64,000 bases of DNA from Microbispora catharanthi (lineage in GTDB: Bacteria > Actinomycetota > Actinomycetes > Streptosporangiales > Streptosporangiaceae): positions 1 through 64,000 of the forward strand of contig NZ_VDMA02000001.1 in NCBI RefSeq assembly GCF_006334915.2. Reading direction: 5' to 3'. Positions 1-64,000 of this stretch are shown in pieces. Every line of letters starts with the position of its first letter. Position 1 is the first letter of the stretch. The translations under genes and the position numbers were made by a program. Below the pieces are notes generated by a model. That model was not told the DNA's origin. It searched no databases and saw nothing but the letters and a program-made list of their open reading frames with translations.

Positions 1-358
1 GCGTAGCGGTTGGAGGTCCAGGGGTCGGTGCCGAGGGTCAGGTCGTTCAGGGCGCCGTTGTAGTAGTCGAGGGTGAGGAAGCGGTTGAGGTTGGGGTTGT
101 AGTCCCGGAACCCCATGTCGTACATGCCGGTGGAGTTGTCCCAGCGCTTGCCGTTGAAGCGGTAGGGGTTGTACTCCTCCTTGGTGGTGGGGTCGACCGG
201 GTCGGGCTTGTCGACGCCGGTGAACAGCTTGTCGTCGTTCTTGCCGTAGGCGGTGTAGCCGTAGGTGGCGCGGGTGTCGCCGGTCTCGGAGGTGACCTGT
301 TCGACGTCGGTGTGCGGGTTGTAGCCGTAGTAGGAGGACTCCTCACCGCCGGTGGCGG
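1..358 (-). pseudogene. Rhs/YD-repeat core fragment (duplicate copy A)
   Basis: Read on the minus strand this encodes part of an Rhs core, including YNPYRFNGKRWDNSTG and NRFLTLDYYNGALNDL, the conserved segment before a variable toxin tip. It is almost identical to 3868-4225 (offset 3867 bp), with only scattered substitutions. Identity stops abruptly at 358/359, where an unrelated plus-strand regulator fragment begins. The piece runs off the left edge, so the other end is unknown. Such repeated core segments are the usual sites of recombination between Rhs tips. It cannot encode a working toxin as it stands. Confidence 0.8.
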
Positions 359-1487
359 GGAGAGCGAGCACCGGCCGGGCGCGGACTACCTCGACCTGCT
401 GTGCCGGCTCTTTCGGACGAGCCCGGTGGAGCTCGGCTTCGCCACCGACTACACGCCGGGTGTGAAGACGTCGGTCCCCGCGACGGAACGAGAACTGATC
501 ATGAGTGCCGCCAGCGAATCCAGCGACCACGCCGCAGAGATCGAGGCCGCAGCCGTCGGACCCAACGCACTGGAGCAGCTCGGCGACGACATCATCCGCC
601 TGGCCCGTGCATACGTGCACGCGCCACCACTGCCACTCTTCGGCGAGCTGACCCGGGTGCGCAACCGTACGTACCGACTGCTGGAGCGAACGCGGAACCC
701 AGGGCAGCAGCACGAGCTGTACCTCGCGGCCGGGCAGCTCTGCGGACTGCTCGGCAGCGCCAGCTTCGACCTCGGCTACCCGTACGCGGCGGCGGAGCAG
801 GCCAGGGCCGCCCGCGTCTACGGGGAGGTCATCGGCCACAACGAACTGTCGGCGTGGGCCGACGGGCTGCTGGCATGCGTGGAGTTCTGGGCTGGTCGCC
901 CAGCCCAGGCGCTCCGGCTGGTGGAGCGCGGGCTGGCAATCGCTCCCGCCGGTACTACTCGCGTGAGGCTGCTCAGCATCGCCGCCCGAGCATCCGCCCT
1001 ACTCGGCGACAGCGACGGCACTCGCAACGCGATCCTGGCTGCCCGGGACTCTCGGGGACCGCAGGGGGAGTTGCACGAAGGCGTGGGCGGCGAGTTCGGA
1101 TTCGACGAGGCCCGCGAAGCCTTCTGCGCCGGCTCCGCATACTTGAGCGCGCGCATGGCGCAAGAAGCCGAGACAGAGTGCGAACGAGCGCTCAGCCTCT
1201 ACAGAGCGGTGCCCGTCGAGCAGCGTTGGTACGCCGCCGAAGCGAGCGCCTGCGTCGACCTGGCCGCCGCCCGTCTCCTGAGCGGCGCCATCGACAGAGC
1301 CGCCGACGCGCTGTCCCCGGTCTTTGCCCTGAAGCCCGACAAGCGCGTGGAGGGCCTGCTGAAGCGCATGGTCCAGGTCCGTACCTCTCTCGCCTCCGCC
1401 CCATGCCGTGAAACAAGCGCCTTGGCGGAGAGGATCGACGACTTCTCGACAGAGACTGCAACGCGAGGGCTCCCCGCATCCTTCTGA
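359..1487 (+). pseudogene. XRE-type transcriptional regulator lacking its HTH domain
   Basis: From about 370 the frame reads GADYLDLLCRLFRTSPVELG, typical of the end of an N-terminal HTH_XRE module in actinobacterial regulators, followed by about 330 residues of alpha-helical TPR-like sequence (for example LYLAAGQLCGLLGSASFDLG). The first part of the family, with the DNA-binding helices, is missing because the gene joins the Rhs fragment at 358/359. The frame stays open to 312 only across the antisense of the Rhs repeat, so a start at 312 would give a chimeric N-terminus. Inferred to be a dead 5'-truncated gene left by recombination. Identification rests on family pattern, not alignment. Confidence 0.7.
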
Positions 1488-1569
1488 CGGTGGTCGAGGA
1501 AGGGGCGATTCCCACGGACGTACGATCCGGGGGAACCATAGAAGCATGAGCTTCTGTAGCACCAGCAGC

Positions 1570-2352
1570 CGCATCGCTTGCGCTTCTTCACATGCCCGTA
1601 CATCCGGTCTTTGCCCAGGTCCAGGGCGGCGAACAGGTGCCGTACGCCTTGGGTGCGGGTGTAGGTGGCGCGCATCCGCGGCCGGGGTTCCCGGTTGGGG
1701 TCCTTGCCCTTGCCGCCGACGTCGGTCCATTGCCTGCCCGGCCGGGGTTGCAGGTTGAGCGGCCCGAACTCGTCCAAGCAGAAGATCACCGTTGGTTCGC
1801 CGGGGTCGGGGACGACCTCGCGGTCGGCGATCGCATACAGGTGCTCGACGCGGGCCTTCTTGGCCGCGTAGTCCGGATCGCGGGAGGCCTTCCAGGTCTT
1901 TATGGCTTGAAAGGACACCCCTTCTGCACGTAGAAGTTCGCGCAGGCCCTCATGGCTGATGTCCTCGACCACCCCTCGGCGACCAGGAAGTCGGCCAGCT
2001 TGGTCAGGCTCCACCGGGAGAACGGAAGCCCGTGCTCGGCAGGCTTGGACTTGGCGATCTTCTTGATCTCGCGGCGTTGCGGCAGCGTGAACGTCGGAGC
2101 GCGGCCGCCCTTGTACTTGGGGTACAGGGAGTCGAACCCGTCGGCGTTGAAGTTGTGGATCACATCCCGGACCCGGTCTTCGCTGGTGAACGCCACCTTG
2201 GCGATCTGACCGGTGCTCATGCCCTGGGCCGACAGGAGCACCATCTGCGCTCGTCGCCAGGTCACCACCGATCCCGTGCCGCGCCGTACGATGCGCAGCA
2301 GCCGGTTCCCTTCATCGTCATCGATCTCGCGTACGCGAACCCGCTCGGCCAC
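1570..2352 (-). pseudogene. IS630-family transposase, frameshifted and 3'-truncated
   Basis: The first frame (2352 down to about 1970) encodes an HTH region with GMSTGQIAKVAFTSEDRVRD and KYKGGRAPTFTLPQRREI. The second frame (about 1970 to 1570) continues with SHEGLRELLRAEGVSFQ and VIFCLDEFGPLNLQPRPG, the first catalytic-Asp region of IS630 transposases. The frames meet at a G run near 1970 (GAGGGGTGG), where one extra G or a -1 slip would restore reading. Homology stops after GHVKKRKR near 1570, so the remaining acidic catalytic residues are lost. Some IS630 elements use programmed -1 frameshifting, so the shift may be native, but the truncation makes this copy inactive. Terminal inverted repeats were not identified. 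Confidence 0.8.
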
Positions 2353-2646
2353 GAGCAGAGTGTGAGGCGATCACGCCGATCGCGGTGGGACCTTGATCGG
2401 CGTGTCGCCACGAAACGGGGCAAACCCAAGCTGATGCGGCACTAGGAAGCACCCCTCCCCACCGGAACTCTCCGGCACGGCTTTGCCGACGGCTTTCCCG
2501 CACCCAGCCATGGGTCGGCTCTTAGACTAAGAAAACGTTATTGGATAAGACGAGCGGAGCGACGGAGGCTTTCACGCTCCGTTCTGTGGGAGCCCGGGGT
2601 GAGATCCCCCCGGGCCACCCGGCGCCGCACCGCTCGCCAGTGCGTG
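2353..2646. other. Intergenic stretch between IS630 remnant and immunity gene
   Basis: No convincing gene is visible. The part next to the IS630 remnant may hold the outer end of the element, but no paired terminal repeat can be assigned. The right part contains a GC-rich hairpin (2592-2615). A small AT-rich patch near 2525-2545 (AGAAAACGTTATTGG) contrasts with the surroundings. Confidence 0.4.
2592..2615 (-). terminator. Possible terminator hairpin after Rhs immunity gene
   Basis: GCCCGGGG (2592-2599), loop TGAGAT, then CCCCCCGGGC to 2615 form a strong hairpin 32 bp beyond the stop of the minus-strand immunity gene. No T tract follows, so this is a stem-only terminator candidate. Confidence 0.4.
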
Positions 2647-2973
2647 TTATTCGAAAACCTCTAGGCGAAGTAGATCTAGACCTTCGATCTTTCGCAGTTG
2701 ATCTTCTATGAAATCCCAGCGACGAGACTCGGCGATTTCTACAAGGAGGGAGTATTCAGGAAACTCCTCCTCGTAGTGTAGGCCCTCTTCGTCCACGAAG
2801 TTGTATTGTACTTGAATAACCTCCTCCGAGCCTATGGGAGTACGCCAGATATCCCCGCCGACATAATCGCCGCCACCCAGAACGAACTCTTGCTGGAGCG
2901 CATCAGCAAGTAGTCGGATCGCGACGTCTGCATCGACGTTCTTCCACCCGTACAGAAGGTTGCGATTTGTCAT
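2647..2973 (-). CDS. Putative Rhs immunity protein (108 aa)
   Basis: A small acidic protein with no signal peptide or membrane segment, containing YVGGDIWRTPIG and many Glu/Asp near the C-terminus. Its ATG overlaps the TGA of the upstream Rhs toxin tip by four bases (ATGA), the tight coupling expected of a toxin and its cytoplasmic antidote. Codon use is much less GC-biased than in the Rhs core, in line with a swapped-in module. No immunity family was recognised. The assignment rests on position, size and composition. A strong stem (2592-2615) follows. Confidence 0.65.
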   Translation of the reverse strand: MTNRNLLYGWKNVDADVAIRLLADALQQEFVLGGGDYVGGDIWRTPIGSEEVIQVQYNFVDEEGLHYEEEFPEYSLLVEIAESRRWDFIEDQLRKIEGLDLLRLEVFE

Positions 2974-4796
2974 CTGACTATCACACTCGGCGATCGAGAA
3001 GCTGCGGCTTCGACGGATTCGTAGATCATAAAATTAACTGGTCGGCCTGCCAGCCGAGAGAGGCTCTGACTGAGATCATACAACCCGAGCCTCCTGAGGT
3101 TACCGTAGCTTAGGTTGATCGTCCTTGTCTTCCCAGATCGTAGGGGTATGCCGGCTGCCCTTGCCTTGGCCAACAGACCAGGGCTGGCCAGAGCTACGTC
3201 GAAGTCGCTTACTCTACCTTCATCGAAGGGAACCCCAGTACGATAGCTCTTTCCCGTCACACTACTACCCTGGAATAGTGGCACGGCGTCATTGTATCCA
3301 GCTTTACCCAGACCTTTCTGTAGCGCATTTCCGAATGCCTCAAATTCTCTTGCGGTATTGAATCCAAGGACAGGCGAACGAACTGCAGCCGTCCTCGCTG
3401 CAAGAATTTCCGGAGCTAGGACCCCTTCCCCGCCCTCAGGGAAGGCGACAAAGGGGGCTAGGAGGCCGAGATTGTACCCCAGTGAACTCTTATCGGCGCC
3501 AGGGCTTGTTATCTCATTGAGATTCCGAACACCGCTTTGGACATTGTTGACACATGCGCCTGCGGTCTGCTGAGACTCCCCCAGGCAGAGGGCCGGCGCG
3601 ATGCCCTCCGCCGGCCCTTTAGCGAAGAACCACAAGGCGTTAGCGCCACCGTCAGCGATGCCCTTGTTGAGCTGGTCGAAGAATCCGAGGACGGGAATCT
3701 TGCTCCGCATGGCCTCAGCGTCATTTGGAGAGCCAGACGATCCGCCGCTATTCGTGGAGGTACAGTCTCTGTTCTGGCATTCGGCCGCCCCCGCTGCGCT
3801 GTTTGAGTACTGCAGCGGCTGATGGCCGTCGAGTTCGATGCCGGTGATGGGGTTGCCGCCGGCGAAGGCGTAGCGGTTAGAGGTCCAGGGGTCGGTGCCG
3901 AGGGTCAGGTCGTTCAGGGCGCCGTTGTAGTAGTCGAGGGTGAGGAAGCGGTTGAGGTTGGGGTTGTAGTCCCGGAACCCCATGTCGTACATGCCGGTGG
4001 AGTTGTCCCAGCGCTTGCCGTTGAAGCGGTAGGGGTTGTACTCCTCCTTGGTGGTGGGGTCGACCGGGTCGGGCTTGTCAACGCCGGTGAACAGCTTGTC
4101 GTCGTTCTTGCCGTAGGACGTGTAGCCGTAGGTGGCCCGGGTGTCACCGGTCTCGGATGTGACCTGCTCGACATCGGTGTGGGCGTTGTAGCCGTAGTAG
4201 GACGACTCCTCACCGCCGGTGGCGGTGAATTTCACCTGCGACAGGCGCTCGCCCCAGGGGGAGTACTGGAAGGAGCGGGTCAGCTTGCCGGCGACCTCCT
4301 CGTCCAGCACTTCGCCGGACATGCCGAGGTAGGAGTAGTCGGTGGTCTTCGCGCCCGCGGTGCCGGTCTTCTCGGTCTTGGACGTGGTGCGGTCGAGCGG
4401 GTCGTAGGTGTAGGTGGTGACGGTCGAGGTGGTGCCGTCGGTGCCGAGCTTTTCGTGCTTGGTCAGGTGGTCGAAGCCGTCGTAGGTGTACTTCTCCCAG
4501 GTCTTGCCGCCGCCGGTGATGGTGCGCAGGCGGCCGTAGGGGTCGTAGTTGTAGGTGGCGGTGGCCCCGTTGGTGGTCGAGGTCATCAGCCGGTTGCGGT
4601 CGAAGGTGAACTCGGTGCGCTCACCGTGGACGGTCTGGTCGTAGACGCTGGAATTCGGGTCGTGCAGGTAGGTCTCGGTCTCCGCCGCGCCCCCGCCGAC
4701 CGGGGTCTTGACCGTCTTCGCGATCCGGTCCCGGGGGTCGTAGGTGTAGGTGAACTGGTTGTCCAGGTACGCGCCGGGGTTGTCGGCGTTCTGCAC
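2970..4796 (-). CDS. Displaced Rhs tip with nucleotidyltransferase-like toxin domain
   Basis: The first ~330 residues are YD repeats (YTYDPRDRIAKT, YNYDPYGRLRTI, YTYDPLDRTTSKT) ending in the core signature NRYAFAGGNPITGIELDGH. The C-terminal ~280 residues are variable. They contain GSSVTG at residue 510 and SDFDVALAS with D531 and D533, the G-S plus D-x-D pattern of nucleotidyltransferase folds, so a nucleotide-transferring toxin is likely. The reading frame is open upstream to 5045 with more YD-repeat sequence but has no ATG, GTG or TTG before GTG 4796, and no signal or N-terminal shell region. It is therefore an orphan tip that can act only if recombined onto a complete Rhs gene. It overlaps the immunity gene by 4 nt. 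Confidence 0.75.
   Translation of the reverse strand: MQNADNPGAYLDNQFTYTYDPRDRIAKTVKTPVGGGAAETETYLHDPNSSVYDQTVHGERTEFTFDRNRLMTSTTNGATATYNYDPYGRLRTITGGGKTWEKYTYDGFDHLTKHEKLGTDGTTSTVTTYTYDPLDRTTSKTEKTGTAGAKTTDYSYLGMSGEVLDEEVAGKLTRSFQYSPWGERLSQVKFTATGGEESSYYGYNAHTDVEQVTSETGDTRATYGYTSYGKNDDKLFTGVDKPDPVDPTTKEEYNPYRFNGKRWDNSTGMYDMGFRDYNPNLNRFLTLDYYNGALNDLTLGTDPWTSNRYAFAGGNPITGIELDGHQPLQYSNSAAGAAECQNRDCTSTNSGGSSGSPNDAEAMRSKIPVLGFFDQLNKGIADGGANALWFFAKGPAEGIAPALCLGESQQTAGACVNNVQSGVRNLNEITSPGADKSSLGYNLGLLAPFVAFPEGGEGVLAPEILAARTAAVRSPVLGFNTAREFEAFGNALQKGLGKAGYNDAVPLFQGSSVTGKSYRTGVPFDEGRVSDFDVALASPGLLAKARAAGIPLRSGKTRTINLSYGNLRRLGLYDLSQSLSRLAGRPVNFMIYESVEAAASRSPSVIVR
3868..4225 (-). repeat. Rhs-core direct repeat, copy B
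   Basis: Near-identical to 1-358 in the same orientation, 3867 bp away, and lying within the Rhs core reading frame. A shorter, diverged third copy is at about 6827-6913 in the opposite orientation. Recombination between A and B would delete the intervening IS630 remnant, regulator fragment, immunity gene and toxin tip. Confidence 0.9.
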
Positions 4797-5045
4797 CTTT
4801 GCTAGGTCGCTGGCGCGGTTGAGGTTGGCCTGGTAGCCGATGGTGTGCTCGGCGACGATCGTCCCGTTGGGCTTCTTCTCGATCGAGTGGCGCAGCAGGC
4901 TGTCGAGGAAGTAGTCGTAGTCGACGGTGTTGCCGTTGGCCTTGGTCTCGGTCTCGGTTCTGGCGGCCGACCTCGCCGCTTGGACGCGGCTGCTCGGATT
5001 GCATGATGCTGAGCCGGCCCGATTCGAGCCGCGGAGGATGCTGTA
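4797..5045 (-). other. Upstream open extension of the displaced Rhs tip
   Basis: In frame with the toxin tip, codons from about 4960 to 4797 encode recognisable Rhs sequence (NGNTVDYDYFLDSLLRHS, EHTIGYQANLNRASDL). Upstream of about 4970 the sequence no longer resembles Rhs, and an in-frame TAA lies at 5048-5046. This marks the 5' truncation point. No conventional start codon lies in the extension. Confidence 0.6.
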
Positions 5046-5186
5046 TTACCCAGGCTCAGCGCCGCACCCTCGGCAACAGTCGCGTGCCCACACTTTTCCG
5101 CGGTCAAGCCTCATATGCCCGAAAACTCCAAAACTCGGCCGGGTGGGAGCCCCAGAGGGGCAAGAGGGCGTCACCGCGTCCGCCTA

Positions 5187-5240
5187 CCGAAAAGAATCCG
5201 ATCTACGGCTGGGTTGCTAACAGTCCAACCGTAGATCGGA
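5187..5240 (-). terminator. Intrinsic terminator after second immunity gene
   Basis: TCCGATCTACGG (5197-5208) pairs with CCGTAGATCGGA (5229-5240), and pairing extends to 16 bp with one wobble position. Read on the minus strand the hairpin is followed by TTCTTTTC (5196 downwards), a real T-rich tail. It lies 46 bp beyond the stop of the immunity gene at 5286. Confidence 0.75.
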
Positions 5241-5285
5241 ATCACTTCTCTTGAAGGGGTTTAGGTGGAGAGGTTTCGAGACGAC

Positions 5286-5600
5286 CTACTTCTGGGCCAT
5301 GCGACGGAGCATGGCGGCCAGATCTTGAAGATGACTTTTGTCAGCCTCTGTATCCCAACCGTGTTCCGCCGCCTCCGGACCAGAAAGTGCTTCTATGGTC
5401 TCGAGTAGCCACTGAGCGATCTCTGGCCGATTTTCCGCGTCGATGAGAGTGAAATCGATTCCGATCTTATCTGCGTGTCGCGCGTATTCCGTTCGCTTCG
5501 CTTGGTCGACGACTCTCATAGCTCGCTCTAGTATTATCGACCAGGTTCGCGAATTGGTGAACCAATCCACGCCGTCGTCGGAAGTCACGATCGCGGACAC
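5286..5600 (-). CDS. Putative Rhs immunity protein (104 aa), partner of second tip
   Basis: A small soluble helical protein with the blocks VDWFTNSRTWSIILERAMR and GPEAAEHGWDTEADKSHLQD. Its GTG start shares one base with the TAG stop of the upstream toxin tip (TAGTG), so the two are translationally coupled. A clear homologue, broken by a frameshift and in reverse orientation, lies at 6044-6290. That shows this family was present at least twice in the locus. The immunity role is inferred from the position directly after a toxin tip, the size and the AT-rich composition. It is followed by an intrinsic terminator. Confidence 0.65.
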   Translation of the reverse strand: MSAIVTSDDGVDWFTNSRTWSIILERAMRVVDQAKRTEYARHADKIGIDFTLIDAENRPEIAQWLLETIEALSGPEAAEHGWDTEADKSHLQDLAAMLRRMAQK

Positions 5601-6043
5601 TAGTAACCACCTCCAAGAATTATGAGCTTGTTAAGTGGTTTCATGGCGGGGTTCGCCGCCCAAGAATCGAGACTTGAGAAGACGGCATCGATCTGCGCGC
5701 TCGAAGCTCCAGTCATATCGAGGACAGTATAGTTGAAACCGCTCTTGGCGTAGATGTGCTTCCAGATCGAGCGGATCATCTTACCCTCGTTGTAGTTGGG
5801 GTTCGTCCACGCAGAGGGTCCGCCGACGGCGTCGTACGTACGACCGCGCGCATCGATGAAGTCTGGGTTGTTGGTGTCCCGGAATCCTCGCAGCTGGCCT
5901 CCAGAATATTCCTTGGAAGCCATCAGCCGAGCAGCGGTACTGGGCTCGTCCCCCTTCAGTTCGGAGATATTGCAGTATTCGCCGCCGGCGTTGTGCACCA
6001 GGATGGGGGCGTTGCCCGCGAACGCATAATACGTGTAGCGCGG
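5600..6043 (-). pseudogene. Displaced toxin tip: end of HINT-type linker plus unknown toxin
   Basis: Reading from about 6040 the minus strand gives YTYYAFAGNAPILVHNAGG, the end of a pretoxin HINT/PT-type processing segment (…LLVHNAGG is the usual toxin boundary). About 125 residues follow with GRTYDAVGGPSAWTN and FNYTVLDMTG. The toxin family is not recognised; the G-x-Y-D-x-(V/I)-G pattern occurs in several nuclease-like tips, which is only a hint. The frame continues to an ATG at 6124, but those ~27 extra codons are the antisense of an inverted immunity gene, so they are not native. Without an Rhs body it is probably silent. TAG is followed by the overlapping GTG of the immunity gene. Confidence 0.65.
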
Positions 6044-6290
6044 GCTATGAGGGCCGTCGATCAAACAAAGCGCGCGGAATGCGAGTGGCGCGCGAATACG
6101 GTCGGGAATTAACTTCACGCTCATCGACCCGGAAGACCGGTCAGAGATCGCTCAGTGGCTACTCGAGACCGTGGAAGCTCTTTCTGGTCCGGAGGCGGCG
6201 GAACATGGCTGGGATACGGAAGCTGACAAAAACTATCTTCAAGATCTCGCCTCCCTTCACGAAATGCTGCTGAGCGTTTTGGCGCCATAG
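6044..6290 (+). pseudogene. Inverted, frameshifted paralogue of the 104-aa immunity gene
   Basis: The plus strand encodes AMRAVDQTKRAECEW, then after a one-base frame change GINFTLIDPEDRSEIAQWLL and GPEAAEHGWDTEADKNYLQD, ending at TAG 6290. This matches the minus-strand immunity protein at 5286-5600 over about 80 residues. The shift is explained by one extra G in GGG at 6104-6106, which creates an in-frame TAA at 6110-6112. The 5' part of the gene is missing and is joined head-on to the HINT fragment at about 6042. It is too broken to give protection. Confidence 0.85.
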
Positions 6291-6336
6291 CCTTCGCGGC
6301 CTCCTGATCGCCAGCAGTTAAGAAGGAGGTGTCGAA

Positions 6337-6717
6337 ATGCGACCCACCATAGTGTTGATAAGCGCTGTGGGCACCCACAAAGAGCTTGTAGACAGATTGC
6401 GCCATGCCGGCACCTACAGCAACGGAGAGTTTTTCGATCGCCTCGAACGGGGAACCTGCTCTTTCGGCATAGATCTCTCAGGAGACGTCGTTGCCGAGTT
6501 CGAGGAGGACGAAATAACTCAGGTCTCTCGAGAGCCTGGAGAATTTGGGGTCATCCTCATCGAATATCCCGGCATGCCATGCCTTCGCCAACTTCTACTG
6601 GAAGTGCTACAGGGATTCGATGGGCTCCTCGATACAAACTACGGAGACCTGATCAGGTACGATCGGGTCCTGGAGCGCTTGCGTCGAGACCCTTCTTGGG
6701 ACTGGGCGTCACAGTAG
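6337..6717 (+). CDS. Orphan putative immunity protein (126 aa)
   Basis: A small acidic cytoplasmic protein preceded by a strong ribosome site (AAGGAGGTG about 6 nt before ATG). It contains TCSFGIDLSGDVVAEFEEDE and LLEVLQGFDGLLDTNYGDLI. No family is recognised. It lies downstream of the broken immunity paralogue, in the same plus orientation, and is closed by a terminator at 6771. No intact toxin of this orientation is present. In polymorphic-toxin loci, kept orphan immunity genes protect against neighbours' toxins, and that is the likely role here (inference). Composition is lower in GC than in flanking genes. Confidence 0.6.
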   Translation: MRPTIVLISAVGTHKELVDRLRHAGTYSNGEFFDRLERGTCSFGIDLSGDVVAEFEEDEITQVSREPGEFGVILIEYPGMPCLRQLLLEVLQGFDGLLDTNYGDLIRYDRVLERLRRDPSWDWASQ

Positions 6718-6770
6718 CCGGAAAGGCATACAAGCATGCCGAGTAGCTCCCCTGGCATGAGCTCCGGTCC

Positions 6771-6808
6771 GCGGCCCGCCGTTTCGCGGCGGGCCGCGCT
6801 TCATTTCA
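6771..6808 (+). terminator. Intrinsic terminator after orphan immunity gene
   Basis: A perfect 10-bp stem GCGGCCCGCC (6771-6780) and GGCGGGCCGC (6788-6797) with a 7-nt loop, followed by GCTTCATTT. It lies 54 bp after the stop at 6717. Confidence 0.75.
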
Positions 6809-6826
6809 ACAGGTGCGTCCACAAGC

Positions 6827-6913
6827 CCGGTCTGGTCGAACCCCACTGCCAAGGACGAGTACAACCCCTACCGCTTCGATGCCAAGCGCTGGGACAACTC
6901 CACCGGCAGTTTT
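6827..6913 (+). pseudogene. Small Rhs-core fragment in reverse orientation
   Basis: The plus strand reads KDEYNPYRFDAKRWDNSTGS, a diverged copy of the YNPYRFNGKRWDNSTG core block found on the minus strand at 1-358 and 3868-4225. It shows that the 6044-6913 block sits inverted relative to the rest of the Rhs locus. Homology stops at the left side of the IS701 remnant. Confidence 0.7.
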
Positions 6914-6962
6914 CGCGGTTGATGTGGCATGAGAACGGCCACCACGTGATCACTCGGAGTTT

Positions 6963-7296
6963 GTGAAAACATCTGAAGATCGCGTGGTGGCCGTGGCCGA
7001 CAGCGTGGACCCTGACCACTGGATCGTCACCCTCAATGAGCTGATGACGCGAATCGCGCACCGGTTCAGCCACATGGAGTCACGTCGCGCGGCGAACGCG
7101 TACCTCCGGGGCCTGCTGTCCGACGTCGAGCGGAAGAACTGCTGGAACCTGGCCGAGCACGCTGGGCTGAGCGGCCCGCAGGCCATGCAGTGCCTGCTGC
7201 GCAGTGCACGCTGGCCGACCGTGCGCGACGACGTCCGCGGCTACGTGAGCGAGCATCTCGGTGGCGATGGTGTCCTGATCGCCGACGAGACCGGGT
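6963..7296 (+). pseudogene. IS701-family transposase, N-terminal fragment
   Basis: About 110 residues match the start of IS701 DDE transposases: FSHMESRRAANAYLRGLLSD, ERKNCWNLAEHAGLSGPQAM and LLRSARWPTVRDDVRGYV, ending at GVLIADETG, which holds the first catalytic Asp. Right after this motif the protein similarity ends and structured-looking non-coding sequence begins with GTGCGCC, so the remaining two-thirds are missing. The fragment cannot transpose. Element ends were not found. Confidence 0.8.
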
Positions 7297-7600
7297 GTGC
7301 GCCACGAGGCGCTGAGGGATCGTGCGGAAGGAGAAGCCCGCCGCCGGTCATCGCAGTGACCGGTTGCAGTTGGAGGCAGGCCGAACCCCGAGTCGGGGGC
7401 GAGGCCGGGAGCAGCCTCGACAATGTAGGGACGGATCGGAACCACCAGACGGTTCGTGCCCGCAAGCGAAGATGGAAAGGATGCAAGGAAGCTGAACCGG
7501 TGGTCGACGCCCCGTGAGTCGTCAGCGGCCTGTAGAACCTGGTGGATGGGCCGCGTCGTGGTGCTGGGCAGGGGACTAGCGTGTGCGGCGGCGTCGGGCC
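7297..7600 (+). ncRNA. Possible 5' fragment of a group II intron (domain I region)
   Basis: At 7297 the IS701 reading frame is cut by GTGCGCC, matching the GUGYG start of bacterial group II introns. The next ~260 bases have no good protein frame but hold short inverted repeats and phrases such as CCCGCAAGCGAAGATGG and GGATGCAAGGAAGCTGAACC that resemble domain I of actinobacterial introns. No reverse transcriptase or domain V follows, since an exporter gene starts at about 7624, so this would be a truncated remnant. The right boundary is unknown. The identification is from memory of the family pattern and needs a covariance-model search. Confidence 0.4.
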
Positions 7601-7623
7601 TCGCGGCCTCACGGGGAGGGCCG

Positions 7624-8415
7624 GTGCCGGGCGTCCGAAACCCGTATGGTTTGGTGCCCTTTGTGCTTGTGGACGTGCTGGGGCTGGCCGGGGTCGGCCT
7701 GGTCGCCGGAGTGGTCAGCACGGTTGTGAGCCTGGCCTCGATCGTGTCGTACCCCGCGCTGCTGGCCTTCGGCCTGCCGCCGCTGGCCGCGAACGTCACC
7801 AACACGGTCGCGCTGCTGTTCACCGGTGTGGGAGCGGCGGCCGGGTCGCGGCCCGAACTGGCAGGCCAGGGACGTCTCGTCGGTCGCCTCGGCTTCGCCG
7901 CCGCGCTGGGCGGCGCGGCCGGCGCCGGGCTGCTGCTGGTCACGCCGCCGCGGACGTTCGAGATGGTCGCCCCGTGGCTGGTCGCGGGCGCCTCGCTGCT
8001 GCTGTTGCTGCGCCCGCCACGCCCCGGCCAGGTGAGCCTCGGCGGGGAGGGCGGTCTGGGGCTGCGCGTGGGCGTCCTCTGCGTCGCCGTCTACACGGGC
8101 TACTTCGGGGCCGCCGGCGGGATCATCATGTTCGCCGTGCTCGCGGCGGCGCTCGACCGGCCGGCGGTCGGCGTCAACGCGGTCAAGAACGTCATCTCGG
8201 CGCTCGCCAACGCCGTCGCGGCCGTCTGGTTCGCCGTCTTCGGGCCGGTCGACTGGGCGGCGGTGGGCCCGCTGGCCGCGGGGTTCCTCGTGGGCGGCTG
8301 GCTCGGCCCGGCGGTCGCGCGCCGCCTGCCCGGCCAGACGCTGCGCCTCGCCGCGGCCCTCTGCGGTCTCGCGGTGGCGGTCAAGCTCGGCGTCGACGCC
8401 TACCGTGGCGGCTGA
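7624..8415 (+). CDS. TauE/SafE-family membrane permease
   Basis: A hydrophobic protein with about eight membrane segments (LAGVGLVAGVVSTVVSLAS, AAALGGAAGAGLLLV, VYTGYFGAAGGIIMFAVLA, WAAVGPLAAGFLVGGWLG). The paired half-repeats with VSTVVSLASIVSYPALL and GYFGAAGGIIM are typical of the TauE/SafE group of putative sulfite/organosulfonate or anion exporters. The frame is open upstream into the intron-like remnant. GTG 7624 is preferred because GGAGGG lies five bases before it; GTG 7669 is an alternative. The last 16 bp overlap tail to tail with the small gene at 8400. Substrate is unknown. Confidence 0.75.
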   Translation: MPGVRNPYGLVPFVLVDVLGLAGVGLVAGVVSTVVSLASIVSYPALLAFGLPPLAANVTNTVALLFTGVGAAAGSRPELAGQGRLVGRLGFAAALGGAAGAGLLLVTPPRTFEMVAPWLVAGASLLLLLRPPRPGQVSLGGEGGLGLRVGVLCVAVYTGYFGAAGGIIMFAVLAAALDRPAVGVNAVKNVISALANAVAAVWFAVFGPVDWAAVGPLAAGFLVGGWLGPAVARRLPGQTLRLAAALCGLAVAVKLGVDAYRGG

Positions 8416-8591
8416 GCGGCGATCCCGGGCGGCTCCGCCGCGGCGACGGCCTCGGCGTGCCGGGCCCGCAGGCGCTCCCGGATCTCTTCAGGCGCGTACG
8501 CGCGCCGCCGGCGCTCGGCCCGGGCGATCACCACACCGGTCGCCGCGACACCCGCGAAGGCCGCCATACCGAGTATCTTCCACCAGCGCAT
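8400..8591 (-). CDS. Small single-pass membrane protein (63 aa)
   Basis: An N-terminal membrane segment (WWKILGMAAFAGVAATGVVI) is followed by a highly charged, Arg-rich helix (PEEIRERLRARHAEAVAAA). This matches the layout of small conserved actinobacterial proteins of unknown function. ATG 8591 lies 17 bp from the divergent start at 8609, so the two genes share a promoter region. It overlaps the 3' end of the exporter gene by 16 bp in convergent orientation. No function can be assigned. Confidence 0.6.
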   Translation of the reverse strand: MRWWKILGMAAFAGVAATGVVIARAERRRRAYAPEEIRERLRARHAEAVAAAEPPGIAAQPPR

Positions 8592-8608
8592 GTGCCTAGG
8601 CTACTGCC

Positions 8609-9304
8609 GTGGCTCATACGCGGATAAGTCTCGACAAGGCGCTCGAACTAGCCCGTACCGGCGACGTCTGGGTGTTCCGCGGACGCAGTGTGCCGGACCG
8701 CGCCATCCAGGTCACCACCAACAGCCCGGTGAACCACGTCGGCATGGCCGTCGTCATCGAGGACCTGCCGCCGCTCATGTGGCACGCCGAACTCGGCCGG
8801 TCGCTGCCCGACATGTGGTCGGGCACGCATCAGCGCGGCGTCCAGTTGCACGACATGCGTGACGCGGTCTGCGTCTGGGCGGCCAGGTATGGCCAGCGCG
8901 CCTGGCTGCGGCAGTTGGAGCCGTCCGCCACCGGGGAGATGGAGGACGCCGTCCTGCGGACGATCGCGCGGCTGGACGGCACGCCGTTCCCGTCCACGGC
9001 CCGCCTGGCCGGGCGCTGGCTGCGCGGGCGGCTGCCCTCGCTCCGGCGCGGAGCACGGGACGGCGCTCGGGATGGCGCTCGGGACGGCGCTCGGGACGGC
9101 GCGCTGGACCGTGCGCTGGAGACGGCCTACTGCGCCGAGGTCGTCGCCGTGACGTACGAGGAGATGGGTCTGCTGCCCGCCGGCCGCCGCCCGAACTGGT
9201 ATGACCCCGGAAGGTTCTGGAGCGGCGACAACCTCGTTCTCGGCGGGGGGCACCGGCTGGGCGGAGAGATCGCGGTCGACGTCCCCGGCGGCGAGGCGCC
9301 CTGA
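8609..9304 (+). CDS. YiiX-like permuted papain-fold hydrolase
   Basis: A 231-residue protein with His43 in NSPVNHVGMAVVI and Cys175 in ALETAYCAEVVAV. A His before the Cys is the order seen in permuted NlpC/P60-like amidases (YiiX/YaeF group, family C92). Start GTG 8609; no signal peptide. Between the two halves lies a four-fold DGAR repeat (residues ~150-164) made by a 12-bp tandem repeat, so the insert is probably a flexible loop. The family is thought to act on lipids or peptide/isopeptide bonds, but the substrate is unknown. Confidence 0.6.
   Translation: MAHTRISLDKALELARTGDVWVFRGRSVPDRAIQVTTNSPVNHVGMAVVIEDLPPLMWHAELGRSLPDMWSGTHQRGVQLHDMRDAVCVWAARYGQRAWLRQLEPSATGEMEDAVLRTIARLDGTPFPSTARLAGRWLRGRLPSLRRGARDGARDGARDGARDGALDRALETAYCAEVVAVTYEEMGLLPAGRRPNWYDPGRFWSGDNLVLGGGHRLGGEIAVDVPGGEAP
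9056..9103 (+). repeat. 12-bp tandem repeat, 4 copies, coding
   Basis: CGGGACGGCGCT is repeated four times with one or two substitutions inside the YiiX-like gene, giving (RDGA)n. It keeps frame and probably arose by slippage. Confidence 0.9.
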
Positions 9305-9441
9305 CGGGCATCGGGGGGACCGGTCACATCTACTCGCCGGTACGCACTCGTTCCGAAGTTTTTCTCGCGGCCGTCAACCTAGGGCAACCAAGGCGCGTCA
9401 GGTGTAGGCACCGTTCGTCCAGACCCGGAGGGCAGAGCCCC

Positions 9442-9666
9442 ATGCCTACTCCTGAGATGAGACGCGAGGATCTCGCCGGAACCACCGACCGAGAGCGGTT
9501 GGCACGTCTCGCGCTCGACGCCATACGCCGCCAGGGCCCAGAGGCGGTGCAAGAGGAGACGCTCCGCATGAAGTCCGAGTTGTTCCGGTTGTACGGCTGG
9601 GAGGGGTACCAGCGGGTCATCGCCAAGATGGAGAGCGACCTGGCGCGGCTGCACGAGTCACGCTGA
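9442..9666 (+). CDS. Conserved small protein (74 aa), unknown function
   Basis: A charged, helical, soluble protein beginning MPTPEMRREDLAGTTDRERL with KSELFRLYGWEGYQRVIAKM near the C-terminus. A ribosome site (CCGGAGGGCAG) precedes ATG 9442. Codon bias is typical of the window and the gene stands alone between a plus-strand hydrolase and the convergent S9 peptidase gene. Recognised only as a small actinobacterial hypothetical. Confidence 0.6.
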   Translation: MPTPEMRREDLAGTTDRERLARLALDAIRRQGPEAVQEETLRMKSELFRLYGWEGYQRVIAKMESDLARLHESR

Positions 9667-9682
9667 GGGGCGCCGCCGGGAC

Positions 9683-11776
9683 TCATCCGGAGGAGACGCC
9701 GGTCAGGCGCTGTCCGAGCCACTCGGTCACCCGCCTCACGAATACGATCCGGTTGGCCCGCCGCCGGATCTCGTGCCCCTCGTCCTCGAACAGCAGCAGC
9801 TCGCAGGGCACGCCCCGGCCCCGGGCCGCGCGGACGACCTGCTCGGCCTCGTACACCGGGACGTTGGTGTCCCGCGCGCCGTGCACCACGAGCAGGGGAG
9901 CGGCCAGGCGGTCGAAGGCGTGCAGGGGCGACAGGGCGTGCAGCAGGTCGCGGTCGGCCTCCGGATGGCCGTACTCGCTCACGGCCGCCGCCGCGATCCA
10001 GGGCTCCGTACGCTCGTAGAAGGTGGCGAAGTCCGCCATCCCGCACACGTCCACCCCGGCGCGGAAGAGCCGTGGATATGTGACGAGCGCGGCCAGCGTG
10101 AGGTAGCCGCCGTACGACCAGCCCAGGCACGCGAGCCGGGCGGGGTCGGCGAGCCCGGCCCGCACCAGATAGGCGGCGCAGTCGGCCACGTCGTCGATGG
10201 CGCGGAAGCGCGACGCGTGGTTGTCGGCGTCGCGGAAGGCCCGCCCGAACCCGGCCGAGCCGCGCACGTTCGGCGCGAACACGCCGATGCCTGCGGCCAC
10301 CAGGCACTGGTACAGCGGGGTGAACACCGGTCGCTCCTGGTCCTCGGGCCCGCCGTGCAGGAAGACCGCGTACGGCGCCGGGCCCAGGACGCCGGGTGGC
10401 CGGTAGAGCCATCCGCTGAGCTCCAGCCCGTCGCGGGCCGGGACGCGCACGAGTTCGGCGTCCACGGCCCCGCCGAGCCGGCCGGCCCCGGCGACCGGCA
10501 GATAACGGCCCGCGTCCAGGTCGCACAGCACGACGTACGACGGCTGGGCCGGACCCTCGACGGCGAGCACGGCCACCCGGCCGTCCAGCGAGAGCCTGAT
10601 CGAGGAGACCACCTCCCCTGGCGGAGCGGGGAGCGGGCGTCGCACCCACCCGGGGCCGCCGCCGAACCCCACATCGAACCCCGCACCGAACCCCGCACCG
10701 AACCATGCCGCCGCGCCGCCACTTCCGCCACCGACCCTGCCCCCGGCGCTCGTGGCGGCCTCGGCATCCGCGCCCCCGGCGTCCTCGGAACCGCCGCCGG
10801 GGCCGTTGCCCGCCTCCAGCACCTCCAGTTCCGAGCGCCCGGCCGCGTTCCACACCAGCACGAGGCGGCGGCCGTCCACGCTGAGTGCGAAGCGGTCCAG
10901 TTCGGCGTCCGGGCGCTCGGCCACCACGATCGGCAGGCCCTCTCGGCCCCCGCCGACCTGCCCGCCGACCTGCCCGCCGACCTGCCCGCCGACGGGCACG
11001 GCGGCCAGCGCGGCGCGGTCCCGGCCCGCGTCGGTCAGCAGGTAGGCGGTTCCGCCGTCGGGGGAGAGCACGCCGTGCTCGGTCGAGCCGGGCAGGTCGG
11101 CAAGCAGCGACCGCTCGGCGACGCCCCCGGACGGGCCCGTGCCACTCTCCGGGAGGTGCGCGCCACCCGGGGAGAGGTTCTTGACGTACATGCGCCGGAC
11201 TCCGCGCGGGCCGTGCCGCAGCAGCACCCTCGCGTGGTCGCGGCTGACCGCCTCCGGCTGCAGCAGCGGCCCTGCGGCGACCGTCTCCCGGCCCCCGTTG
11301 GCCGCGTCGATCAGCAGGGCCTCGGTCAGCCCGGCCGCGGAGACCTCGGCCACCAGGAGCAGGTCGCCCCGGCCGGTCCACCCGGCGAACCACGCCGATC
11401 CGCCCTCGGGCGCGGCCAGCGGGCGCAGATCGCCGCCGTCGGTTCGGACCGTCCAGACCTGTGTGTGCTCGCCGCCGCCCGGCGCCACGAGCACGGCCAG
11501 CCGGTCTCCGGCCGGCGACCAGCTCACGTCGGCGACCGGCTCGGGGCCCGTGTCGACGACCCGTGCCCGCCCGCCCGGCCCCAGCGGCTGGACCCAGACC
11601 CGCGGCGCGCCGTCCCTGTCGCTGACGTACGCGACGGCGCGCCGGTCCGGCGCCGGCGCCGGCGTCCAGCAGCCCCAGGCGTCGAGAAAGCCGGCGTCGA
11701 GAAAGCCGGCGTCGAGAGACCCGGCGTCGAGAAACCCGGTGCCGGGGAACGCGGCGCCGAGGAGGTGCTCCGCCAT
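9683..11776 (-). CDS. Prolyl-oligopeptidase-family (S9) serine peptidase
   Basis: A 697-residue S9C-type protein: an N-terminal beta-propeller region (VAYVSDRDGAPRVWVQPL and repeats to ~440), then an alpha/beta hydrolase domain with the nucleophile motif GWSYGGYLTLAA, Asp in VVHGARDTNVPVYEAEQ and His in FEDEGHEIRRRAN. No signal peptide, so cytoplasmic. ATG 11776 shares one base with the TGA of the amidotransferase gene (TGATG), making it the third gene of a coupled operon with the YbdK-like ligase. In that context it could degrade the peptide-amide product (inference). The N-terminus carries four FLDAG-type repeats and the propeller a GGQV repeat, both from tandem DNA repeats. Confidence 0.85.
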   Translation of the reverse strand: MAEHLLGAAFPGTGFLDAGSLDAGFLDAGFLDAWGCWTPAPAPDRRAVAYVSDRDGAPRVWVQPLGPGGRARVVDTGPEPVADVSWSPAGDRLAVLVAPGGGEHTQVWTVRTDGGDLRPLAAPEGGSAWFAGWTGRGDLLLVAEVSAAGLTEALLIDAANGGRETVAAGPLLQPEAVSRDHARVLLRHGPRGVRRMYVKNLSPGGAHLPESGTGPSGGVAERSLLADLPGSTEHGVLSPDGGTAYLLTDAGRDRAALAAVPVGGQVGGQVGGQVGGGREGLPIVVAERPDAELDRFALSVDGRRLVLVWNAAGRSELEVLEAGNGPGGGSEDAGGADAEAATSAGGRVGGGSGGAAAWFGAGFGAGFDVGFGGGPGWVRRPLPAPPGEVVSSIRLSLDGRVAVLAVEGPAQPSYVVLCDLDAGRYLPVAGAGRLGGAVDAELVRVPARDGLELSGWLYRPPGVLGPAPYAVFLHGGPEDQERPVFTPLYQCLVAAGIGVFAPNVRGSAGFGRAFRDADNHASRFRAIDDVADCAAYLVRAGLADPARLACLGWSYGGYLTLAALVTYPRLFRAGVDVCGMADFATFYERTEPWIAAAAVSEYGHPEADRDLLHALSPLHAFDRLAAPLLVVHGARDTNVPVYEAEQVVRAARGRGVPCELLLFEDEGHEIRRRANRIVFVRRVTEWLGQRLTGVSSG
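10951..10986 (-). repeat. 12-bp tandem repeat, 3 copies, coding
   Basis: CGCCGACCTGCC repeated three times in the S9 peptidase gene, giving (GGQV)n in a propeller loop. Confidence 0.85.
11681..11740 (-). repeat. 15-bp tandem repeat, 4 copies, coding
   Basis: GTCGAGAAAGCCGGC and three close variants in tandem near the start of the S9 peptidase gene encode repeated FLDAG/SLDAG pentapeptides. Confidence 0.9.
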
Positions 11777-13557
11777 CAGATTCCTTGAGCCTGCAGCCAC
11801 ATCTCCAGCAGCCCGAGCTGCCACAGCATGTTGACCCCCGTCGTGGTGCGGTGGGCCTCCCGGTTCTCCAGCAGCTCCTCGACGTACGCCTTGTCGAACA
11901 GGCCGCGGGAGCGCGCGGCGGGCGCGGTGAGCGCGTCGCGCACCAGGTCGAGGAACGGCCCGTCGATGTGCCGGATCGCGGGCACCGGGAAGTAGCCCTT
12001 CGGCCGGTCGACGACCTCGCGCGGCAGCAGCGCCCGGGAGGCCTCCTTCAGGATGCCCTTGCCGCCGCCGGCGAGTTTGAGCTCCGGCGGGCACGCCGCC
12101 GCCAGCTCGACCAGCTCGTGGTCGAGGAACGGCGTGCGGGCCTCCAGACCGTGGGCCATCGTCATGTTGTCCACGCGCTTGACCGGGTCGTCGGCGAGCA
12201 TCAGCCGGGTCTCCAGGCGCAACACCGCGTCGAGCGCGGTCTCGGCGCCCGGCCGGTCGAGGTGGCGGCGGACGACATCGGCGCTCACGTCCTCCTCGGC
12301 CAGATGGCCCGGTGCGACGATGCCGGTGAGGTCCTCGTGCGGCCGGTCGAAGAACTCCCGGGCGTACGTCGCGAAGGCCTCCTCGCGTGGCACGGCGGCC
12401 AGCGGCGGGAACCAGCGGTATCCGGCGAACACCTCGTCGGCGCCCTGCCCGGACTGCACGACCTTGACGTGTCCGGCCACCTCTCCCGACAGCAGGTGGA
12501 AGGCGACGCAGTCGTGGCTGACCATGGGCTCGCTCATGGCCCGCACCGCCTCCGGCAGGCCGGAAAGCAGGCGGGAGTCCTCGATGAGGATGCGGTGGTG
12601 GTCGGTGCCGAAGCGTTCGGCGACCAGGTCGGAGTAGCGGAACTCGTCTCCGGCGTCGCCGCCGGCCGCGGGGAATCCGATGCTGAACGTCGACAGGTCC
12701 CGCTGGCCCTCCTCGGCCAGCAGGGCCACGATGACGCTGGAGTCGAGCCCGCCCGACAGCAGCACGCCCACGGGCACGTCCGCGACCATGCGCCTGCGGA
12801 CGGCGGCGCGCAGCCGGTCGAGCACGGCCTCGCGCCAGTCGTGCGCGTCCATCCCCTCGTATCGCGGCAGGCGGGCGAAGGGCGGGTTCCAGTAGACCGT
12901 GTCATGGGAGGTCCCGTCGGCCTCGACCGTGCGTACGGTCGCCGGAGGCAGCTTGCGCACGCCGTCGAGGATGGTGCGCTCGCCGGGCACCAGCGAGTGG
13001 AAGGTCATGTAGTGGTGCAGCGCGACCGGATCGATGTCGGTGCTCACCTCGCCCCCGGCCAGCAGCGCGGGCAGGGTGGAGGCGAAGCGCAGCCGCCGCC
13101 CGTCCCCTGACACGTACATCGGTTTGATGCCGAGCCGGTCGCGGGCGAGCGTCAGCCGTCCCGTCGCCGGTTCGAAGACGGCGAAGGCGAACATCCCCGC
13201 GAGGCGGTGCACGCAGTCGGGGCCCCAGCGGTGGAACGCCTTGACCAGGACCTCGGTGTCGGAGTCGGAGAAGAAGCGATATCCCTCGGCCCGCAGCTCC
13301 TCGCGCAGCTCGCGGTAGTTGTAGAGGCAGCCGTTGAAGACCGCGGCCAGGCCGAGGGAGGAATCCGCCATCGGCTGGGCCGCCTTGTCCGACAGGTCGA
13401 TGATTTTCAGGCGCCGGTGGCCGAGGGCGACCGGGCCCTGCGACCACAGGCCCGACCCGTCCGGGCCGCGATCGTGCATCGCGTCGGTCATCCTGCCCAC
13501 CGCGCCGATGTCGGCGCGCCGCCCGTCGAAACGGATCTCGCCGGTCAGTCCGCACAT
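11776..13557 (-). CDS. N-acetylglutaminylglutamine amidotransferase-type asparagine synthase
   Basis: A 593-residue class-II glutamine amidotransferase fused to an ATP-pyrophosphatase synthetase domain. Cys2 (MCGLTGEIRF) is the glutaminase nucleophile, with RGPDGSG and FNGCLYNYRELR typical of the Ntn domain. The PP-loop is VLLSGGLDSSVIVALLA, followed by VVQSGQGADEVFAGYRW and GLEARTPFLDHELVE. Overall it resembles the amidotransferase that forms the terminal amide in the NAGGN osmolyte pathway (AsnO type) more than housekeeping AsnB. It starts 3 nt after the YbdK-like ligase gene and overlaps the peptidase gene by 1 nt, so the three are one transcription unit. Substrate is inferred, not shown. 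Confidence 0.8.
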   Translation of the reverse strand: MCGLTGEIRFDGRRADIGAVGRMTDAMHDRGPDGSGLWSQGPVALGHRRLKIIDLSDKAAQPMADSSLGLAAVFNGCLYNYRELREELRAEGYRFFSDSDTEVLVKAFHRWGPDCVHRLAGMFAFAVFEPATGRLTLARDRLGIKPMYVSGDGRRLRFASTLPALLAGGEVSTDIDPVALHHYMTFHSLVPGERTILDGVRKLPPATVRTVEADGTSHDTVYWNPPFARLPRYEGMDAHDWREAVLDRLRAAVRRRMVADVPVGVLLSGGLDSSVIVALLAEEGQRDLSTFSIGFPAAGGDAGDEFRYSDLVAERFGTDHHRILIEDSRLLSGLPEAVRAMSEPMVSHDCVAFHLLSGEVAGHVKVVQSGQGADEVFAGYRWFPPLAAVPREEAFATYAREFFDRPHEDLTGIVAPGHLAEEDVSADVVRRHLDRPGAETALDAVLRLETRLMLADDPVKRVDNMTMAHGLEARTPFLDHELVELAAACPPELKLAGGGKGILKEASRALLPREVVDRPKGYFPVPAIRHIDGPFLDLVRDALTAPAARSRGLFDKAYVEELLENREAHRTTTGVNMLWQLGLLEMWLQAQGI

Positions 13558-13560
13558 GTC

Positions 13561-14700
13561 CTACCTCCCGGCCGCCGCGAGTCGCCGGTCCCCGGATCTC
13601 GTCTCGGCCAGCAGGAGGTCCACCACGTCGGTCAGGCGGCCGCCGCGCCGGAACGCCTCGCGCTGCCGGCCGGCCGAACCGCCGTCCGACAGCGCGCGGG
13701 CCGCCAGCGACGAGACGAGCGCCCAGTCGCCGGCCTCCTCCAGCTGCGGCCGGAGCCCCTCCATCATCCGGACGACGACCGTGCGGGCCGGCCTCGGCAC
13801 GCCCTCGACGGGATCGACCAGCTCGCCCTCCAGCCCCGAGCGCGCCGCCCGCCAGGAGGCGGCCCGCACCAGCTCCGTACGCACGGAATCCTCAGCGGCG
13901 GAGGGCGGCGCGTCGGCGGCGAGGGAGTCGAGCTCCCGGCTGACGAGCGCGCGGAACAGCCCGGCGATCAGCACGATGTCGTCCACGCGCGGGCAGGCGT
14001 CGCACACCCGCAGCTCGACGGTCGGCACGTGCTCCGACGGCCTGACGTCGAAGTAGAGCATGCCGGGATCGCTGATGACCCCCGACCGGATCAGCTCGTC
14101 CACCATCGCGTCGTACTCCTCGGCCGACTCGAACCGCGTCGCGGGTCCCGCTGTCGGCCAGCGCTGCCACACCATGGACCGGAAGCTCGCGTAGCCGGTG
14201 TCGGCCCCCATCCAGTACGGCGAGCTGCAGCTCAGTGCCAGCAGCGGCGGCAGCCAGGGAGCCAGCCGGTGTGCGACGGCCACCGCGAGGTCGCGGTCGC
14301 GCACCTCGGCGTGCACCTGCGTGCCGCAGATGAGCTGCTCGCGGGCGAGCGCCTGGTAGTCGGCCAGCATCTGCTCGTAGCGCGGATCGGGGGAGATCTT
14401 CACCGTCTCGGGATCGACCAGCGGGACCGTCCCCGCCGCGACGACGCCCAGGCCGAGGCCGTCCGCCGCGGCGACCGCGTCGGCGCGCAGCCCGGTCAGC
14501 GCCCGGGAGAGGTCCTCCAGACGCGTGCACGGGCGGGTGTTGGCCTCCACGACCGAGCGGTGCAACTCCTGCGTGAACCGGTCGGGTGGCAGCTGCTCGA
14601 GGAGCAGACCAGCGCGTGGGACGAGCTGCCGGGTTCCCAGGTCCACGACGTGGAACTCCTCTTCGACGCCGACCGTGATGTCCCGTGCGAGGTCCGTCAT
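13561..14700 (-). CDS. YbdK-type carboxylate-amine ligase (GCS2 family)
   Basis: A 379-residue glutamate-cysteine ligase family 2 protein. ITVGVEEEFHVVDLGTRQLV is the N-terminal metal/ATP motif, with QLICGTQVHAEVRDRDLAVA and LRVCDACPRVDDIVLIAGLF in the core. ATG 14700 is preferred over an upstream in-frame ATG at 14763 because GGGGAG lies seven bases before it and homology begins there. The family joins an amino group to a carboxylate with ATP; YbdK itself has weak gamma-glutamylcysteine ligase activity. As first gene of a unit with an amidotransferase and a peptidase it may make a gamma-glutamyl or related dipeptide that is then amidated (inference). Confidence 0.85.
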   Translation of the reverse strand: MTDLARDITVGVEEEFHVVDLGTRQLVPRAGLLLEQLPPDRFTQELHRSVVEANTRPCTRLEDLSRALTGLRADAVAAADGLGLGVVAAGTVPLVDPETVKISPDPRYEQMLADYQALAREQLICGTQVHAEVRDRDLAVAVAHRLAPWLPPLLALSCSSPYWMGADTGYASFRSMVWQRWPTAGPATRFESAEEYDAMVDELIRSGVISDPGMLYFDVRPSEHVPTVELRVCDACPRVDDIVLIAGLFRALVSRELDSLAADAPPSAAEDSVRTELVRAASWRAARSGLEGELVDPVEGVPRPARTVVVRMMEGLRPQLEEAGDWALVSSLAARALSDGGSAGRQREAFRRGGRLTDVVDLLLAETRSGDRRLAAAGR

Positions 14701-14915
14701 GTAGCCGCTCCCCAGGCTGATGAGTGCTTTCGTGTCCTCTGCCCCGAAAGGCGGCTTATGCACGTCTCTGGTTTTGCATGGTGATGAAAGTTACAGGCCC
14801 TCACCGAAGGATCCCCAGCTCACCGGGATCGTCCGTGACGGCGCCTTGACCGGGTCGCCGCCCCGCCGCCACGATCTCGGCGTTTGGAGCACGACCGTGA
14901 CCGCAGGGGAGCTCG

Positions 14916-16310
14916 ATGACCGGCCGCGCAACCTCCGTCCGACGCCGCATCTGGGCGGCCGCCGTCGCCGCGGTGCTGCTCACCGCCTGGCCCGCCGCGA
15001 CGCCGGCCGGCGCGGTCGACGACCCGCCCGCGCCGGTGACCGGCAGCGCGACCTACTTCGACGGCCTCGGCTCGCCGTACGGCGGCTGCGGCCTGCCGCA
15101 GTCCGAGCTGGACTCGCAGGACTTCGTCGCGCTCAACGTGTACGACACCCCCGGCGACTACTCCTTCTACCCCCGGCCGCTGACCGGCGCGAACGCGTCC
15201 AAGGCCGGGCTGTGGAACAACGGCCTCAACTGCGGCCGGTACGTGCAGGTGACCGTCTCCGACTACTGCACCGGAGTCAACGACGGCGCGCCCGGCCAGC
15301 CGTTCTGCCGCAACGGCTCGTGGGTCTCCGACGCCTACAACGGCGCCACGCTCACGATGCTCGTCGCCGACAGCTGCGGCGACTCCAACGGCTGGTGCCG
15401 CGACGACCGGTATCACCTGGACCTGTCGAAGCCGTCGCTCAACAGGTTCGCCAAGAACGGGGCGCCGGTCGGGGACATGTACCCGAACCACTGGAACAAC
15501 CGCCACGTGACCTGGTCGTTCGTCCCTGCACCCGGCTACAGCGGTGACATCAGGATCGGGTTCATGAAGGGCGCGCAGGCGTGGTGGCCCGCGATCGCGG
15601 TCTCCCACCTGCCCAACGGCATCCACGGGGTGGAGTACTACGCCGACGGCGCCTGGAAGCAGGCCCAGATGAACTCCGACATGGGCCAGTCGTACATCAT
15701 CGGCGGGGTCACGCAGGGCGCGACGCGGTTCCAGATCCGGGTGCGCGACGTGTCCGACGCGCTGGTGAACGGCGGCCGGGTCTACAGCTTCGCCCTGCCC
15801 GCGTCCTGCGGATCGCAGTGCGGCGCGGACTACACCGAGGCGAGCTACACCACGACGACGCCCAGCGGCTCGCCGTCGCCGTCACCGTCCGCGTCGCCCT
15901 CGGCATCACCGTCCGTCTCGCCCTCCGCCTCGCCGTCGGCGTCCCCTTCCGCGTCCCCTTCTGTGTCCCCCTCCGCGTCGCCCAGCCCCAGCCCGTCCCC
16001 GTCGGCGAACCCCGGGACCTGCCAGGTGACCTACCAGGTGGCCAGCTCGTGGCAGGGCGGGTTCACGGCGAACGTCACGGTCAAGAACACCGGCGCCGCG
16101 GTCTTGCCGGACTGGACGGTCACCTGGGACATGCCGTCCGGAGTGAGCCTCGTCAGCGGCTGGAGCGCGACCGTGACCTCCAGCGGCACCCGCTGGACGG
16201 CCAAGGCGCCCTCGTGGGCGAGGAGCCTCGCGCCCGGCGCGTCGGCGAGCTTCGGCTTCCAGGCGTCCGGCCCCTCCTCGCCGGGGGCGAGCGGGTTCGC
16301 CTGCTCCTGA
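14916..16310 (+). CDS. Secreted expansin-like protein with CBM2
   Basis: A 464-residue exported protein: signal peptide with RRRIWAAAVAAVLLTAWPAA and cleavage near AGA-VDD; a double-psi barrel expansin/GH45-like domain (residues ~40-200) with Cys pairs and GYSGDIRIGF at its end; an Ig-like expansin domain 2 (GIHGVEYYADGAWKQAQMN); a Ser-Pro linker of ~55 residues; and a C-terminal CBM2 (TCQVTYQVASSWQGGFTANV, WDMPSGVSLVSGWSA). Expansins loosen cellulose or chitin networks without hydrolysis; CBM2 would anchor it to cellulose. GGGGAG precedes ATG 14916. Divergent from the ligase operon. Confidence 0.85.
   Translation: MTGRATSVRRRIWAAAVAAVLLTAWPAATPAGAVDDPPAPVTGSATYFDGLGSPYGGCGLPQSELDSQDFVALNVYDTPGDYSFYPRPLTGANASKAGLWNNGLNCGRYVQVTVSDYCTGVNDGAPGQPFCRNGSWVSDAYNGATLTMLVADSCGDSNGWCRDDRYHLDLSKPSLNRFAKNGAPVGDMYPNHWNNRHVTWSFVPAPGYSGDIRIGFMKGAQAWWPAIAVSHLPNGIHGVEYYADGAWKQAQMNSDMGQSYIIGGVTQGATRFQIRVRDVSDALVNGGRVYSFALPASCGSQCGADYTEASYTTTTPSGSPSPSPSASPSASPSVSPSASPSASPSASPSVSPSASPSPSPSPSANPGTCQVTYQVASSWQGGFTANVTVKNTGAAVLPDWTVTWDMPSGVSLVSGWSATVTSSGTRWTAKAPSWARSLAPGASASFGFQASGPSSPGASGFACS
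15868..16005 (+). repeat. Ser-Pro linker coded by short degenerate tandem repeats
   Basis: Units of TCGCCGTCGCCG/TCCGCGTCGCCC type (6-12 bp) repeat across the expansin linker and encode (SPSA/SPSP/SPSV)n. This is a coding low-complexity repeat, not an array. Confidence 0.85.
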
Positions 16311-16432
16311 CCCTCGCGACCTGCCTCTGACCCGTCCGACCGTTCCCGACCTCCGGCCGGCTCGCGTGCCTCGGCGCCACGCGGGCCGGCCGCTCCATGT
16401 CTGCCGCAGGAGGAGAAAGGTCCCGCGAGGCA

Positions 16433-16447
16433 GGGACCAGCGGCCCT
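16433..16447 (+). promoter_or_regulatory. Possible DevR/DosR-type box upstream of universal stress gene
   Basis: GGGACCAGCGGCCCT, 54 bp before the ATG of the universal stress protein, resembles the GGGAC-N-GTCCC style dormancy-regulator box. Universal stress genes are classic DosR targets in mycobacteria. Single imperfect match, so only a suggestion. Confidence 0.35.
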
Positions 16448-16500
16448 GCCCAGGACGAGGCGCAGGCGGTCGGATAGGGGCAGGAGCAGAAGGAGGAGCC

Positions 16501-17358
16501 ATGACCGAACCCGTCGTCGTGGGCACCGACGGATCGCGCGCCGCGGCCGCCGCGGTGGAGTGGGCCGCGGGCGACGCGGCGCGCAAGGGCCTGCCTCTGC
16601 GGATCGTCCACGCGGTCGACCGCCTGCCGTACGAGATCGCGCGCTATCCGATCCCGATCGAGGACCAGCTCGACCGGGCCGGCCGGCGGATCCTGGAGGA
16701 GGCCGAGCAGGCCGTGCGGGAGATCCATCAGGCCGTCCGCGTGACCACCGCCATGATCGAGGGCGACCCCTCCCGGGTGCTGCGTCAGGAGGCCGGGAAC
16801 GCGGCGGAGATGGTGATCGGCGGCAGGGGACACGGCGGGTTCGCCGGCATGCTGCTCGGGTCGGTCGGCATGCACGTCGCCGGTCAGGTCGACGTCCCCG
16901 TCGTCGTGGTGCGCGCCGGGGTGTCGGCGCCCCACGGGCTGGTCGTCGTCGGGATCGACGGCTCCGACGAGGCCGGCGCCGCCCTGACCTACGCGTTCGA
17001 GGAAGCGCGGCTGCGCGACTGCCGCCTGCTCGCCCTGTACGCCTGGCGGCTTCCGGTGCACCCCTTCGCGCCCGAGATCACCTATGACGTCGACGAGGTG
17101 CGCAAGGCCCAGGAGGACTACGTGGCGGGTGCGCTGCGGACCCACCGGGACCGGTATCCCGACGTCGCCGCCGAGATGCGGGCCGTCTGCGGCCACCCGG
17201 TCGACGCGCTGGTCGAGGCCGGGGAGAAGGCCGACCTGCTCGTCGTGGGGTCGCGAGGGCGCGGCGCCGTCGGCGCGACGGTGCTCGGCTCGGTGAGCCG
17301 GGCGGTCCTGCACCACGCGCACTGCCCCGTCGCGGTGGTGCGGCCTCCCCGGAGCTGA
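16501..17358 (+). CDS. Tandem universal stress protein (two UspA domains)
   Basis: 285 residues with two Usp repeats. The first has VVVGTDGSRAAAAAVEWA and the ATP-binding pattern GGRGHGGFAGMLLGS; the second has VVVGIDGSDEAGAALTYAF and GSRGRGAVGATVLGSVSRAV. The G-2x-G-9x-G(S/T) patterns suggest ATP binding in both. ATG 16501 follows AAGGAGGAG. Cytoplasmic. Actinobacterial double-Usp proteins are typically induced by hypoxia or stationary phase. A candidate DevR box lies upstream at 16433. Confidence 0.9.
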   Translation: MTEPVVVGTDGSRAAAAAVEWAAGDAARKGLPLRIVHAVDRLPYEIARYPIPIEDQLDRAGRRILEEAEQAVREIHQAVRVTTAMIEGDPSRVLRQEAGNAAEMVIGGRGHGGFAGMLLGSVGMHVAGQVDVPVVVVRAGVSAPHGLVVVGIDGSDEAGAALTYAFEEARLRDCRLLALYAWRLPVHPFAPEITYDVDEVRKAQEDYVAGALRTHRDRYPDVAAEMRAVCGHPVDALVEAGEKADLLVVGSRGRGAVGATVLGSVSRAVLHHAHCPVAVVRPPRS

Positions 17359-17489
17359 GACCGAGCGCGCACGGTTCACAGGCGAGTTGAGGGTTGCCGA
17401 AGTATCTACTGCGGATTTTCGAGAAAAGCCTCATACACGACTTGAATGAGAAACTTGAAGGAGGAAATCCAGCGAGAAAAGGACCTCGT

Positions 17490-17975
17490 GTGACCGAGAA
17501 CGACGTCATCGAATTCGTGACCGGCCTGCCGGCTGTCGTCGCCTTCACCGCCGCGGAGGACAACGGCGCCCCGCGGGCGGCATGGGGAGACACCTTCTTC
17601 TACTACGACCCCGACGACGAGCCGGCCAACCGGAAGATGCCCTTCGCCACGATCGTCGTGAAGGATTACGAGGGATTCGACACCGCCTCCGACCTGAACC
17701 GCCCCGGCGTCTTCCGGGTCAACATCGGGGTCGGCCGCGCCGTGTTCGAGGAACTGCTCGGCTATCCGCCGGCCGCGCACGCCGGCCACCACGAGGCGCT
17801 GGACTACCGCGTGCCGGACCGCATCCTGCCGCACCCCGTGTACGCCGCCCAGTCGTGGATCTGCGTGCTCAACCCCGGCGACGCCACCGCCACGCGGGTG
17901 CGTGCTCTCCTCACCGACGCGCACGCCCGTGCGGCCGCCCGCCACAGGACGGGTGAGCGCACCACCCGCGCGTGA
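17490..17975 (+). CDS. DUF6194-family protein
   Basis: 161 residues starting GTG 17490 (ENDVIEFVTGLPAVVAFTAA). Blocks AAWGDTFFYYDPDDEP, PFATIVVKDYEGFDTASDLN and GVFRVNIGVGRAVFEELLGY match the DUF6194/DUF6157-like actinobacterial proteins of unknown function, which end with HPVYAAQSWICVLNP. The frame is open upstream to 17394 but that part looks non-coding. AAAGGA precedes the GTG. Soluble, no known catalytic motif. Confidence 0.75.
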   Translation: MTENDVIEFVTGLPAVVAFTAAEDNGAPRAAWGDTFFYYDPDDEPANRKMPFATIVVKDYEGFDTASDLNRPGVFRVNIGVGRAVFEELLGYPPAAHAGHHEALDYRVPDRILPHPVYAAQSWICVLNPGDATATRVRALLTDAHARAAARHRTGERTTRA

Positions 17976-18047
17976 ACCACCCGCATCCGCCGCCGCCCGG
18001 CGGCGGGTGTTAGCGTGGCGCGGGGATGCGATCTTCGAGGAGGTCTC

Positions 18048-18356
18048 ATGTCGGTTCTCGTCGCGTTCAGCGTCACGCCGATCGGCGCCGGTGAGGATGT
18101 CGGCGAGATGGTGGCGGAGGCGGTGCGCGTGGTCCGCGCGTCCGGACTGCCCAACCGCACCGACGCCATGTTCACCACCGTCGAGGGGGAGACGTGGGAC
18201 GAGGTGCTCGGCGTCGTCAAGGACGCGGTCGCCGCCGTGGAGGCCCGCTGCTCCCGCGTCAGCCTGGTGCTCAAGGCCGACGCCCGCGCCGGGCAGGGCA
18301 GGCTCGACGCCAAGGTCGCCACCGTGGAACGCCACCTTGCCGAAGGCGCCTCTTGA
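18048..18356 (+). CDS. Thiamine-binding MTH1187/YkoF-like protein
   Basis: A 102-residue ferredoxin-fold protein with [40 protein letters not shown] and [13 protein letters not shown], the pattern of the MTH1187 (DUF77) family, which binds thiamine or its pyrimidine part. GAGGAGGTC precedes ATG 18048. It stands alone, so a carrier or sensor role cannot be confirmed from context. Confidence 0.8.
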
Positions 18357-18404
18357 TCACGGCCGGGGGCGCGTGCCGCGCCGCCGCGCACCCCGGGGGA
18401 GCCG

Positions 18405-19088
18405 TCAGGCGGAGGCGGCCAGGGCGGCCTTCAGCGCCGAGCGGGACAGGCGGTCGGCGGCGCGCGTCGTCTCGGGAAGCCGGTGACGCGGGGTCAGGGC
18501 CAGCACGTCGTGGCAGGCGGTCTCCAGGTCGACGCGGTGGCCTACGGAGACGAAGACCGGTTTGACGCCGTCCCGGGTGCGCAGCACCCGGCCGACCACC
18601 TGGCCGTCCAGGAGCAGTTCGCTCCACGAGCCGCGCTCCCGGCCGGGCGGCTCGAAGGAGCCGACGAAGGCCGTCTTGCCGACCCCGATCGTGGGCAGGC
18701 CGGTGAGCACCCCGAGGTGGCAGGCGAGGCCGAACCGCCGTGGATGCGCCAGGCCGTACCCGTCGCAGACGATCAGGTCGGGCGTGACGGTGAGCCGCTC
18801 CAGCGCCTCGACGAGGCTGGGCAGTTCGCGGAAGGCGAGCAGGCCGGGCACGTAGCCGAAGGCGGGCCGTCCCGGCACCGTCACCTGCTCGACCACGTCC
18901 AGGCTCGTCCCGTCGAGCACCACGACCGCGGCGGCCAGCAGGTCGTCGGCGTAGGCCACGTCCACCCCCGCGACCAGGGCGGGGTCACGGGGACCCGGGC
19001 CGGTCAGGTCCAACCGGGGCCGCAGGGCGTCCTGGATCGCCTGCGCCTCCTCGGCCGTGGCCGGAGCGGCGATGGAACAGACCTTCAT
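18405..19088 (-). CDS. nfi: Endonuclease V (deoxyinosine 3'-endonuclease)
   Basis: 227 residues from ATG 19088. Family motifs are visible: VAGVDVAYADDLLAAAVVVL with the first catalytic Asp, GYVPGLLAFRELPSLVEAL with the conserved Glu, LIVCDGYGLAHPRRFGLACH with the second Asp, and GLPTIGVGKTAFVG. The enzyme nicks DNA 3' to deaminated adenine (inosine). The start lies 104 nt inside the 3' end of the upstream MFS frame on the same strand. Confidence 0.9.
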   Translation of the reverse strand: MKVCSIAAPATAEEAQAIQDALRPRLDLTGPGPRDPALVAGVDVAYADDLLAAAVVVLDGTSLDVVEQVTVPGRPAFGYVPGLLAFRELPSLVEALERLTVTPDLIVCDGYGLAHPRRFGLACHLGVLTGLPTIGVGKTAFVGSFEPPGRERGSWSELLLDGQVVGRVLRTRDGVKPVFVSVGHRVDLETACHDVLALTPRHRLPETTRAADRLSRSALKAALAASA

Positions 19089-20358
19089 GCGGGAACGATA
19101 GACGCCACCGGCGAGCGCGGCGGAGCGACCCCGTCGATCCTGCATCGTGGTCGGCCGCGGACCGCCGGGCCCGCAGCAGCGGGACGGCGGCGGCGAGCGC
19201 GGCGACGGTGGCGAGTGCCGCGGGCGCGACGCCGCCCAGCTCGGCCAGCCGCTCCGCGGGGCCCTCCAGGAGGCCCGCCACGCCGTCGGCCAGAGTCGTG
19301 AGGACGATCAGCAGGGCGCCCGTGCGCCCGAGCAGCCGGTGAGGCGTGACGGCCTGCCGGTGGCTGAGCAGGGCGACGGAGGCGATCAGCGTCCCGGTCG
19401 CCGGGACGGCCGTCCCGAGGACATACCAGATCCACCCCGGCCCGGTCCCGGACATGGCGAGCAGCAGGGTGAACGGCGCGCTCACGAGCAGGGCCCACCA
19501 GGCCAGGCGGAAGGTCCCGAGCCTCCGGTGCAGCAGCACGGCGAGCAGCGCCCCGAGGACGGGCGGGATGTACGCCGGCGCGCTCATCAGCCACCGGGCG
19601 AACTCGCTGTTCGCCCCGCTCAGGTCGCGGAACGCCGTTTCCCACGCCCCGCCCGCCACCGCGTCGGCGATCTCGCCGAGCAGGGCCGACAGCACCAGAC
19701 AGAGGGCGATCGCCCGCAGCGCCGGATGCCGGACCGTGAAGCGGATCCCCTCCGCCGTCTCCCGCCACAGTCCAGCCCTGGGCGGCGGCGGCCTCTCGAC
19801 GGCGGAGACACCCCGGAACAGCGCCGCCGCCGCGGCCAACGCCAGGCCGACGGCGAACAGGAACGCGGAACCCTGCCAGAAGGTCCCGGTCAGCCTTTTC
19901 GGCATGACGACGATCTGCGGCAGCAGGGCCAGCAGCAGAACGTTCGCCGGAAGCAGGCGCTCGCGCCGTACGACGGACGGCAGGTACGCGTCCCGGCCGA
20001 GTCCTGTCACCATCGCCAGGACGCCGCTCGCCGGCATCACCGCGAGGAGAAGCGGCCAGGTGGGTGCTCCGAGAGCTCCGGCCGCCGAGACGGACGTGAG
20101 GGCCGCCGCTCCCAGCAGCGCCGACACCACCAGGACGGACAGGCGGCGCGTCCGGTCGATCAGCACTCCCAGCGGCAGCGCCAGCACGAGGATCGCGACC
20201 GGCTCCACGGTCCTGTCGGACATGACGAGGACCTTCAACGAGATTCTCCGGTCAGCGGTCCACAGAGCCGGTTCGGCCAGCGAGTAGGAGACGCAGACGA
20301 TGACTGCGGCGAGCGCGAAGAGCGCGAACCGCCGTCGTGCGGGGCTGGGGGAGGCCAT
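18985..20358 (-). CDS. MFS transporter with overlapping C-terminal extension
   Basis: Twelve predicted membrane helices over residues ~10-410 (ALFALAAVIVCVSYSLAEPA, VAILVLALPLGVLIDRTRRL with the MFS loop motif, VAPAALATVAALAAAVPLLRA as last helix). ATG 20358 gives a sensible short N-terminus; an ATG/GTG at 20394 is possible. After the last helix the frame runs on for ~45 Arg/Gly-rich residues (LSFPHEGLFHRRSGHGRGGA) that overlap the start of endonuclease V by 104 nt. This tail is probably read-through of a mutated stop or a frameshift and not a true domain. Substrate unknown; resembles drug-efflux MVF/macrolide-type exporters. Confidence 0.8.
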   Translation of the reverse strand: MASPSPARRRFALFALAAVIVCVSYSLAEPALWTADRRISLKVLVMSDRTVEPVAILVLALPLGVLIDRTRRLSVLVVSALLGAAALTSVSAAGALGAPTWPLLLAVMPASGVLAMVTGLGRDAYLPSVVRRERLLPANVLLLALLPQIVVMPKRLTGTFWQGSAFLFAVGLALAAAAALFRGVSAVERPPPPRAGLWRETAEGIRFTVRHPALRAIALCLVLSALLGEIADAVAGGAWETAFRDLSGANSEFARWLMSAPAYIPPVLGALLAVLLHRRLGTFRLAWWALLVSAPFTLLLAMSGTGPGWIWYVLGTAVPATGTLIASVALLSHRQAVTPHRLLGRTGALLIVLTTLADGVAGLLEGPAERLAELGGVAPAALATVAALAAAVPLLRARRSAADHDAGSTGSLRRARRWRLSFPHEGLFHRRSGHGRGGAGDPGRPAAPVGPDRPGSP

Positions 20359-20412
20359 CCGGCGATCTTCGCCGCGACCGTCCGGTCCGCGCAAACCGCG
20401 CCGGCAGCCGCG

Positions 20413-21318
20413 TCAGTAGCCCCGAGCCGGATCGATCCGGCCCAGCAGCGGCTCCCCCCGCAGGTAGCGGGCGACGTTCTCGCGCACGCGCTCGGCGAGG
20501 CTCTCGGTGAGGCGGACCTGCGGGTTGGCGCTGTGCGACGTGATGAGCGCGTTCGGCTCGGTCCACAGGCCGTGCCCGTCCGGCAGCGGCTCGGGGTCGG
20601 TGACGTCGAGGGCGGCGCCGCCGATCTCGCCGGCGCGCAGCGCGGCGAGCAGGGCGTCGGTGTCGACGAGCTCGCCCCGGGCCACGTTGACCAGCCACGC
20701 GTGCGGGCCCAGGGCGCGCAGCTCGTCCCGCCCGACCATCCGGTAGGTCTCCGGGGTGGCGGGCGCGGCCAGGATGACGTGATCCGCCCGTGGCCAGACG
20801 GCGGCCAGGCCGTCGAACGGCACGGTCGCGGCCGCGCCCTCCACGGGCTCGCCCGAGCGGTTGACCGCGAGGACGTTCGCCCCGAGGGCGCGCAGCGCGG
20901 GGATGACCGCCCTGCCGATCCCGCCCGCGCCGACGACGGCCACCGTGCTTCCGCGCAGCGTGCCGGGCTGGTCGCGCTGCCACGTACGGCTCCGGGCGGC
21001 GGCGGGCAGCCGGTGCACCCCGGCCAGCAGCAGGGCGAGGGCGTGCTCGGCGACCTGCGGGGCGTAGGCACCCGCAGCCGAGCACCACACGCGCGTGGAG
21101 TCGACGAGCCCCTCCCGCGTCCACCGTTCGACGCCCGCGGAGGGCAGCTGGACCCAGCGCACGCTCGGCGTCAGGTAGTCCCGCACGCCCTCCGGCCGCG
21201 AGTCGGTCCAGACCAGCGCCTCCGCCCGGCGGGGATCGCCGACCACCTCACCACCGGCGGCGCGGACGGATTCGACGATCAGAGGCGGGTCCGCCGGGGC
21301 CACACAGACGGTGAGCAC
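20413..21318 (-). CDS. D-isomer specific 2-hydroxyacid dehydrogenase
   Basis: 301 residues from GTG 21318 (AGGAAGGGA upstream). The NAD fold shows VAVVGAGGIGRAVIPALRAL; the catalytic Arg is in WLVNVARGELVDTDALLAAL, the Glu in DVTDPEPLPDG, and His in NALITSHSANPQ. The lack of a standard N-terminal ACT or extension and the ~300 aa size fit the short GhrA-like hydroxypyruvate/glyoxylate reductase branch. Substrate not determinable. Confidence 0.85.
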   Translation of the reverse strand: MLTVCVAPADPPLIVESVRAAGGEVVGDPRRAEALVWTDSRPEGVRDYLTPSVRWVQLPSAGVERWTREGLVDSTRVWCSAAGAYAPQVAEHALALLLAGVHRLPAAARSRTWQRDQPGTLRGSTVAVVGAGGIGRAVIPALRALGANVLAVNRSGEPVEGAAATVPFDGLAAVWPRADHVILAAPATPETYRMVGRDELRALGPHAWLVNVARGELVDTDALLAALRAGEIGGAALDVTDPEPLPDGHGLWTEPNALITSHSANPQVRLTESLAERVRENVARYLRGEPLLGRIDPARGY

Positions 21319-21442
21319 GCCTGTCCCTTCCTGGTCGCGCCGGGCGCCTCGCGGCGCGGCTTTCCTCCCCAAGAGTATGATCCGCCCGCTTCGGCCGATC
21401 ACCGGCCCGGCTCATCGCGATCAGGACGGGGACCCTGCGCGG

Positions 21443-22594
21443 TCAGCGGCCGTTGTTCGGGTGCAGGACCACCTTGGTCCAGCCCTTCTCCCGAGCGTCG
21501 AAGTGCGCGTACGCCTCGGGCGCGTCGTCGAGGTCCAGCTCGTGCGAGACGATCCAGGACGGCCGGGCGCCGGCCTCGTGGATGAGGGCGCACAGCTGGC
21601 GGTTGTAGTTCTTGACGTTGCACTGGCCGGTGCTCATCGTCTGGCCCTTGTACCAGAAGGTCCCGTAGTCGATGGCCATCTCTCCCCGCTTGTAGAGGTC
21701 GTTCCCGCCGCCGGGGTCGCGAGGGAGGAAGAGGCCGACGACGGCGATGTTCCCGGTGAACTTCACCGACTTGACCAGGTCGTTGAGCGTCATGTTGGGA
21801 CGCTCCGAGCCTTCCGGGTCGTGCGCCTGGAAGCCCACGCACTCGCAGCCCCGGTCGGCGCCGATCCCCTGGGTGAGCTCCAGGACCTGCTCGACGGGGG
21901 AGGAGCGGGAGTCGTCGATCGGGATCGCGCCGATCTCCTCCGCCTTGGCCAGCCGGTCCTGATGGTGGTCGATGACCATCACGCCGCTCGCGTTCCTGAG
22001 CAGGGCGGAGTAGGCGGCCATCAGGCCGACCGGGCCCGCGCCGTAGATCACGACGGTGTCGCCCGGCTGCACGCAGGCGAGCATGGTCGCGTGCCAGCCG
22101 GTGGGCCAGACGTCGGCCAGCATGACGTAGTCGGTCTGCTTCTCCCGCGCGTCCTCCGGCAGGATGAGGCAGTTGAAGTCCCCGTACGGCACCCGCAGCA
22201 GCTCGGCCTGGCCGCCGTTGTACGGGCCCATGTCGGCGTAGCCGTACGCGGCGCCGGCCAGGCCCGGTACGGGGTTGGTGGTCAGGCAGAAGGCTGTCAG
22301 GCCCTTCTCGCAGTTGGCGCAGAAGCCGCAGGAGATGTTGAACGGCAGGCACACCATGTCGCCGACCTTGACCCGGTCGACGGCGTCCCCGATCTCCACG
22401 ACCTCGCCGAGGTTCTCGTGACCGAGGACCCGGCCCCGCGCGAAATTGGTCCGGCCCTCGTACATGTGCAGGTCGGACCCGCAGATGTTGGAGGTGGTGA
22501 CGCGGACGAGCACGTCGGTATGCCGTTCGATCCGGGCATCCGGAACGGTGGTGACTTTGACCTGTCGAGGGCCTTCGTAGACCACGGCTTTCAT
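21443..22594 (-). CDS. Zinc-dependent, glutathione-independent formaldehyde dehydrogenase
   Basis: 383 residues, MDR alcohol dehydrogenase family. Catalytic zinc site NICGSDLHMYEGR (Cys) and GHENLGEVVEIGD (His-Glu); structural zinc-type cluster CGFCANCEKGLTAFC; NAD fold VVIYGAGPVGLMAAYSALL. The run HPEGSER-like region (FQAHDPEGSERPNMTLNDL) is typical of FdhA-type enzymes that oxidise formaldehyde with NAD without a thiol cofactor. ATG 22594 chosen; ATG/GTG at 22606 adds four residues. No operon partner. Confidence 0.85.
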   Translation of the reverse strand: MKAVVYEGPRQVKVTTVPDARIERHTDVLVRVTTSNICGSDLHMYEGRTNFARGRVLGHENLGEVVEIGDAVDRVKVGDMVCLPFNISCGFCANCEKGLTAFCLTTNPVPGLAGAAYGYADMGPYNGGQAELLRVPYGDFNCLILPEDAREKQTDYVMLADVWPTGWHATMLACVQPGDTVVIYGAGPVGLMAAYSALLRNASGVMVIDHHQDRLAKAEEIGAIPIDDSRSSPVEQVLELTQGIGADRGCECVGFQAHDPEGSERPNMTLNDLVKSVKFTGNIAVVGLFLPRDPGGGNDLYKRGEMAIDYGTFWYKGQTMSTGQCNVKNYNRQLCALIHEAGARPSWIVSHELDLDDAPEAYAHFDAREKGWTKVVLHPNNGR

Positions 22595-22771
22595 GGCTAC
22601 TCTCAAACGCGATCGTGACGGCGGACGCGTGTCGATGCGGCGCGCTGCGCGGCCCGCTTTCCGCGACGGCGGCCCAGTGCCGATACGTACCGGGCCGATG
22701 CGTTCCGGGCCTCCGTGCCCACGCTGTATCGATGTGAGAGGCGTACCCCGCCGGGTGGGGAGAAAACGGGT

Positions 22772-23902
22772 CTAACCGTGCGGGAACCGGAGGGGGAGCC
22801 GGGCGCCGAGCACGAAGCCGCCCTCGGGAGTCGGTCCGGAGAAGAAGCGGCCCTGCGCGAGGGAGACGCGCTCCCGGATTCCGGCCAGGCCGTACCCGCC
22901 GCCGAGGGAGGGCGCCGCCCTGACCGTCTTCCCGCCGGGGTCGGCGCGGTCCGGCGTGTCGACCACGGAGACGGCCACCTGGTCGCCGCTGACCTCGCAG
23001 GTGACATGTACGAGGGAGTCCGGTGCGTGCTTGCGCACGTTGTTGAGCCCCTCCTGCACCAGGCGGTAGCACGCGTGCGAGACCTGTCGCGGCAGCGCCC
23101 CCGGGGGAGCGTCGAGGTGGAGATCGACCTTGAGCCCGCTCGCCTGGGCCTCGCCGACCAGCCGGGCGATCGCCTCGGTGCCCTCGGCGAGGTCCCCGTC
23201 CTCGCGCCGGAGCACGGTGAGCAACTGACGCAGTTCGCCGAGCGCCTGCACGCCCTTGTCCTCGATGGCCGCCGTCAGCTCCCGGATCTCGCCCGGCTCG
23301 GTGGCGTCACGGGCCATGCCCGCGTTGAGCACCATGGCGGTGACCGCGTGGGTGACGGTGTCGTGCATCTCCCTGGCGATCTTGCGGCGCTCCTCGGAGG
23401 CGGCGATCTCCTCGCGTTCGCGTACGCCGACACGCAGATCCCGGATGAGTCGCCGGTAGGCGTACACCCAGGTGCCGACCACCGCGGGCAGGTAGATGAG
23501 GGTCAGCGCGCGGACGAGGTTCAAGTAGATCGAGTGGTCGGTGTGAGGGTTGCGGTAGTCGACGGCGAAGTAGACCACCGTCAGGGCCAGGGCGACGTAC
23601 TGCCACCGGCGCACCCGATGCTCGGCGGTCATCGAGAAGACGGCGAGGATCATCGGCACGACCTGCCCGGTGACGCAGGCGCACGCGGCCGAGGCGACGA
23701 TCGCGGGCCAGGGGGTGCGGCGCCGCACCAGCATGGCCGCCGCGGTGATCACCCCTGTCGCGATCTCGAGCCCGTCCGGCGCGCCGCCCCAGATGGAGAA
23801 GCTGTAACCGATGAGCGTGGTGGGGACGGTGAACGCGATGACGGCCGCGGCCAGCGCCGCGTCCACGAACCAGTCGCGGTGCACGCCCCGTATGTTCCAC
23901 AT
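22772..23902 (-). CDS. Orphan NarL-type sensor histidine kinase
   Basis: 376 residues. Four to five N-terminal membrane segments (LAAAVIAFTVPTTLIGYSF, IVASAACACVTGQVVPMILA, LTLIYLPAVVGTWVYAYRRL), then HisKA_3 with the phospho-acceptor in RRKIAREMHDTVTHAVTAMV and an HATPase domain (RLVQEGLNNVRKHAPDSLVH, GGGYGLAGIRERVSLAQGRF). ATG 23902 is chosen because similarity begins at WNIRGVHRDWF; the longer frame runs antisense into the TetR gene. No response regulator is adjacent. The closest trace in this window is the broken fragment at 40346. Sensory ligand unknown. Confidence 0.85.
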   Translation of the reverse strand: MWNIRGVHRDWFVDAALAAAVIAFTVPTTLIGYSFSIWGGAPDGLEIATGVITAAAMLVRRRTPWPAIVASAACACVTGQVVPMILAVFSMTAEHRVRRWQYVALALTVVYFAVDYRNPHTDHSIYLNLVRALTLIYLPAVVGTWVYAYRRLIRDLRVGVREREEIAASEERRKIAREMHDTVTHAVTAMVLNAGMARDATEPGEIRELTAAIEDKGVQALGELRQLLTVLRREDGDLAEGTEAIARLVGEAQASGLKVDLHLDAPPGALPRQVSHACYRLVQEGLNNVRKHAPDSLVHVTCEVSGDQVAVSVVDTPDRADPGGKTVRAAPSLGGGYGLAGIRERVSLAQGRFFSGPTPEGGFVLGARLPLRFPHG

Positions 23903-24001
23903 TCTGCTAGTTTGCGGCTTTTGCCCGGTGCTCGTCACATCGGCCTTCCCTTTTGCGGATGCCGGACGCCGCAGGGGGGCGGGCGCGGTCTTGACGCAAT
24001 C

Positions 24002-24017
24002 AAATGAACGACCATTT
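24002..24017. promoter_or_regulatory. TetR-type operator before the TetR-ferredoxin-P450 unit
   Basis: AAATG-AACGAC-CATTT, a 5-bp perfect inverted repeat ten bases before the GTG start, in an otherwise GC-rich region. This location suits autoregulation by the TetR protein it precedes, and could also affect the divergent kinase gene. Confidence 0.6.
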
Positions 24018-24026
24018 AATTCCGTC

Positions 24027-24656
24027 GTGGGCCGGATCGCGGGTGTCACCGCCGCCGAGACGCGAGAGCGGCTGCTCCGTGCGGCCGCCGACGTGTTCGC
24101 CCGGCGCGGGTACGACGGCACGCGCGTGGCCGACATCGCCGCAGAGGCCGGGGTGAGCAACGGCGCCCTCTACGCGCACTTCGGCTCGAAGGCCGAGCTG
24201 ATCGTGGCCGCGCTGCGCGCCCACGGGCCCCGGCTCCTGGCCGACCTGCTGGCCGCCGACCCCGACCGGCCGGTCGCCGACCTGCTCGTCGCCGTGGGCC
24301 GCCGACTCCCTCGCCGTCCCGACGCCCGCGGCTCCCTGATCGTCGAGGCGCTCGTCGCGGCCCGCCGCGACGAGGACGTGGCCCGTCCGATGCACGACTA
24401 CGTCGGCGAGCGGGCCGGCTGGCTCGCCGGGCTCGTCCGCGCCGCCCAGGACGACGGCGAGATCGATCCGGTGCTCTCCCCCGGCGCCGTCGCCCATTTC
24501 TGTCTCCTGCTCGCGATGGGCAGCGCACTCCTCACGCCGGACCTGCACGCGGTCGGCGACGAGGAGTGGACCGCCCTGCTCACCCGCCTCGTCACCGCCA
24601 TCGCCCCGACCGACCCCACTCCGCGGACGCCACTGAGAAAAGGGGAGCACCAGTGA
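24027..24656 (+). CDS. TetR-family regulator of the P450 operon
   Basis: 209 residues. HTH: ETRERLLRAAADVFARRGYD, VADIAAEAGVSNGALYAHFG, with a helical ligand domain ending RKGEHQ. GTG 24027 is the best start since it lies just after a palindromic operator and the HTH begins at residue ~10; upstream frame is antisense to the kinase gene. TGA overlaps the ferredoxin GTG by four bases (GTGA), so the regulator is cotranscribed with the ferredoxin and P450 it probably represses. The inducing ligand may be the P450 substrate (inference). Confidence 0.85.
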   Translation: MGRIAGVTAAETRERLLRAAADVFARRGYDGTRVADIAAEAGVSNGALYAHFGSKAELIVAALRAHGPRLLADLLAADPDRPVADLLVAVGRRLPRRPDARGSLIVEALVAARRDEDVARPMHDYVGERAGWLAGLVRAAQDDGEIDPVLSPGAVAHFCLLLAMGSALLTPDLHAVGDEEWTALLTRLVTAIAPTDPTPRTPLRKGEHQ

Positions 24657-24853
24657 AAGTGCAGATCGATCCCGAGCGCTGCCAGGGACACGGCCGCTGC
24701 TACGACCTGTCGCCCGACCTGTTCACCGAGGACGACGAGGGCTATGGCCAGGTCGCCGGCGACGGCGTCGTGCCGGCGGGCGGCGAGCGCGCGGCGCGGG
24801 TCGCGGCCTCCAACTGCCCGGAGAAGGCGATCGTCCTTGTCGAGGAGGCCTGA
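24653..24853 (+). CDS. [3Fe-4S] ferredoxin
   Basis: 66 residues with Cys in RCQGHGRCYDLSPDLF and a third in ASNCPEKAIVLVEEA, the spacing of single-cluster 3Fe-4S ferredoxins that serve actinobacterial P450s (the second Cys of a 4Fe-4S site is replaced). GTG start overlaps the TetR stop; the P450 ATG follows after one base. It would carry electrons from a ferredoxin reductase, which is not in this window, to the P450. Confidence 0.9.
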   Translation: MKVQIDPERCQGHGRCYDLSPDLFTEDDEGYGQVAGDGVVPAGGERAARVAASNCPEKAIVLVEEA

Positions 24854-24854
24854 C

Positions 24855-26123
24855 ATGACCGTCGACGATCGCTTCGTCCGCGACTTCCGCGAGGGTCAGG
24901 AGGAGCCCCTCGGCACCCGCAACGAGATCATCACCGGCCCGGTCTCCGACTGGGCCACCGACTTCTCCCACGTAGAGCCCGAATGGGCCGCCGATCCGTA
25001 CCCGATCCAGGACGACTTGCGGGGGCGCTGCCCGATCGCGCACACCGAGAGGTTCGGCGGCGGGTGGCTGCCGACGCGGTACGAGGACGTCGCGGCGATC
25101 GCCTACGACACCGAGCACTTCTCCTCCCGGGCGATCATCATGAGCAACTACCGGCCGCCCCGGGATATCGCGCCGGTGGGAGCCGTGCCGCCGATCTCCT
25201 CCGACCCGCCGTTCCACCACGACGCGCGCAAGCTGCTGCTCCCGGCGTTCACCAAGAAGGAGGTGGCGAAGCGGGAGGAGGCGGCGCGAGCGTTCTGCCA
25301 CTCGCTGATCGACGGGTTCGAAGGCGCGGAGATCGTCGACGCCGCCCGTGACTACGCGCAGCACATCCCGATGCGGGTCATGGCCGACATGCTGGGCTTC
25401 CCGCCGGAGGACGGGCCGAGGTTCCGGGAGTTCGTCGAGCACGCGCTCGAAGGCGTCAACCTGCCGCCGGAGCAGCGGGTCGCGAACATGGGGGAGCTGT
25501 TCGACTACCTGCTGGAGCAGATCCGCGACCACGTCGCCGACCCGCGCGACGACCTCACCACCTATCTCATCGACGCGGAGCTGTACGGCCGCAAGCTGGA
25601 GCCCTCGCACGTGGCCGGCACGATGGCCCTGCTGCTCATCGCCGGGATCGACACGACGTGGAGCGCGATCGGCGCCTCACTGTGGCACCTGGCGAAGACC
25701 CCGGCCGACCGCGAGCGCCTGGTCGCCGAGCCGGGCCTGCTGCCGACAGCGATGGAGGAGTTCCTCCGGGCGTACGCGCCGGTCACGATGGCGCGGCTGG
25801 TCAAGGACGACATGCACTGGCGCGGCGTCGACATGAAGGCCGACGACTGGGTCCTGCTGTCGTTCCCTGCCGCCAACCGCGATCCCGCCCAGTTCGACCG
25901 GGCCGACGAAGTGATCATCGACCGCGAGATCAACCGGCACGCGGCGTTCGGGCTCGGCATCCACCGCTGCGTCGGTTCCCATCTGGCCCGCATGGAGCTG
26001 CGGGTCGCCCTGGAGGTCTGGCTGGAGCGGGTCCCCGTGTTCGGCCTCGCCGACCCCTCGACGGTGACCTGGGCCCCCGGCCAGGTGCGGGGGCCGCGCA
26101 CGCTTTCGCTCCGCATCGGCTGA
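24855..26123 (+). CDS. Cytochrome P450 monooxygenase
   Basis: 422 residues. I-helix LLIAGIDTTWSAIGAS; K-helix ExxR in TAMEEFLRAYAPVTMAR; heme loop AAFGLGIHRCVGSHLARMEL with the axial Cys. Acidic N-terminus without membrane anchor, so a soluble class-I enzyme fed by the ferredoxin immediately upstream (one-base gap). The oxygen-binding DTT is intact. No biosynthetic cluster surrounds it, so the likely role is catabolic or detoxifying hydroxylation, with substrate unknown. Confidence 0.92.
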   Translation: MTVDDRFVRDFREGQEEPLGTRNEIITGPVSDWATDFSHVEPEWAADPYPIQDDLRGRCPIAHTERFGGGWLPTRYEDVAAIAYDTEHFSSRAIIMSNYRPPRDIAPVGAVPPISSDPPFHHDARKLLLPAFTKKEVAKREEAARAFCHSLIDGFEGAEIVDAARDYAQHIPMRVMADMLGFPPEDGPRFREFVEHALEGVNLPPEQRVANMGELFDYLLEQIRDHVADPRDDLTTYLIDAELYGRKLEPSHVAGTMALLLIAGIDTTWSAIGASLWHLAKTPADRERLVAEPGLLPTAMEEFLRAYAPVTMARLVKDDMHWRGVDMKADDWVLLSFPAANRDPAQFDRADEVIIDREINRHAAFGLGIHRCVGSHLARMELRVALEVWLERVPVFGLADPSTVTWAPGQVRGPRTLSLRIG

Positions 26124-26160
26124 CCGCCCGCGGGGCCGCCCGCCGGGGCTCGGATGAGCG

Positions 26161-27462
26161 TCATCGAGTCCCGGGGCGGGGGCGCGCGGCGCCGGCGTAC
26201 GCCGCCAGGGTGTGCCGGGCGGTGCGCGCCCAGCTGTAGCGCTCCCGCACGTACGCGGCTCCCCGCAGGGCGAGCCGGTCCGCCTTCTCAGGGTCGGCGA
26301 GGAGGCGCAGCAGGGCCTCGGCCAGCTCGCCGGGATCGTCGCGTCCGCAGCGGACGGCGCCGTCGCCGACGACCTCCGGCGAGTAGCCCGGCCCGACGAC
26401 CACGGGGCGGGCGAGCGCCATCGCCTCGACGGCGACCAGGCCGAACGGCTCGTAGACCGACGGGAAGACGCAGACGTCGGCGGCCAGGAAGTGCGCGAAC
26501 ACCTCGGCCGAGGCGAGGAAGCGGTTGCCGGCGACCACGTGCCCGGAGGTCTGCGTCCGCTCGATCAGCCGGGCCACCGTCGCGGCGTCGTCGGTCTGCG
26601 GCGCCTGGGCGCCGATGAGCACGAACCGCGCGTCATCGTGCTCGGCGGCGACCCGCGGCACCGCCCGGATCAGCGTGTGCACCCCCTTGTGCGGCGACGG
26701 CCGCCCGGCGAACACGACGAGCCGGCCCTGCCCGCCGGGCAGGTAGCGCCGCCGCACCTCCGCGCGGACCCGGTCGCGCTCGCCGCCGGGCAGTCCGGCC
26801 AGCCGCAACAGGCCGGGCTCCTCGAAGCCGTGCGGCACGACGAGCATCCGGTCCGCCGGCCAGCCTCGGGCGGCGAGGTCGTCGCGCATGCGGGCGCTCG
26901 GCACGACGATCAGGCGCGCCGTCCTCGCCTGGGCCGTTTCCAGAAGGTCGAGGAGGACGGCGTACATCGACCGGCGCCCCGCACGCGGATCACCCACCTG
27001 GGCGTTCAGTTCGCGGGTGTGCACGTGGAACACCACCGGCAGCCGCCCCAGGACGCGGCACAGGATCCCGGCCACACAGCCCATCCAGTCGTGCACGGCG
27101 ACGACCGCCCCCGTCCGTCCCGCCTCCGCCCGCAGGATCCGGGCGGCCGCCCGCACGTTGAACGCGAGCAGTCCGGCGACCCTGGCGAGCCGCCGTACAG
27201 CCGGGGGGAGGGCCGGGCCTCCGCGCAGGCCGTAACCGGGGGTGCGCAGGCGGTGCAGCGTGACGGCGCCCCGGCGTTCCGTCCGGGGCGCCCGGCCCCG
27301 GCGGGCCGTGGCGCCGAAGACCACGACCGGCACCCCGGAGTCACGCAGGGCGTCCATGATCCGCTCGGCGTACCGGCCCAGCCCGCCGACGACGTCGGGC
27401 GGGACCTCCGAGCAGACGGCGTAGACGCGGACGCCGGGGGAGACATGATCAGCGGTGGGCAC
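26161..27462 (-). CDS. Glycosyltransferase family 4 (glycogen-synthase-like)
   Basis: 433 residues with GT-B layout. N-terminal CSEVPPDVVGGLGRYAERIM resembles the ADP-glucose contacting loop of starch/glycogen synthases; VVFAGRPSPHKGVHTLIRAV and FPSVYEPFGLVAVEAMALAR (E-x7-E retaining GT4 signature) form the donor site. Convergent with the P450 gene (37 bp apart). Could make maltosyl, glucosyl or mannosyl products; the acceptor is unknown. No neighbour in the same direction helps. Confidence 0.8.
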   Translation of the reverse strand: MPTADHVSPGVRVYAVCSEVPPDVVGGLGRYAERIMDALRDSGVPVVVFGATARRGRAPRTERRGAVTLHRLRTPGYGLRGGPALPPAVRRLARVAGLLAFNVRAAARILRAEAGRTGAVVAVHDWMGCVAGILCRVLGRLPVVFHVHTRELNAQVGDPRAGRRSMYAVLLDLLETAQARTARLIVVPSARMRDDLAARGWPADRMLVVPHGFEEPGLLRLAGLPGGERDRVRAEVRRRYLPGGQGRLVVFAGRPSPHKGVHTLIRAVPRVAAEHDDARFVLIGAQAPQTDDAATVARLIERTQTSGHVVAGNRFLASAEVFAHFLAADVCVFPSVYEPFGLVAVEAMALARPVVVGPGYSPEVVGDGAVRCGRDDPGELAEALLRLLADPEKADRLALRGAAYVRERYSWARTARHTLAAYAGAARPRPGTR

Positions 27463-27602
27463 GGCGCGAACCTAGTCCCTCCCACCGCGCCCGGCAAAGA
27501 CCGTCGCGGTGATCCCCGGCCAGCGGCGGCAGCGGGACACAAGACGGTTCCGAGCGGCCGGAGTGTGGTGGTTCTGGGAGCGGTGCAGCCACCCGTCGGC
27601 GA

Positions 27603-29825
27603 CTACGTACGGAGCGGTGCCAGGTCGTCGCCCGCTCCGGAACAGGCACGGACCACGTCCGCCGTGAGCGTCACCCCCGGTACGCCGCACAGCACCTCAT
27701 GAAGGTCCCGCGAGGCCGCCAGCTCCTGGAGCGACTCCGGCAGGTCCCGCACGCCGGAACCTTCTGTGATCCGATCGACGGCCTCGGGATGCGACTCCAG
27801 GTAGTCCGCCAGCTCCGGCCATCGGATGCGAAGAAGCGTCCACAGCGCGAGGGCGTCGGTCGGCACCAGGCTGCCCTCCAGAACGCGCACGGCACGCAGG
27901 ACGGTGTAGGTGTTGACGAACCGTTTCATCGCGCGCGGATTGCTGTGCAGCAACCGGGAGAACTTCGCGAGGGCGTGGTGGGAGACGTCCTGTACGCCGG
28001 CGTCGAGGATCCGTTCGACCGCCTGCGAGGCCACGATCTCGCGGACCCGGGGGTCGGCTTTCGCCAACGTCTCCAGCACCTCGATTTCGTCGTTGCTCGT
28101 GGTGAGCGCCGCACGGACCTGGTCGGCGGTGGCCGGCGGGGGCTTCGCGACGCTCACACCGAGCAGCTGGCCGAAGTACAGGTCCCGGCTGGCCCCGCCG
28201 AGTTTGGGCATGGGGACGCTGAGCTGGAAGAGCTTGTCCAGGAACAGGTAGCCGATCGGACGCCCCGGCTCGGCGACCGCCGATGTGAACGTCTCGTAGG
28301 CGTTCTCGTAGGCGCAGCGCAGCCAGGCGCCGTCCATCGCGACGACGAAGCTCGGGGCGTGGAAGTCCGGAGTGCGGCGTAAGGGCCGACGCCAGTGCTC
28401 GGGCACGTCGCGGACGAGCGTCTGGACGGAATCGAGGAAGTTCACCACGTAGTCGGCGTTGCAGCGGTCGAGGTCCTCCACGAAGACGACGATGGGCCGG
28501 CCGGCGTGCCGCACGAGCCAGGCGATGTGCTCGGCGACGTCGTTCATGGGGTCGGTGTGGGACTGCTCGAAGGTGCGGGCCCTGCGCGCCGACCCCCACA
28601 TCGCGTACCTGCTGACGAGGATCCCGGCCGTCCACAACGCGCCGGCCGCGCCGACGAGGGTGGTCACGGTCTTGAACGTCGGCTCGACGCTGCGGACTGT
28701 GATGACGCCGGCCCTGAACAGGAACGCGGCGAGGAGCGCCGTGCCGACCAGGAGCAGGCCAGAAAGCACCTGAGGGGCGCCGTCGCGACGGACCCGCGCG
28801 AGAAGCTCTCGCACGAGGAAGAAGGGACGTCGCCAACGGGGCCTGTGCTGGACGACCGCCTTGCGGACCGTGGTGAGCAGCGCCCACCAGGGTGGTTCGA
28901 TCCGCACATGCCGCCAGGTGTCGAAGAAGGCCACGATCGAGTCGCTCCGCAGGTCGCGGGCGAGCAGTTTGAGCAGGGTGCTCTTGCCCGTCCCCCACGA
29001 ACCGTCGATGTGCACCAGAAACGACGCGTCCGGGGACTCCGTCCGCGCGTGGCGCAGTTGCCTGGCGAGCACGTTCGCCAGCGCGGCCCGCTTGAGCACA
29101 TCGTGGTCGGCCGGCGCGTCGCTGACCCACTGCGTGCGCTCCCGGCCGCCGGGCGCGAACTCGCCGGGCCTTCGGCGCCGGTCCTCGGGAACCTCGGTGG
29201 CTCGCTCCCGGGCAGAGCGGATGACGGCGTCGAACTCCGGCCACATCGCGGCGAGAGCGGGAGCCGGGCTCATGTATCCGGCTCTGCCGTTCGGCCTGTC
29301 CGTCGCGAAGAGGATGCCGAGCACCGCGCCGAGTTCGGGGCTCCAGACGGGCGCTCCGGAGTAGCCGGCCGTGAACCCCGCGCTGTCGGTGGCCTCCAGT
29401 TGGACGGCGCCGTGCGGCAGGCTTCCCACCGTGCGCCCGGACGCCCAGCGCCCGTCAGAGTAGCCGTGCGGAAAACCGTAGGCGCTGACCTGAAGGCCCG
29501 GCGGCGCGGCGGCGGCGAACTCGACCGGCCGGACGTCCGGCAGCGCCGTTTCCAGCCGGAGGACGGCGAGGTCCCCGGGCCCGAGATCCGAATCGGGCTG
29601 CGCCGGCGCCAGGAAGTGGACACCTGCCCGCGAAGGCCCCGTGCGGAGGAACGGGAAGTCCACGAGCACGGTCTCCGGCTGTTCCCCCCTCCCGCGGGTG
29701 ATCACGTGCGCGCACGTCAGCACGAGATCCGCGGCGACGAGCACGCCCGCGCCCGCGACCGCCCCCGTTTCGTCGGCGATACGGGCGACGGCCTGCTCGA
29801 CTCCGGAAGCCGGGGGAGTGCTCAT
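27603..29825 (-). CDS. Trypsin-like protease fused to KAP-family P-loop NTPase
   Basis: 740 residues from ATG 29825. Residues ~1-200 are a chymotrypsin-fold protease: His40 in VLTCAHVITRG, Asp85 in LGPGDLAVLRLE, Ser156 in FTAGYSGAPVWSP. Residues ~230-740 are a KAP NTPase: Walker A GSWGTGKSTLLKLL (275-288), two membrane helices inside the NTPase domain (QVLSGLLLVGTALLAAFLF, VTTLVGAAGALWTAGILVS), and Walker B IVVFVEDLDRCNADYVVNFL. KAP proteins include the phage-exclusion protein PifA, and intramembrane insertions are characteristic of the family. The gene stands alone. A membrane-tethered, NTP-gated protease acting in cell defence or suicide is a reasonable inference, not shown. Confidence 0.85.
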   Translation of the reverse strand: MSTPPASGVEQAVARIADETGAVAGAGVLVAADLVLTCAHVITRGRGEQPETVLVDFPFLRTGPSRAGVHFLAPAQPDSDLGPGDLAVLRLETALPDVRPVEFAAAAPPGLQVSAYGFPHGYSDGRWASGRTVGSLPHGAVQLEATDSAGFTAGYSGAPVWSPELGAVLGILFATDRPNGRAGYMSPAPALAAMWPEFDAVIRSARERATEVPEDRRRRPGEFAPGGRERTQWVSDAPADHDVLKRAALANVLARQLRHARTESPDASFLVHIDGSWGTGKSTLLKLLARDLRSDSIVAFFDTWRHVRIEPPWWALLTTVRKAVVQHRPRWRRPFFLVRELLARVRRDGAPQVLSGLLLVGTALLAAFLFRAGVITVRSVEPTFKTVTTLVGAAGALWTAGILVSRYAMWGSARRARTFEQSHTDPMNDVAEHIAWLVRHAGRPIVVFVEDLDRCNADYVVNFLDSVQTLVRDVPEHWRRPLRRTPDFHAPSFVVAMDGAWLRCAYENAYETFTSAVAEPGRPIGYLFLDKLFQLSVPMPKLGGASRDLYFGQLLGVSVAKPPPATADQVRAALTTSNDEIEVLETLAKADPRVREIVASQAVERILDAGVQDVSHHALAKFSRLLHSNPRAMKRFVNTYTVLRAVRVLEGSLVPTDALALWTLLRIRWPELADYLESHPEAVDRITEGSGVRDLPESLQELAASRDLHEVLCGVPGVTLTADVVRACSGAGDDLAPLRT

Positions 29826-29888
29826 GGTCACATCGTCCTACGCCCCGACGGGACATGCGGCACGTCTCACCCCCCAGACGTCGACGGA

Positions 29889-29915
29889 GGCACCACCCGC
29901 ATGACGGGTGGTGCC
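29889..29915 (-). terminator. Terminator after secreted glycoside hydrolase gene
   Basis: GGCACCACCCG (29889-29899), loop CATGA, CGGGTGGTGCC (29905-29915): a perfect 11-bp stem 12 bp beyond the stop at 29927. No T tract. Confidence 0.65.
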
Positions 29916-29926
29916 CCCTCTTCCGG

Positions 29927-32542
29927 TCACTTGGCCGTGTTGTCGACCTCCAGCACGAGCGGCGCGAGCTCGAACCGGTCCAGGTTGGGCGCGTACGCCG
30001 TGGCGTTGCCGAGGACGAGCGCCCCGGAGGCGGTCGTCAGGGTGAGCGGCGTCGCCTGGGACCAGAAGTTGTCCCACGCGTAGCTGTGGCGGAACACGCC
30101 GCGCGTCGTCGCCCCGCCCGTCTCGGTGATGTCGAGGAACCGGCTGATGACGTCGGTGTTGTAGGGGTGCCCGGTGTTCCTGTCGGCGTTGGCGTAGTGC
30201 GCCACGAGGACGTACTCGCCCGGGCCGAAACCGCTGGGCCGGGTGAGGGTGAGCGTGTTGCCCGCGCCGTTGCCGACGTCGCCCACGTAGGCGCCCGCGG
30301 AGGCGTTCGAGCCGCTCGTGGCGGGGACGGTGACCACGCGGGCCGTTCCGGCGCGCTGTGCCTGCTCGGCCTCGACGCGGTAGGCCGCCGCGTCCGCCTC
30401 CTCGGCCCTGACCGTGGTCAGGCCGCGCAGCCGCAGGCCGGCCGGGCCGCCCACCTCGACCACCGAGACGCCGGTGGGGAGGTACACGCGGGCACGGGAG
30501 GCCGCCTCACCCGGGCGCGTCGCCCGCACACCCGGGATCCGTCGTCCGTCGACGCGGACGTCGAGGTCGCCGGCTCCGGCCGCCTTGTAGGAGAAGGTGA
30601 GGTCGTAGTAGCCGTCCTCGCTCACGGCGGCGAAGAACGTGGCGCGGGCGCCGCCACCGAGGGTGACGGCGGCGCCCTTGCCCTCGCGGGTCATGCCCGC
30701 GCCGCCGGACAGCCGGGCCTCGTCGGCCGGGTACGCCGCCCGCTCGGGGCCGGTGATCTCGGTGAGGTCGAACTTGTCCAGCGTGACGTCGCCGCCCGGC
30801 AGCAGGGTCGTGCCGTCGGCGCTGGTGCGCAGGGACAGCTCGTGGGTGCCGGCCGTCAGCTCGACCTCCACGTCGGTGCGGCCGCGGTAGGTCCAGCCGA
30901 GGTCGGCCGAATACTGCACGATCTGGTCGAGCGTGCCGTCCACGAACAGCGCGTGCCTGCCGGGAGCCTTGTTCGCGCCCTGGAAGATGCCCAGGCGGTA
31001 GCGGCCGTCGCGCGGCACGGTCACCGGGAACGTGACGGCGGAGCCGGCCTTGTTCATGGAGCCGACGTCCCACTTGCCGGAGGTCGCGTAGATCTGCGGG
31101 TCCGCGGTGGTGTCCTTGCTGTACGCCTGCGCCGAGGTGAGCGTGGCCGACTCGGCCTCCACCGAGACGCTCCACGGCGCGTCGGCCGCGGGTGCGCCGC
31201 CGCTCGACGGGACGATCGTGACCCGGTAGGCGGCCATCACGTCGCCGCCCGGCAGGTTCACCTGGAGCGTGCCGCCACGCAGGGTGGTCCGGGTGGCCGC
31301 GACGACCGGCGGCTGCACGGCGTCGCCCTCGTAGCCGGTCCACGTCGTCTTGGACACGACGACGTCGACCTGCGTGCCGAAGACCGCGGAGTCGAGCCCG
31401 GAGACGTCAAGCCGGACCGGCGCGGCGCCGCCGCCGACCAGCACGGTGCCCCGCCGTACGGAGGGGTCGACGGCCGCGAGGGCCTGGACCGTGTCGGGGA
31501 CGTTCGGCTGCGGCGGGGTCACCTTCACCGTCTGCCCGGTCAGGTCGGCGTACCACTTGAGCAGCCACCACGCGCCGTTGGCCTGGCGGGTGCGCACCGC
31601 GTGGTCGGAGAGGTTGCCGGCGTAGGTCCAGAACGCCATGTCGGCGTCCACCTTGGTGTCCTCGAACATGGTGATCCACTGGACCATCTGGCCGGGGACG
31701 GACATGTCACGCCGGTTGCCGTACTCGTCGATGTTGATCGGCAGTGGGCCGACGCCGAGGTCGCGCTCCATCTGCCGGTAGTTCTCGTAGTGGCCCCGGT
31801 AGTCGGCGAGGCTGCCGCGAGACAGTTCGTGCCAGGCCATGATGTCCGGCAGGCAACTCTTCGCGCCGCAGGTGTTGTCCTTGGCCCAGGTGAGGAAGTC
31901 GCGCAGGCGGCCGGGGTTGTAGCTCGCCTCGTTCGGGCCGACGACGCGGGCGCCGGGGTCGATCGACCGGATGCGCTCGACCACCGCCTTCCAGTCGCTG
32001 AAGAACTTCTGCTTGAGCTGGGCCCAGTTCTGGTACCAGATCCAGTCGGGCTCGTTGAACGGCACCCAGACGAACCTGTCCTTGTCCTGCGGACGCTCCG
32101 TGACGACCTTGCGCACCATCGCGTCGACCTTGGCCAGGTAGTCGTCGATGCCGAGGTTCTCGTAGGGCCACTTGCTGTAGACGTCCTGCATGTAGACGAC
32201 GATCTCCTCGCCGCCCGCCGACAGGAAGCCGTCCGCGATCTTGAGTGCGTCGCCGTTGGGGTGCTGGTCGCCGTCCGGGGCCTTCTGGGCGACCGTACGC
32301 GGCCGGGCGCCGGCGACGAGGGGGTCTCCGGGGACGCCCGGGTCGGACAGGCCGTACAGCATGCCTGTCGCGCCGCCGTGGACCGGCCCGGTGCGCTGCC
32401 CGAAGTCCACCGCGACGACGTCGGCGGCGGCGGTGTCCGCGCCCGCCGGTCCGGCGACGGGCCCGGCGGTCAGGGTCGCCGCGGCCAGGGCCGCGGTCGC
32501 GGCCGTCACGCGGGCACGCCGGGATGACCTTTGTCGGTGCAT
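29927..32542 (-). CDS. Secreted clan-A glycoside hydrolase (GH39-like) with CBM modules
   Basis: 871 residues. Signal peptide ATAALAAATLTAGPVAG, then a (beta/alpha)8 domain to ~420 with the acid/base site RFVWVPFNEPDWIWYQNW and the nucleophile candidate PLPINIDEYGNRRDM, the NEP...DEYG pairing of clan GH-A. Two or more beta-sandwich modules of CBM6/CBM35 type follow (VSVEAESATLTSAQAYSKD, YRVEAEQAQRAGTARVVTV). Gene order places it at the end of a sugar-uptake operon, so it may release the sugar that the transporter imports. Exact substrate (xylan, arabinan or galactan side chains) is open. Confidence 0.7.
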   Translation of the reverse strand: MHRQRSSRRARVTAATAALAAATLTAGPVAGPAGADTAAADVVAVDFGQRTGPVHGGATGMLYGLSDPGVPGDPLVAGARPRTVAQKAPDGDQHPNGDALKIADGFLSAGGEEIVVYMQDVYSKWPYENLGIDDYLAKVDAMVRKVVTERPQDKDRFVWVPFNEPDWIWYQNWAQLKQKFFSDWKAVVERIRSIDPGARVVGPNEASYNPGRLRDFLTWAKDNTCGAKSCLPDIMAWHELSRGSLADYRGHYENYRQMERDLGVGPLPINIDEYGNRRDMSVPGQMVQWITMFEDTKVDADMAFWTYAGNLSDHAVRTRQANGAWWLLKWYADLTGQTVKVTPPQPNVPDTVQALAAVDPSVRRGTVLVGGGAAPVRLDVSGLDSAVFGTQVDVVVSKTTWTGYEGDAVQPPVVAATRTTLRGGTLQVNLPGGDVMAAYRVTIVPSSGGAPAADAPWSVSVEAESATLTSAQAYSKDTTADPQIYATSGKWDVGSMNKAGSAVTFPVTVPRDGRYRLGIFQGANKAPGRHALFVDGTLDQIVQYSADLGWTYRGRTDVEVELTAGTHELSLRTSADGTTLLPGGDVTLDKFDLTEITGPERAAYPADEARLSGGAGMTREGKGAAVTLGGGARATFFAAVSEDGYYDLTFSYKAAGAGDLDVRVDGRRIPGVRATRPGEAASRARVYLPTGVSVVEVGGPAGLRLRGLTTVRAEEADAAAYRVEAEQAQRAGTARVVTVPATSGSNASAGAYVGDVGNGAGNTLTLTRPSGFGPGEYVLVAHYANADRNTGHPYNTDVISRFLDITETGGATTRGVFRHSYAWDNFWSQATPLTLTTASGALVLGNATAYAPNLDRFELAPLVLEVDNTAK

Positions 32543-32637
32543 GGGTGTCCTCTCCTGTTACCGGGGCGCGCGAGCGCCCGGAGGGGGTGGTACGGCGGGC
32601 TCGGCGGGCACCGCCGGGATCGGAGGCGAAAGGGTGG

Positions 32638-32660
32638 GCGCCGTCGTTGTTCGACGGCGC
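32638..32660 (-). terminator. Terminator of the sugar ABC transporter operon
   Basis: GCGCCGTCG (32638-32646), loop TTGTT, CGACGGCGC (32652-32660): perfect 9-bp stem 29 bp past the permease stop. It separates the permease genes from the downstream secreted hydrolase. Confidence 0.7.
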
Positions 32661-32697
32661 TCACTTCACGGCGCTCACTTCACGGCGCTCACTTCAC
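32656..32697 (-). repeat. 14-bp tandem repeat, 3 copies, spanning the permease stop
   Basis: GGCGCTCACTTCAC repeated three times exactly. On the minus strand it reads GTGAAGTGAGCGCC, so the last Val-Lys-stop of the permease is triplicated; the right arm of the terminator hairpin abuts it. Confidence 0.9.
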
Positions 32698-33570
32698 GGC
32701 GCCGCTCGTGATGCCGGAGATGATCTTGCGCTGGGCGACGGCGAAGACCACGACGAGAGGCAGGCTCATGAGGATGACGTAGGCGAAGATGAGGTGCCAG
32801 TTGTTGAGGTAGAGCCCCGCGCCGGCGACGCGGAAGAGGTTGAGCGGCAGGGTGTCGAGGCGGCCGCCGACCACGAAGAAGGCGTAGAAGACGTCGTTCC
32901 AGACGTAGAGGCAGACGAGGATCGTGGCGGTGGCCAGGACCGGCCGCAGCAGGGGCAGGACGACGTGGAAGAAGACGCGCACGGGCCCGGCGCCGTCGAT
33001 CTGGGCGGCCTCCTCCAGCGAGGTGGGGATGGTGCGGACGAAGCCGGTGACGAAGAAGATCACGGTGGACATGTAGATGCCCATGTAGACGCCGATCATC
33101 CCGACGGCGCTGCCGGCCAGGCCGAGCTGGCGTAGCAGCAGCACGACCGTGATCACCGCAGGGGGCAGGATGATGCCGCTGATGGCGAGCGCGTACAGCA
33201 CGGCGTTGAGCCGGGTGGCGCGCCGGGCGAGGATCCAGGACGCCATCGACCCGAGGATCAGGACGCCGACCACGGCGGGCACCACGACGAGGAGGCTGCC
33301 GAAGAACGCGGCGGGCACCTCGCCCTGGCTCCACACCTCGCCCAGGTTCTCCAGCAGGTGCCAGTGGGTGGGCGGGGTGAGGTTCGGGATGAGGGCCTCG
33401 CCCCGCGACTTGCCGGCGGTCGCCACGACGAGCCACAGCGGGATGCCGATGGTGACGAGTGCCAGCGCCGTGGCGGCGAACGGCTGCAGGCGGGTCGGGA
33501 ACGAGGTGTCCCTGGCCACGGAGCCGGTCACGGAGGAGGCGTGCCGGCGGGCGGGGGAGCGCGGCGTCAA
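32689..33570 (-). CDS. Carbohydrate ABC transporter permease (second subunit)
   Basis: 293 residues, MalG-like, six helices (FAATALALVTIGIPLWLVVA, FFGSLLVVVPAVVGVLILGS, LPLVVVFAVAQRKIISG) with the EAA loop SLEEAAQIDGAGPVRVFFHV. TTG 33570 is the preferred start: it overlaps the upstream TGA (TTGA) and has GAGGAG seven bases before it; GTG 33531 is an alternative. Works with the permease at 33567 and the lipoprotein at 34612; no ATPase gene is nearby, so a shared MsiK-type ATPase is likely (inference from actinobacterial practice). Confidence 0.85.
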   Translation of the reverse strand: MTPRSPARRHASSVTGSVARDTSFPTRLQPFAATALALVTIGIPLWLVVATAGKSRGEALIPNLTPPTHWHLLENLGEVWSQGEVPAAFFGSLLVVVPAVVGVLILGSMASWILARRATRLNAVLYALAISGIILPPAVITVVLLLRQLGLAGSAVGMIGVYMGIYMSTVIFFVTGFVRTIPTSLEEAAQIDGAGPVRVFFHVVLPLLRPVLATATILVCLYVWNDVFYAFFVVGGRLDTLPLNLFRVAGAGLYLNNWHLIFAYVILMSLPLVVVFAVAQRKIISGITSGAVK

Positions 33571-34520
33571 AGGATCTCCTCGCGCTTGCGCAGGATGCGG
33601 ATGACGGGGAAGGCCATGAGCGACACGAGCAGGAACAGCACCAGGCTCATGGTCGTGGCCTGGGCGAACAGGCCCTGTCCGAAGGTGCGGTAGATGAAGA
33701 TGTTGAGGATCTCGGTCGTCCGGGCCGGACCGCCGCCGGTGGTGGCCTGCACGATGTCGAAGCCGTTCATCGAGCCGAGCAGGGCGGTGGCGACGTTGAA
33801 CGTGATCGCGGGGGCGAGCAGCGGGAAGCGCAGGCGCCGGAACGCGTGCCACCGCGACGCGCCGTCGATGCGGGACGCCTCCATGATCTCCTCGGGGATC
33901 GTCTTGAGCCCGGCCAGGTAGATGAGCATGGACAGGCCCATCCACTTCCACGCGTGGACCAGGGCGACCACGACGATGGTCCAGTGGGTGTCGCCCAGCC
34001 AGGCGTGGTCCACGTCGTGGCGGAAGATCTCGGAGAGCAGTTGGTTGAGGCTGCCCTCGGGCTTGAGCAGGGCCTGGAAGATGTAGCCGACGGCGAGGGC
34101 GGACATCAGCACCGGGATGAGGAAGAAGACCCGCAGCGTGCGGTTGAGCCAGGTGTCGCGCTCCAGCAGGAGGGCCAGGCCGAGCCCGAAGAGGTTCTGG
34201 AAGACCGCCACGAGCACGGCGTAGACCACGGTGACGCGCAGCGCCGAGAACAGCGTGCCGCTGGAGGCGAGGTCGGCGAAGTTGTCGAACCCGACCGGCC
34301 TGATGGCGCTCTTGAAGCCCGACCAGTCGGTGAACGCGTACACGAAGTTGAACGCGGTCGGCAGGAAGAAGAACACCAGCAGGATCGCGAACGCCGGGGC
34401 CATGAACCACATCGGGTGGGTCCGGTCCGGCCTGCGGCGGGTGCGACCGGCGGGACCGCGTGAGGCGGGCGGCGGCGCGAGCGGCCGGTCCGGGACGGGG
34501 GTGTCCGTGGCAGTCAGCAT
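33567..34520 (-). CDS. Carbohydrate ABC transporter permease (first subunit)
   Basis: 317 residues, MalF-like. Helices such as WFMAPAFAILLVFFFLPTAF and TTMSLVLFLLVSLMAFPVI, and the EAA loop IMEASRIDGASRWHAFRRLR. A Pro/Arg-rich cytoplasmic N-terminus of ~35 residues precedes the first helix. Overlaps the second permease gene by four bases; follows the binding-protein gene after 91 bp. Confidence 0.87.
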   Translation of the reverse strand: MLTATDTPVPDRPLAPPPASRGPAGRTRRRPDRTHPMWFMAPAFAILLVFFFLPTAFNFVYAFTDWSGFKSAIRPVGFDNFADLASSGTLFSALRVTVVYAVLVAVFQNLFGLGLALLLERDTWLNRTLRVFFLIPVLMSALAVGYIFQALLKPEGSLNQLLSEIFRHDVDHAWLGDTHWTIVVVALVHAWKWMGLSMLIYLAGLKTIPEEIMEASRIDGASRWHAFRRLRFPLLAPAITFNVATALLGSMNGFDIVQATTGGGPARTTEILNIFIYRTFGQGLFAQATTMSLVLFLLVSLMAFPVIRILRKREEIL

Positions 34521-34611
34521 GGCATGTCCTCAGGTGCCGGGCGCGGAGACGGGGGCGAGCCGCGGCCTCCGCGCCCTGTCGATGGGCCTGTCGATGGCGA
34601 GTCGTCGGGCG

Positions 34612-35946
34612 TCAGAAACCGGCCGCACCGGCGGCCTTGGCGAGCTGGGCGAACTGCTCCTGAGTGGTGGAGGCCACCTGCTCGGGCGTCAGGGTGCCGG
34701 TGATCATGTCGGCGAGGTTGATGTACAGGTCGGGGTTGGCCACGGCCAGGGCCTGCATGGAGCCGACGGCCTCGCCGAGGGAGTCGTGCACCTGTTGCAG
34801 CGCCTTGGGCACCGAGGCCGGGCTCGGCACGTCGGTCTCCAGGGAGACGGTGTTGCGGTCGGCGATGAAGTCCTTGTAGCCCGGGCCCATCCAGAACGAC
34901 AGGAGCTGGCGCGCGGCGGCCTCGCGCTTGGCGTCACCGGTCTTGAACGCCACCAGGGCGTTGGACTGGTCGGGGATGAAGGTGCCGACGTTGCCGCTGG
35001 GGGAGATCGGGAAGAAGCCGATCCTCTTGTCGAGGGTGGCGGTGTCGGCGGTGGCCTGGAGCTGGCCGAAGAAGGAGTTGACCTGCACCACCATGGCGGC
35101 CTTGCCGTCGAGCAGGGCCTTGCCCTGGTCCTCGAACCTGGCGGTCTTGATGTCCTTGTTGAACAGTCCCTCGTCGATCAGCGACTTGTACTTCTTGATC
35201 GCGTCGAGCACGACCGGGCTGGAGAAGGTCTCCTGGCCCTTGTTGATCTTGTCCCAGAGCCCGTCCTCGGCCGCGTCGGCGAGCTGGACCTGGACCCACC
35301 ACTGGGTGGCCCACCGGTCGCCGGCCATCTCGTAGAAGGGGGTGACGCCCTTGGCCTTGAGCGTGCGGGCCAGCTCGACCATCTCGTCGAAGGTCTTCGG
35401 GGTCTCGGTGATCCCGTTGGCCTCGAAGACCTCCTTGTTGTAGTAGACGCCCTCGACGGCCGGGCTGGTGACCAGTGCGGCGTACCGCGTGCCGTTCAGA
35501 ATCCCGGTGATGTCCTTGAGCTGAGGCGCGAGCTTGGACAGCCAGGGGGCCTGGTCAAGCGGCTGCAGGTTCGTCTTGGCGTTGAGGGCCGTGAGCATGG
35601 AGGCGGTCGGCTGCCAGAACGCCAGGTCGGGCTTGTCCCCGGTCGCGACCTTGGTCTGCACGCCCTGCTCGTACGGGTCGGGAATGGTGACGATCTCGAC
35701 CTTCGCGCCCGTGGCCTTGCCGAACGCGTCGACGACCTGCTTGGGGACGGTGTTGCTGTTCTGTGCGGCCCAGATCGTCAGGGTGACGCCGTCGAGCTTG
35801 GCCGTCGGCTCCGCCCAGCCGGCGGCGGTCGCGTCGCCCGCGGTGCCGCCGGTGGCGTCCGTGGAGGGGTCCACAGAGGGGTCGCTGCAGGCCGCGGCGC
35901 CCGCGGCGAGTACGGCGACGACCGCCAGGGTCTGCCATTTCTTCAT
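34612..35946 (-). CDS. Sugar-binding lipoprotein of ABC transporter
   Basis: 444 residues with lipoprotein signal VVAVLAAGAAACSDPSVDPS (lipobox Cys20), then a Ser/Thr/Gly linker and a type-1 extracellular binding-protein fold (VTLTIWAAQNSNTVPKQVVD, GVYYNKEVFEANGITETPKT, AAARQLLSFWMGPGYKDFI). It would capture an oligosaccharide outside the membrane for the two permeases downstream. Lies 78 bp after the GH36 gene on the same strand, so transcription can start from the LacI-controlled promoter at ~38.3 kb or from this gap. Confidence 0.88.
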   Translation of the reverse strand: MKKWQTLAVVAVLAAGAAACSDPSVDPSTDATGGTAGDATAAGWAEPTAKLDGVTLTIWAAQNSNTVPKQVVDAFGKATGAKVEIVTIPDPYEQGVQTKVATGDKPDLAFWQPTASMLTALNAKTNLQPLDQAPWLSKLAPQLKDITGILNGTRYAALVTSPAVEGVYYNKEVFEANGITETPKTFDEMVELARTLKAKGVTPFYEMAGDRWATQWWVQVQLADAAEDGLWDKINKGQETFSSPVVLDAIKKYKSLIDEGLFNKDIKTARFEDQGKALLDGKAAMVVQVNSFFGQLQATADTATLDKRIGFFPISPSGNVGTFIPDQSNALVAFKTGDAKREAAARQLLSFWMGPGYKDFIADRNTVSLETDVPSPASVPKALQQVHDSLGEAVGSMQALAVANPDLYINLADMITGTLTPEQVASTTQEQFAQLAKAAGAAGF

Positions 35947-36024
35947 GGTTTCGATCTTTCTCCTGGGGGGCGCCCGGACCGCAGGCCCGGGATTTTAGAG
36001 CAGAAGGAATTAATCGGGCGAAAG

Positions 36025-38205
36025 TTATGAGACGGGTGAAATGCGAAAGATGCGGGCAGAAGGGCCGGAAACCGGCTTGGTGAGGACGAGCCGGCCCGTC
36101 TCCTGGTCCCACTCCCCGTCCCAGGCGGGCAGGTGGCGGGGGTAGACGACCTCGACGTCGATCCGGCGTCCGGCGAGGTGGGGGAGGGACAGCGAGGCCG
36201 TCGCCCGCTCGTCCGCGCGGCACCAGACCCCCACGTACGTGTGGTCCGGCGTGGTCAGGCCGAGGCTGAGCCAGGGATCGGCCCAGCCCGGAAGCCCCAA
36301 CGGCCAGACGGGGACGGCCGCGGCCAGGTCGGTGCGGATGTCCCGGTAGGCGGCGACGGCCGCCCTGACCGCCTGGCGCTGCGCACCGGTCATGGTGGGC
36401 AGGTGGCCGGACAGGTAGAGGCGGCCCAGCATGCCGGTGCACAGGCTGTAGGCGACCCGCTCGTCGTCCATGTACGGCTGGGGGTAGGCCCAGCTCGCCG
36501 ACTGCTCCGGCAGGACGGACAGGGGAGCGGCCACCGCGATCGGGGGATAGAGCAGGGGGTCCTGCTGGTCGCTGGTGGACTGGAGCTGCATGCGCGACAG
36601 CAGGGCGTAGTCCATGCGCATCGCGCCGGAGGCGCAGTTCTCCAGGATCAGGTCCGGATGGCGGTCGAGGACCGCCTCCAGCCACGCCAGGTGGGCCCGG
36701 TTGCAGGCGAGCAGCCCCGCGCCAGGGCTCGCGGCGTCCACGTCGGTGCCCGCGCCGGGGTCGATGTTGTAGTCGAGCTTGAAGTAGCCCACGCCGAGCT
36801 GCTCCACGAGCCGGTCGACGACCTCGTCGAGATGGGCGACGGCGGCCGGGTGGCGCAGGTCGAGGTGATAGCGGCCGTGCTCCACGATCCTCGTGCCGCC
36901 CCGCTGCAGGAACGCCTCGGCGGGCAGCTTGTCGGCCATCGGGCTGCGCACGCCGATCACCTCGGGCTCCAGCCACAGGCCCGGGACCATGCCGCGCCCC
37001 CTGATGTGGGAGAGGACCTCCTCGATGCCCCCCGGGAAGCGCGTCTGGGACGGCTGCCACTCGCCCACGCTGTCCCACCAGTCGCCGTCGTCGTCGTACC
37101 AGCCGGCGTCGACGCAGAACACCTCGGCGCCCGCCTCGGCTGCGGCGTCGATCAGCGGGATCAGCTTCGCGGTCGTCGGGTCGCCCATGAGGGTGTTCAT
37201 GTAGTCGTTGAACACGACGGGCAGGCGGGCCAGGTCCTGATGGGGGCGCACCAGGGCGCGGCGGTGGGCGGTCAGGGCGGCCGCCGCGCCGGGCAAGGCA
37301 TCGGAGGCGCCGCGCGACGCACCGGAGGCGTGTAGCCCGCCGAAGACGTCGTGCAGCCGGCCGGAGGCTCCGTGCGGCCCGCCGGAGGAGACGGCCACCG
37401 ACGCCGGGACCGTGGTGAACGACTCGCCGGGGGCGAGGACGGTGTGCCACTGGTGGTCGATGTCGGTGGGGCCGAGCAGTGCGACGTAGGCGCCGTCCCT
37501 GCGCTCGCCGACCTCCCATCGCCACGGGCCGTTGTGCTCGACCTGCCACAGCCACGCCCGGCCCGAGTCCGGGTCGAGCAGGCCCGCCGTGGGCAGGTGC
37601 TGCCCCGTCGACCAGGTGCCCGTGCTGGTGACCGCCAGGCGGCCCCGGCCGTCCTGGCCGTGCAGCGGCAGGTTGAGGTCCGCCATCTCCTCGCGCAGCG
37701 GCCGTACGCGCCAGCGGCTCTCGCCCAGCCACTCGCTGTCGGCGCGCACGACCTGCAGCCCGCCGGCCGAGCCGGCCGGGAACCCGGCGGCGAACGAGGT
37801 CACGCCCAGCACGACCGCCTCTGCGGTGCCGCGGTTGGCGATCGTCGTCCAGGACTGTACGGCCGGCACGCCCTCGGCCGAGCGCAGGTGCGCGTGCGCC
37901 TCCAGGCCGGTCTGCTCGTCCCGCAGGGTGACCCGCAGCTCGTGCCACTGCCCGTCGCGGACCTGCTCGGCCCCTACGTAGGTGAAACGGCGGCCGACGG
38001 CGGTGTCGGAGAAGCGGTGGGAGGCCCGCGCCCGTCCCTGACCGGCCGTCAGCACCTCCACGAGAGGCTGCGCGGGCGGCCTCGGCCCCGGATCGCCCGC
38101 GCCCAGTTCGCGGATGCTCACCACACCGTCGGGTGATATGGCGATCACCACCCGAAGTGCCGAGTGCCCCCACACCAGGCTGGTCTCGGTGTGCCGTGAG
38201 TTCAC
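36025..38205 (-). CDS. GH36 alpha-galactosidase
   Basis: 726 residues, no signal peptide, so cytoplasmic. N-terminal beta-sandwich, then a TIM barrel with VFCVDAGWYDDDGDWWDSVG, nucleophile Asp in GVGYFKLDYNIDPG, and ILENCASGAMRMDYALLSRM followed by the acid/base Asp in STSDQQDP. These are GH36/clan-D features; the enzyme should hydrolyse alpha-galactosides taken up by the adjacent transporter. GTG 38205 has AGGAGA seven bases upstream. Two LacI-type palindromes lie 124-167 bp upstream. Confidence 0.88.
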   Translation of the reverse strand: MNSRHTETSLVWGHSALRVVIAISPDGVVSIRELGAGDPGPRPPAQPLVEVLTAGQGRARASHRFSDTAVGRRFTYVGAEQVRDGQWHELRVTLRDEQTGLEAHAHLRSAEGVPAVQSWTTIANRGTAEAVVLGVTSFAAGFPAGSAGGLQVVRADSEWLGESRWRVRPLREEMADLNLPLHGQDGRGRLAVTSTGTWSTGQHLPTAGLLDPDSGRAWLWQVEHNGPWRWEVGERRDGAYVALLGPTDIDHQWHTVLAPGESFTTVPASVAVSSGGPHGASGRLHDVFGGLHASGASRGASDALPGAAAALTAHRRALVRPHQDLARLPVVFNDYMNTLMGDPTTAKLIPLIDAAAEAGAEVFCVDAGWYDDDGDWWDSVGEWQPSQTRFPGGIEEVLSHIRGRGMVPGLWLEPEVIGVRSPMADKLPAEAFLQRGGTRIVEHGRYHLDLRHPAAVAHLDEVVDRLVEQLGVGYFKLDYNIDPGAGTDVDAASPGAGLLACNRAHLAWLEAVLDRHPDLILENCASGAMRMDYALLSRMQLQSTSDQQDPLLYPPIAVAAPLSVLPEQSASWAYPQPYMDDERVAYSLCTGMLGRLYLSGHLPTMTGAQRQAVRAAVAAYRDIRTDLAAAVPVWPLGLPGWADPWLSLGLTTPDHTYVGVWCRADERATASLSLPHLAGRRIDVEVVYPRHLPAWDGEWDQETGRLVLTKPVSGPSARIFRISPVS

Positions 38206-38328
38206 CTGCGTCTCCTGACGGTCGAGCCGGGTTCTCCGGCGGTCATGGCGGCGTGCGGGCCGTGACGGTGACCCTCGCGAGGAGAACGGCCTGGGCGGCG
38301 GGAGCCCGGGCGTTGTTCCTTGCATGCA

Positions 38329-38372
38329 TGTGACCGGTCACATCCGCACGAATGTGAGTGTGACCGGTCACA
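38329..38372. promoter_or_regulatory. Pair of LacI-family operators upstream of GH36 gene
   Basis: TGTGACCGGTCACA occurs twice as a perfect 14-bp palindrome, at 38329-38342 and 38359-38372, centres 30 bp apart (about three helical turns). This is the CG-centred palindrome type bound by LacI/GalR proteins. They lie in the 190-bp gap between the LacI gene (38516, same strand) and GH36 gene, ideally placed to repress the alpha-galactosidase and transporter genes. Confidence 0.85.
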
Positions 38373-38456
38373 CGATCGAGGGGAAGGCTCCGTTACGTTG
38401 TTGTTAATAACATCCGGCGGCGCACCAGGATCGGCCGTTGGCCGCCCCAGCACCCC

Positions 38457-38484
38457 CACGGCCCCGTGAGCTCTGGGGGCCGTG
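38457..38484 (-). terminator. Terminator of the LacI gene
   Basis: CACGGCCCC (38457-38465) pairs with GGGGCCGTG (38476-38484) across a 10-nt loop, 32 bp after the LacI stop on the minus strand. No T tract. Confidence 0.6.
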
Positions 38485-38515
38485 ACCGTGGGTTACCGCG
38501 CGCCGCGGATGCGGC

Positions 38516-39562
38516 TCACGCGCGCGGAGGCGCCGTGGACTCGCGCACCACCAGCCGCGGCGGCGTCAGCGACACCGCGGGCTGAGGCGCCCCGGCGAGC
38601 TCGGCCAGCACCGCCGCCACCGTGGCGCGGCCCAGCCCGGCGAAGTCCATCTCCACTGTCGTGAGCGCCGGCGTCCAATACTCCGAGCCGGGCACCCCGT
38701 CGAAGCCCACGATGCTCACGTCGCCCGGCACGTCCTTGCCCGCCTCGAACAGCGCGCGGCGCACCGCCAAGGCGATGTCGTCGTTGCCGCACAGAATCGC
38801 GGTCACGCCGGGGTCGGCGGCCAGGACCCGTCCCGCCTCGTACGCCGATCGCACGTCCCAGCCCGCCGGCACCACCGGAGGGACCGCCGCTCCGGCTTCG
38901 GCCAGCGCACGGCGCCAGCCCGCCTGACGTCCGCTGTGCTCCGACTCCGAGGGGATCGCCACGTGATGGACGGTCCGGTGTCCCAGGGCCAGCAGGTGCC
39001 GTGTCGCCTCGGCCGACGCCTGCTGCTCGTCCAGGCAGATCGCGGGCCGCGCCACACCGCGCACGCCCGGCTCGATGGCGGCCGCCGCGGGCAGGGACTC
39101 GGGGAGCGCGTGCAGCACCGCGATGCCGGCCGCGTCGAACGCGATCACGATCACACCCCCGGCGCTCGGATCGCTGACGTAGTCGGCGGCGTTGCGCACG
39201 TCGCCCTCGCGGTCCGACTCGACCACCCGCACCCCGACGGCCAGGCCCTCGACCCGGGCCGCCTCCTCGATTCCCTGCAGGGTCGAGGCGTAGCCGTACA
39301 GCATGGTGTCGGAGGTGACCACCGTCACGCCCCGCGCCCGCCCCGTCCCCAGCGCCCGGGCCACCCGGTTGGGCCGGTACTGCAGCCGTTCGATGACCTC
39401 CATGACGGTCCGCCGCGTATCGGCGCTCACCTTGGGTGAGGCGTTGAGCACCCGGGACACCGTCTGCCTGGACACGCCCGCCGCCGCCGCGACGTCGCGG
39501 ATGCTCGGCACCGTCTCCCGGCCGGGACGCGGCGAGGGCACCTCAACAGGGGTTTCGTTCAC
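38516..39562 (-). CDS. LacI/GalR-family transcriptional repressor
   Basis: 348 residues from GTG 39562. HTH: IRDVAAAAGVSRQTVSRVLN with the hinge YRPNRVARALGTGRARGVTV, followed by a periplasmic-binding-like effector domain (AGGVIVIAFDAAGIAVLHAL, VSIVGFDGVPGSEYWTPALT). An in-frame ATG at 39598 would add 12 residues. It overlaps the upstream membrane-protein gene by 20-56 nt. The adjacent double palindrome and sugar genes make it the likely galactoside-responsive repressor of the locus. Confidence 0.88.
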   Translation of the reverse strand: MNETPVEVPSPRPGRETVPSIRDVAAAAGVSRQTVSRVLNASPKVSADTRRTVMEVIERLQYRPNRVARALGTGRARGVTVVTSDTMLYGYASTLQGIEEAARVEGLAVGVRVVESDREGDVRNAADYVSDPSAGGVIVIAFDAAGIAVLHALPESLPAAAAIEPGVRGVARPAICLDEQQASAEATRHLLALGHRTVHHVAIPSESEHSGRQAGWRRALAEAGAAVPPVVPAGWDVRSAYEAGRVLAADPGVTAILCGNDDIALAVRRALFEAGKDVPGDVSIVGFDGVPGSEYWTPALTTVEMDFAGLGRATVAAVLAELAGAPQPAVSLTPPRLVVRESTAPPRA

Positions 39563-40208
39563 GCCCCCATCGTGATCGGTCTGCCGAGCCGGGGTCAAAA
39601 CCGCCGTCCGGATCGAGCGGTCCCGAGCCCCCGGCCTCCCCCTCCGGCAGGACGTCCTCCGGCCGCAGGGCGAGTAGCAGGCCGAGCATCGTGTATCCCA
39701 CGAACAGGTGACCGCCGCCGACCCACCGGGGCGCCCCGCCCCCGAGCAGCACGTACGCGGGGACGGTGACGACGGCCCAGCTCTCGGCGACCAGAGGCCA
39801 CCAGCGCAGCACGCCCCTCCAGCGGCGGGCCGGCAGGAGCTTGACGCTGATCACGAACATGCCGAACATCGACAGCGGCCAGAACAGGTCGAGCACGCCG
39901 AGCAACACGCCGTCGCCCGCCGCCTCGGGCAGGATCGCGTGCAGCAGCGACCACACGCTCGCCAGGGCGAGCAGCACGGCCTCGATCCTCAGCATGATCA
40001 CACTGGTCCGCGAGGTGCCCGTGGCGCCGGTCCGCGACTGCACGGTGAGCAGGCCGAACAGGCCGATCTGGAAGGCCAGCCCGCCCAGGTCGGCGATCCG
40101 TCCGAGCGTCCCGCCCGCGCTGACCGCGGCGCTGCCCGCGCTGCGGCTGGTGGCGCCCGTGTCCGTGCTCAGCCGGCACGGAGGAGTGCCGCTTCCGCCC
40201 GAGATCAC
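39543..40208 (-). CDS. Integral membrane protein, possibly N-terminally altered
   Basis: 221 residues, five to six hydrophobic segments (LGGLAFQIGLFGLLTVQSR, LDLFWPLSMFGMFVISVKLL, ESWAVVTVPAYVLLGGGAP, HLFVGYTMLGLLLALRPED). The GTG start at 40208 has no clear ribosome site, and upstream lies a patch of gene scraps, so the true N-terminus is uncertain. Its 3' end overlaps the LacI gene start. No family recognised; a scaffold of DUF4386-like or similar actinobacterial membrane proteins is possible. Confidence 0.5.
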   Translation of the reverse strand: MISGGSGTPPCRLSTDTGATSRSAGSAAVSAGGTLGRIADLGGLAFQIGLFGLLTVQSRTGATGTSRTSVIMLRIEAVLLALASVWSLLHAILPEAAGDGVLLGVLDLFWPLSMFGMFVISVKLLPARRWRGVLRWWPLVAESWAVVTVPAYVLLGGGAPRWVGGGHLFVGYTMLGLLLALRPEDVLPEGEAGGSGPLDPDGGFDPGSADRSRWGRERNPC

Positions 40209-40345
40209 CCGGCTGGCGCTCGACCCGGTCGCCGGATCTGCGCTCTGCGGTCGGCGTCGCCGGGACCGCCGGACGCCGCGGCGCGGTAGCGGTGCACCGT
40301 CACCGCGAACGGCACGACCAGGCTCACCACCACCACCGCCGCCGA
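40209..40345 (-). pseudogene. Possible C-terminal scrap of a membrane protein
   Basis: The minus strand reads VVVVSLVVPFAVTVHRYRA followed by a polar tail, like the last helix and cytoplasmic end of a membrane protein. It is cut by the response-regulator scrap on its upstream side. Weak evidence. Confidence 0.3.
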
Positions 40346-40480
40346 GGCGGGGGCTACCTGCTGAAGGGGGCGAACCAGGCCGAGATCCTGCGGGCCGTCA
40401 CCGCGGTCGCCCACGGGGAGGCCATCATCCGGGCCCGGGACGCGGGGCTCGGCCGTGGACAGGGCGGCAGCCGGCCCTGA
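40346..40480 (+). pseudogene. Fragment of a NarL/LuxR-type response regulator
   Basis: GYLLKGANQAEILRAVTAVA and HGEAII are the alpha4-beta5-alpha5 end of a NarL-type receiver domain, where K in YLLK is the conserved switch lysine. The N-terminal receiver part and the LuxR HTH are both missing; the frame ends at TGA 40480. Possibly the decayed partner of a kinase like that at 22772, although the distance makes this speculative. Confidence 0.65.
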
Positions 40481-40511
40481 CGACGGCCGCGAACGCCTGT
40501 AGTCTCGGCGC

Positions 40512-41396
40512 GTGCGGCACGAGTCACCGGACGGGGGTGCGGGCCTGCGCCGGCATCTGCCGGACGGCGGGACCCGGCCCGGCCATCGGCTGCGGTTCGG
40601 CTCCGGCGCGGCGGGCATCGAGCGGCTGGAGGCGTCGCTCGTCGGCGAGGGGTTCGCCACGCACCGCCACGACACGTACGCGATCGGGATGACGCTGCGG
40701 GGCGTGCAGACGTTCCGCTACCGCGGTGAGCTGCGGCACTGCCTGCCGGGGGAGTGGCACGTCCTGCATCCCGACGAGCCGCACGACGGTGTGGCGGGCA
40801 CCGACGAGGGGTTCGGCTACCGGATCATCTACCTCGACCCCTCCCTCGTCCAGGAGGCGCTGGGCGGGGCGCCGCTGCCGTTCGTCGCCGACCCCGTGAT
40901 CGGGCGGCGCGACGCCGACCCCGCACTCGTGGCGTGCCTGCGGGACATCGACGAGCCGCTGGACGAGGTCGAACGGCTGACGCTCACGCTTCGGGTGGTC
41001 CACACGCTCGTGCGGCACTCCTCCGTGCGCAACTCCTCCGCGGGGAGTTCCGCACGGCCGGGCGCGCGGGCTCCGCTGGCGCTGGAGGCGCTGGCCGCCG
41101 TGCGCGACCTGATCGCCGACGACCCGACGGTGCGGCACACGCTCGCGGAGTTCGAGCAGGTCTCGGGCCTGGACCGGTGGACGGTCGCGCGCCGGTTCCG
41201 CGTCGCGTTCGGCACCAGCCCGACCCGCTTCCGCACGATGCGGCAACTCGACCTGGCCCGGCGGCTGCTGCGCGAGGGCGTGCCCCTGGCGGAGGCGGCG
41301 CAGCTCGCCGGTTTCGCCGACCAGGCCCACATGTCGCGCATGTTCAAACGGGCCTACGGCCTCACGCCCGCCCGCTGGACCGCCGCGCTCGCATGA
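40512..41396 (+). CDS. AraC-family transcriptional regulator
   Basis: 294 residues from GTG 40512. A cupin-type sensory half (GFATHRHDTYAIGMTLRGVQ, EWHVLHPDEPHDG) is followed by a Ser/Arg linker and two HTH motifs (FEQVSGLDRWTVARRFRVAF, LAGFADQAHMSRMFKRAYGL). Typical of the AraC group that binds an aromatic or small effector. No target operon can be assigned; the P-loop kinase gene downstream is 197 bp away. Confidence 0.88.
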   Translation: MRHESPDGGAGLRRHLPDGGTRPGHRLRFGSGAAGIERLEASLVGEGFATHRHDTYAIGMTLRGVQTFRYRGELRHCLPGEWHVLHPDEPHDGVAGTDEGFGYRIIYLDPSLVQEALGGAPLPFVADPVIGRRDADPALVACLRDIDEPLDEVERLTLTLRVVHTLVRHSSVRNSSAGSSARPGARAPLALEALAAVRDLIADDPTVRHTLAEFEQVSGLDRWTVARRFRVAFGTSPTRFRTMRQLDLARRLLREGVPLAEAAQLAGFADQAHMSRMFKRAYGLTPARWTAALA

Positions 41397-41592
41397 CGAC
41401 CGTCCGGCCGCGTGCGCCTGGGCTCGAGACGCCTGATGCGCCGCCACGTACCGCCATTCGGGTAAGGCTCGCCGAGGTCACCGGCCTGCTGGGCCGGCGA
41501 CCGCCACCGGTGGACGGCGGGTCAGACCTCGGTTGTGCACCGGGCGTTCGTCCTCGACGTCCACCGGGCAGGCACTCGACAGGAGCTGACGA

Positions 41593-42261
41593 ATGCACTC
41601 TGCACCGCACGAAGGCGCTTCTCCCAGCGTTTGGAGGGAACGGTTGCGCCACGTCTACTGGATCGGCGGCGGCAGCGGGTCCGGAAAATCCACCATCGCC
41701 CGACGCATCGCCGACCGGTACGGGATGCGCCTCTACGATACCGACGCGGTCATGCCCGACCACGCCCGCCGCATGCCCGTGGAACAAGCTCCTTACCTGG
41801 GCAGGTTCGCTGCCATGGACATGGACGAACGCTGGGTGGCCAGAAGTCCGCGCGAAATGCTCGAAACCTTCCACTGGTTCCACGGCGAAGGATTCACGCT
41901 GATCGTCGAAGACCTTCTCGCCCTCCCCACCGACCTGCCGGTGGTCGCCGAGGGATTCCGGCTGCTGCCCGGCCTCGTCCAACCCCTGCTCGCCGAAGTG
42001 CGCCATGCCGTGTGGCTGCTGCCGACTCCCCGGTTCCGCCGGGCGGTGTTCGACAGCCGCGGCGGACCGGCATGGGGATTCCTCGCCAAGACCGGTGACC
42101 CGCAGCGGGCGCTGCGGAACCTGCTCCAGCGCGACGCACTGTTCACCGACCGGCTCACCGAGCAGACCCGGCATCTCGGCCTCTACGGGCTCAGGGTGGC
42201 TTCCGGGAGCAACGAGGAAGATCTCGCACGGCGGGTCTCCGCGGTGTTCGGTCTTGAGTGA
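41593..42261 (+). CDS. P-loop small-molecule kinase-like protein
   Basis: 222 residues. Walker A VYWIGGGSGSGKSTIARRIA, DTDAVMPDHARRM as a substrate-binding Asp motif, and a lid-like Arg-rich segment (LPTPRFRRAVFDSRGGPAWG). The layout resembles the adenylate/shikimate-kinase-like AAA_18 families often annotated as hypothetical in actinobacteria. AGGAG lies eight bases before ATG 41593. Substrate unknown. Confidence 0.7.
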   Translation: MHSAPHEGASPSVWRERLRHVYWIGGGSGSGKSTIARRIADRYGMRLYDTDAVMPDHARRMPVEQAPYLGRFAAMDMDERWVARSPREMLETFHWFHGEGFTLIVEDLLALPTDLPVVAEGFRLLPGLVQPLLAEVRHAVWLLPTPRFRRAVFDSRGGPAWGFLAKTGDPQRALRNLLQRDALFTDRLTEQTRHLGLYGLRVASGSNEEDLARRVSAVFGLE

Positions 42262-42719
42262 TAGTTCGGTCCTTAGTAAGTAGGTGGTCACGCCTCGCGC
42301 ATCCGCGAGGGGCAGCGTAGGCGACCACGTCCGGGGGCGTAGACAAGGCCTGCGGCGCCCGGGCGCGTCCGCGAAGAGTCGGCGCGCGAACGTGCCCGCG
42401 GCGGGCTCGCCCACCGCGAAGGTCGGCCACCTGCCGCAAGAGCCCGAACGGCGGCATCACAGGCCACGCAGCAAATGACCCTGACCGCCGCCTGCGGCCG
42501 AGGCGCACCCGGCGGCTCCAGGCCGGCAGTCTTCGCGGCCGGCTCGTGCTCACCTTCAGACATCGCCCACCCACACATCAAGGGAGTAGTCGTGTCCGCA
42601 CGTTTCGCAGAGAAGTCATCCTGATCATCGGTGCCACCCTCGGTATGGGCGGTGCCGCCGCCGAGCTGCGTTCCGCGGTTGCTTCACTGAGCCATTTTCG
42701 CTGTGCTTCTGTTCGCGGG
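42262..42719. other. Gene-poor stretch with remnants
   Basis: No ORF here looks like a real gene. A hairpin CCTCGCG…CGCGAGG near 42294-42313 may end the kinase transcript. A plus-strand phrase VILIIGATLGMGGAA at ~42617 could be a leftover of a membrane or dehydrogenase gene. Otherwise nothing recognisable. Confidence 0.4.
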
Positions 42720-43557
42720 TCAGATGCTGCGGTGGCTGCGCACAGCGGTTTCGAGCTGAGACAGCTGGGGCGCGAGCGCGGCGTCGACGGCGAGCGGATC
42801 ACTGGCGTGCAGCCGCTGCATGGCTCGCCGGGTGGACAGGCTGGTGTTGATCTCGTGCTCGCCGCGGCCGAGCGCGTCGAGCAGGTCGGTCACCACCTCT
42901 TCGACCGGGCGGCGGCCGAAACCCAGGTCCTCCCCCGCGGTCGAGCTGTCCATCATCGCCGTGGCCGTGGCCCCGGGATACCAGGTGGCGACGTGAACGC
43001 CGGTGCCGTGAAGCTCCCGGCGCAGCGCGTGGCCAAACGCGGCCAGGCCCGCATGCCATGCCGCTGGCGATACCCAGCACGATGCTGTCGCGCCGCCGGC
43101 CGAGGCCGCCCAGGTCGGCGGAGCGCTCGGACTGGGCGGCCGCGCGCAGATCGGGCACCAAGGCGCGCGTGAGCAGGATCGGCGCGGTCAAGTTGAGACC
43201 CACCATCGCCCGCACATCCGCTACATCGCAGTCTTCTAGCCGGCCCGCGCGCACGTTCCCGGAATTGTTGATCAACAAATCGACCCTGCCCAGCAGCGTG
43301 CGCGCAGTGTCGGCGACCTTTTCCTCGGCCCCCTCGGCGGTGATGTCGGCGGCCAGCACTTCGGCTGCGCCGCCGGCCCGCACCACCGCCGAGGCGGTCT
43401 CCCGCAACGCCTGCTCGCGGCGCCCCACCAGCAGCAACCGGGCGCCGCGCCGGCCGAACTGTTCGGCCAGCGCGCGGCCGATCCCACTCCCCGCCCCGGT
43501 AATCACGCCAGACCGGTTGGTCATGTCAACAGGCAGCGGTGTCTCGGTCTGGGTCAT
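42720..43557 (-). pseudogene. Short-chain dehydrogenase, frameshifted with active-site deletion
   Basis: The N-terminal part is a good SDR: GVITGAGSGIGRALAEQFGR, LLINNSGNVRAGRLED and IVLGIASGM. At about 43070-43060 the frame breaks; in the next frame the protein continues AFGHALRRELHGTGVHVATW, then TATAMMDSSTAGEDLG to a stop at 42720. The YxxxK catalytic block that should sit between is absent, so a short deletion with frame change has removed it. The gene faces the ArsR gene at 43821, with two ArsR-type operators between. Enzyme activity must be lost. Confidence 0.8.
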
Positions 43558-43754
43558 GTGCGCTCCTTGGCATTGTGCGGGCCCGTTTCACTTCTGGTCG
43601 GAGCCCGGGAAAGACGGCAGCTGGTCGCCGGCCACGGCCGCTGCCTGGCACGCCGCAAATCGGGATCAGGTAACCCGCCCCGTCAGCCACCTGATAGGCG
43701 ACCGTCGCTGACGGCGTGCAGGCGGCTGAGCAACAGCAGCCCCCTGGCCGTCAC

Positions 43755-43801
43755 ATGTTCGGATAACGAGAACATAGCACATGTTCGGATTATGCGAACA
43801 T
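43755..43801. promoter_or_regulatory. Two ArsR-type operators between SDR pseudogene and ArsR gene
   Basis: ATGTTCG-N7-CGAACAT at 43781-43801 is a perfect 7-bp inverted repeat; a near copy (ATGTTCG-N7-GAACAT at its right arm) lies at 43755-43775, 26 bp away. Spacing and TTCG/CGAA half sites suit an ArsR/SmtB dimer. Both lie in the shared divergent promoter region. Confidence 0.8.
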
Positions 43802-43820
43802 GTTGGGCTACCATGACAGT

Positions 43821-44219
43821 GTGGCAAGCCGAACAGCAACTGATCTTGTGCATCCTGATCGAGAGGAACTGGTCTTTGCTCGCGTCATGGGGGCGCTGAG
43901 TGATCCGGTGCGCCTCGCTGTGGTCGCTCGCCTGGCAGAGGCCGGACCCGATGGCGAGCTGGCGTGCGGGACCATCACCACGCCGGTGAGCAAGTCCACC
44001 CAGAGCGCTCATTTCAAGATCCTCCGAGAGGCCGGGGTGATACATCAGCGAGACCAGGGAACCCGGCGCCTGAACCGGCTACGCCGAGACGACCTCGACG
44101 CTCGCTTCCCCGGCCTGCTTGACCTCGCCATCGTCCATGGACGCGACGTGATCGCCGGGTGGGCGTGCCAGCCACACCCGGCCGAAAGAACCGGTCCGGT
44201 CCACGACAGCCAAGGATGA
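43821..44219 (+). CDS. ArsR-family winged-helix repressor
   Basis: 132 residues from GTG 43821; an in-frame ATG at 43800 is less likely because it overlaps the second operator. Winged helix FARVMGALSDPVRLAVVARL, TTPVSKSTQSAHFKILREAG and VIHQRDQGTRRLNRLRRDDL. One Cys (GELACGTI) sits in the position before the recognition helix, but no second metal ligand is obvious, so it may sense a non-metal signal. Probably autoregulated, with the broken dehydrogenase as its former divergent target. Confidence 0.85.
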   Translation: MASRTATDLVHPDREELVFARVMGALSDPVRLAVVARLAEAGPDGELACGTITTPVSKSTQSAHFKILREAGVIHQRDQGTRRLNRLRRDDLDARFPGLLDLAIVHGRDVIAGWACQPHPAERTGPVHDSQG

Positions 44220-44612
44220 CGTAAGTCGTTGCTGTTCTTACCGCTGGATGCTCATCCCGATCGACCGCTTTGCCGACCAGAAGCCGTGCTACTCGGTAAC
44301 ACTGATCAAGCTCCAGGACCTGTCGCCGCTGCGCCAGACACTGATCAGCTCGGGACGTCCAGGGCGTCTTTCACTCGCCCCACCGGATCGAGGAGATCGG
44401 GTTGACCATCGTCCGGCCCTGCTCGCCGGACGGACACGTCTTGATCCCTCCCACGTTTCCAGTTGCCGGGTCTGCTCCCTCTGGGCGTACCGCGGACTGT
44501 AGCGGAATACACCGTCTCTCTGTATAGGACGAAACAGACTTCGCCGTCTTTTCCGGTTGCACTGGTGCTGTTCCGAAAAAGGCACCCGGGCGTGAGCCCG
44601 AAGGGGGAAGGA
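44220..44612. other. Intergenic stretch before secreted protein gene
   Basis: About 390 bp without a supported gene. A plus-strand phrase FHSPHRIEEIGLTIVRPC (~44370-44425) has protein-like composition but lies in no complete frame. The part near 44500-44560 is less GC-rich (GGAATACACC…CTGTATAGG) and is probably the promoter of the secreted-protein gene. Confidence 0.4.
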
Positions 44613-45047
44613 ATGGCGATGAACAGAATTCTTCGATGGGCGGCGGCACCGCTCGCCGTGGCGGCGCTGGCGGGGACGACGCTGCTGCCGGCGGGGCCGG
44701 CGTCGGCCGCGACGGGCACGACGACGTACACGATCGAGCTGATCTCACTGACCTGCAACAAGAAGCAGGACGTCGACAAGGATGAGCCGCAGTTGTTCAT
44801 CGACGGGGTGAGCAAGTTCGGACCCGGCAAGATGAGCAAGGGCGAGACGGAGATCCTGACGGGGAGGACGTTCGACTTCACGGGCACGGCCACGATGGAG
44901 CTGTTCGAGGTGGACCCCGGCAACGACGACTTCCTCGGTAGCATCCAGGTCACCTCGAGCCAGGCAGGCGCCGGCGTCCAGGTCGGCAAGTTCGATTTCC
45001 TGAAGCACGCGGAGTACACGATCACGTACGAGGTCGTCGCGTCCTGA
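44613..45047 (+). CDS. Small secreted beta-rich protein, unknown function
   Basis: 144 residues. Signal peptide MNRILRWAAAPLAVAALAG to ASA-ATG, then ~110 residues alternating beta-strand-like segments with conserved-looking Asp/Lys: LISLTCNKKQDVDKDEPQLF, TGRTFDFTGTATMELFEVDP, HAEYTITYEVVAS. ATG 44613 or 44619 may be used; GGGGGAAGGA lies upstream. The single Cys and strand pattern suggest a small beta-sandwich that may bind calcium or a ligand. Followed by a strong terminator. Confidence 0.65.
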   Translation: MAMNRILRWAAAPLAVAALAGTTLLPAGPASAATGTTTYTIELISLTCNKKQDVDKDEPQLFIDGVSKFGPGKMSKGETEILTGRTFDFTGTATMELFEVDPGNDDFLGSIQVTSSQAGAGVQVGKFDFLKHAEYTITYEVVAS

Positions 45048-45073
45048 CGCCTCGGTAGCACGGCATCACACCA

Positions 45074-45113
45074 CGGCAGGCGCCGGAGAACTCCTCTTCG
45101 GCGCCTGCCGTTT
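45074..45113 (+). terminator. Intrinsic terminator after secreted protein gene
   Basis: A perfect 12-bp stem: CGGCAGGCGCCG (45074-45085) and CGGCGCCTGCCG (45099-45110), 13-nt loop, then TTTG. Confidence 0.8.
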
Positions 45114-45222
45114 GCCCGCGACCCGAATTAGACGCCTTTCTCGGTATTGATGCCTATAAGTGACCTTGAAACGCATGTACCATCGGGCCACTCGCACGGG
45201 GTCATGGCGACGGGGGTCGCGG

Positions 45223-48200
45223 ATGGACGAGTTGCATGTGCGTGTGCTGAAAACCTCGTCTCTGACAGCCGGGGACGGTTCCGCCGTGCCCGTGCGATCG
45301 GCCAAGGCGAGGGCCGTGCTGTTCTATCTGGCCGTGGAGGGCACACCGCAGACGAGGCCGGCCCTCGCCGGGCTGCTGTGGGGTGATCGCGCGGAGGCGA
45401 ACGCACGCGGAAGCCTCCGGCTCGCCCTGATGGAACTGCGCCGGGCCGCGGGCGGCCACCTGGTCATCGACCGGACCCACGTCGCCTTCGACCGCGACCG
45501 GCCGTACTCGCTGGACTGGGAGGACCTGGTCGGGAACGGTTCGGTGCCCGCGGACTACCGTGGCGGTTTCCTGGACGACCTCGTGGTCGCGGACGCCCCC
45601 GCCTTCGACGACTGGGTCGCCGGACGCCGGCGGCAGGCCGGGCACGTCGCGGCGCAGACGCTCGGCGAGCGGGCACGGGCGGCGCGCGATCGGGGCGACC
45701 GCGACGGCGCCGTACGGCTGGCGCGCCAGGTCCTCGCCATCGACGGGCTGGACGAGAACGCCCACCGGCTGATCATCGAGGTGATGTGGGCCACGGGCAA
45801 CCGCGCGGGCGCCCTGGCGCAGTACGAGGCATGCCGCCGGAATCTGGACCGCGAACTCGGCGTCTCACCCGATCCCCGCACCCAGGCGCTCCGGCAACGG
45901 ATCACACTCGGCGGGCCGGGGGCTCACCCGGTTCGCGGTGCGGGCGTCGCCGTGCCGCCCCGCGAGGTTCCGGCGGGCGGCACGGCTACGCGGCGCCTGC
46001 CCCGTCCGCTGACCCGGTTGATCGGCCGTGATGCCGAGGTCGAGAAGGTCTGCGCGAAGCTGCGGGACCGGGAGGTGCGGTTGCTCACGCTGACCGGCCC
46101 GGGCGGCGTGGGCAAGACGAGACTGGCCATCGCCGTCGCCGAACGACTCGACGGCGAGGTGCTGTTCGTCTCGTTCGCCGGAGTGCGGTCGCACGACACC
46201 GCGGCGGAGACAACCGGCAGCGAGGCGGGCAGGCCAGCGGGCAGCACAGTGGACAGCGAGGTGGACCTGGTCGCGACGACGCTGGCGGAGGCCGCCGGTG
46301 TCGACCTGACGCCCCCGAGGCCCGCCCGCGACCTGCTGCTGGCCGCCGTTCGTCGGCGGAACCTGGTCCTGGTCCTGGACAACCTGGAGCACCTGCCCAC
46401 CGTGGCGCCGCTGGCCGGGGCGATCCTCTCGGCCGCGCCCGCCGTACGGATCCTGGCGACCTCGCGGCGCAGGATGGGGATCTGCGCCGAGCACGTCCAC
46501 GAGGTGCCCGCGCTGTGCGGCGCATCGGCGCGAGCGCTGTTGCTGGAACGCGCCAAGGCCCTGGTGCCGGACATCTCCCCGGACACGCACGCCCTTGACC
46601 GCGTGTGCCGGGCGGTCGGCGGGCTGCCCCTCGCCGTCGAGCTGGCTGCGACGCTGACCCGGGCGATGACCTGCGAGGAGATCGCGGAGCATCTGAACCC
46701 GGCCGGTCGCGCCTCCCGCGCCGCGCATGCTCCGGCGGACCTCCTGGTGCATCCGCAACCGGCGGCGGCCACCAGGCACGCGAGCATGAAGCAGGTCTTC
46801 GACACCTCCTGGCGGCTCCTCACCGCCGTCGAGCAGCGGGTGCTGGCCGCCGTCTCGGTGTTCGCCGGCGGCTTCACGCTCGCCGCCGGGATCGAGGTCG
46901 CGGACACCACCGCCGTGGTCGTCGCGAGGCTGACGGACCACTCCCTGGTGCGCCGCGACCATGACGGCCGGTATCGCGTCCACGAGCTCGTACGGCAGTA
47001 CGCCGTCGCGCGCCTCGCCGACGAGTCGCCCCGGGCTCGCCATGCCGCCTGGTACGCCCGCTTTCTCCGAGACCGGGCGGCCAGGCTTCGCGATCACGCG
47101 GACACGTCCGTGCTCCACGAGATCGAGCCGGAGATCGACGACATCCGGCAGGCCTGGCGGCATGCGCTCCACCGGCTCGCCGATGACGATCGGGCGGCCT
47201 TCGCCGAGAGTTACTGGACGCTGTGCCTGCGCAGGCACTGCTACGCCGAGGCCCTGTCCGTGGCCTCCGACATGATCGCGACCGTACGGCCGGGACATCG
47301 GGCGGCGTCGGCGCGGTGGCACCGGCTGGCGGGGACGGCGCACTTCCAGTTCGAGCGCGGCGCGGAGAGCCTGACGGCCTTCAGGAGAGCGCTGGCGGTC
47401 GCCGACCGGCCGCTGCCGTCGTCCTGGGCAGGAAAGGCGAGCGCGGTGGCCGGAGGGCTGGCACGCCAGGCGATCCGCCACACCACTCCACTCAGCGGAC
47501 GTGCCAGGAAGGGACCGGCCCGCGAACTCGCCGCCGAGGCCGCGCACACCCTGTCCGTCCTCGGCGAACTCGCCTATCACCGGCAGGAGCAGGACACATT
47601 GCTGCTCAGCGTGGTGCGTCACCTCGACGCGGCGGAGCGGGCGGGCGGCTCGGTCGAACGCGCCGAGGCGTACGCGAACTTCGCCGTCGTGGCCGCCCTC
47701 GCCGGTTCCGAGGCGATGGCCCGGCACTACGGCCGCCTCGCCGACGAGGAGATCGCCAAGGTGCCGGACCCGGTGGCGGTCTCCCGCGCCCGTCTCGCGC
47801 GCGGACTGCGGCTCATCGCGGAAGGGCGGTTCGCCACCGCGCAGCGGGTCCTCACCCTGGCCCGCCGGCATCCCGCCGATCCCCGTCTCGCGGAGCACTG
47901 TCTCGGGCTCCTCGCCGACCTGGAAATCCATCGAGGGCGCTATGCGGCCGCCGCGCCGATGATGGCGGCGGTGGCCGAAGCGTCGGTCGCGCGGATGGGC
48001 GAGACGCTGTCCGGTTATTGGGGCCTGACCGGGCAGGCGGAGGCGCTGCTGCGGCTCGCCGATCGTGAGCCCGCCGACGTGGGCGTGGTCCTGAAGGCCG
48101 CCGAGGAGGCGACGATGGCGTTGCCCGCGCTGGGCGAGGACCATTTCGCCCGGGCCGGCGCGAAGATCCCGGCGATTCAGCGGCTGCGGCTCGGCGTCGC

Positions 48201-48633
48201 ACAGGCCCGGTTCCACCTGCTGGGCGATGACGCGCCCACCGCCCGCCTGGCGCTGGACGACGCGCTGCGCACGGCGGACCGGCCGGACATGCCGCTCAGG
48301 GGCACCCTCGAGGCGTGGGCGGGGCTGGCCGAGGTGTTCTGGGCCCTGGAGGCGGACGACCCGGCGGTCCGGAGAGCACTGCGCCACATGTCCCGGCTGG
48401 CTCGCCGCACCCCGTCGGCGGCGGCCCGCATGGGCTGGGCGGCGGCGCTGTCGCACCAGGTGACCGGTCAGCGGCTGAGGGCCCGGCGGGTCGCCGTACG
48501 GGCGCTGGCCACCGCTCGGCGTCTGGGCATCGCCTTCGACGAGGCCAGGTCGCTCGAAGTCCTGGGCGAGACGGAGGAGGCCGCCCGGATTCACGCCTGC
48601 CTGGGCACCGCGCCGCTCACCCGGCCCCGCTGA
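45223..48633 (+). CDS. Large BTAD/AfsR-type regulator with NTPase and TPR domains
   Basis: 1136 residues from ATG 45223. The N-terminal ~240 residues have an OmpR-like HTH and BTAD domain (AKARAVLFYLAVEGTPQTRP, ANARGSLRLALMELRRAAGG, QYEACRRNLDRELGVSPDPR). Then an NB-ARC-like NTPase: Walker A LTLTGPGGVGKTRLAIAVAE, Walker B NLVLVLDNLEHLPTVAPLAG, sensor ATSRRRMGI and GLPLAVELAATL. The last ~500 residues are TPR-like helices. This is the layout of AfsR/SARP-LAL signal-integrating regulators that use ATP and ligand binding on the TPRs to control transcription. Its 3' end overlaps the Crp gene by 43 bp, tail to tail. No biosynthetic cluster is adjacent. Confidence 0.85.
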   Translation: MDELHVRVLKTSSLTAGDGSAVPVRSAKARAVLFYLAVEGTPQTRPALAGLLWGDRAEANARGSLRLALMELRRAAGGHLVIDRTHVAFDRDRPYSLDWEDLVGNGSVPADYRGGFLDDLVVADAPAFDDWVAGRRRQAGHVAAQTLGERARAARDRGDRDGAVRLARQVLAIDGLDENAHRLIIEVMWATGNRAGALAQYEACRRNLDRELGVSPDPRTQALRQRITLGGPGAHPVRGAGVAVPPREVPAGGTATRRLPRPLTRLIGRDAEVEKVCAKLRDREVRLLTLTGPGGVGKTRLAIAVAERLDGEVLFVSFAGVRSHDTAAETTGSEAGRPAGSTVDSEVDLVATTLAEAAGVDLTPPRPARDLLLAAVRRRNLVLVLDNLEHLPTVAPLAGAILSAAPAVRILATSRRRMGICAEHVHEVPALCGASARALLLERAKALVPDISPDTHALDRVCRAVGGLPLAVELAATLTRAMTCEEIAEHLNPAGRASRAAHAPADLLVHPQPAAATRHASMKQVFDTSWRLLTAVEQRVLAAVSVFAGGFTLAAGIEVADTTAVVVARLTDHSLVRRDHDGRYRVHELVRQYAVARLADESPRARHAAWYARFLRDRAARLRDHADTSVLHEIEPEIDDIRQAWRHALHRLADDDRAAFAESYWTLCLRRHCYAEALSVASDMIATVRPGHRAASARWHRLAGTAHFQFERGAESLTAFRRALAVADRPLPSSWAGKASAVAGGLARQAIRHTTPLSGRARKGPARELAAEAAHTLSVLGELAYHRQEQDTLLLSVVRHLDAAERAGGSVERAEAYANFAVVAALAGSEAMARHYGRLADEEIAKVPDPVAVSRARLARGLRLIAEGRFATAQRVLTLARRHPADPRLAEHCLGLLADLEIHRGRYAAAAPMMAAVAEASVARMGETLSGYWGLTGQAEALLRLADREPADVGVVLKAAEEATMALPALGEDHFARAGAKIPAIQRLRLGVAQARFHLLGDDAPTARLALDDALRTADRPDMPLRGTLEAWAGLAEVFWALEADDPAVRRALRHMSRLARRTPSAAARMGWAAALSHQVTGQRLRARRVAVRALATARRLGIAFDEARSLEVLGETEEAARIHACLGTAPLTRPR

Positions 48634-49295
48634 AGACCGCCGGTCGAGCCGGCAGACGATCTCCCCGCGCGGCGCCGGAGGGCGTCGACGTTCCGGATGA
48701 CGATCTCCCGTCGGCCGGTCTCGATCCAGCCGTGATCGCGCAGTACGCGCAGTGCCTTGGCCGTCGCGATCCTCGACGAGCCGGTCCACCCCGCCAGTTC
48801 CTCCTGCGAGAGGGGGAGGGTGATCCTCAGCCCGGCGGGGCACCGCGCGCCGTACCGGTCGGCGAGTTCCACCAGGCGTCTGGTCACCCGGCCGAGCGTG
48901 TCGACCGAATACAACTCGACCAGCTTCTCCTCGGCCTCGCGCAGCCGCCGGCCGAGCAGCCGTACCAGGGAGCTCATGACAAGGGGTCTCGCCCGCAGGT
49001 GCGCGGCGAACGACGACGCGGGCAGGCACAGCCCGGTCACCGGTTCGAGCGCGGCGGCCGACACGGGCCGCTCCCGTTCGCCCAGCGCCGCCGACTCCCC
49101 CAGCACCTCTCCCGGCCCGAGGATCCACAGCACGACCTCGGCGCCGGCCGCGGTCGAGCAGGTGACCTTCACCCTGCCCGACCGCAGCACCACCACCCAG
49201 TCCGCGCCGTCGCCCTCGCGGAACAGAGCCGCGCCGGCGGGCCAGTGCCGTACGCGCCCGCTCAGCTCCGCCAGTTCCTCGTCCCACCGCTCCAC
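48591..49295 (-). CDS. Crp/Fnr-family transcriptional regulator
   Basis: 234 residues. Cyclic-nucleotide-binding beta-roll (FREGDGADWVVVLRSGRVKV, LGPGEVLGESAALGERERPV) and a Crp-type winged helix (LPLSQEELAGWTGSSRIATA, LRVLRDHGWIETGRREIVI). No Fnr-type Cys cluster. The PGEVLGE segment resembles the cAMP-binding loop, but several Fnr-like relatives keep it without cAMP. Convergent overlap of 43 bp with the BTAD gene. Confidence 0.87.
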   Translation of the reverse strand: MERWDEELAELSGRVRHWPAGAALFREGDGADWVVVLRSGRVKVTCSTAAGAEVVLWILGPGEVLGESAALGERERPVSAAALEPVTGLCLPASSFAAHLRARPLVMSSLVRLLGRRLREAEEKLVELYSVDTLGRVTRRLVELADRYGARCPAGLRITLPLSQEELAGWTGSSRIATAKALRVLRDHGWIETGRREIVIRNVDALRRRAGRSSAGSTGGLQRGRVSGAVPRQA

Positions 49296-49427
49296 TGGCC
49301 TCTCCTTCCTCCGCGGAGAGCATGACAGCGGTGTCGTCAGCGCATCGTTTGCCCGGTGTTAGCCGAATTCGACCGCAGGCGGATCGCGGCGGCCTCCCCG
49401 GTCCGGCAGGCGCGGCCGCCCGAGCCG

Positions 49428-50375
49428 TCAGTCGGCGAGTACGTAGCCCCCCACGGAGGACGGGATGACGAAGGAGTCGAGCCGGCGCAACTGGTGCGTG
49501 GCGCGGTTCACCCGATACCAGGTATGCGTCCTGCGCAGGTCACCGCCCACCTGACGATCGGAGCGGGTCAGGACGTCGAGGTGGCCCGCCTTGTCCCAGC
49601 GTGCCGTCAAGGCGGTCTCGCCCGCGTGGAGCCGGATGGGGATGCTGCCCTTCTTCGCGGTGGCCAGGTTGCGAGTGAGGACCACGTTCTTGACGGAATT
49701 GCCGGTCTTCGTCCACTTCGGCGCGGCCACGGTGACGCCGTCGGGGCCGAGGTCGCCCCGCATGTAGACGGATCGCCGCAATCTCACCGACCACGTGCCG
49801 GTCGAATAGAGCACCGCCGTCCGGTTGTCGCCCGCCATCATGCGCTTTCCGTCCGGGCTGAAGTCCCAGGTCTGGTATCCCCTCGGCAGGGTGAACACCT
49901 TTCCTGTGGTCGTGTCCACGACCCGGTCGATCTCCCATTCGGAGGCGTTCACGCCGCGCATGCTGAGAAACCGGCCACCCGGAGAGAGGGTGAGTGCGTT
50001 CATCCGGAGGTCGTCCGGCCATGTCACCGAGGGAACCTCGCGCGCCCGGCCGGTGGCGGCCTCCCAGATCGTGAGCACGCCGTCCTTCCCCGCGAAGTAC
50101 GCGGCCTGCGCGCCGTCCTGAGAGACGGCGATGACGGCGGCGACGGTGTACTCGTCGTCGGCCACGGTCCTGCGGGCGCCGGAGAGCGCGACGACACGGC
50201 CGTCGCTCAGCCAGAGCTTCAACGGGCCGCAGGGATGCCGGCCGCCGTCGGCCTGCGGGCAGGATCCGAGACCCGCGTAACGGATCACAGGTGTGGCCGG
50301 CGCGGCCTCGGCCTGGGGGGTGGTCATGAACGCTGCGGCGGCCACCACCGCGGCCGGCGCTACTCGGGACAGCAT
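49428..50375 (-). CDS. Secreted WD40-like beta-propeller protein
   Basis: 315 residues from ATG 50375 (ATG 50405 is an alternative). Signal peptide APAAVVAAAAFMTTPQAEAA, then repeated propeller-type strands (AVIAVSQDGAQAAYFAGKDG, LTLSPGGRFLSMRGVNASEW, WDFSPDGKRMMAGDNRTAVL). TolB/WD40-like modules of this type serve as protein-binding platforms; the actual role is unknown. Stand-alone gene. Confidence 0.65.
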   Translation of the reverse strand: MLSRVAPAAVVAAAAFMTTPQAEAAPATPVIRYAGLGSCPQADGGRHPCGPLKLWLSDGRVVALSGARRTVADDEYTVAAVIAVSQDGAQAAYFAGKDGVLTIWEAATGRAREVPSVTWPDDLRMNALTLSPGGRFLSMRGVNASEWEIDRVVDTTTGKVFTLPRGYQTWDFSPDGKRMMAGDNRTAVLYSTGTWSVRLRRSVYMRGDLGPDGVTVAAPKWTKTGNSVKNVVLTRNLATAKKGSIPIRLHAGETALTARWDKAGHLDVLTRSDRQVGGDLRRTHTWYRVNRATHQLRRLDSFVIPSSVGGYVLAD

Positions 50376-50450
50376 CCCGACATCTTTGCATGATGCCGAC
50401 ATCAAGGATCGCGGTCGCGTCCGGTCCGGCCTTCGGGGCCGGTCACCGCC

Positions 50451-50954
50451 CTAGAGCCCGCCGTCGACGTTGAGCACGGCGTAGGCGACGTACTCGTGCG
50501 GCGAGCCGGTGCGCGTCGCGGCCGAGGAGACGTTGACGATGACGGGCCGGGTCACCGGTGCGCGTCCGGTCCAGCGCCGCGCCGCCTCCCGGCACAGCCG
50601 CACGGACGCCAGCAGGTTCACCTCGACGACCCGCCGCAGATCGGCGTCGGTCAGGTCGGTGAACGGCCCGATCCTGCCGGTCACTCCCGCGTTGTTCACC
50701 AGGCCCGCGACCTCGCCGACGGACCCGGCCAGCTCGAACAGCCTCTCCGGCGCGTCCTCCTCGGTCACGTCGAGCCGTACGCCGCGGACGAGGGCACCGG
50801 AGCGGCCGAGGTCGGCCTCCAGCGTCTCGGCGTCGGTGTCGGAGTTCGAGTGCGTGAAGACGACGCCGAACCCGTCCGCGCACAGGCGCCGCACCGTGCT
50901 CCGGCCGATCCCGCGCGTCCCTCCGGTGACGATGACGACCGGGCGAGAGGTCAT
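50451..50954 (-). pseudogene. SDR oxidoreductase with internal in-frame deletion
   Basis: 167 residues where ~250 are expected. The first ~150 are a normal SDR: VIVTGGTRGIGRSTVRRLCA, GLVNNAGVTGRIGPF and VIVNVSSAATRTGSPHEYVAYA. From YVAYA it passes directly to VLNVDGGL, the usual last residues of the family, so ~80 residues including the catalytic Lys and the C-terminal substrate part are gone without loss of frame. Its ATG overlaps the TGA of the upstream dehydrogenase (ATGA). Stable protein is possible but not catalysis. Confidence 0.75.
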
Positions 50955-51838
50955 CCGCGTGCTCCTTCCCCGCCTGTCCTTGCTTCGATCGCGTGCACGA
51001 CGGCGGCCATGTCCAGGCCGGCGTGGCCCAGCGCGAGGGTCTCGCCGAACAGAGCGTGGCAGACGTCCAGCAGTGGGGAGGCGATGCCGGCCCGCCGCGC
51101 CGCCTCGGCGATGAGCCGGTTGTTCTTCAGCACGTCGGCGATGGCGGCCTGGGCGGCGAAGTCGCGCCCGGCCAGCTTCACCGCCTTCACCCGCGAGACG
51201 TCGCTCGCCATCTGGCCCGAGTTGAGCACGTCCACGAGCAGCCCGATGTCGAGGCCCTGGCGCGCGCCGAAGTGCAGCGACTCCGCGAGGCCGGTGACCG
51301 TGGTGATCAGGAAGATGTTGACCGCGAGCTTCATCAGCAGCGCCTTGGGCGCGGGCCCGCACACCACCGTCTTGGCGCACATCGGCTTCAGCAGCGGGCG
51401 GACCTCCTCCACGGCGTCCGGCCGGCCGGCGAGCATCGCCACCAGCCGCCCCTGCTCGGCGGGCACGCGGGAGCCGGAGATCGGCGCCTCGACGTAGCCG
51501 CCCCCGGCCGCGAGCACGTCGGCCTCCAGCCCTGCCGAGTAGACGGGGGAGGTCGTGCCCATGTGGACCACGATCCGGTCCTCGACGTTGCGGGCGAAGG
51601 CGGGCGTGCCCCGCTCCAGCACCGCGTCGATCGCGGCCTCGTCGGCCAGCATGAGGATCACCACCCGCGCCCGCCGGAACACCTCGGCCGCGCTGCCCGC
51701 CACCTCCGCGCCCGCGGCGCGCAGCGGCGCGCTCCTGGCGGCCGTGCGGTTCCACACCACGAGGGGGGTTCCGGCGCGGACCAGGTTGAGCGCCATGGGC
51801 TGCCCCATGATCCCGAGACCGACGAAACCCACATCCAT
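50951..51838 (-). CDS. 3-hydroxyisobutyrate-dehydrogenase-family oxidoreductase
   Basis: 295 residues from ATG 51838. NAD fold [20 protein letters not shown]; substrate motif [20 protein letters not shown]; catalytic Lys in [20 protein letters not shown] followed by [20 protein letters not shown]. These mark the beta-hydroxyacid dehydrogenase/GLYR family. Overlaps the damaged SDR gene by four bases; together they formed a two-enzyme operon. Substrate unknown. Confidence 0.87.
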
Positions 51839-51983
51839 GTTCGCCTCCCCGCGCACACGTCCACGTGCCGCCCTGGCGGCACGCCGGGGACCGTTCTAGC
51901 CCATGGCGCGGCGGCGGTCTTGAACGATTGTGCCCGTCCGGGCCGCCCGTCGCCCGGCCGGGCACAACAGGGTCTGCCGGAGG

Positions 51984-52110
51984 TCAGGTGGCACAGAACT
52001 CGGCGTCCAGGAGTCGGTTGACGGCCTGGTCGGTTGCGGCGTCGTCGCGAGAGTGCATGGCATTGGCTGTGACGGTGAGGTCGCGCCGGTCGCTGTGAAA
52101 GCTTTGGTTT
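51984..52110 (-). pseudogene. Possible C-terminal gene scrap
   Basis: The minus strand reads TANAMHSRDDAATDQAVNRL then LDAEFCAT and a TGA at 51984, which looks like the tail of a real protein, but the upstream part is not recognisable and runs into the repeat region at 52111. Family unknown; may be chance. Confidence 0.25.
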
Positions 52111-52206
52111 TTGCCGAACACTCGTAGTGATGAAAGCAAGTCGACTTGCAGTCCCACCATGATCACGGATAGTTGTTTGCCGACTACTCATAGTGAGGAT
52201 GGCAAG
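52111..52206 (+). promoter_or_regulatory. Imperfect direct repeats upstream of secreted protein gene
   Basis: TTGCCGAACACTCGTAGTGA (52111-52130) and TTGCCGACTACTCATAGTGA (52176-52195) are 65 bp apart, each followed by a GCAAGT motif 8-10 bases on. Each contains an ACT-N3-AGT dyad. They may be operators; the second overlaps the ribosome site region of the next gene. Confidence 0.5.
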
Positions 52207-53670
52207 TTGAACCGCACATCATGTCCCCGACTCCGCCTCGCCGGCCGGGCCAAGGGCGTACCGACGGCAATCCTGGCCGGGGCCCTCATGATCCCCATGC
52301 TCACGGCAACCCAGGCGCAGGCGGCCGCCGACGCCACCCTGCGCACGCACGGGCATCAGGCCGCCGTCGCGCCCTGCGTCCGGCACGGGCAGGCCAACTA
52401 TCCGGTCGAGTACTACTGGAAGAACGTGGTCGGCTGGCGGCTGGGCAACGGGTCCATCTCGGTCACCACTTCACCCAGCCTGTGGGGCGGGCAGATCGCA
52501 CCAGGCGGCACCTTCACCCTCACGCTGAGGCACCACACGGCGCAGTGGCCGGCCCTGGTCAGCACCTACACCACCATGTGGGACCTGTCGTCCCTGCTGG
52601 CCAGCGCCACCGTCGTCGGACCGGTCAGCAACGGCACCCTCAGCGGCAACACTCTGAGCATCCGGTCGCCGGGCACCAAGACCGACCCGGGACCGACGGT
52701 CATCACCTTCCGCGTCAACCCCGGCACCGTCGGGCGCAGCATGACCATCCGGCCGAGTGGCATCAGCAGCGTCATCGCCTTCCCCGGCCAGCTCGGCAAC
52801 AACACCGCCGCCCCGCCCATCCAGATCGTCAGCGGACAGACCATCTCGCCCACCAAGGCCGCCGACGACACCGCCTCCACCACGGAGAACACGGCTGTCA
52901 CCGTACCCGTGCTGGCCAACGACACCGGAGCGTCACCGACGATCAGCGGTGTCACCCAGCCCGCCTACGGCAATGTGACCATCTCGGGCGACAAGCTGAT
53001 CTACACCCCGGACAAGGATCGCGCCGGCACCGACACCTTCACCTACACCATCGACACCGCCTGCGGCACCAGCACCGCCACCGTCGCCGTCGCCGTGGCC
53101 TGCACCCGCGAGCCCGTCAACCTGGTCAACGGCAGCTTCGAGACACCTGCCGTGAGTCGCTACGACTGGAACATCCCCGACGCCTCCACCAACCCCGGCG
53201 TCGGCTGGCGCACCACCGCCTCCGACCGCAAGCTGGAGTTCTGGAACAGCTCCAGTGGCGTCCCGGCCGCCGACGGCCAGCAGTTCGCCGAACTCAACGC
53301 CAATGAGCGCTCCACGCTCTACCAGGACGTCCCCACCGTTCCCGGGACCGTGATGACCTGGTCGCTGTATCACCGTGGCCGGGCGGGAACCGACGTGATG
53401 CGGGTCCTCGTCGGCGCGCCGGGTGCCACCACCGCGCAGACTCCCGACGGGGCCACCTCCCCGGACATCTCCGACGGCAACACCGCATGGGGTCACTACA
53501 CCGGCACCTATGTCGTGCCTGCGGGACAGACCGTTACCCGTTTCGCCTTCGAATCGGTATCGGCTGCCGGTGGGAACCCGGCGATCGGCAACTTCCTCGA
53601 CGGCGTCGTCTTCAAGACGCCGTCCTGCCTGCCCATGTCCGGCGAGGCGACGTCCAAGAACGGGAACTGA
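52207..53670 (+). CDS. Secreted multidomain adhesin-like protein
   Basis: 487 residues if TTG 52207 is used (TGAGGA seven bases upstream); the frame is open to 52111 but that would translate the repeats. Signal peptide [20 protein letters not shown], a beta-rich domain, then a cadherin-like tandem-Ig segment ([40 protein letters not shown]) as found in bacterial surface proteins, and a C-terminal jelly-roll module ([39 protein letters not shown]) like those that bind carbohydrate. No cell-wall sorting motif. Likely an extracellular matrix or binding protein. Confidence 0.65.
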
Positions 53671-53730
53671 CGCGCCGGAGCACACTCCAGCGCTGATCAG
53701 CCGTCAGCTGGACCACAGTTGTCAGTCGGT

Positions 53731-53760
53731 CCTGCGGCCGAGGTGGGGGCCGGCCGCAGG
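53731..53760. terminator. Terminator between secreted protein and MFS genes
   Basis: CCTGCGGCCG (53731-53740) and CGGCCGCAGG (53751-53760) form a perfect 10-bp stem with a 10-nt loop in the 115-bp convergent gap. Could serve both strands. Confidence 0.7.
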
Positions 53761-53785
53761 CGCTGTCGCCGCACCACGGCCGCCG

Positions 53786-55039
53786 TCACGAACCTGCCGG
53801 CTTGCGCCGGCTCAGCGCCTCATAGGCGAGGGTGCCGGCGGCCACGAGGGCGACCACGGCACCGTAGACCAGTGAGGTTTCCCGCAGACCCTGCGTGGTG
53901 ATGGCCACCCCGGCGATCAACGCCGGGATACTGAAGGCCAGGTAGCTGACCACGTAGATCGCCGAGATCAGCGCGGCTCGCTCATGCGGTGCCGCGAGCT
54001 GGCTGACCGTCCGGAAGGCGCCGAGGTAGGCCGGCCCCCACCCGGCGCCGGCGATGAGCGCCGCCGCGACGAAGACGGTCAGCGAAGACCACGCCACGGC
54101 GACGATCAGCAGGATCGTTCCGAGGAGGAGCAGTAGCGTGCCCTCCCGCTGTAGGCGCTCCGGCGCGCGCTTCCTGAGCAGCACGGACGCCAACGCCGAG
54201 ACTGCGGCGAGCGCTCCGAGCGTGAGGCCGATCACCGCGTGGTTGTGCTCGTCGAACACTGCGGCGAGCAGTGAGGCCCCGACGGAGAAGATCAGCCCGC
54301 CGAGCATCCAGGTGGAGATCATGACGGGGGCCGCGCGCAGGAACGCACGCCTGGCCGGCGCGGGGACGAGAACCCTCGGGCGCAGCGTAGCGGCGGCGCC
54401 GGGGGTCCGCGAGACGGTTTCGGGAAGCACCGCCGTCGCGACGGCGAGGCCGATGAACGCCGCGGTGAGAACCACGAAGATCAGCCGGGTCGGGTGCGGC
54501 GCGTATTGGATCAACACACCGCTCCCGATCGTGCCGATGCTCAAGCCTCCGGTGGTGGCTGCGCTGTTGACGAGCGACCCCAGCCGCGAGCCGTCGGTGG
54601 GTTGCAGGTCGAGCAGGTACGCACCGACCACACCGACAGCGGCACCGGTCGCGAGGCCCTGGATGACGCGGGCGGCGAACAGGGCGGTGACGCCGTGCGC
54701 GCCGAGGAAGACGGCCATCGCGGCCGCTTCGGTGACCAGCGCCGCGGCGAGGACCGGGCGGCGGCCGAGGAAGTCGGAGAGCCGTCCCACCGTGAGCAGA
54801 CTGACCAGCAGTGCGAGCACGTAGACGGCGAAGATCGCCGTCAGCGTGAGGGCGCTGAAGCCGAACTCGGCCTGGTACACCGGATAGAGGGGGCTCGGGG
54901 CGCTCGAGGCGGACAGCAGGACGGCGGTGGTGCCCGCCACCAGCCAGAAGGCCGCTGCGCGCGGCAGCGCCGCGAGGCCGCGGCGTCTCACCGCCGGGGT
55001 GTCGAGGGCATGCTGTGGTTCGTGCAGGCGACTTGTCAT
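53786..55039 (-). CDS. MFS transporter, drug-efflux type
   Basis: 417 residues, twelve helices. N-terminal WLVAGTTAVLLSASSAPSPL, loop motif GRLSDFLGRRPVLAAALVTE (motif A), and RVIQGLATGAAVGVVGAYLL resembling the motif B/C region of antiporters. Preceded by a 24-bp palindrome typical of TetR operators, suggesting inducible expression, though no TetR gene is adjacent. Probable proton-coupled efflux of a small hydrophobic compound. Confidence 0.87.
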   Translation of the reverse strand: MTSRLHEPQHALDTPAVRRRGLAALPRAAAFWLVAGTTAVLLSASSAPSPLYPVYQAEFGFSALTLTAIFAVYVLALLVSLLTVGRLSDFLGRRPVLAAALVTEAAAMAVFLGAHGVTALFAARVIQGLATGAAVGVVGAYLLDLQPTDGSRLGSLVNSAATTGGLSIGTIGSGVLIQYAPHPTRLIFVVLTAAFIGLAVATAVLPETVSRTPGAAATLRPRVLVPAPARRAFLRAAPVMISTWMLGGLIFSVGASLLAAVFDEHNHAVIGLTLGALAAVSALASVLLRKRAPERLQREGTLLLLLGTILLIVAVAWSSLTVFVAAALIAGAGWGPAYLGAFRTVSQLAAPHERAALISAIYVVSYLAFSIPALIAGVAITTQGLRETSLVYGAVVALVAAGTLAYEALSRRKPAGS

Positions 55040-55057
55040 CGTGGCTCCAACCGGCCT

Positions 55058-55081
55058 ACCGTTCGAGATCTATCGAACGGT
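55058..55081. promoter_or_regulatory. Palindromic TetR-type operator upstream of MFS gene
   Basis: ACCGTTCGA-GATCTA-TCGAACGGT: a perfect 9-bp inverted repeat with 6-bp spacer starting 18 bp before the MFS start codon. A repressor bound here would block transcription of the pump. Confidence 0.75.
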
Positions 55082-55291
55082 TGTAACCGCACCGCCCCGC
55101 ATTTAGTTCCAAAAATCTCGAAATGTTCCGTCGGCGAGCGTCGCGCGAGCCGCTTCGACGGCAAGGGGGAAGGACGCGACAGGGCCGGACGTGGAGCTTC
55201 GAGGCGTCCGCGTGCCCGCGGGGTGAGCATTTTGCCGTCCGTAACGTGCCGTTCGTCAGGCGGCTGTCCGAACGCGTTACACATACGCGGC

Positions 55292-56845
55292 ATGACCTCC
55301 CTTGAGAGAAGAACGCTCCTTCGAGCGGGCATCGCGCTCGGTGGCGGCCTCGCCGTGTCGCCCGTGCTGGGCGCCGTGCCGGCGCGCGCCACGGCGTCCG
55401 CGCCCGCGTACGTCGTCTCCGGCCGGCCCGAGCTCAGCCACGGCGTGCAGAGCGGCGACGCGACGGTGGACTCGGCGGTCGTCTGGGGCCGCGCGGATCG
55501 GCCGGGGCGGCTCGTCGTCGAGTACGGCACCCGTCCGGACCTGCGGAACGCGGAGACCGTCCGGGGACCCTGGCTCACTCCGGACACCGATCTGACCGGA
55601 CGGGTGCGCCTGCGTGGACTGCCGGCGGGCCGGCGGATCCACTACCGCGTGCGAGTCGAGAACGAGCGTGGCGCGGCCGGCAAGGCGGTCGGCGGGTCGC
55701 TGGTCACCGCGCCGCGGGAGAACCAGCGCGCTGACGTGCGATTCGTGTGGTCCGGGGACATCGTCGGCCAGGGCTGGGGGATCAACCCGGACATCGGCGG
55801 CATGACCATCTTCGAGGAGATGCGCCGCGTGCGCCCGGACTTCTTCCTGTGCAGCGGCGACACCGTCTACTCCGACGGCCCGCTCGCCGAGAGCGTGGCG
55901 CTGCCGGACGGCCGGGTTTGGCGCAATGTCACGACCCCGGAGAAGTCCAAGGTCGCGGAGACGCTCGCCGAGTACCGCGGGCAGTTCGCGTACAACCTGC
56001 TGGACGCCAACTACCGTGCGCTGGCCGCCGAGGTGGCGCAGATCAACCAGTGGGACGACCACGAGGTTCGCAACAACTGGTACCCCGGCCAGATCCTCGA
56101 CGACGCCCGTTACACCGAGAAGAACGTCGACGTGCTCGCCGCCCGCGCCCGGCAGGCCTTCCACGAGTGGGTGCCCATCGGCGACGACCGGGTCTACCGC
56201 ACACTGTCCTACGGCCGCCACCTGGACGTCTTCGTCCTGGACATGCGGACCTACAAGGACCCCAACGACGACAACCGCTACGCCGACCCGCGCCGCGGCC
56301 TGCTCGGCGACCAGCAGCGACGCTGGCTGATCGACGGCTTGAGCAGGAGCCGTGCGACCTGGAAGGTCATCGCGGCCGACCTGCCACTCGGCCTCGTGGT
56401 CCCCGACGGGGCCACGGCGCAGGAGGGAGTGGCCCAGGGCGACCCGGGCACGCCGCTCGGGCGCGAGCTGGAGTTCGCCGAGGTGCTGCGCACGGCTCAG
56501 CGGCGCGGCGTGCGCGGGATCGTGTTCGTCACCGCCGATGTGCACTACACCGCCGCGCACTACTACGACCCCGCACGCGCGGCTTTCACGGACTTCGACC
56601 CGTTCTGGGAGTTCGTCTCCGGTCCGCTCAACGCCGGTGCGTTCGGGCCCAACGCGCTCGACGGCACGTTTGGACCCCGCGCCGAGTTCGTACACGCTCC
56701 GCCGCAGGCGAACGCATCCCCGATGGAGGGCTTCCAGCACTTCGGCGAGATCCAGATCGACGGCCCGAGCGGCGACCTGACGGTACGCCTGCGCGACGCC
56801 CGATCCGCGGTGCTGTGGAGCACGACGCTGCGCCCCGAGCGCTGA
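55292..56845 (+). CDS. phoD: Tat-exported PhoD-type alkaline phosphatase
   Basis: 517 residues from ATG 55292. Twin-arginine signal LERRTLLRAGIALGGGLAV; N-terminal fibronectin-like PhoD_N domain (LSHGVQSGDATVDSAVVWGR); catalytic domain with DVRFVWSGDIVGQGWGINPD, FFLCSGDTVYSDGP, QINQWDDHEVRNNWYPG and FVTADVHYTAAHYYDP as metal ligands. PhoD enzymes are exported phosphodi/monoesterases using iron and calcium. No clear PHO box was confirmed upstream. Followed by a large terminator hairpin. Confidence 0.9.
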   Translation: MTSLERRTLLRAGIALGGGLAVSPVLGAVPARATASAPAYVVSGRPELSHGVQSGDATVDSAVVWGRADRPGRLVVEYGTRPDLRNAETVRGPWLTPDTDLTGRVRLRGLPAGRRIHYRVRVENERGAAGKAVGGSLVTAPRENQRADVRFVWSGDIVGQGWGINPDIGGMTIFEEMRRVRPDFFLCSGDTVYSDGPLAESVALPDGRVWRNVTTPEKSKVAETLAEYRGQFAYNLLDANYRALAAEVAQINQWDDHEVRNNWYPGQILDDARYTEKNVDVLAARARQAFHEWVPIGDDRVYRTLSYGRHLDVFVLDMRTYKDPNDDNRYADPRRGLLGDQQRRWLIDGLSRSRATWKVIAADLPLGLVVPDGATAQEGVAQGDPGTPLGRELEFAEVLRTAQRRGVRGIVFVTADVHYTAAHYYDPARAAFTDFDPFWEFVSGPLNAGAFGPNALDGTFGPRAEFVHAPPQANASPMEGFQHFGEIQIDGPSGDLTVRLRDARSAVLWSTTLRPER

Positions 56846-56879
56846 CCGGAGCAGAGCCGCGCGGCGACTCGCCTCACCG

Positions 56880-56926
56880 CTGACCGGACCCGCACAGGCC
56901 CTCCGGGGCCTGTCGGGTCCGGTCAG
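56880..56926. terminator. Large bidirectional terminator hairpin
   Basis: CTGACCGGACCCG…ACAGGCC (56880-56900) pairs with GGCCTGT…CGGGTCCGGTCAG (56907-56926), 20 bp with one bulged C and a 6-nt loop, between the convergent phoD and TPP-enzyme genes. Confidence 0.85.
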
Positions 56927-56972
56927 TGACGTCCACGTACGGGTATCGCGGCTCCAGCTGAGGGCACGACCC

Positions 56973-58739
56973 TCACGACAGCAGCTGGTTGATCTTGTCG
57001 CGGGCGACGGTGGCGAGGGTGCCGACCTTGTGCGGCTGGCCGTGCAGGAACGCCTCGGTGAAGTGCTTGGCCTGCTCGTACTTGACCTTGCCCGGCATCG
57101 GCGGCTCGTTGGGATTGACGTCGCAGTCCACCAGGGCCGGCCCGTCGTGCGCCAGGGCCTCGCGGATCGCGCCCGGCAGGTCCTTCGGGTCCTTGATCTT
57201 CGCGCCGTACGCCCCGCAGGCGCGGGCCCAGGCGGAGAAGTCGGCCTCGGGCTGCCGGTGCCGCACGGCGTACTCGGGGTAGCCGAGGATGATCTGCTCC
57301 CACAGGATCTGCCCGTAGCTGTTGTTGTTGTTGACCACGACCTTGATGGGCAGATCGTGCCGCACGGCGGTGAGGAAGTCGGCCATGAGCATGGCGAAGC
57401 CCCCGTCGCCCACGAAGGCGATCACCTGGCGGCCGGGGAAGGCGTGCTGCATCCCGATGGCGTACGGCAGGCCCGGGGCCATCGTGGCGAGGTTGCCCGA
57501 CAGGTAGAACTCACGCCCGCCGCGGATCGTCCAGTGCCGCGCGGCCCACGTCGCGATGGTCCCGGAGTCGCAGGTCAGGATGGCGTCGCCGGAGGCCGCC
57601 TCGTCGACGCAGCCCATGAGGTACTGCGGTGCGATGGGGTCGCGCGAGGGGTCCTGCAGCGCCTTCATGTCCTCCCGCCAGGCGTCCATCTTGCGCTGGT
57701 ACTTCTCCAGGAACGACCGGTCCTTCGCCGGTTCGAGCATGGGCAGCAGCGCCTGCAACGCCAGTTTGGCGTCGGCGGCGACCGGGGCCTGCGTCGGCCG
57801 GCGGATGCCGAGCAGGGTGGGGTCGGCGTCGATCTGCACCACCCGGGCCTGCCCCTCGGGCGGCAGGAACTTCCCGTAGGGGAAGGACGTGCCGACCATG
57901 AACAGCGTGTCGCACTCCTCCATGAGCTCCTCGCTCGGCGCGGTGCCGAGCAGGCCGAGCCCGCCGGTGGTGAGCGGGTGGTCGTCGGGCACCACGAACT
58001 TGCCGGGCAGGCTCTTGACGATGGGGCTGGCCAGCCTGTCGGCGACCGCCAGCACCTCCTCGCGGGCATGCCGTGCGCCGACGCCGACGAGCATGGCGAT
58101 CTTCTGGCCCTGCCGCAGCACCTCGGCCGCCCTGGTCAGGTCCTCCTCGACCGGCCGCAGCGGCGGGAGAGAACAGGTCGTCAGGCTCGCGGGCGGGGTG
58201 CCGGGGCCGACATGACGGTACGGGTCCTCGCTGGCGGGCGCCACCTGGATGTCGTTGGGGAAGGTCAGGTGCGACACCGTCCGCTTGGTCAGCGCGTTGC
58301 GCACCGCGAGGTCGACCACGCCGGGCATCTGCTGCGGATTGGTGACCATCAGGTTGTAGGCGGCCAGGTCCTGGTAGAGGCGGTCGAGGTGGACCTCCTG
58401 CTGGTAGTGGGTCCCCAGCACCGAGGTCTCCTGCATGCCGGTCAGGGCCAGCACGGGCACGTGGTCGAGCTTGGCGTCGTACAGGCCGTTCAGCAGGTGG
58501 ATGGCGCCCGGCCCGGAGGTCGCGGCGCACACGCCCAGACGGCCGGTCGCCTTCGCGTAACCGGTCGCCATGAAGGCAGCGGCCTCCTCGTGGTGCACCA
58601 GGATGAACCGCAGCTTCTCCCGGTGCCGGCGGAAGCCCTCCATCAGGCCGTTGATCCCGTCACCGGGGAGCCCGAAGATCGTGTCGACCCCCCACTCCAC
58701 CAGCCGCCGGGCCAGGCTCTCACCCACGATCTCGGTCAT
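56973..58739 (-). CDS. Pyruvate oxidase-like thiamine diphosphate enzyme
   Basis: 588 residues, three-domain PoxB/acetolactate-synthase fold. N-terminal Pyr domain: VDTIFGLPGDGINGLMEGFR and catalytic Glu in LVHHEEAAAFMATGYAKATG; central domain GARHAREEVLAVADRLASP; C-terminal PP domain with FVGDGGFAMLMADFLTAVRH and VVVNNNNSYGQILWE (GDG-X~26-NN ThDP/Mg motif). Likely decarboxylates pyruvate to acetate with quinone or oxygen as acceptor. The damaged relative at 62456 lacks the last domain. Confidence 0.87.
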   Translation of the reverse strand: MTEIVGESLARRLVEWGVDTIFGLPGDGINGLMEGFRRHREKLRFILVHHEEAAAFMATGYAKATGRLGVCAATSGPGAIHLLNGLYDAKLDHVPVLALTGMQETSVLGTHYQQEVHLDRLYQDLAAYNLMVTNPQQMPGVVDLAVRNALTKRTVSHLTFPNDIQVAPASEDPYRHVGPGTPPASLTTCSLPPLRPVEEDLTRAAEVLRQGQKIAMLVGVGARHAREEVLAVADRLASPIVKSLPGKFVVPDDHPLTTGGLGLLGTAPSEELMEECDTLFMVGTSFPYGKFLPPEGQARVVQIDADPTLLGIRRPTQAPVAADAKLALQALLPMLEPAKDRSFLEKYQRKMDAWREDMKALQDPSRDPIAPQYLMGCVDEAASGDAILTCDSGTIATWAARHWTIRGGREFYLSGNLATMAPGLPYAIGMQHAFPGRQVIAFVGDGGFAMLMADFLTAVRHDLPIKVVVNNNNSYGQILWEQIILGYPEYAVRHRQPEADFSAWARACGAYGAKIKDPKDLPGAIREALAHDGPALVDCDVNPNEPPMPGKVKYEQAKHFTEAFLHGQPHKVGTLATVARDKINQLLS

Positions 58740-58793
58740 GTCCGCCTCCGATCGACATCAGCCGTACGGGAGCCCCGGCGTCCGCGTGTGCCT

Positions 58794-59027
58794 TCAGCGG
58801 CCCCGCGCTCTGCGTCCCTCGGCCGGCGCGGTCCGGTGACCGCTCCGCCAGCCGAGGGCGTACGCGGCGACGAGGCCGGCGGCGACGGCGAGCGGCTTCG
58901 GGGACGACACCGCGGACTTCAGCTGTTTCACGCCGCCCTTCGGGTCGGCCACGGCGCCCGCGACGCTGCCGATCGCCGACGCCAGTTTGTCGCCCGCGCT
59001 CTTCACCGCGTTGCTCTGCACGTTCAT
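58794..59027 (-). CDS. Small membrane-associated protein (77 aa)
   Basis: Starts NVQSNAVKSAGDKLASAIGS (ATG 59027 with CCGGAG seven bases upstream; ATG 59042 possible). A Lys-rich amphipathic half is followed by a hydrophobic helix KPLAVAAGLVAAYALGWRSG and a basic tail. Similar small proteins with unknown role accompany stress or membrane genes in actinobacteria. Lies 55 bp beyond the TPP-enzyme start, same strand, so it could share its promoter region. Confidence 0.55.
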   Translation of the reverse strand: MNVQSNAVKSAGDKLASAIGSVAGAVADPKGGVKQLKSAVSSPKPLAVAAGLVAAYALGWRSGHRTAPAEGRRARGR

Positions 59028-59304
59028 GATCGACTCCGGCATCGAACGACTCACGGCATCCGAACGGCTCGCCCGACGAGCCCTTCCCGGCCCCCGAACG
59101 CGTAAACGACGCCGCAGGTCACGGCGGCTTTGTGCGCAGCAGACCCGCGTATCGCACGGCCCGCATGGGCGAATCCCCGCCGCGCTTTTACCCGCTCCCG
59201 CGGTCCTGCCCGCGCTCGGCGGGAAGGGTCGCGCGAGAGGCCGCCGCGGCAGACCGCCGTCAGGCCACACGCGTCCGGCCGGCGAGATCCGCGAGGAGGC
59301 GGAC

Positions 59305-62300
59305 ATGACCCGTGTCTTCCCGAGACCGGAGCCGTCGGCGCCGCCCCGCGCGTGGCCGGGCGCGGCGGAGGACAGGAACCCGCCGCCGCCTCCGTACGCC
59401 GAGGAGCTGCGCGACCGGCTGGGCGAGGCCATCGCGGGCGAGGTCAGGTTCGGCGGCGGCGACCGGGCCATGTACGCCTACGACGCGTCCGTCTACCGGC
59501 AGGTGCCGGTCGGCGTGGTGACGCCGAGGGACGCCGCCGACGTCGAGGCCGCGCTGGAGGTGTGCCGCCGCTTCGGCGCTCCCGTGCTCGCCCGCGGCTG
59601 CGGCACCTCGCTGACCGGACAGACCGTCAACGGGGCCGTGGTGTTCGACTTCACCCGCCATATGGACCGCATCGCCGAGCTCACCCCCATGCGGCATACC
59701 GCGCGGGTGCAGCCCGGCGTCGTCTGCGACCGGCTCAGGGACGCCGCCGCACCGTACGGCCTGACCTTCGGCCCGGACCCCGCGACCCACGACCACGCGA
59801 CGATCGGCGGCATGGTCGGCAACAACTCCTGCGGCACCCACTCGCTGACGGCGGGCAAGACCGTCGACAACATCGAGGAACTGGAGATCGTCACCTACGA
59901 CGGCACCCGCATGCGGGTGGGCGCCACCGGCGAGGACGAGCTGGAGTGTGTCATCGCGGCCGGTGGACGGCGCGGCGCGATCTACGCCGGGCTGCGCCAC
60001 ATCCGCGACACCTACGCCGACGCGATCCGCCGGGGCCTGCCCGACATCCCCCGCCGGGTGTCCGGCTACAACCTCGACGCGCTGCTTCCCGAGAACGGCT
60101 TCCACGTCGCGCGGGCGCTGGTGGGCTCGGAGGGCACGCTGGCGCTGACCCTCGACGCGACCTGCCGGCTGGTGCGGCTGCCGCCCCGCCGCGCGCTCGT
60201 CGTGCTCGGCTACCCCGACATCCCCTCCTCCGGCGACGACGTGCCCTGGCTGCTGCGGTTCGGGGCCATCGGGCTGGAGTTCACCAGCCGCCACGTCGTG
60301 ACCAACCTCCAGGCCAAGGGCTTCCGCTTCGGCGGCGAGGACCTGCTGCCGCCCGGCCGGGCGTGGCTGCTCATGGAGTTCGGCGGCGAGACCCAGCGCG
60401 AGGCCGACGCGCGGGCCGCGCGGCTGGTCCGGGCCGTACGATCGCGCCCGCACGGCCCGAGCTGCACGTTCTACGACGACCCGGCCGACGAGACCGCGGT
60501 GTGGGAGATCCGGCGCCACTCCGCCGGCACGGCCCGCATGCCCCTCGGGCTCGGCGGCCACGGCGGCTGGCCCAACTGGGAGGACGCCGCCGTCCACCCG
60601 GACGTCCTCGGGCCCTACCTGCGCGACTTCCTCCGCCTGCTCGACCGGCACGGCTACGACGCCGTCTTCTACGGCCACTGGGGCCAGGGATGCGTCCACA
60701 GCCGCATCGACTTCGACCTGCGCACCCTCGACGGCGTCCGGGCCTTCCGGCGGTTCATGGAGGAGGCCGCCGACCTCGTCGTCGCGTACGGCGGGTCGCT
60801 GTCGGGGGAGCACGGGGACGGGCACGGGCGGGCCGAGCTGTGGCCGCGCATGTTCCCGCCCGAGCTGATGCGGGCCTTCGAGGAGTTCAAGCGCGTCTGG
60901 GACCCCGACGGCCGGATGAACCCGCACAAGCTCATCGACCCCTACCCGCTGGACGCGCACCTGCGTGAGGGCCCGGCGTACCGCCCGCGGGACCTGGAGC
61001 ACGTCTTCGGCTACCCGCTCGACGGCGGCAGCTTCACCGAGGCGGCCGACCGCTGCTTCGGGGTGGGCAAGTGCCGCCACCTGTCCGGCGGGGTGATGTG
61101 CCCGAGCTTCATGGTGACCCGCGAGGAGAAGCACTCCACCCGGGGCCGGGCCCGGCTGCTGCAGGAGATGGCCGAGAGCGCGGGCCCCGTCGAGGGCCGC
61201 TGGCGCAGCGAGGCCGTACGCGAGGCACTCGACCTCTGCCTGGCCTGCAAGGGATGCAGGAGCGACTGCCCGGTGCAGGTGGACATGGCCACCTACAAGG
61301 CCGAGTTCCTCCACCACTACTACGCCGGCCGGCCGCGGCCCCGGCAGGCGTACGCGCTGGGGCTCATCGACGTGTGGGCCCGGCTGGCCGCGCGCGTCCC
61401 GCGCCTGGCCAACGCCGTCACCCATGCGCCGGCGCTCGGCCGGCTGGTGAAGCTGGCCGCCGGGATCGCGCCCGAGCGTGACACGCCGCGCTTCGCGCCC
61501 CGCACGTTCCGCCGCGTGATGGCCGGCCACGTGCCGCGCAACCCGGGCGGGCCGCCCGTCCTGCTGTGGCCGGACACCTTCACCGAGCACTTCCAGCCGG
61601 AGGTGGGGGTCGCGGCCGTTGACGTCCTGGAGGCCGCCGGGTTCCACGTCATCGTGCCCGAGGGCCCGCTGTGCTGCGGCCGCCCGCTGTACGACTACGG
61701 GATGCTCACGCTCGCACGGCGCTACCTGCGCCGGGTGCTCGACGCGGTCGGCCCGCTCGTCGAGGCCGGGATCCCGGTGGTCGGCCTGGAGCCGAGCTGC
61801 CTGGCCGTCTTCCGCGACGAGCTGACCAACCTGCTGCCCGACGACCTCGACGCGCGGCGGCTGCACGCCGGCAGCTACCTGCTGTCGGAGTTCCTCACGC
61901 GGCACGCGCCGGGCTGGCCGCCGCCCCGGCTGCGGCGCGAGGCGCTCGTCCAGGTGCACTGTCACCACCACGCGGTGATGGGTTTCGAGGCCGAGCGCGC
62001 GCTGCTGCGCGACATGGGGCTGGACGTGGAGATCCCGGACTCCGGATGCTGCGGCATGGCCGGCAGCTTCGGCTACGAGGCCGGCGAGCACTACGCGGTG
62101 TCGATGGCGGCGGGGGAGCGGGTGCTGCTCCCGAAGGTGCGCGCCGCCGACCCCGGCACCCTGATCGTCGCCGACGGGTTCAGCTGCCGGGGCCAGATCG
62201 CCGCCGGCACCGGCCGCAGACCCCTGCACCTGGCCCAGGTGCTCGCGCTCGCGATCCGCGAGGGCGAACTCGGGCCCGCCGGCCACACCGTCGACAGCGC

Positions 62301-62466
62301 CGTCGACAGCGCCGTCGACAGCGCCGCCGGTGGCGGAGCCGGCGGGCGTGAGGGCCTGCGCGGGCTCGTCGCGGGCGGCGCGGGAGCCGCCGTCGCCGTC
62401 GCGGTGGCACTCGCCGCCAGGCGGCGCGTACGCCTTTCATCGAGGGAGACCCATCATGGGCGATGA
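59305..62466 (+). CDS. GlcD-GlcF fusion: FAD/Fe-S D-2-hydroxyacid (D-lactate-type) dehydrogenase
   Basis: 1053 residues from ATG 59305. FAD_binding_4: PVLARGCGTSLTGQTVNGAV and TIGGMVGNNSCGTHSLTAG; oxidase C-domain with YGGSLSGEHGDGHGRAELWP (family His/Glu-rich site); then two iron-sulfur motifs (CFGVGKCRHLSGGVMC; CLACKGCRSDCPV) and CCG domains (GPLCCGRPLYDYGM, SGCCGMAGSFGYEAGEHYA). The C-terminus ends in a repeat (VDSA)n and a hydrophobic helix LRGLVAGGAGAAVAVAVALA that may anchor it. This layout matches bacterial D-lactate/glycolate quinone dehydrogenases. Overlaps the next gene by 11 nt. Confidence 0.88.
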   Translation: MTRVFPRPEPSAPPRAWPGAAEDRNPPPPPYAEELRDRLGEAIAGEVRFGGGDRAMYAYDASVYRQVPVGVVTPRDAADVEAALEVCRRFGAPVLARGCGTSLTGQTVNGAVVFDFTRHMDRIAELTPMRHTARVQPGVVCDRLRDAAAPYGLTFGPDPATHDHATIGGMVGNNSCGTHSLTAGKTVDNIEELEIVTYDGTRMRVGATGEDELECVIAAGGRRGAIYAGLRHIRDTYADAIRRGLPDIPRRVSGYNLDALLPENGFHVARALVGSEGTLALTLDATCRLVRLPPRRALVVLGYPDIPSSGDDVPWLLRFGAIGLEFTSRHVVTNLQAKGFRFGGEDLLPPGRAWLLMEFGGETQREADARAARLVRAVRSRPHGPSCTFYDDPADETAVWEIRRHSAGTARMPLGLGGHGGWPNWEDAAVHPDVLGPYLRDFLRLLDRHGYDAVFYGHWGQGCVHSRIDFDLRTLDGVRAFRRFMEEAADLVVAYGGSLSGEHGDGHGRAELWPRMFPPELMRAFEEFKRVWDPDGRMNPHKLIDPYPLDAHLREGPAYRPRDLEHVFGYPLDGGSFTEAADRCFGVGKCRHLSGGVMCPSFMVTREEKHSTRGRARLLQEMAESAGPVEGRWRSEAVREALDLCLACKGCRSDCPVQVDMATYKAEFLHHYYAGRPRPRQAYALGLIDVWARLAARVPRLANAVTHAPALGRLVKLAAGIAPERDTPRFAPRTFRRVMAGHVPRNPGGPPVLLWPDTFTEHFQPEVGVAAVDVLEAAGFHVIVPEGPLCCGRPLYDYGMLTLARRYLRRVLDAVGPLVEAGIPVVGLEPSCLAVFRDELTNLLPDDLDARRLHAGSYLLSEFLTRHAPGWPPPRLRREALVQVHCHHHAVMGFEAERALLRDMGLDVEIPDSGCCGMAGSFGYEAGEHYAVSMAAGERVLLPKVRAADPGTLIVADGFSCRGQIAAGTGRRPLHLAQVLALAIREGELGPAGHTVDSAVDSAVDSAAGGGAGGREGLRGLVAGGAGAAVAVAVALAARRRVRLSSRETHHGR
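62290..62325 (+). repeat. 12-bp tandem repeat, 3 copies, coding
   Basis: GTCGACAGCGCC repeated exactly three times near the end of the GlcD-GlcF gene, encoding (VDSA)3 before the membrane helix. Confidence 0.92.
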
Positions 62467-63307
62467 GCTCACCGCCGCGGACGTCCTCGTCGACCGGCTG
62501 ATCCGGTGGGGGGTGGACGTCGTCTTCGGGCTGCCGGGCGACGGCATCAACGGCTTCATGGACGCCCTGCACAACCGCAGGGGGGACCTGCGCTACATCC
62601 ACTGCCGCCACGAGGAGGTGGCCGCGATGGCGGCCGTCGGCTACGCCAAGTTCACCGGGCGGCTCGGCGTGTGCTTCGCGACCTCGGGGCCTGGCGCCGC
62701 CCACCTGCTCAACGGGCTGCTCGACGCGCGGACCGACCAGGCGCCGCTCCTGGCGATCAGCGGCATGACCTACCACGATCTCGTCGGCACCAGCTACCTG
62801 CAGGACGTCAACACCGACTACATGTTCGACGACGTGGCGCTGTACAACCAGCGCATCATGGGGCCGGCGCACGTCGTCAACGTCACCGACTACGCCGTGC
62901 GCACGGCGCTGACCCAGCGCGGCCCGGCGCACCTCACGTTCCCGATCGACTACCAGGCGGCCCCGGCGAACTCGGGCAGCCGCTTCCGGCGCAATGTCGA
63001 GGGCCACACCTCCACCGCGTACCGGCCGCCGATCCGGGTGCCGCGCCGGCAGGACCTCGACGCGGCCGCGCGGGTGCTGTCGGGGCGGAGCAGGCCGGTC
63101 ATCCTCGCCGGGGCGGGCGCCCGCGGCGCGGCGGACGAGATCGAGGCGGTCGCGGAGAAGCTCGGCGCGCCGATCGTCAAGGCCCAGCTCGGCGAGTCGA
63201 GCTTCGCGGCCAGCCCGGCGCACGCCGTGCCCCGCAAGGTCGGCCAGGCCGCGGCCACGCTGGTGGGCAGGCTCCGCGACCGCGCCAGGGGCGAGCACCC
63301 CGAGTAG
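62456..63307 (+). CDS. Truncated ThDP-enzyme relative lacking the cofactor-binding C-terminal domain
   Basis: 283 residues. N-terminal Pyr domain is complete: VDVVFGLPGDGINGFMDALH, catalytic Glu in CRHEEVAAMAAVGYAKFTGR, FATSGPGAAHLLNGLLDART. The central domain starts (VILAGAGARGAADEIEAVAE) and ends at PIVKAQLGE, then passes straight to SSFAASPAHAVPRKVGQAAA, which looks like the normal extreme C-terminus of the family. So ~290 residues including GDG…NN are absent, in frame. ATG 62456 overlaps the GlcD-GlcF stop by 11 nt. It can neither bind ThDP normally nor catalyse unless paired with another subunit. Confidence 0.75.
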   Translation: MGDELTAADVLVDRLIRWGVDVVFGLPGDGINGFMDALHNRRGDLRYIHCRHEEVAAMAAVGYAKFTGRLGVCFATSGPGAAHLLNGLLDARTDQAPLLAISGMTYHDLVGTSYLQDVNTDYMFDDVALYNQRIMGPAHVVNVTDYAVRTALTQRGPAHLTFPIDYQAAPANSGSRFRRNVEGHTSTAYRPPIRVPRRQDLDAAARVLSGRSRPVILAGAGARGAADEIEAVAEKLGAPIVKAQLGESSFAASPAHAVPRKVGQAAATLVGRLRDRARGEHPE

Positions 63308-63334
63308 GGGCCGCGCTCGGCCAGGGTGCCGGGC

Positions 63335-64000
63335 TTATCCGGGATGACGGCGCAGCAGGAGCATGGCGGCGTCGTCGGGGAAGGGGCCGCCGACGTGGCG
63401 CAGCAGGTCGGCGCGCAGTTCGTCGAGGGCCATCTGCGGATCGGCGCCCCGCAGCAGATGCGCCCGCTCCGCGAGCGGGTAGAAGCGGCCCTGCCGGTCG
63501 CGCGCCTCGACCACGCCGTCGGTGTAGAAGAGGATCTGGTCGCCGTCCCCGAACGGCACCCGGTGCGGCTTCGGGCGCGGCGAGCCGAGCGCGCCGAGCC
63601 CGAGCGGGAGGGCCTCCTCCTGCGGCTCGGCGAAGTGGACGCCGCCGTCGCGCAGCAGCACGAGAGGGGCGGGGTGGCCGCAGTTGAGCAGGGAGATCTC
63701 CCCGTCGTGGACCTCCGCGAGTATGGCGGTGACGAACTTCTCGCCGCTCAGGTGCCGGGCCAGGCTGGTCTCCACGCGCTCGACCACTGCGGAAAGTTCG
63801 GACTGGTCGTAGGCGGCCTCGCGGAAGGCGCCGAGCACCCACGCCGCGGTCTCGACCGCCTCCAGACCCTTGCCCTGCACGTCGCCGATGAGGATCCGTA
63901 CGCCCTCCGGGGTCGTCACCACCTCGTAGAGGTCGCCGCCGATCTGGGCCTCCGCGGCGGCGGAGGTGTAGGAGAGCGCGACCCGCAGGTCGCCGGCGCG
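63335..64000 (-). CDS. SpoIIE-type PP2C phosphatase, C-terminal part (partial)
   Basis: 222 codons to the right edge. The catalytic domain shows EAQIGGDLYEVVTTPEGVRI, ILIGDVQGKGLEAVETAAWV, LLNCGHPAPLVLLRDGG and ILFYTDGVVEARDRQGRFYP with PDDAAMLLLRRHPG at the end: the metal-binding Asp residues of PP2C SpoIIE phosphatases that reset anti-anti-sigma factors. The upstream sensor part (PAS/GAF or membrane) is outside the window. Convergent with the truncated TPP gene. Confidence 0.88.
   Translation of the reverse strand, partial: RAGDLRVALSYTSAAAEAQIGGDLYEVVTTPEGVRILIGDVQGKGLEAVETAAWVLGAFREAAYDQSELSAVVERVETSLARHLSGEKFVTAILAEVHDGEISLLNCGHPAPLVLLRDGGVHFAEPQEEALPLGLGALGSPRPKPHRVPFGDGDQILFYTDGVVEARDRQGRFYPLAERAHLLRGADPQMALDELRADLLRHVGGPFPDDAAMLLLRRHPG

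Follow-up and report, generated by a model that had tools for sequence, protein, structure and literature searches.

Several systems that defend bacteria against phages contain KAP NTPases. What, then, is the role of a gene that stands alone and joins such an NTPase to a trypsin-like protease? The question is raised by a locus in Microbispora, a soil actinomycete, found in a stretch of 64,000 nucleotides of M. catharanthi which we analysed as a whole and call the window. A preliminary description had proposed the gene as a candidate for an undescribed single-gene device of abortive infection. Judged from sequence, the gene is real, intact and accessory; it stands by itself and belongs to a KAP family of modular build, and a function in biological conflict is likely. 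The constant KAP core with its varied N-terminus offers a natural domain-exchange experiment on whether the core is sensor, switch or killer.

A trypsin-like protease joined to a KAP NTPase

The trypsin-KAP gene (27603..29825, reverse strand, as are all its features below) encodes 740 amino acids and a stop. Its ATG lies at 29825, an alternative GTG start is possible 6 bp upstream, and a promoter and terminator scan gave nothing above chance. The fusion of the two domains in one protein, as first described, is confirmed by matches above the Pfam cut-offs for both. The Trypsin_2 domain spans residues 25-171 (29313..29753; E 1.7e-13, above the curated cut-off). The complete catalytic triad claimed for it is borne out, as His40 (29706..29708), Asp85 (29571..29573) and Ser156 in the motif GYSGAP (29358..29360) are each the same residue in all four full-length trypsin-KAP proteins, and because of this identity the assignment of Ser156 is correct. 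With a His-Asp-Ser triad in a trypsin-like domain, the protein qualifies as an S1-type peptidase of predicted activity. Inspection by eye found no evident signal peptide at the N-terminus, so that the protease domain probably lies in the cytoplasm. In a PDB search the protease half matched 8w20 (E 1.5e-4) and SplB (E 0.0075) weakly, and the KAP half found no significant relative (best E 0.12, a cytochrome b5).

A variable linker (residues 198-228; 29142..29234) precedes the conserved ERTQWVSDAPAD motif, with which the KAP core starts. The KAP_NTPase domain, whose relatives bear other N-termini, covers residues 249-645 (27891..29081; Pfam E 2.3e-20, 73.5 bits against a cut-off of 20). Walker A, GSWGTGKS (residues 275-282; 28980..29003), and the Walker B region, IVVFVEDLDRC (residues 445-455; 28461..28493), were recognized by pattern, and between them sit two hydrophobic segments defined by hydropathy only (residues 357-375, 28701..28757, and 386-404, 28614..28670), in agreement with the earlier account of two membrane segments. 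Taken together, the Pfam score, the Walker motifs and the predicted membrane insertion place the protein in the KAP NTPase family. Hydropathy scoring found at least two segments between the Walker motifs in 44 of 48 KAP cores; of the other four, two (L006, L087) do not have the strict Walker A pattern and two (L004, L104) show one segment. Residue 450 (28476-28478), just before DLDRC, is Glu in the trypsin-KAP clade and Asp in 44/44 other cores listed, so that this clade has its own change in the NTPase site. The closest relatives are found in Microbispora siamensis (89% identity), M. rosea (87%) and Nonomuraea ceibae (66%), measured over the best segment, and since these orthologues share both domains at 66-89% identity, the fusion architecture is beyond chance.

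The protease part is the fastest-evolving part of the protein. For residues 1-197, dN/dS against three orthologues was 0.77, 0.51 and 0.62, compared with 0.16-0.34 for the KAP parts up to residue 645 and 0.26-0.50 for the C-terminal tail (Nei-Gojobori estimates, given without a significance test). Neighbouring genes gave 0.16-0.48 in 13 of 14 comparisons, the misaligned row of the histidine kinase against M. rosea (19% identity) being left out, and the flanking GT4 gene is raised too (0.38-0.48). The raised values of the protease, together with its invariant triad, would fit an arms race, or else relaxed constraint outside the active site.

Matches to the protease domain in other Microbispora lie at six places, with 31-34% identity and in N-terminal position on larger proteins. 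Four such proteins were scanned: VMAP-M8 and VMAP-C are present on two, nSTAND1 with WD40 on a third, and the fourth has WD40 among the matches listed. L154, L155 and L152 are trypsin-VMAP-M8-VMAP-C and trypsin-like-nSTAND1-WD40 proteins of other Microbispora genomes. PADLOC matched the N-terminus of the trypsin-KAP protein weakly to Avs1b, RT-Protease_XI and LmuA; a Trypsin_2 scan of its own genome (12 matches, 9 over the cut-off) was uninformative.

KAP cores and their N-termini

A profile of the KAP core (alignment A2) was searched at E <= 1e-30. It matched 9 of 345 genomes in the window's order and 40 of 390 in Pseudonocardiaceae, the family of the Kutzneria genome G698. The class sample held two carriers in 394 genomes, both Microbispora, and the phylum sample one in 396, the window's own. 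Copy numbers in these large searches are lower bounds, because three to four candidates were scored per genome. For the 40 Pseudonocardiaceae carriers, a partial match in G851 and partial second places in G773 (C71) and G817 (C21) were left out of fetching.

Across the family the KAP core is located at or near the C-terminus and the N-terminus varies. Of 54 N-termini from the fetched loci, 51 were labelled by single-linkage blastp groups and Pfam, and the fragments of L075, L082 and L083 were left unlabelled; the Pfam scans covered mainly the members named here, and other group members were labelled chiefly by their blastp grouping. Nine classes stand above Pfam cut-offs: Trypsin_2 (the window protein and L004), the caspase-like Peptidase_C14 (L072, L115, L097, L098), NB-ARC (L005, L103), WD40 (L006, L017, L085, L088), SAD_SRA (L084, E 8e-48), VMAP-M0 (L102), DUF4062 (L105), BTAD (L118, whose core is split over two frames) and AAA_22 (L108). 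The N-termini of L073, L074, L096, L101, L104 and L114 had no Pfam match. Some candidate assignments were set aside: a TIR start in L006 scored 20.3 bits, below the cut-off of 28; the SRA-like N-termini of L007 and L096 are weak (hhalign probability 26%, E 7e-4, and no Pfam match either); and a cyclase-like look of L102 and L114 was seen by eye only, L114 having no Pfam match. By motif pattern, two of eight caspase-like N-termini have lost catalytic residues.

Two pairs of cores, L101/L102 (73.4% identity) and L104/L105 (72.5%), carry N-termini without meaningful similarity. A tree of 44 cores (IQ-TREE, with bootstrap) requires at least 13 changes for 12 N-terminal groups, and a quick tree of 48 cores gives 14 changes for 13 groups. 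The larger tree excluded L075, L082 and L083 and the split cores L100, L118 and L119, and the smaller one further excluded the long branches L121, L074, L076 and L081. The trypsin group forms a single clade on the 44-core tree (100/100). By these comparisons the N-termini of the family are exchanged, without drift as an explanation. Cores that are 73% identical under different N-termini also make chimeras practical.

In L075, L100, L118 and L119 the core is divided between two frames, which points to gene turnover or to an error of sequencing. Five matches to the KAP core at E <= 1e-10 (L006, L080, L081, L082, L083) come from Actinokineospora auranticolor (G699); three of the five reach E <= 1e-30, and the N-termini of the five differ or are truncated.

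Distribution and gene neighbourhood

Full-length copies of the trypsin-KAP gene are present in 3 of 15 Microbispora genomes, and in four additional genomes of the 15 the match is essentially confined to the protease domain. Searched with the full-length protein, the window's family gave 5 of 297 genomes at E <= 1e-30, one of them via the KAP part only. The gene is flanked by a GT4 gene and, upstream, by a gene for a CBM35 protein, which is syntenic in two other Microbispora carriers. In Microbispora G009 these two flanking genes adjoin each other with the KAP gene missing between them: homology stops at 27519 and resumes at 29923, and 63 bp replace the 2403 bp of 27520..29922. The P450, kinase and sugar-uptake genes keep an identical order in that genome and the window. 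In three further genomes (G002, G004, G012) the P450 and CBM35 genes neighbour each other, and neither GT4 nor KAP gene was found between them. As read from these alignments, the locus differs by the presence or absence of one gene, which is accessory. No clear boundary repeat was seen at the indel, the window holds no tRNA, and no mobile gene was identified among the scanned neighbours of the window copy. The repeats close to the gene look no different from chance, and cargo of a transposon, integron or prophage is not supported. A search of 50,697 phage records gave no match; viral contigs hold distant loci only (18-23% identity), and plasmids distant KAP proteins only, with matches annotated as qatA at about 23% identity.

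Neighbourhoods were sampled at 29 of 52 KAP loci, with up to two genes on each side. This gave 112 scanned proteins, after a 2,298-aa neighbour of L116 was dropped from the 113 listed; some of their frames may be wrong because the genes were called by a GC3 rule. PADLOC found no family with more than two matches in the per-family counts for 25 of the 35 matched families listed, and the control of 40 other window genes matched two Csa3 models only, with one member each. The preliminary description had named enrichment of homologues in defence islands as its first check; clear enrichment was not seen in this sample, and several neighbours are housekeeping genes, including SelB, deformylase, MsrA, an M28 peptidase and an amidohydrolase. 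Clustering of 400 neighbour proteins from 52 loci found no conserved partner gene across architectures. It gave 12 groups with at least three loci: six occur in the WD40 clade alone, whose related genomes are syntenic; two (11 and 7 loci) mix classes by joining unlike proteins or doubtful reading frames; and four have three loci each.

Several single observations were made in these surroundings, and some of the neighbours resemble defence genes. A GmrSD-type restriction gene (11697-13505 of L007) lies directly 3' of the KAP member whose N-terminus is weakly SRA-like. AAA_22 proteins with sub-threshold matches to BrxC/D are found beside L080 and L117, where the AAA-type KAP member stands in operon order behind two more genes of the same strand; this arrangement resembles the neighbourhoods of Orc/CDC6-like ATPases with a KAP NTPase described in the available part of PMC10853773. 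Within the window, 2970-4796 (reverse strand) encodes an RHS-repeat protein in surroundings (1900-6700) of lower third-position GC, possibly acquired, and 45160-48633 (forward strand) a large regulator of SARP-like type that contains BTAD and a region resembling AAA/NB-ARC.

Possible function and comparison with known systems

Our reading, held tentatively and with close to an even chance of being right, is that the protein belongs, as the trypsin-bearing member, to a modular family of KAP proteins which filamentous actinomycetes encode in single genes and anchor in the membrane, and that it acts by infection-triggered proteolysis. Its domains, conserved motifs, N-terminal exchange and accessory single-gene status are read directly from the DNA. 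A hairpin of two helices would hold the KAP core on the inner membrane and leave both ends cytoplasmic. On some sign of infection or of another invasion the core would bind or hydrolyse NTP and oligomerise; the cytoplasmic trypsin-like domains might thereby be brought together and switched on, and would then cut one or more host proteins, so that the infected cell is arrested or killed. In this scheme the cue, the cytoplasmic side, the assembly into oligomers, the substrate and the result for the cell are what we infer. Since an MBL nuclease partner is not among the checked trypsin-KAP neighbours, they offer no obvious substrate.

The company that the domains keep, the patchy occurrence and the quick evolution of the protease lead us to read the gene as a conflict switch, encoded by one gene and anchored in the membrane, of which the trypsin version probably works by proteolysis. 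The conflict role claimed earlier stands as likely but indirect: it comes through a KAP core common to caspase, NB-ARC, SAD/SRA, VMAP-M0 and WD40 proteins, through a patchy gene standing alone, and through the nearest protease domains in the genus, which lie on VMAP-C and nSTAND1-WD40 proteins. Several of the N-terminal modules, such as VMAP-M0 in L102, belong to predicted conflict systems, which would support our reading of infection-triggered proteolysis; the unclear enrichment in defence islands, the raised dN/dS of GT4 and the two degenerate caspase-like N-termini speak against it. The mechanism first put forward is one of two leading options.

One may ask whether the protease is the weapon at all. 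The output shared by the family could be the KAP core, perhaps as an oligomer that disrupts membranes or acts on DNA, with every N-terminal module as an input; in the trypsin member the protease would be an input or self-release switch, cutting its own protein or an inhibitor and freeing the KAP part. The core is the sole part common to all members, and the SAD/SRA (L084), WD40, NB-ARC and BTAD domains are recognition or switch modules; the sensor-like look of the first three would make the core the common output. Some caspase-like N-termini are degenerate, and Tmn, a KAP defence protein with two transmembrane segments, is presented in the available part of PMC11846954 without mention of a fused enzyme. 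We consider this explanation, the other leading option, less likely than our own reading, as trypsin, caspase and TIR-like modules are N-terminal, the effector position in VMAP, nSTAND, Avs1 and HamA proteins, and the trypsin triad is kept in 4/4.

The protein may also have no part in immunity. It would then serve the life cycle or the stress response of the actinomycete as a regulatory protease or a signalling protein bound to the membrane, with N-termini swapped in the manner of other large regulators of actinobacteria. This is improbable: the gene occurs in just three of 15 Microbispora genomes, its absence is a clean indel, and SAD/SRA and VMAP-M0 modules would be unusual in a regulator of development, even if SelB, deformylase, MsrA, amidohydrolase and sugar-uptake genes are among the neighbours, no mobile gene was identified among those scanned beside the window copy, and SARP-type transcription regulators, for example that at 45160-48633, have BTAD and NB-ARC as well. 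Far less probable still is a decaying or inert accessory gene, to which the split cores (4 of 54 loci) and the raised dN/dS of the protease domain might point, whereas the window copy is intact, its triad invariant and its KAP dN/dS 0.22-0.26 in six pairs.

Coming back to infection-triggered proteolysis, the known systems can be compared. In PADLOC the KAP core matched QatA (E 2.3e-17, the closest model), PDC-S20 and PifA. The model of PifA, a KAP protein of phage exclusion, matched residues 242-464 (E 1.9e-10), partially and distantly, and was matched by 40 of the 44 members of A3. PifA is not known to carry a protease. QatA, the KAP ATPase of qatABCD anti-phage defence, has an additional domain at its C-terminus, and its gene accompanies those for QatB, QatC and QatD, according to the available part of PMC13279940, whereas the trypsin-KAP protein has an N-terminal protease. 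Membership in qatABCD was rejected, with no qat model matched among 40 window genes scanned by PADLOC and GT4 and CBM35 genes, not qatB, qatC or qatD, as neighbours. Tmn resembles the trypsin-KAP protein in its KAP NTPase with two transmembrane segments and differs in that no fused protease is mentioned in that part of PMC11846954; no Tmn model was among the PADLOC matches of the trypsin-KAP protein, in a library that may or may not contain one.

The Avs1, HamA and LmuA fusions likewise carry a trypsin-like domain N-terminal to a defence enzyme, and here a KAP NTPase replaces the fusion partners named in the portion of PMC12799240 at hand. HamA is the strongest analogy in print for the proposed mechanism: as the same portion reports, dimerisation alone activates its fused trypsin domain, it is toxic when artificially dimerised, and it activates a partner MBL pro-nuclease. 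QatA is suggested to be a heptamer or octamer and binds DNA (PMC13279940, in part). From these two proteins it is plausible that an N-terminal protease would oligomerise under NTP control. A trypsin-MBL pair of protease and nuclease was rejected, with a CBM35 protein upstream instead of an MBL-fold pro-nuclease and no MBL nuclease gene among the checked neighbours (window, Microbispora carriers and five Nonomuraea neighbours).

The closest protease domains found within the genus are those of conflict proteins of the VMAP ternary and nSTAND1-WD40 types, in which trypsin is N-terminal (parts of PMC7159879 and PMC8195603), and VMAP-M0 is common to VMAP systems and L102; in the trypsin-KAP protein, by comparison, the NTPase is KAP, membrane-anchored and C-terminal. 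Excerpts of PMC8195603 describe a KAP ATPase that may displace the STAND NTPase in EAD-linked conflict systems, and those of PMC10907252 hypermutated sensor targets with KAP NTPases, some targets having N-terminal peptidase or TIR domains; in the available text of PMC7159879, KAP is absent as a whole word. The literature searched gave no description of a trypsin-KAP fusion or of such an exchange of N-termini, and an earlier mention (the 2004 KAP paper, Gao 2020) is possible. The word "undescribed" needs qualifying, because defence systems with KAP NTPases have been described before and such NTPases are noted to take the place of STAND NTPases in predicted conflict systems (PMC8195603, as far as available). 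A previously undescribed single-gene immune class of filamentous actinomycetes, with KAP as a universal membrane platform for at least nine unrelated sensor or effector modules, each working alone and with no partner genes, is possible, although we lean towards doubt. If it exists, the KAP platform would be a membrane-bound counterpart of the STAND/NLR design; and if our reading is right, the STAND-like conflict proteins known from multicellular bacteria would gain a design that needs a single gene and is bound to the membrane.
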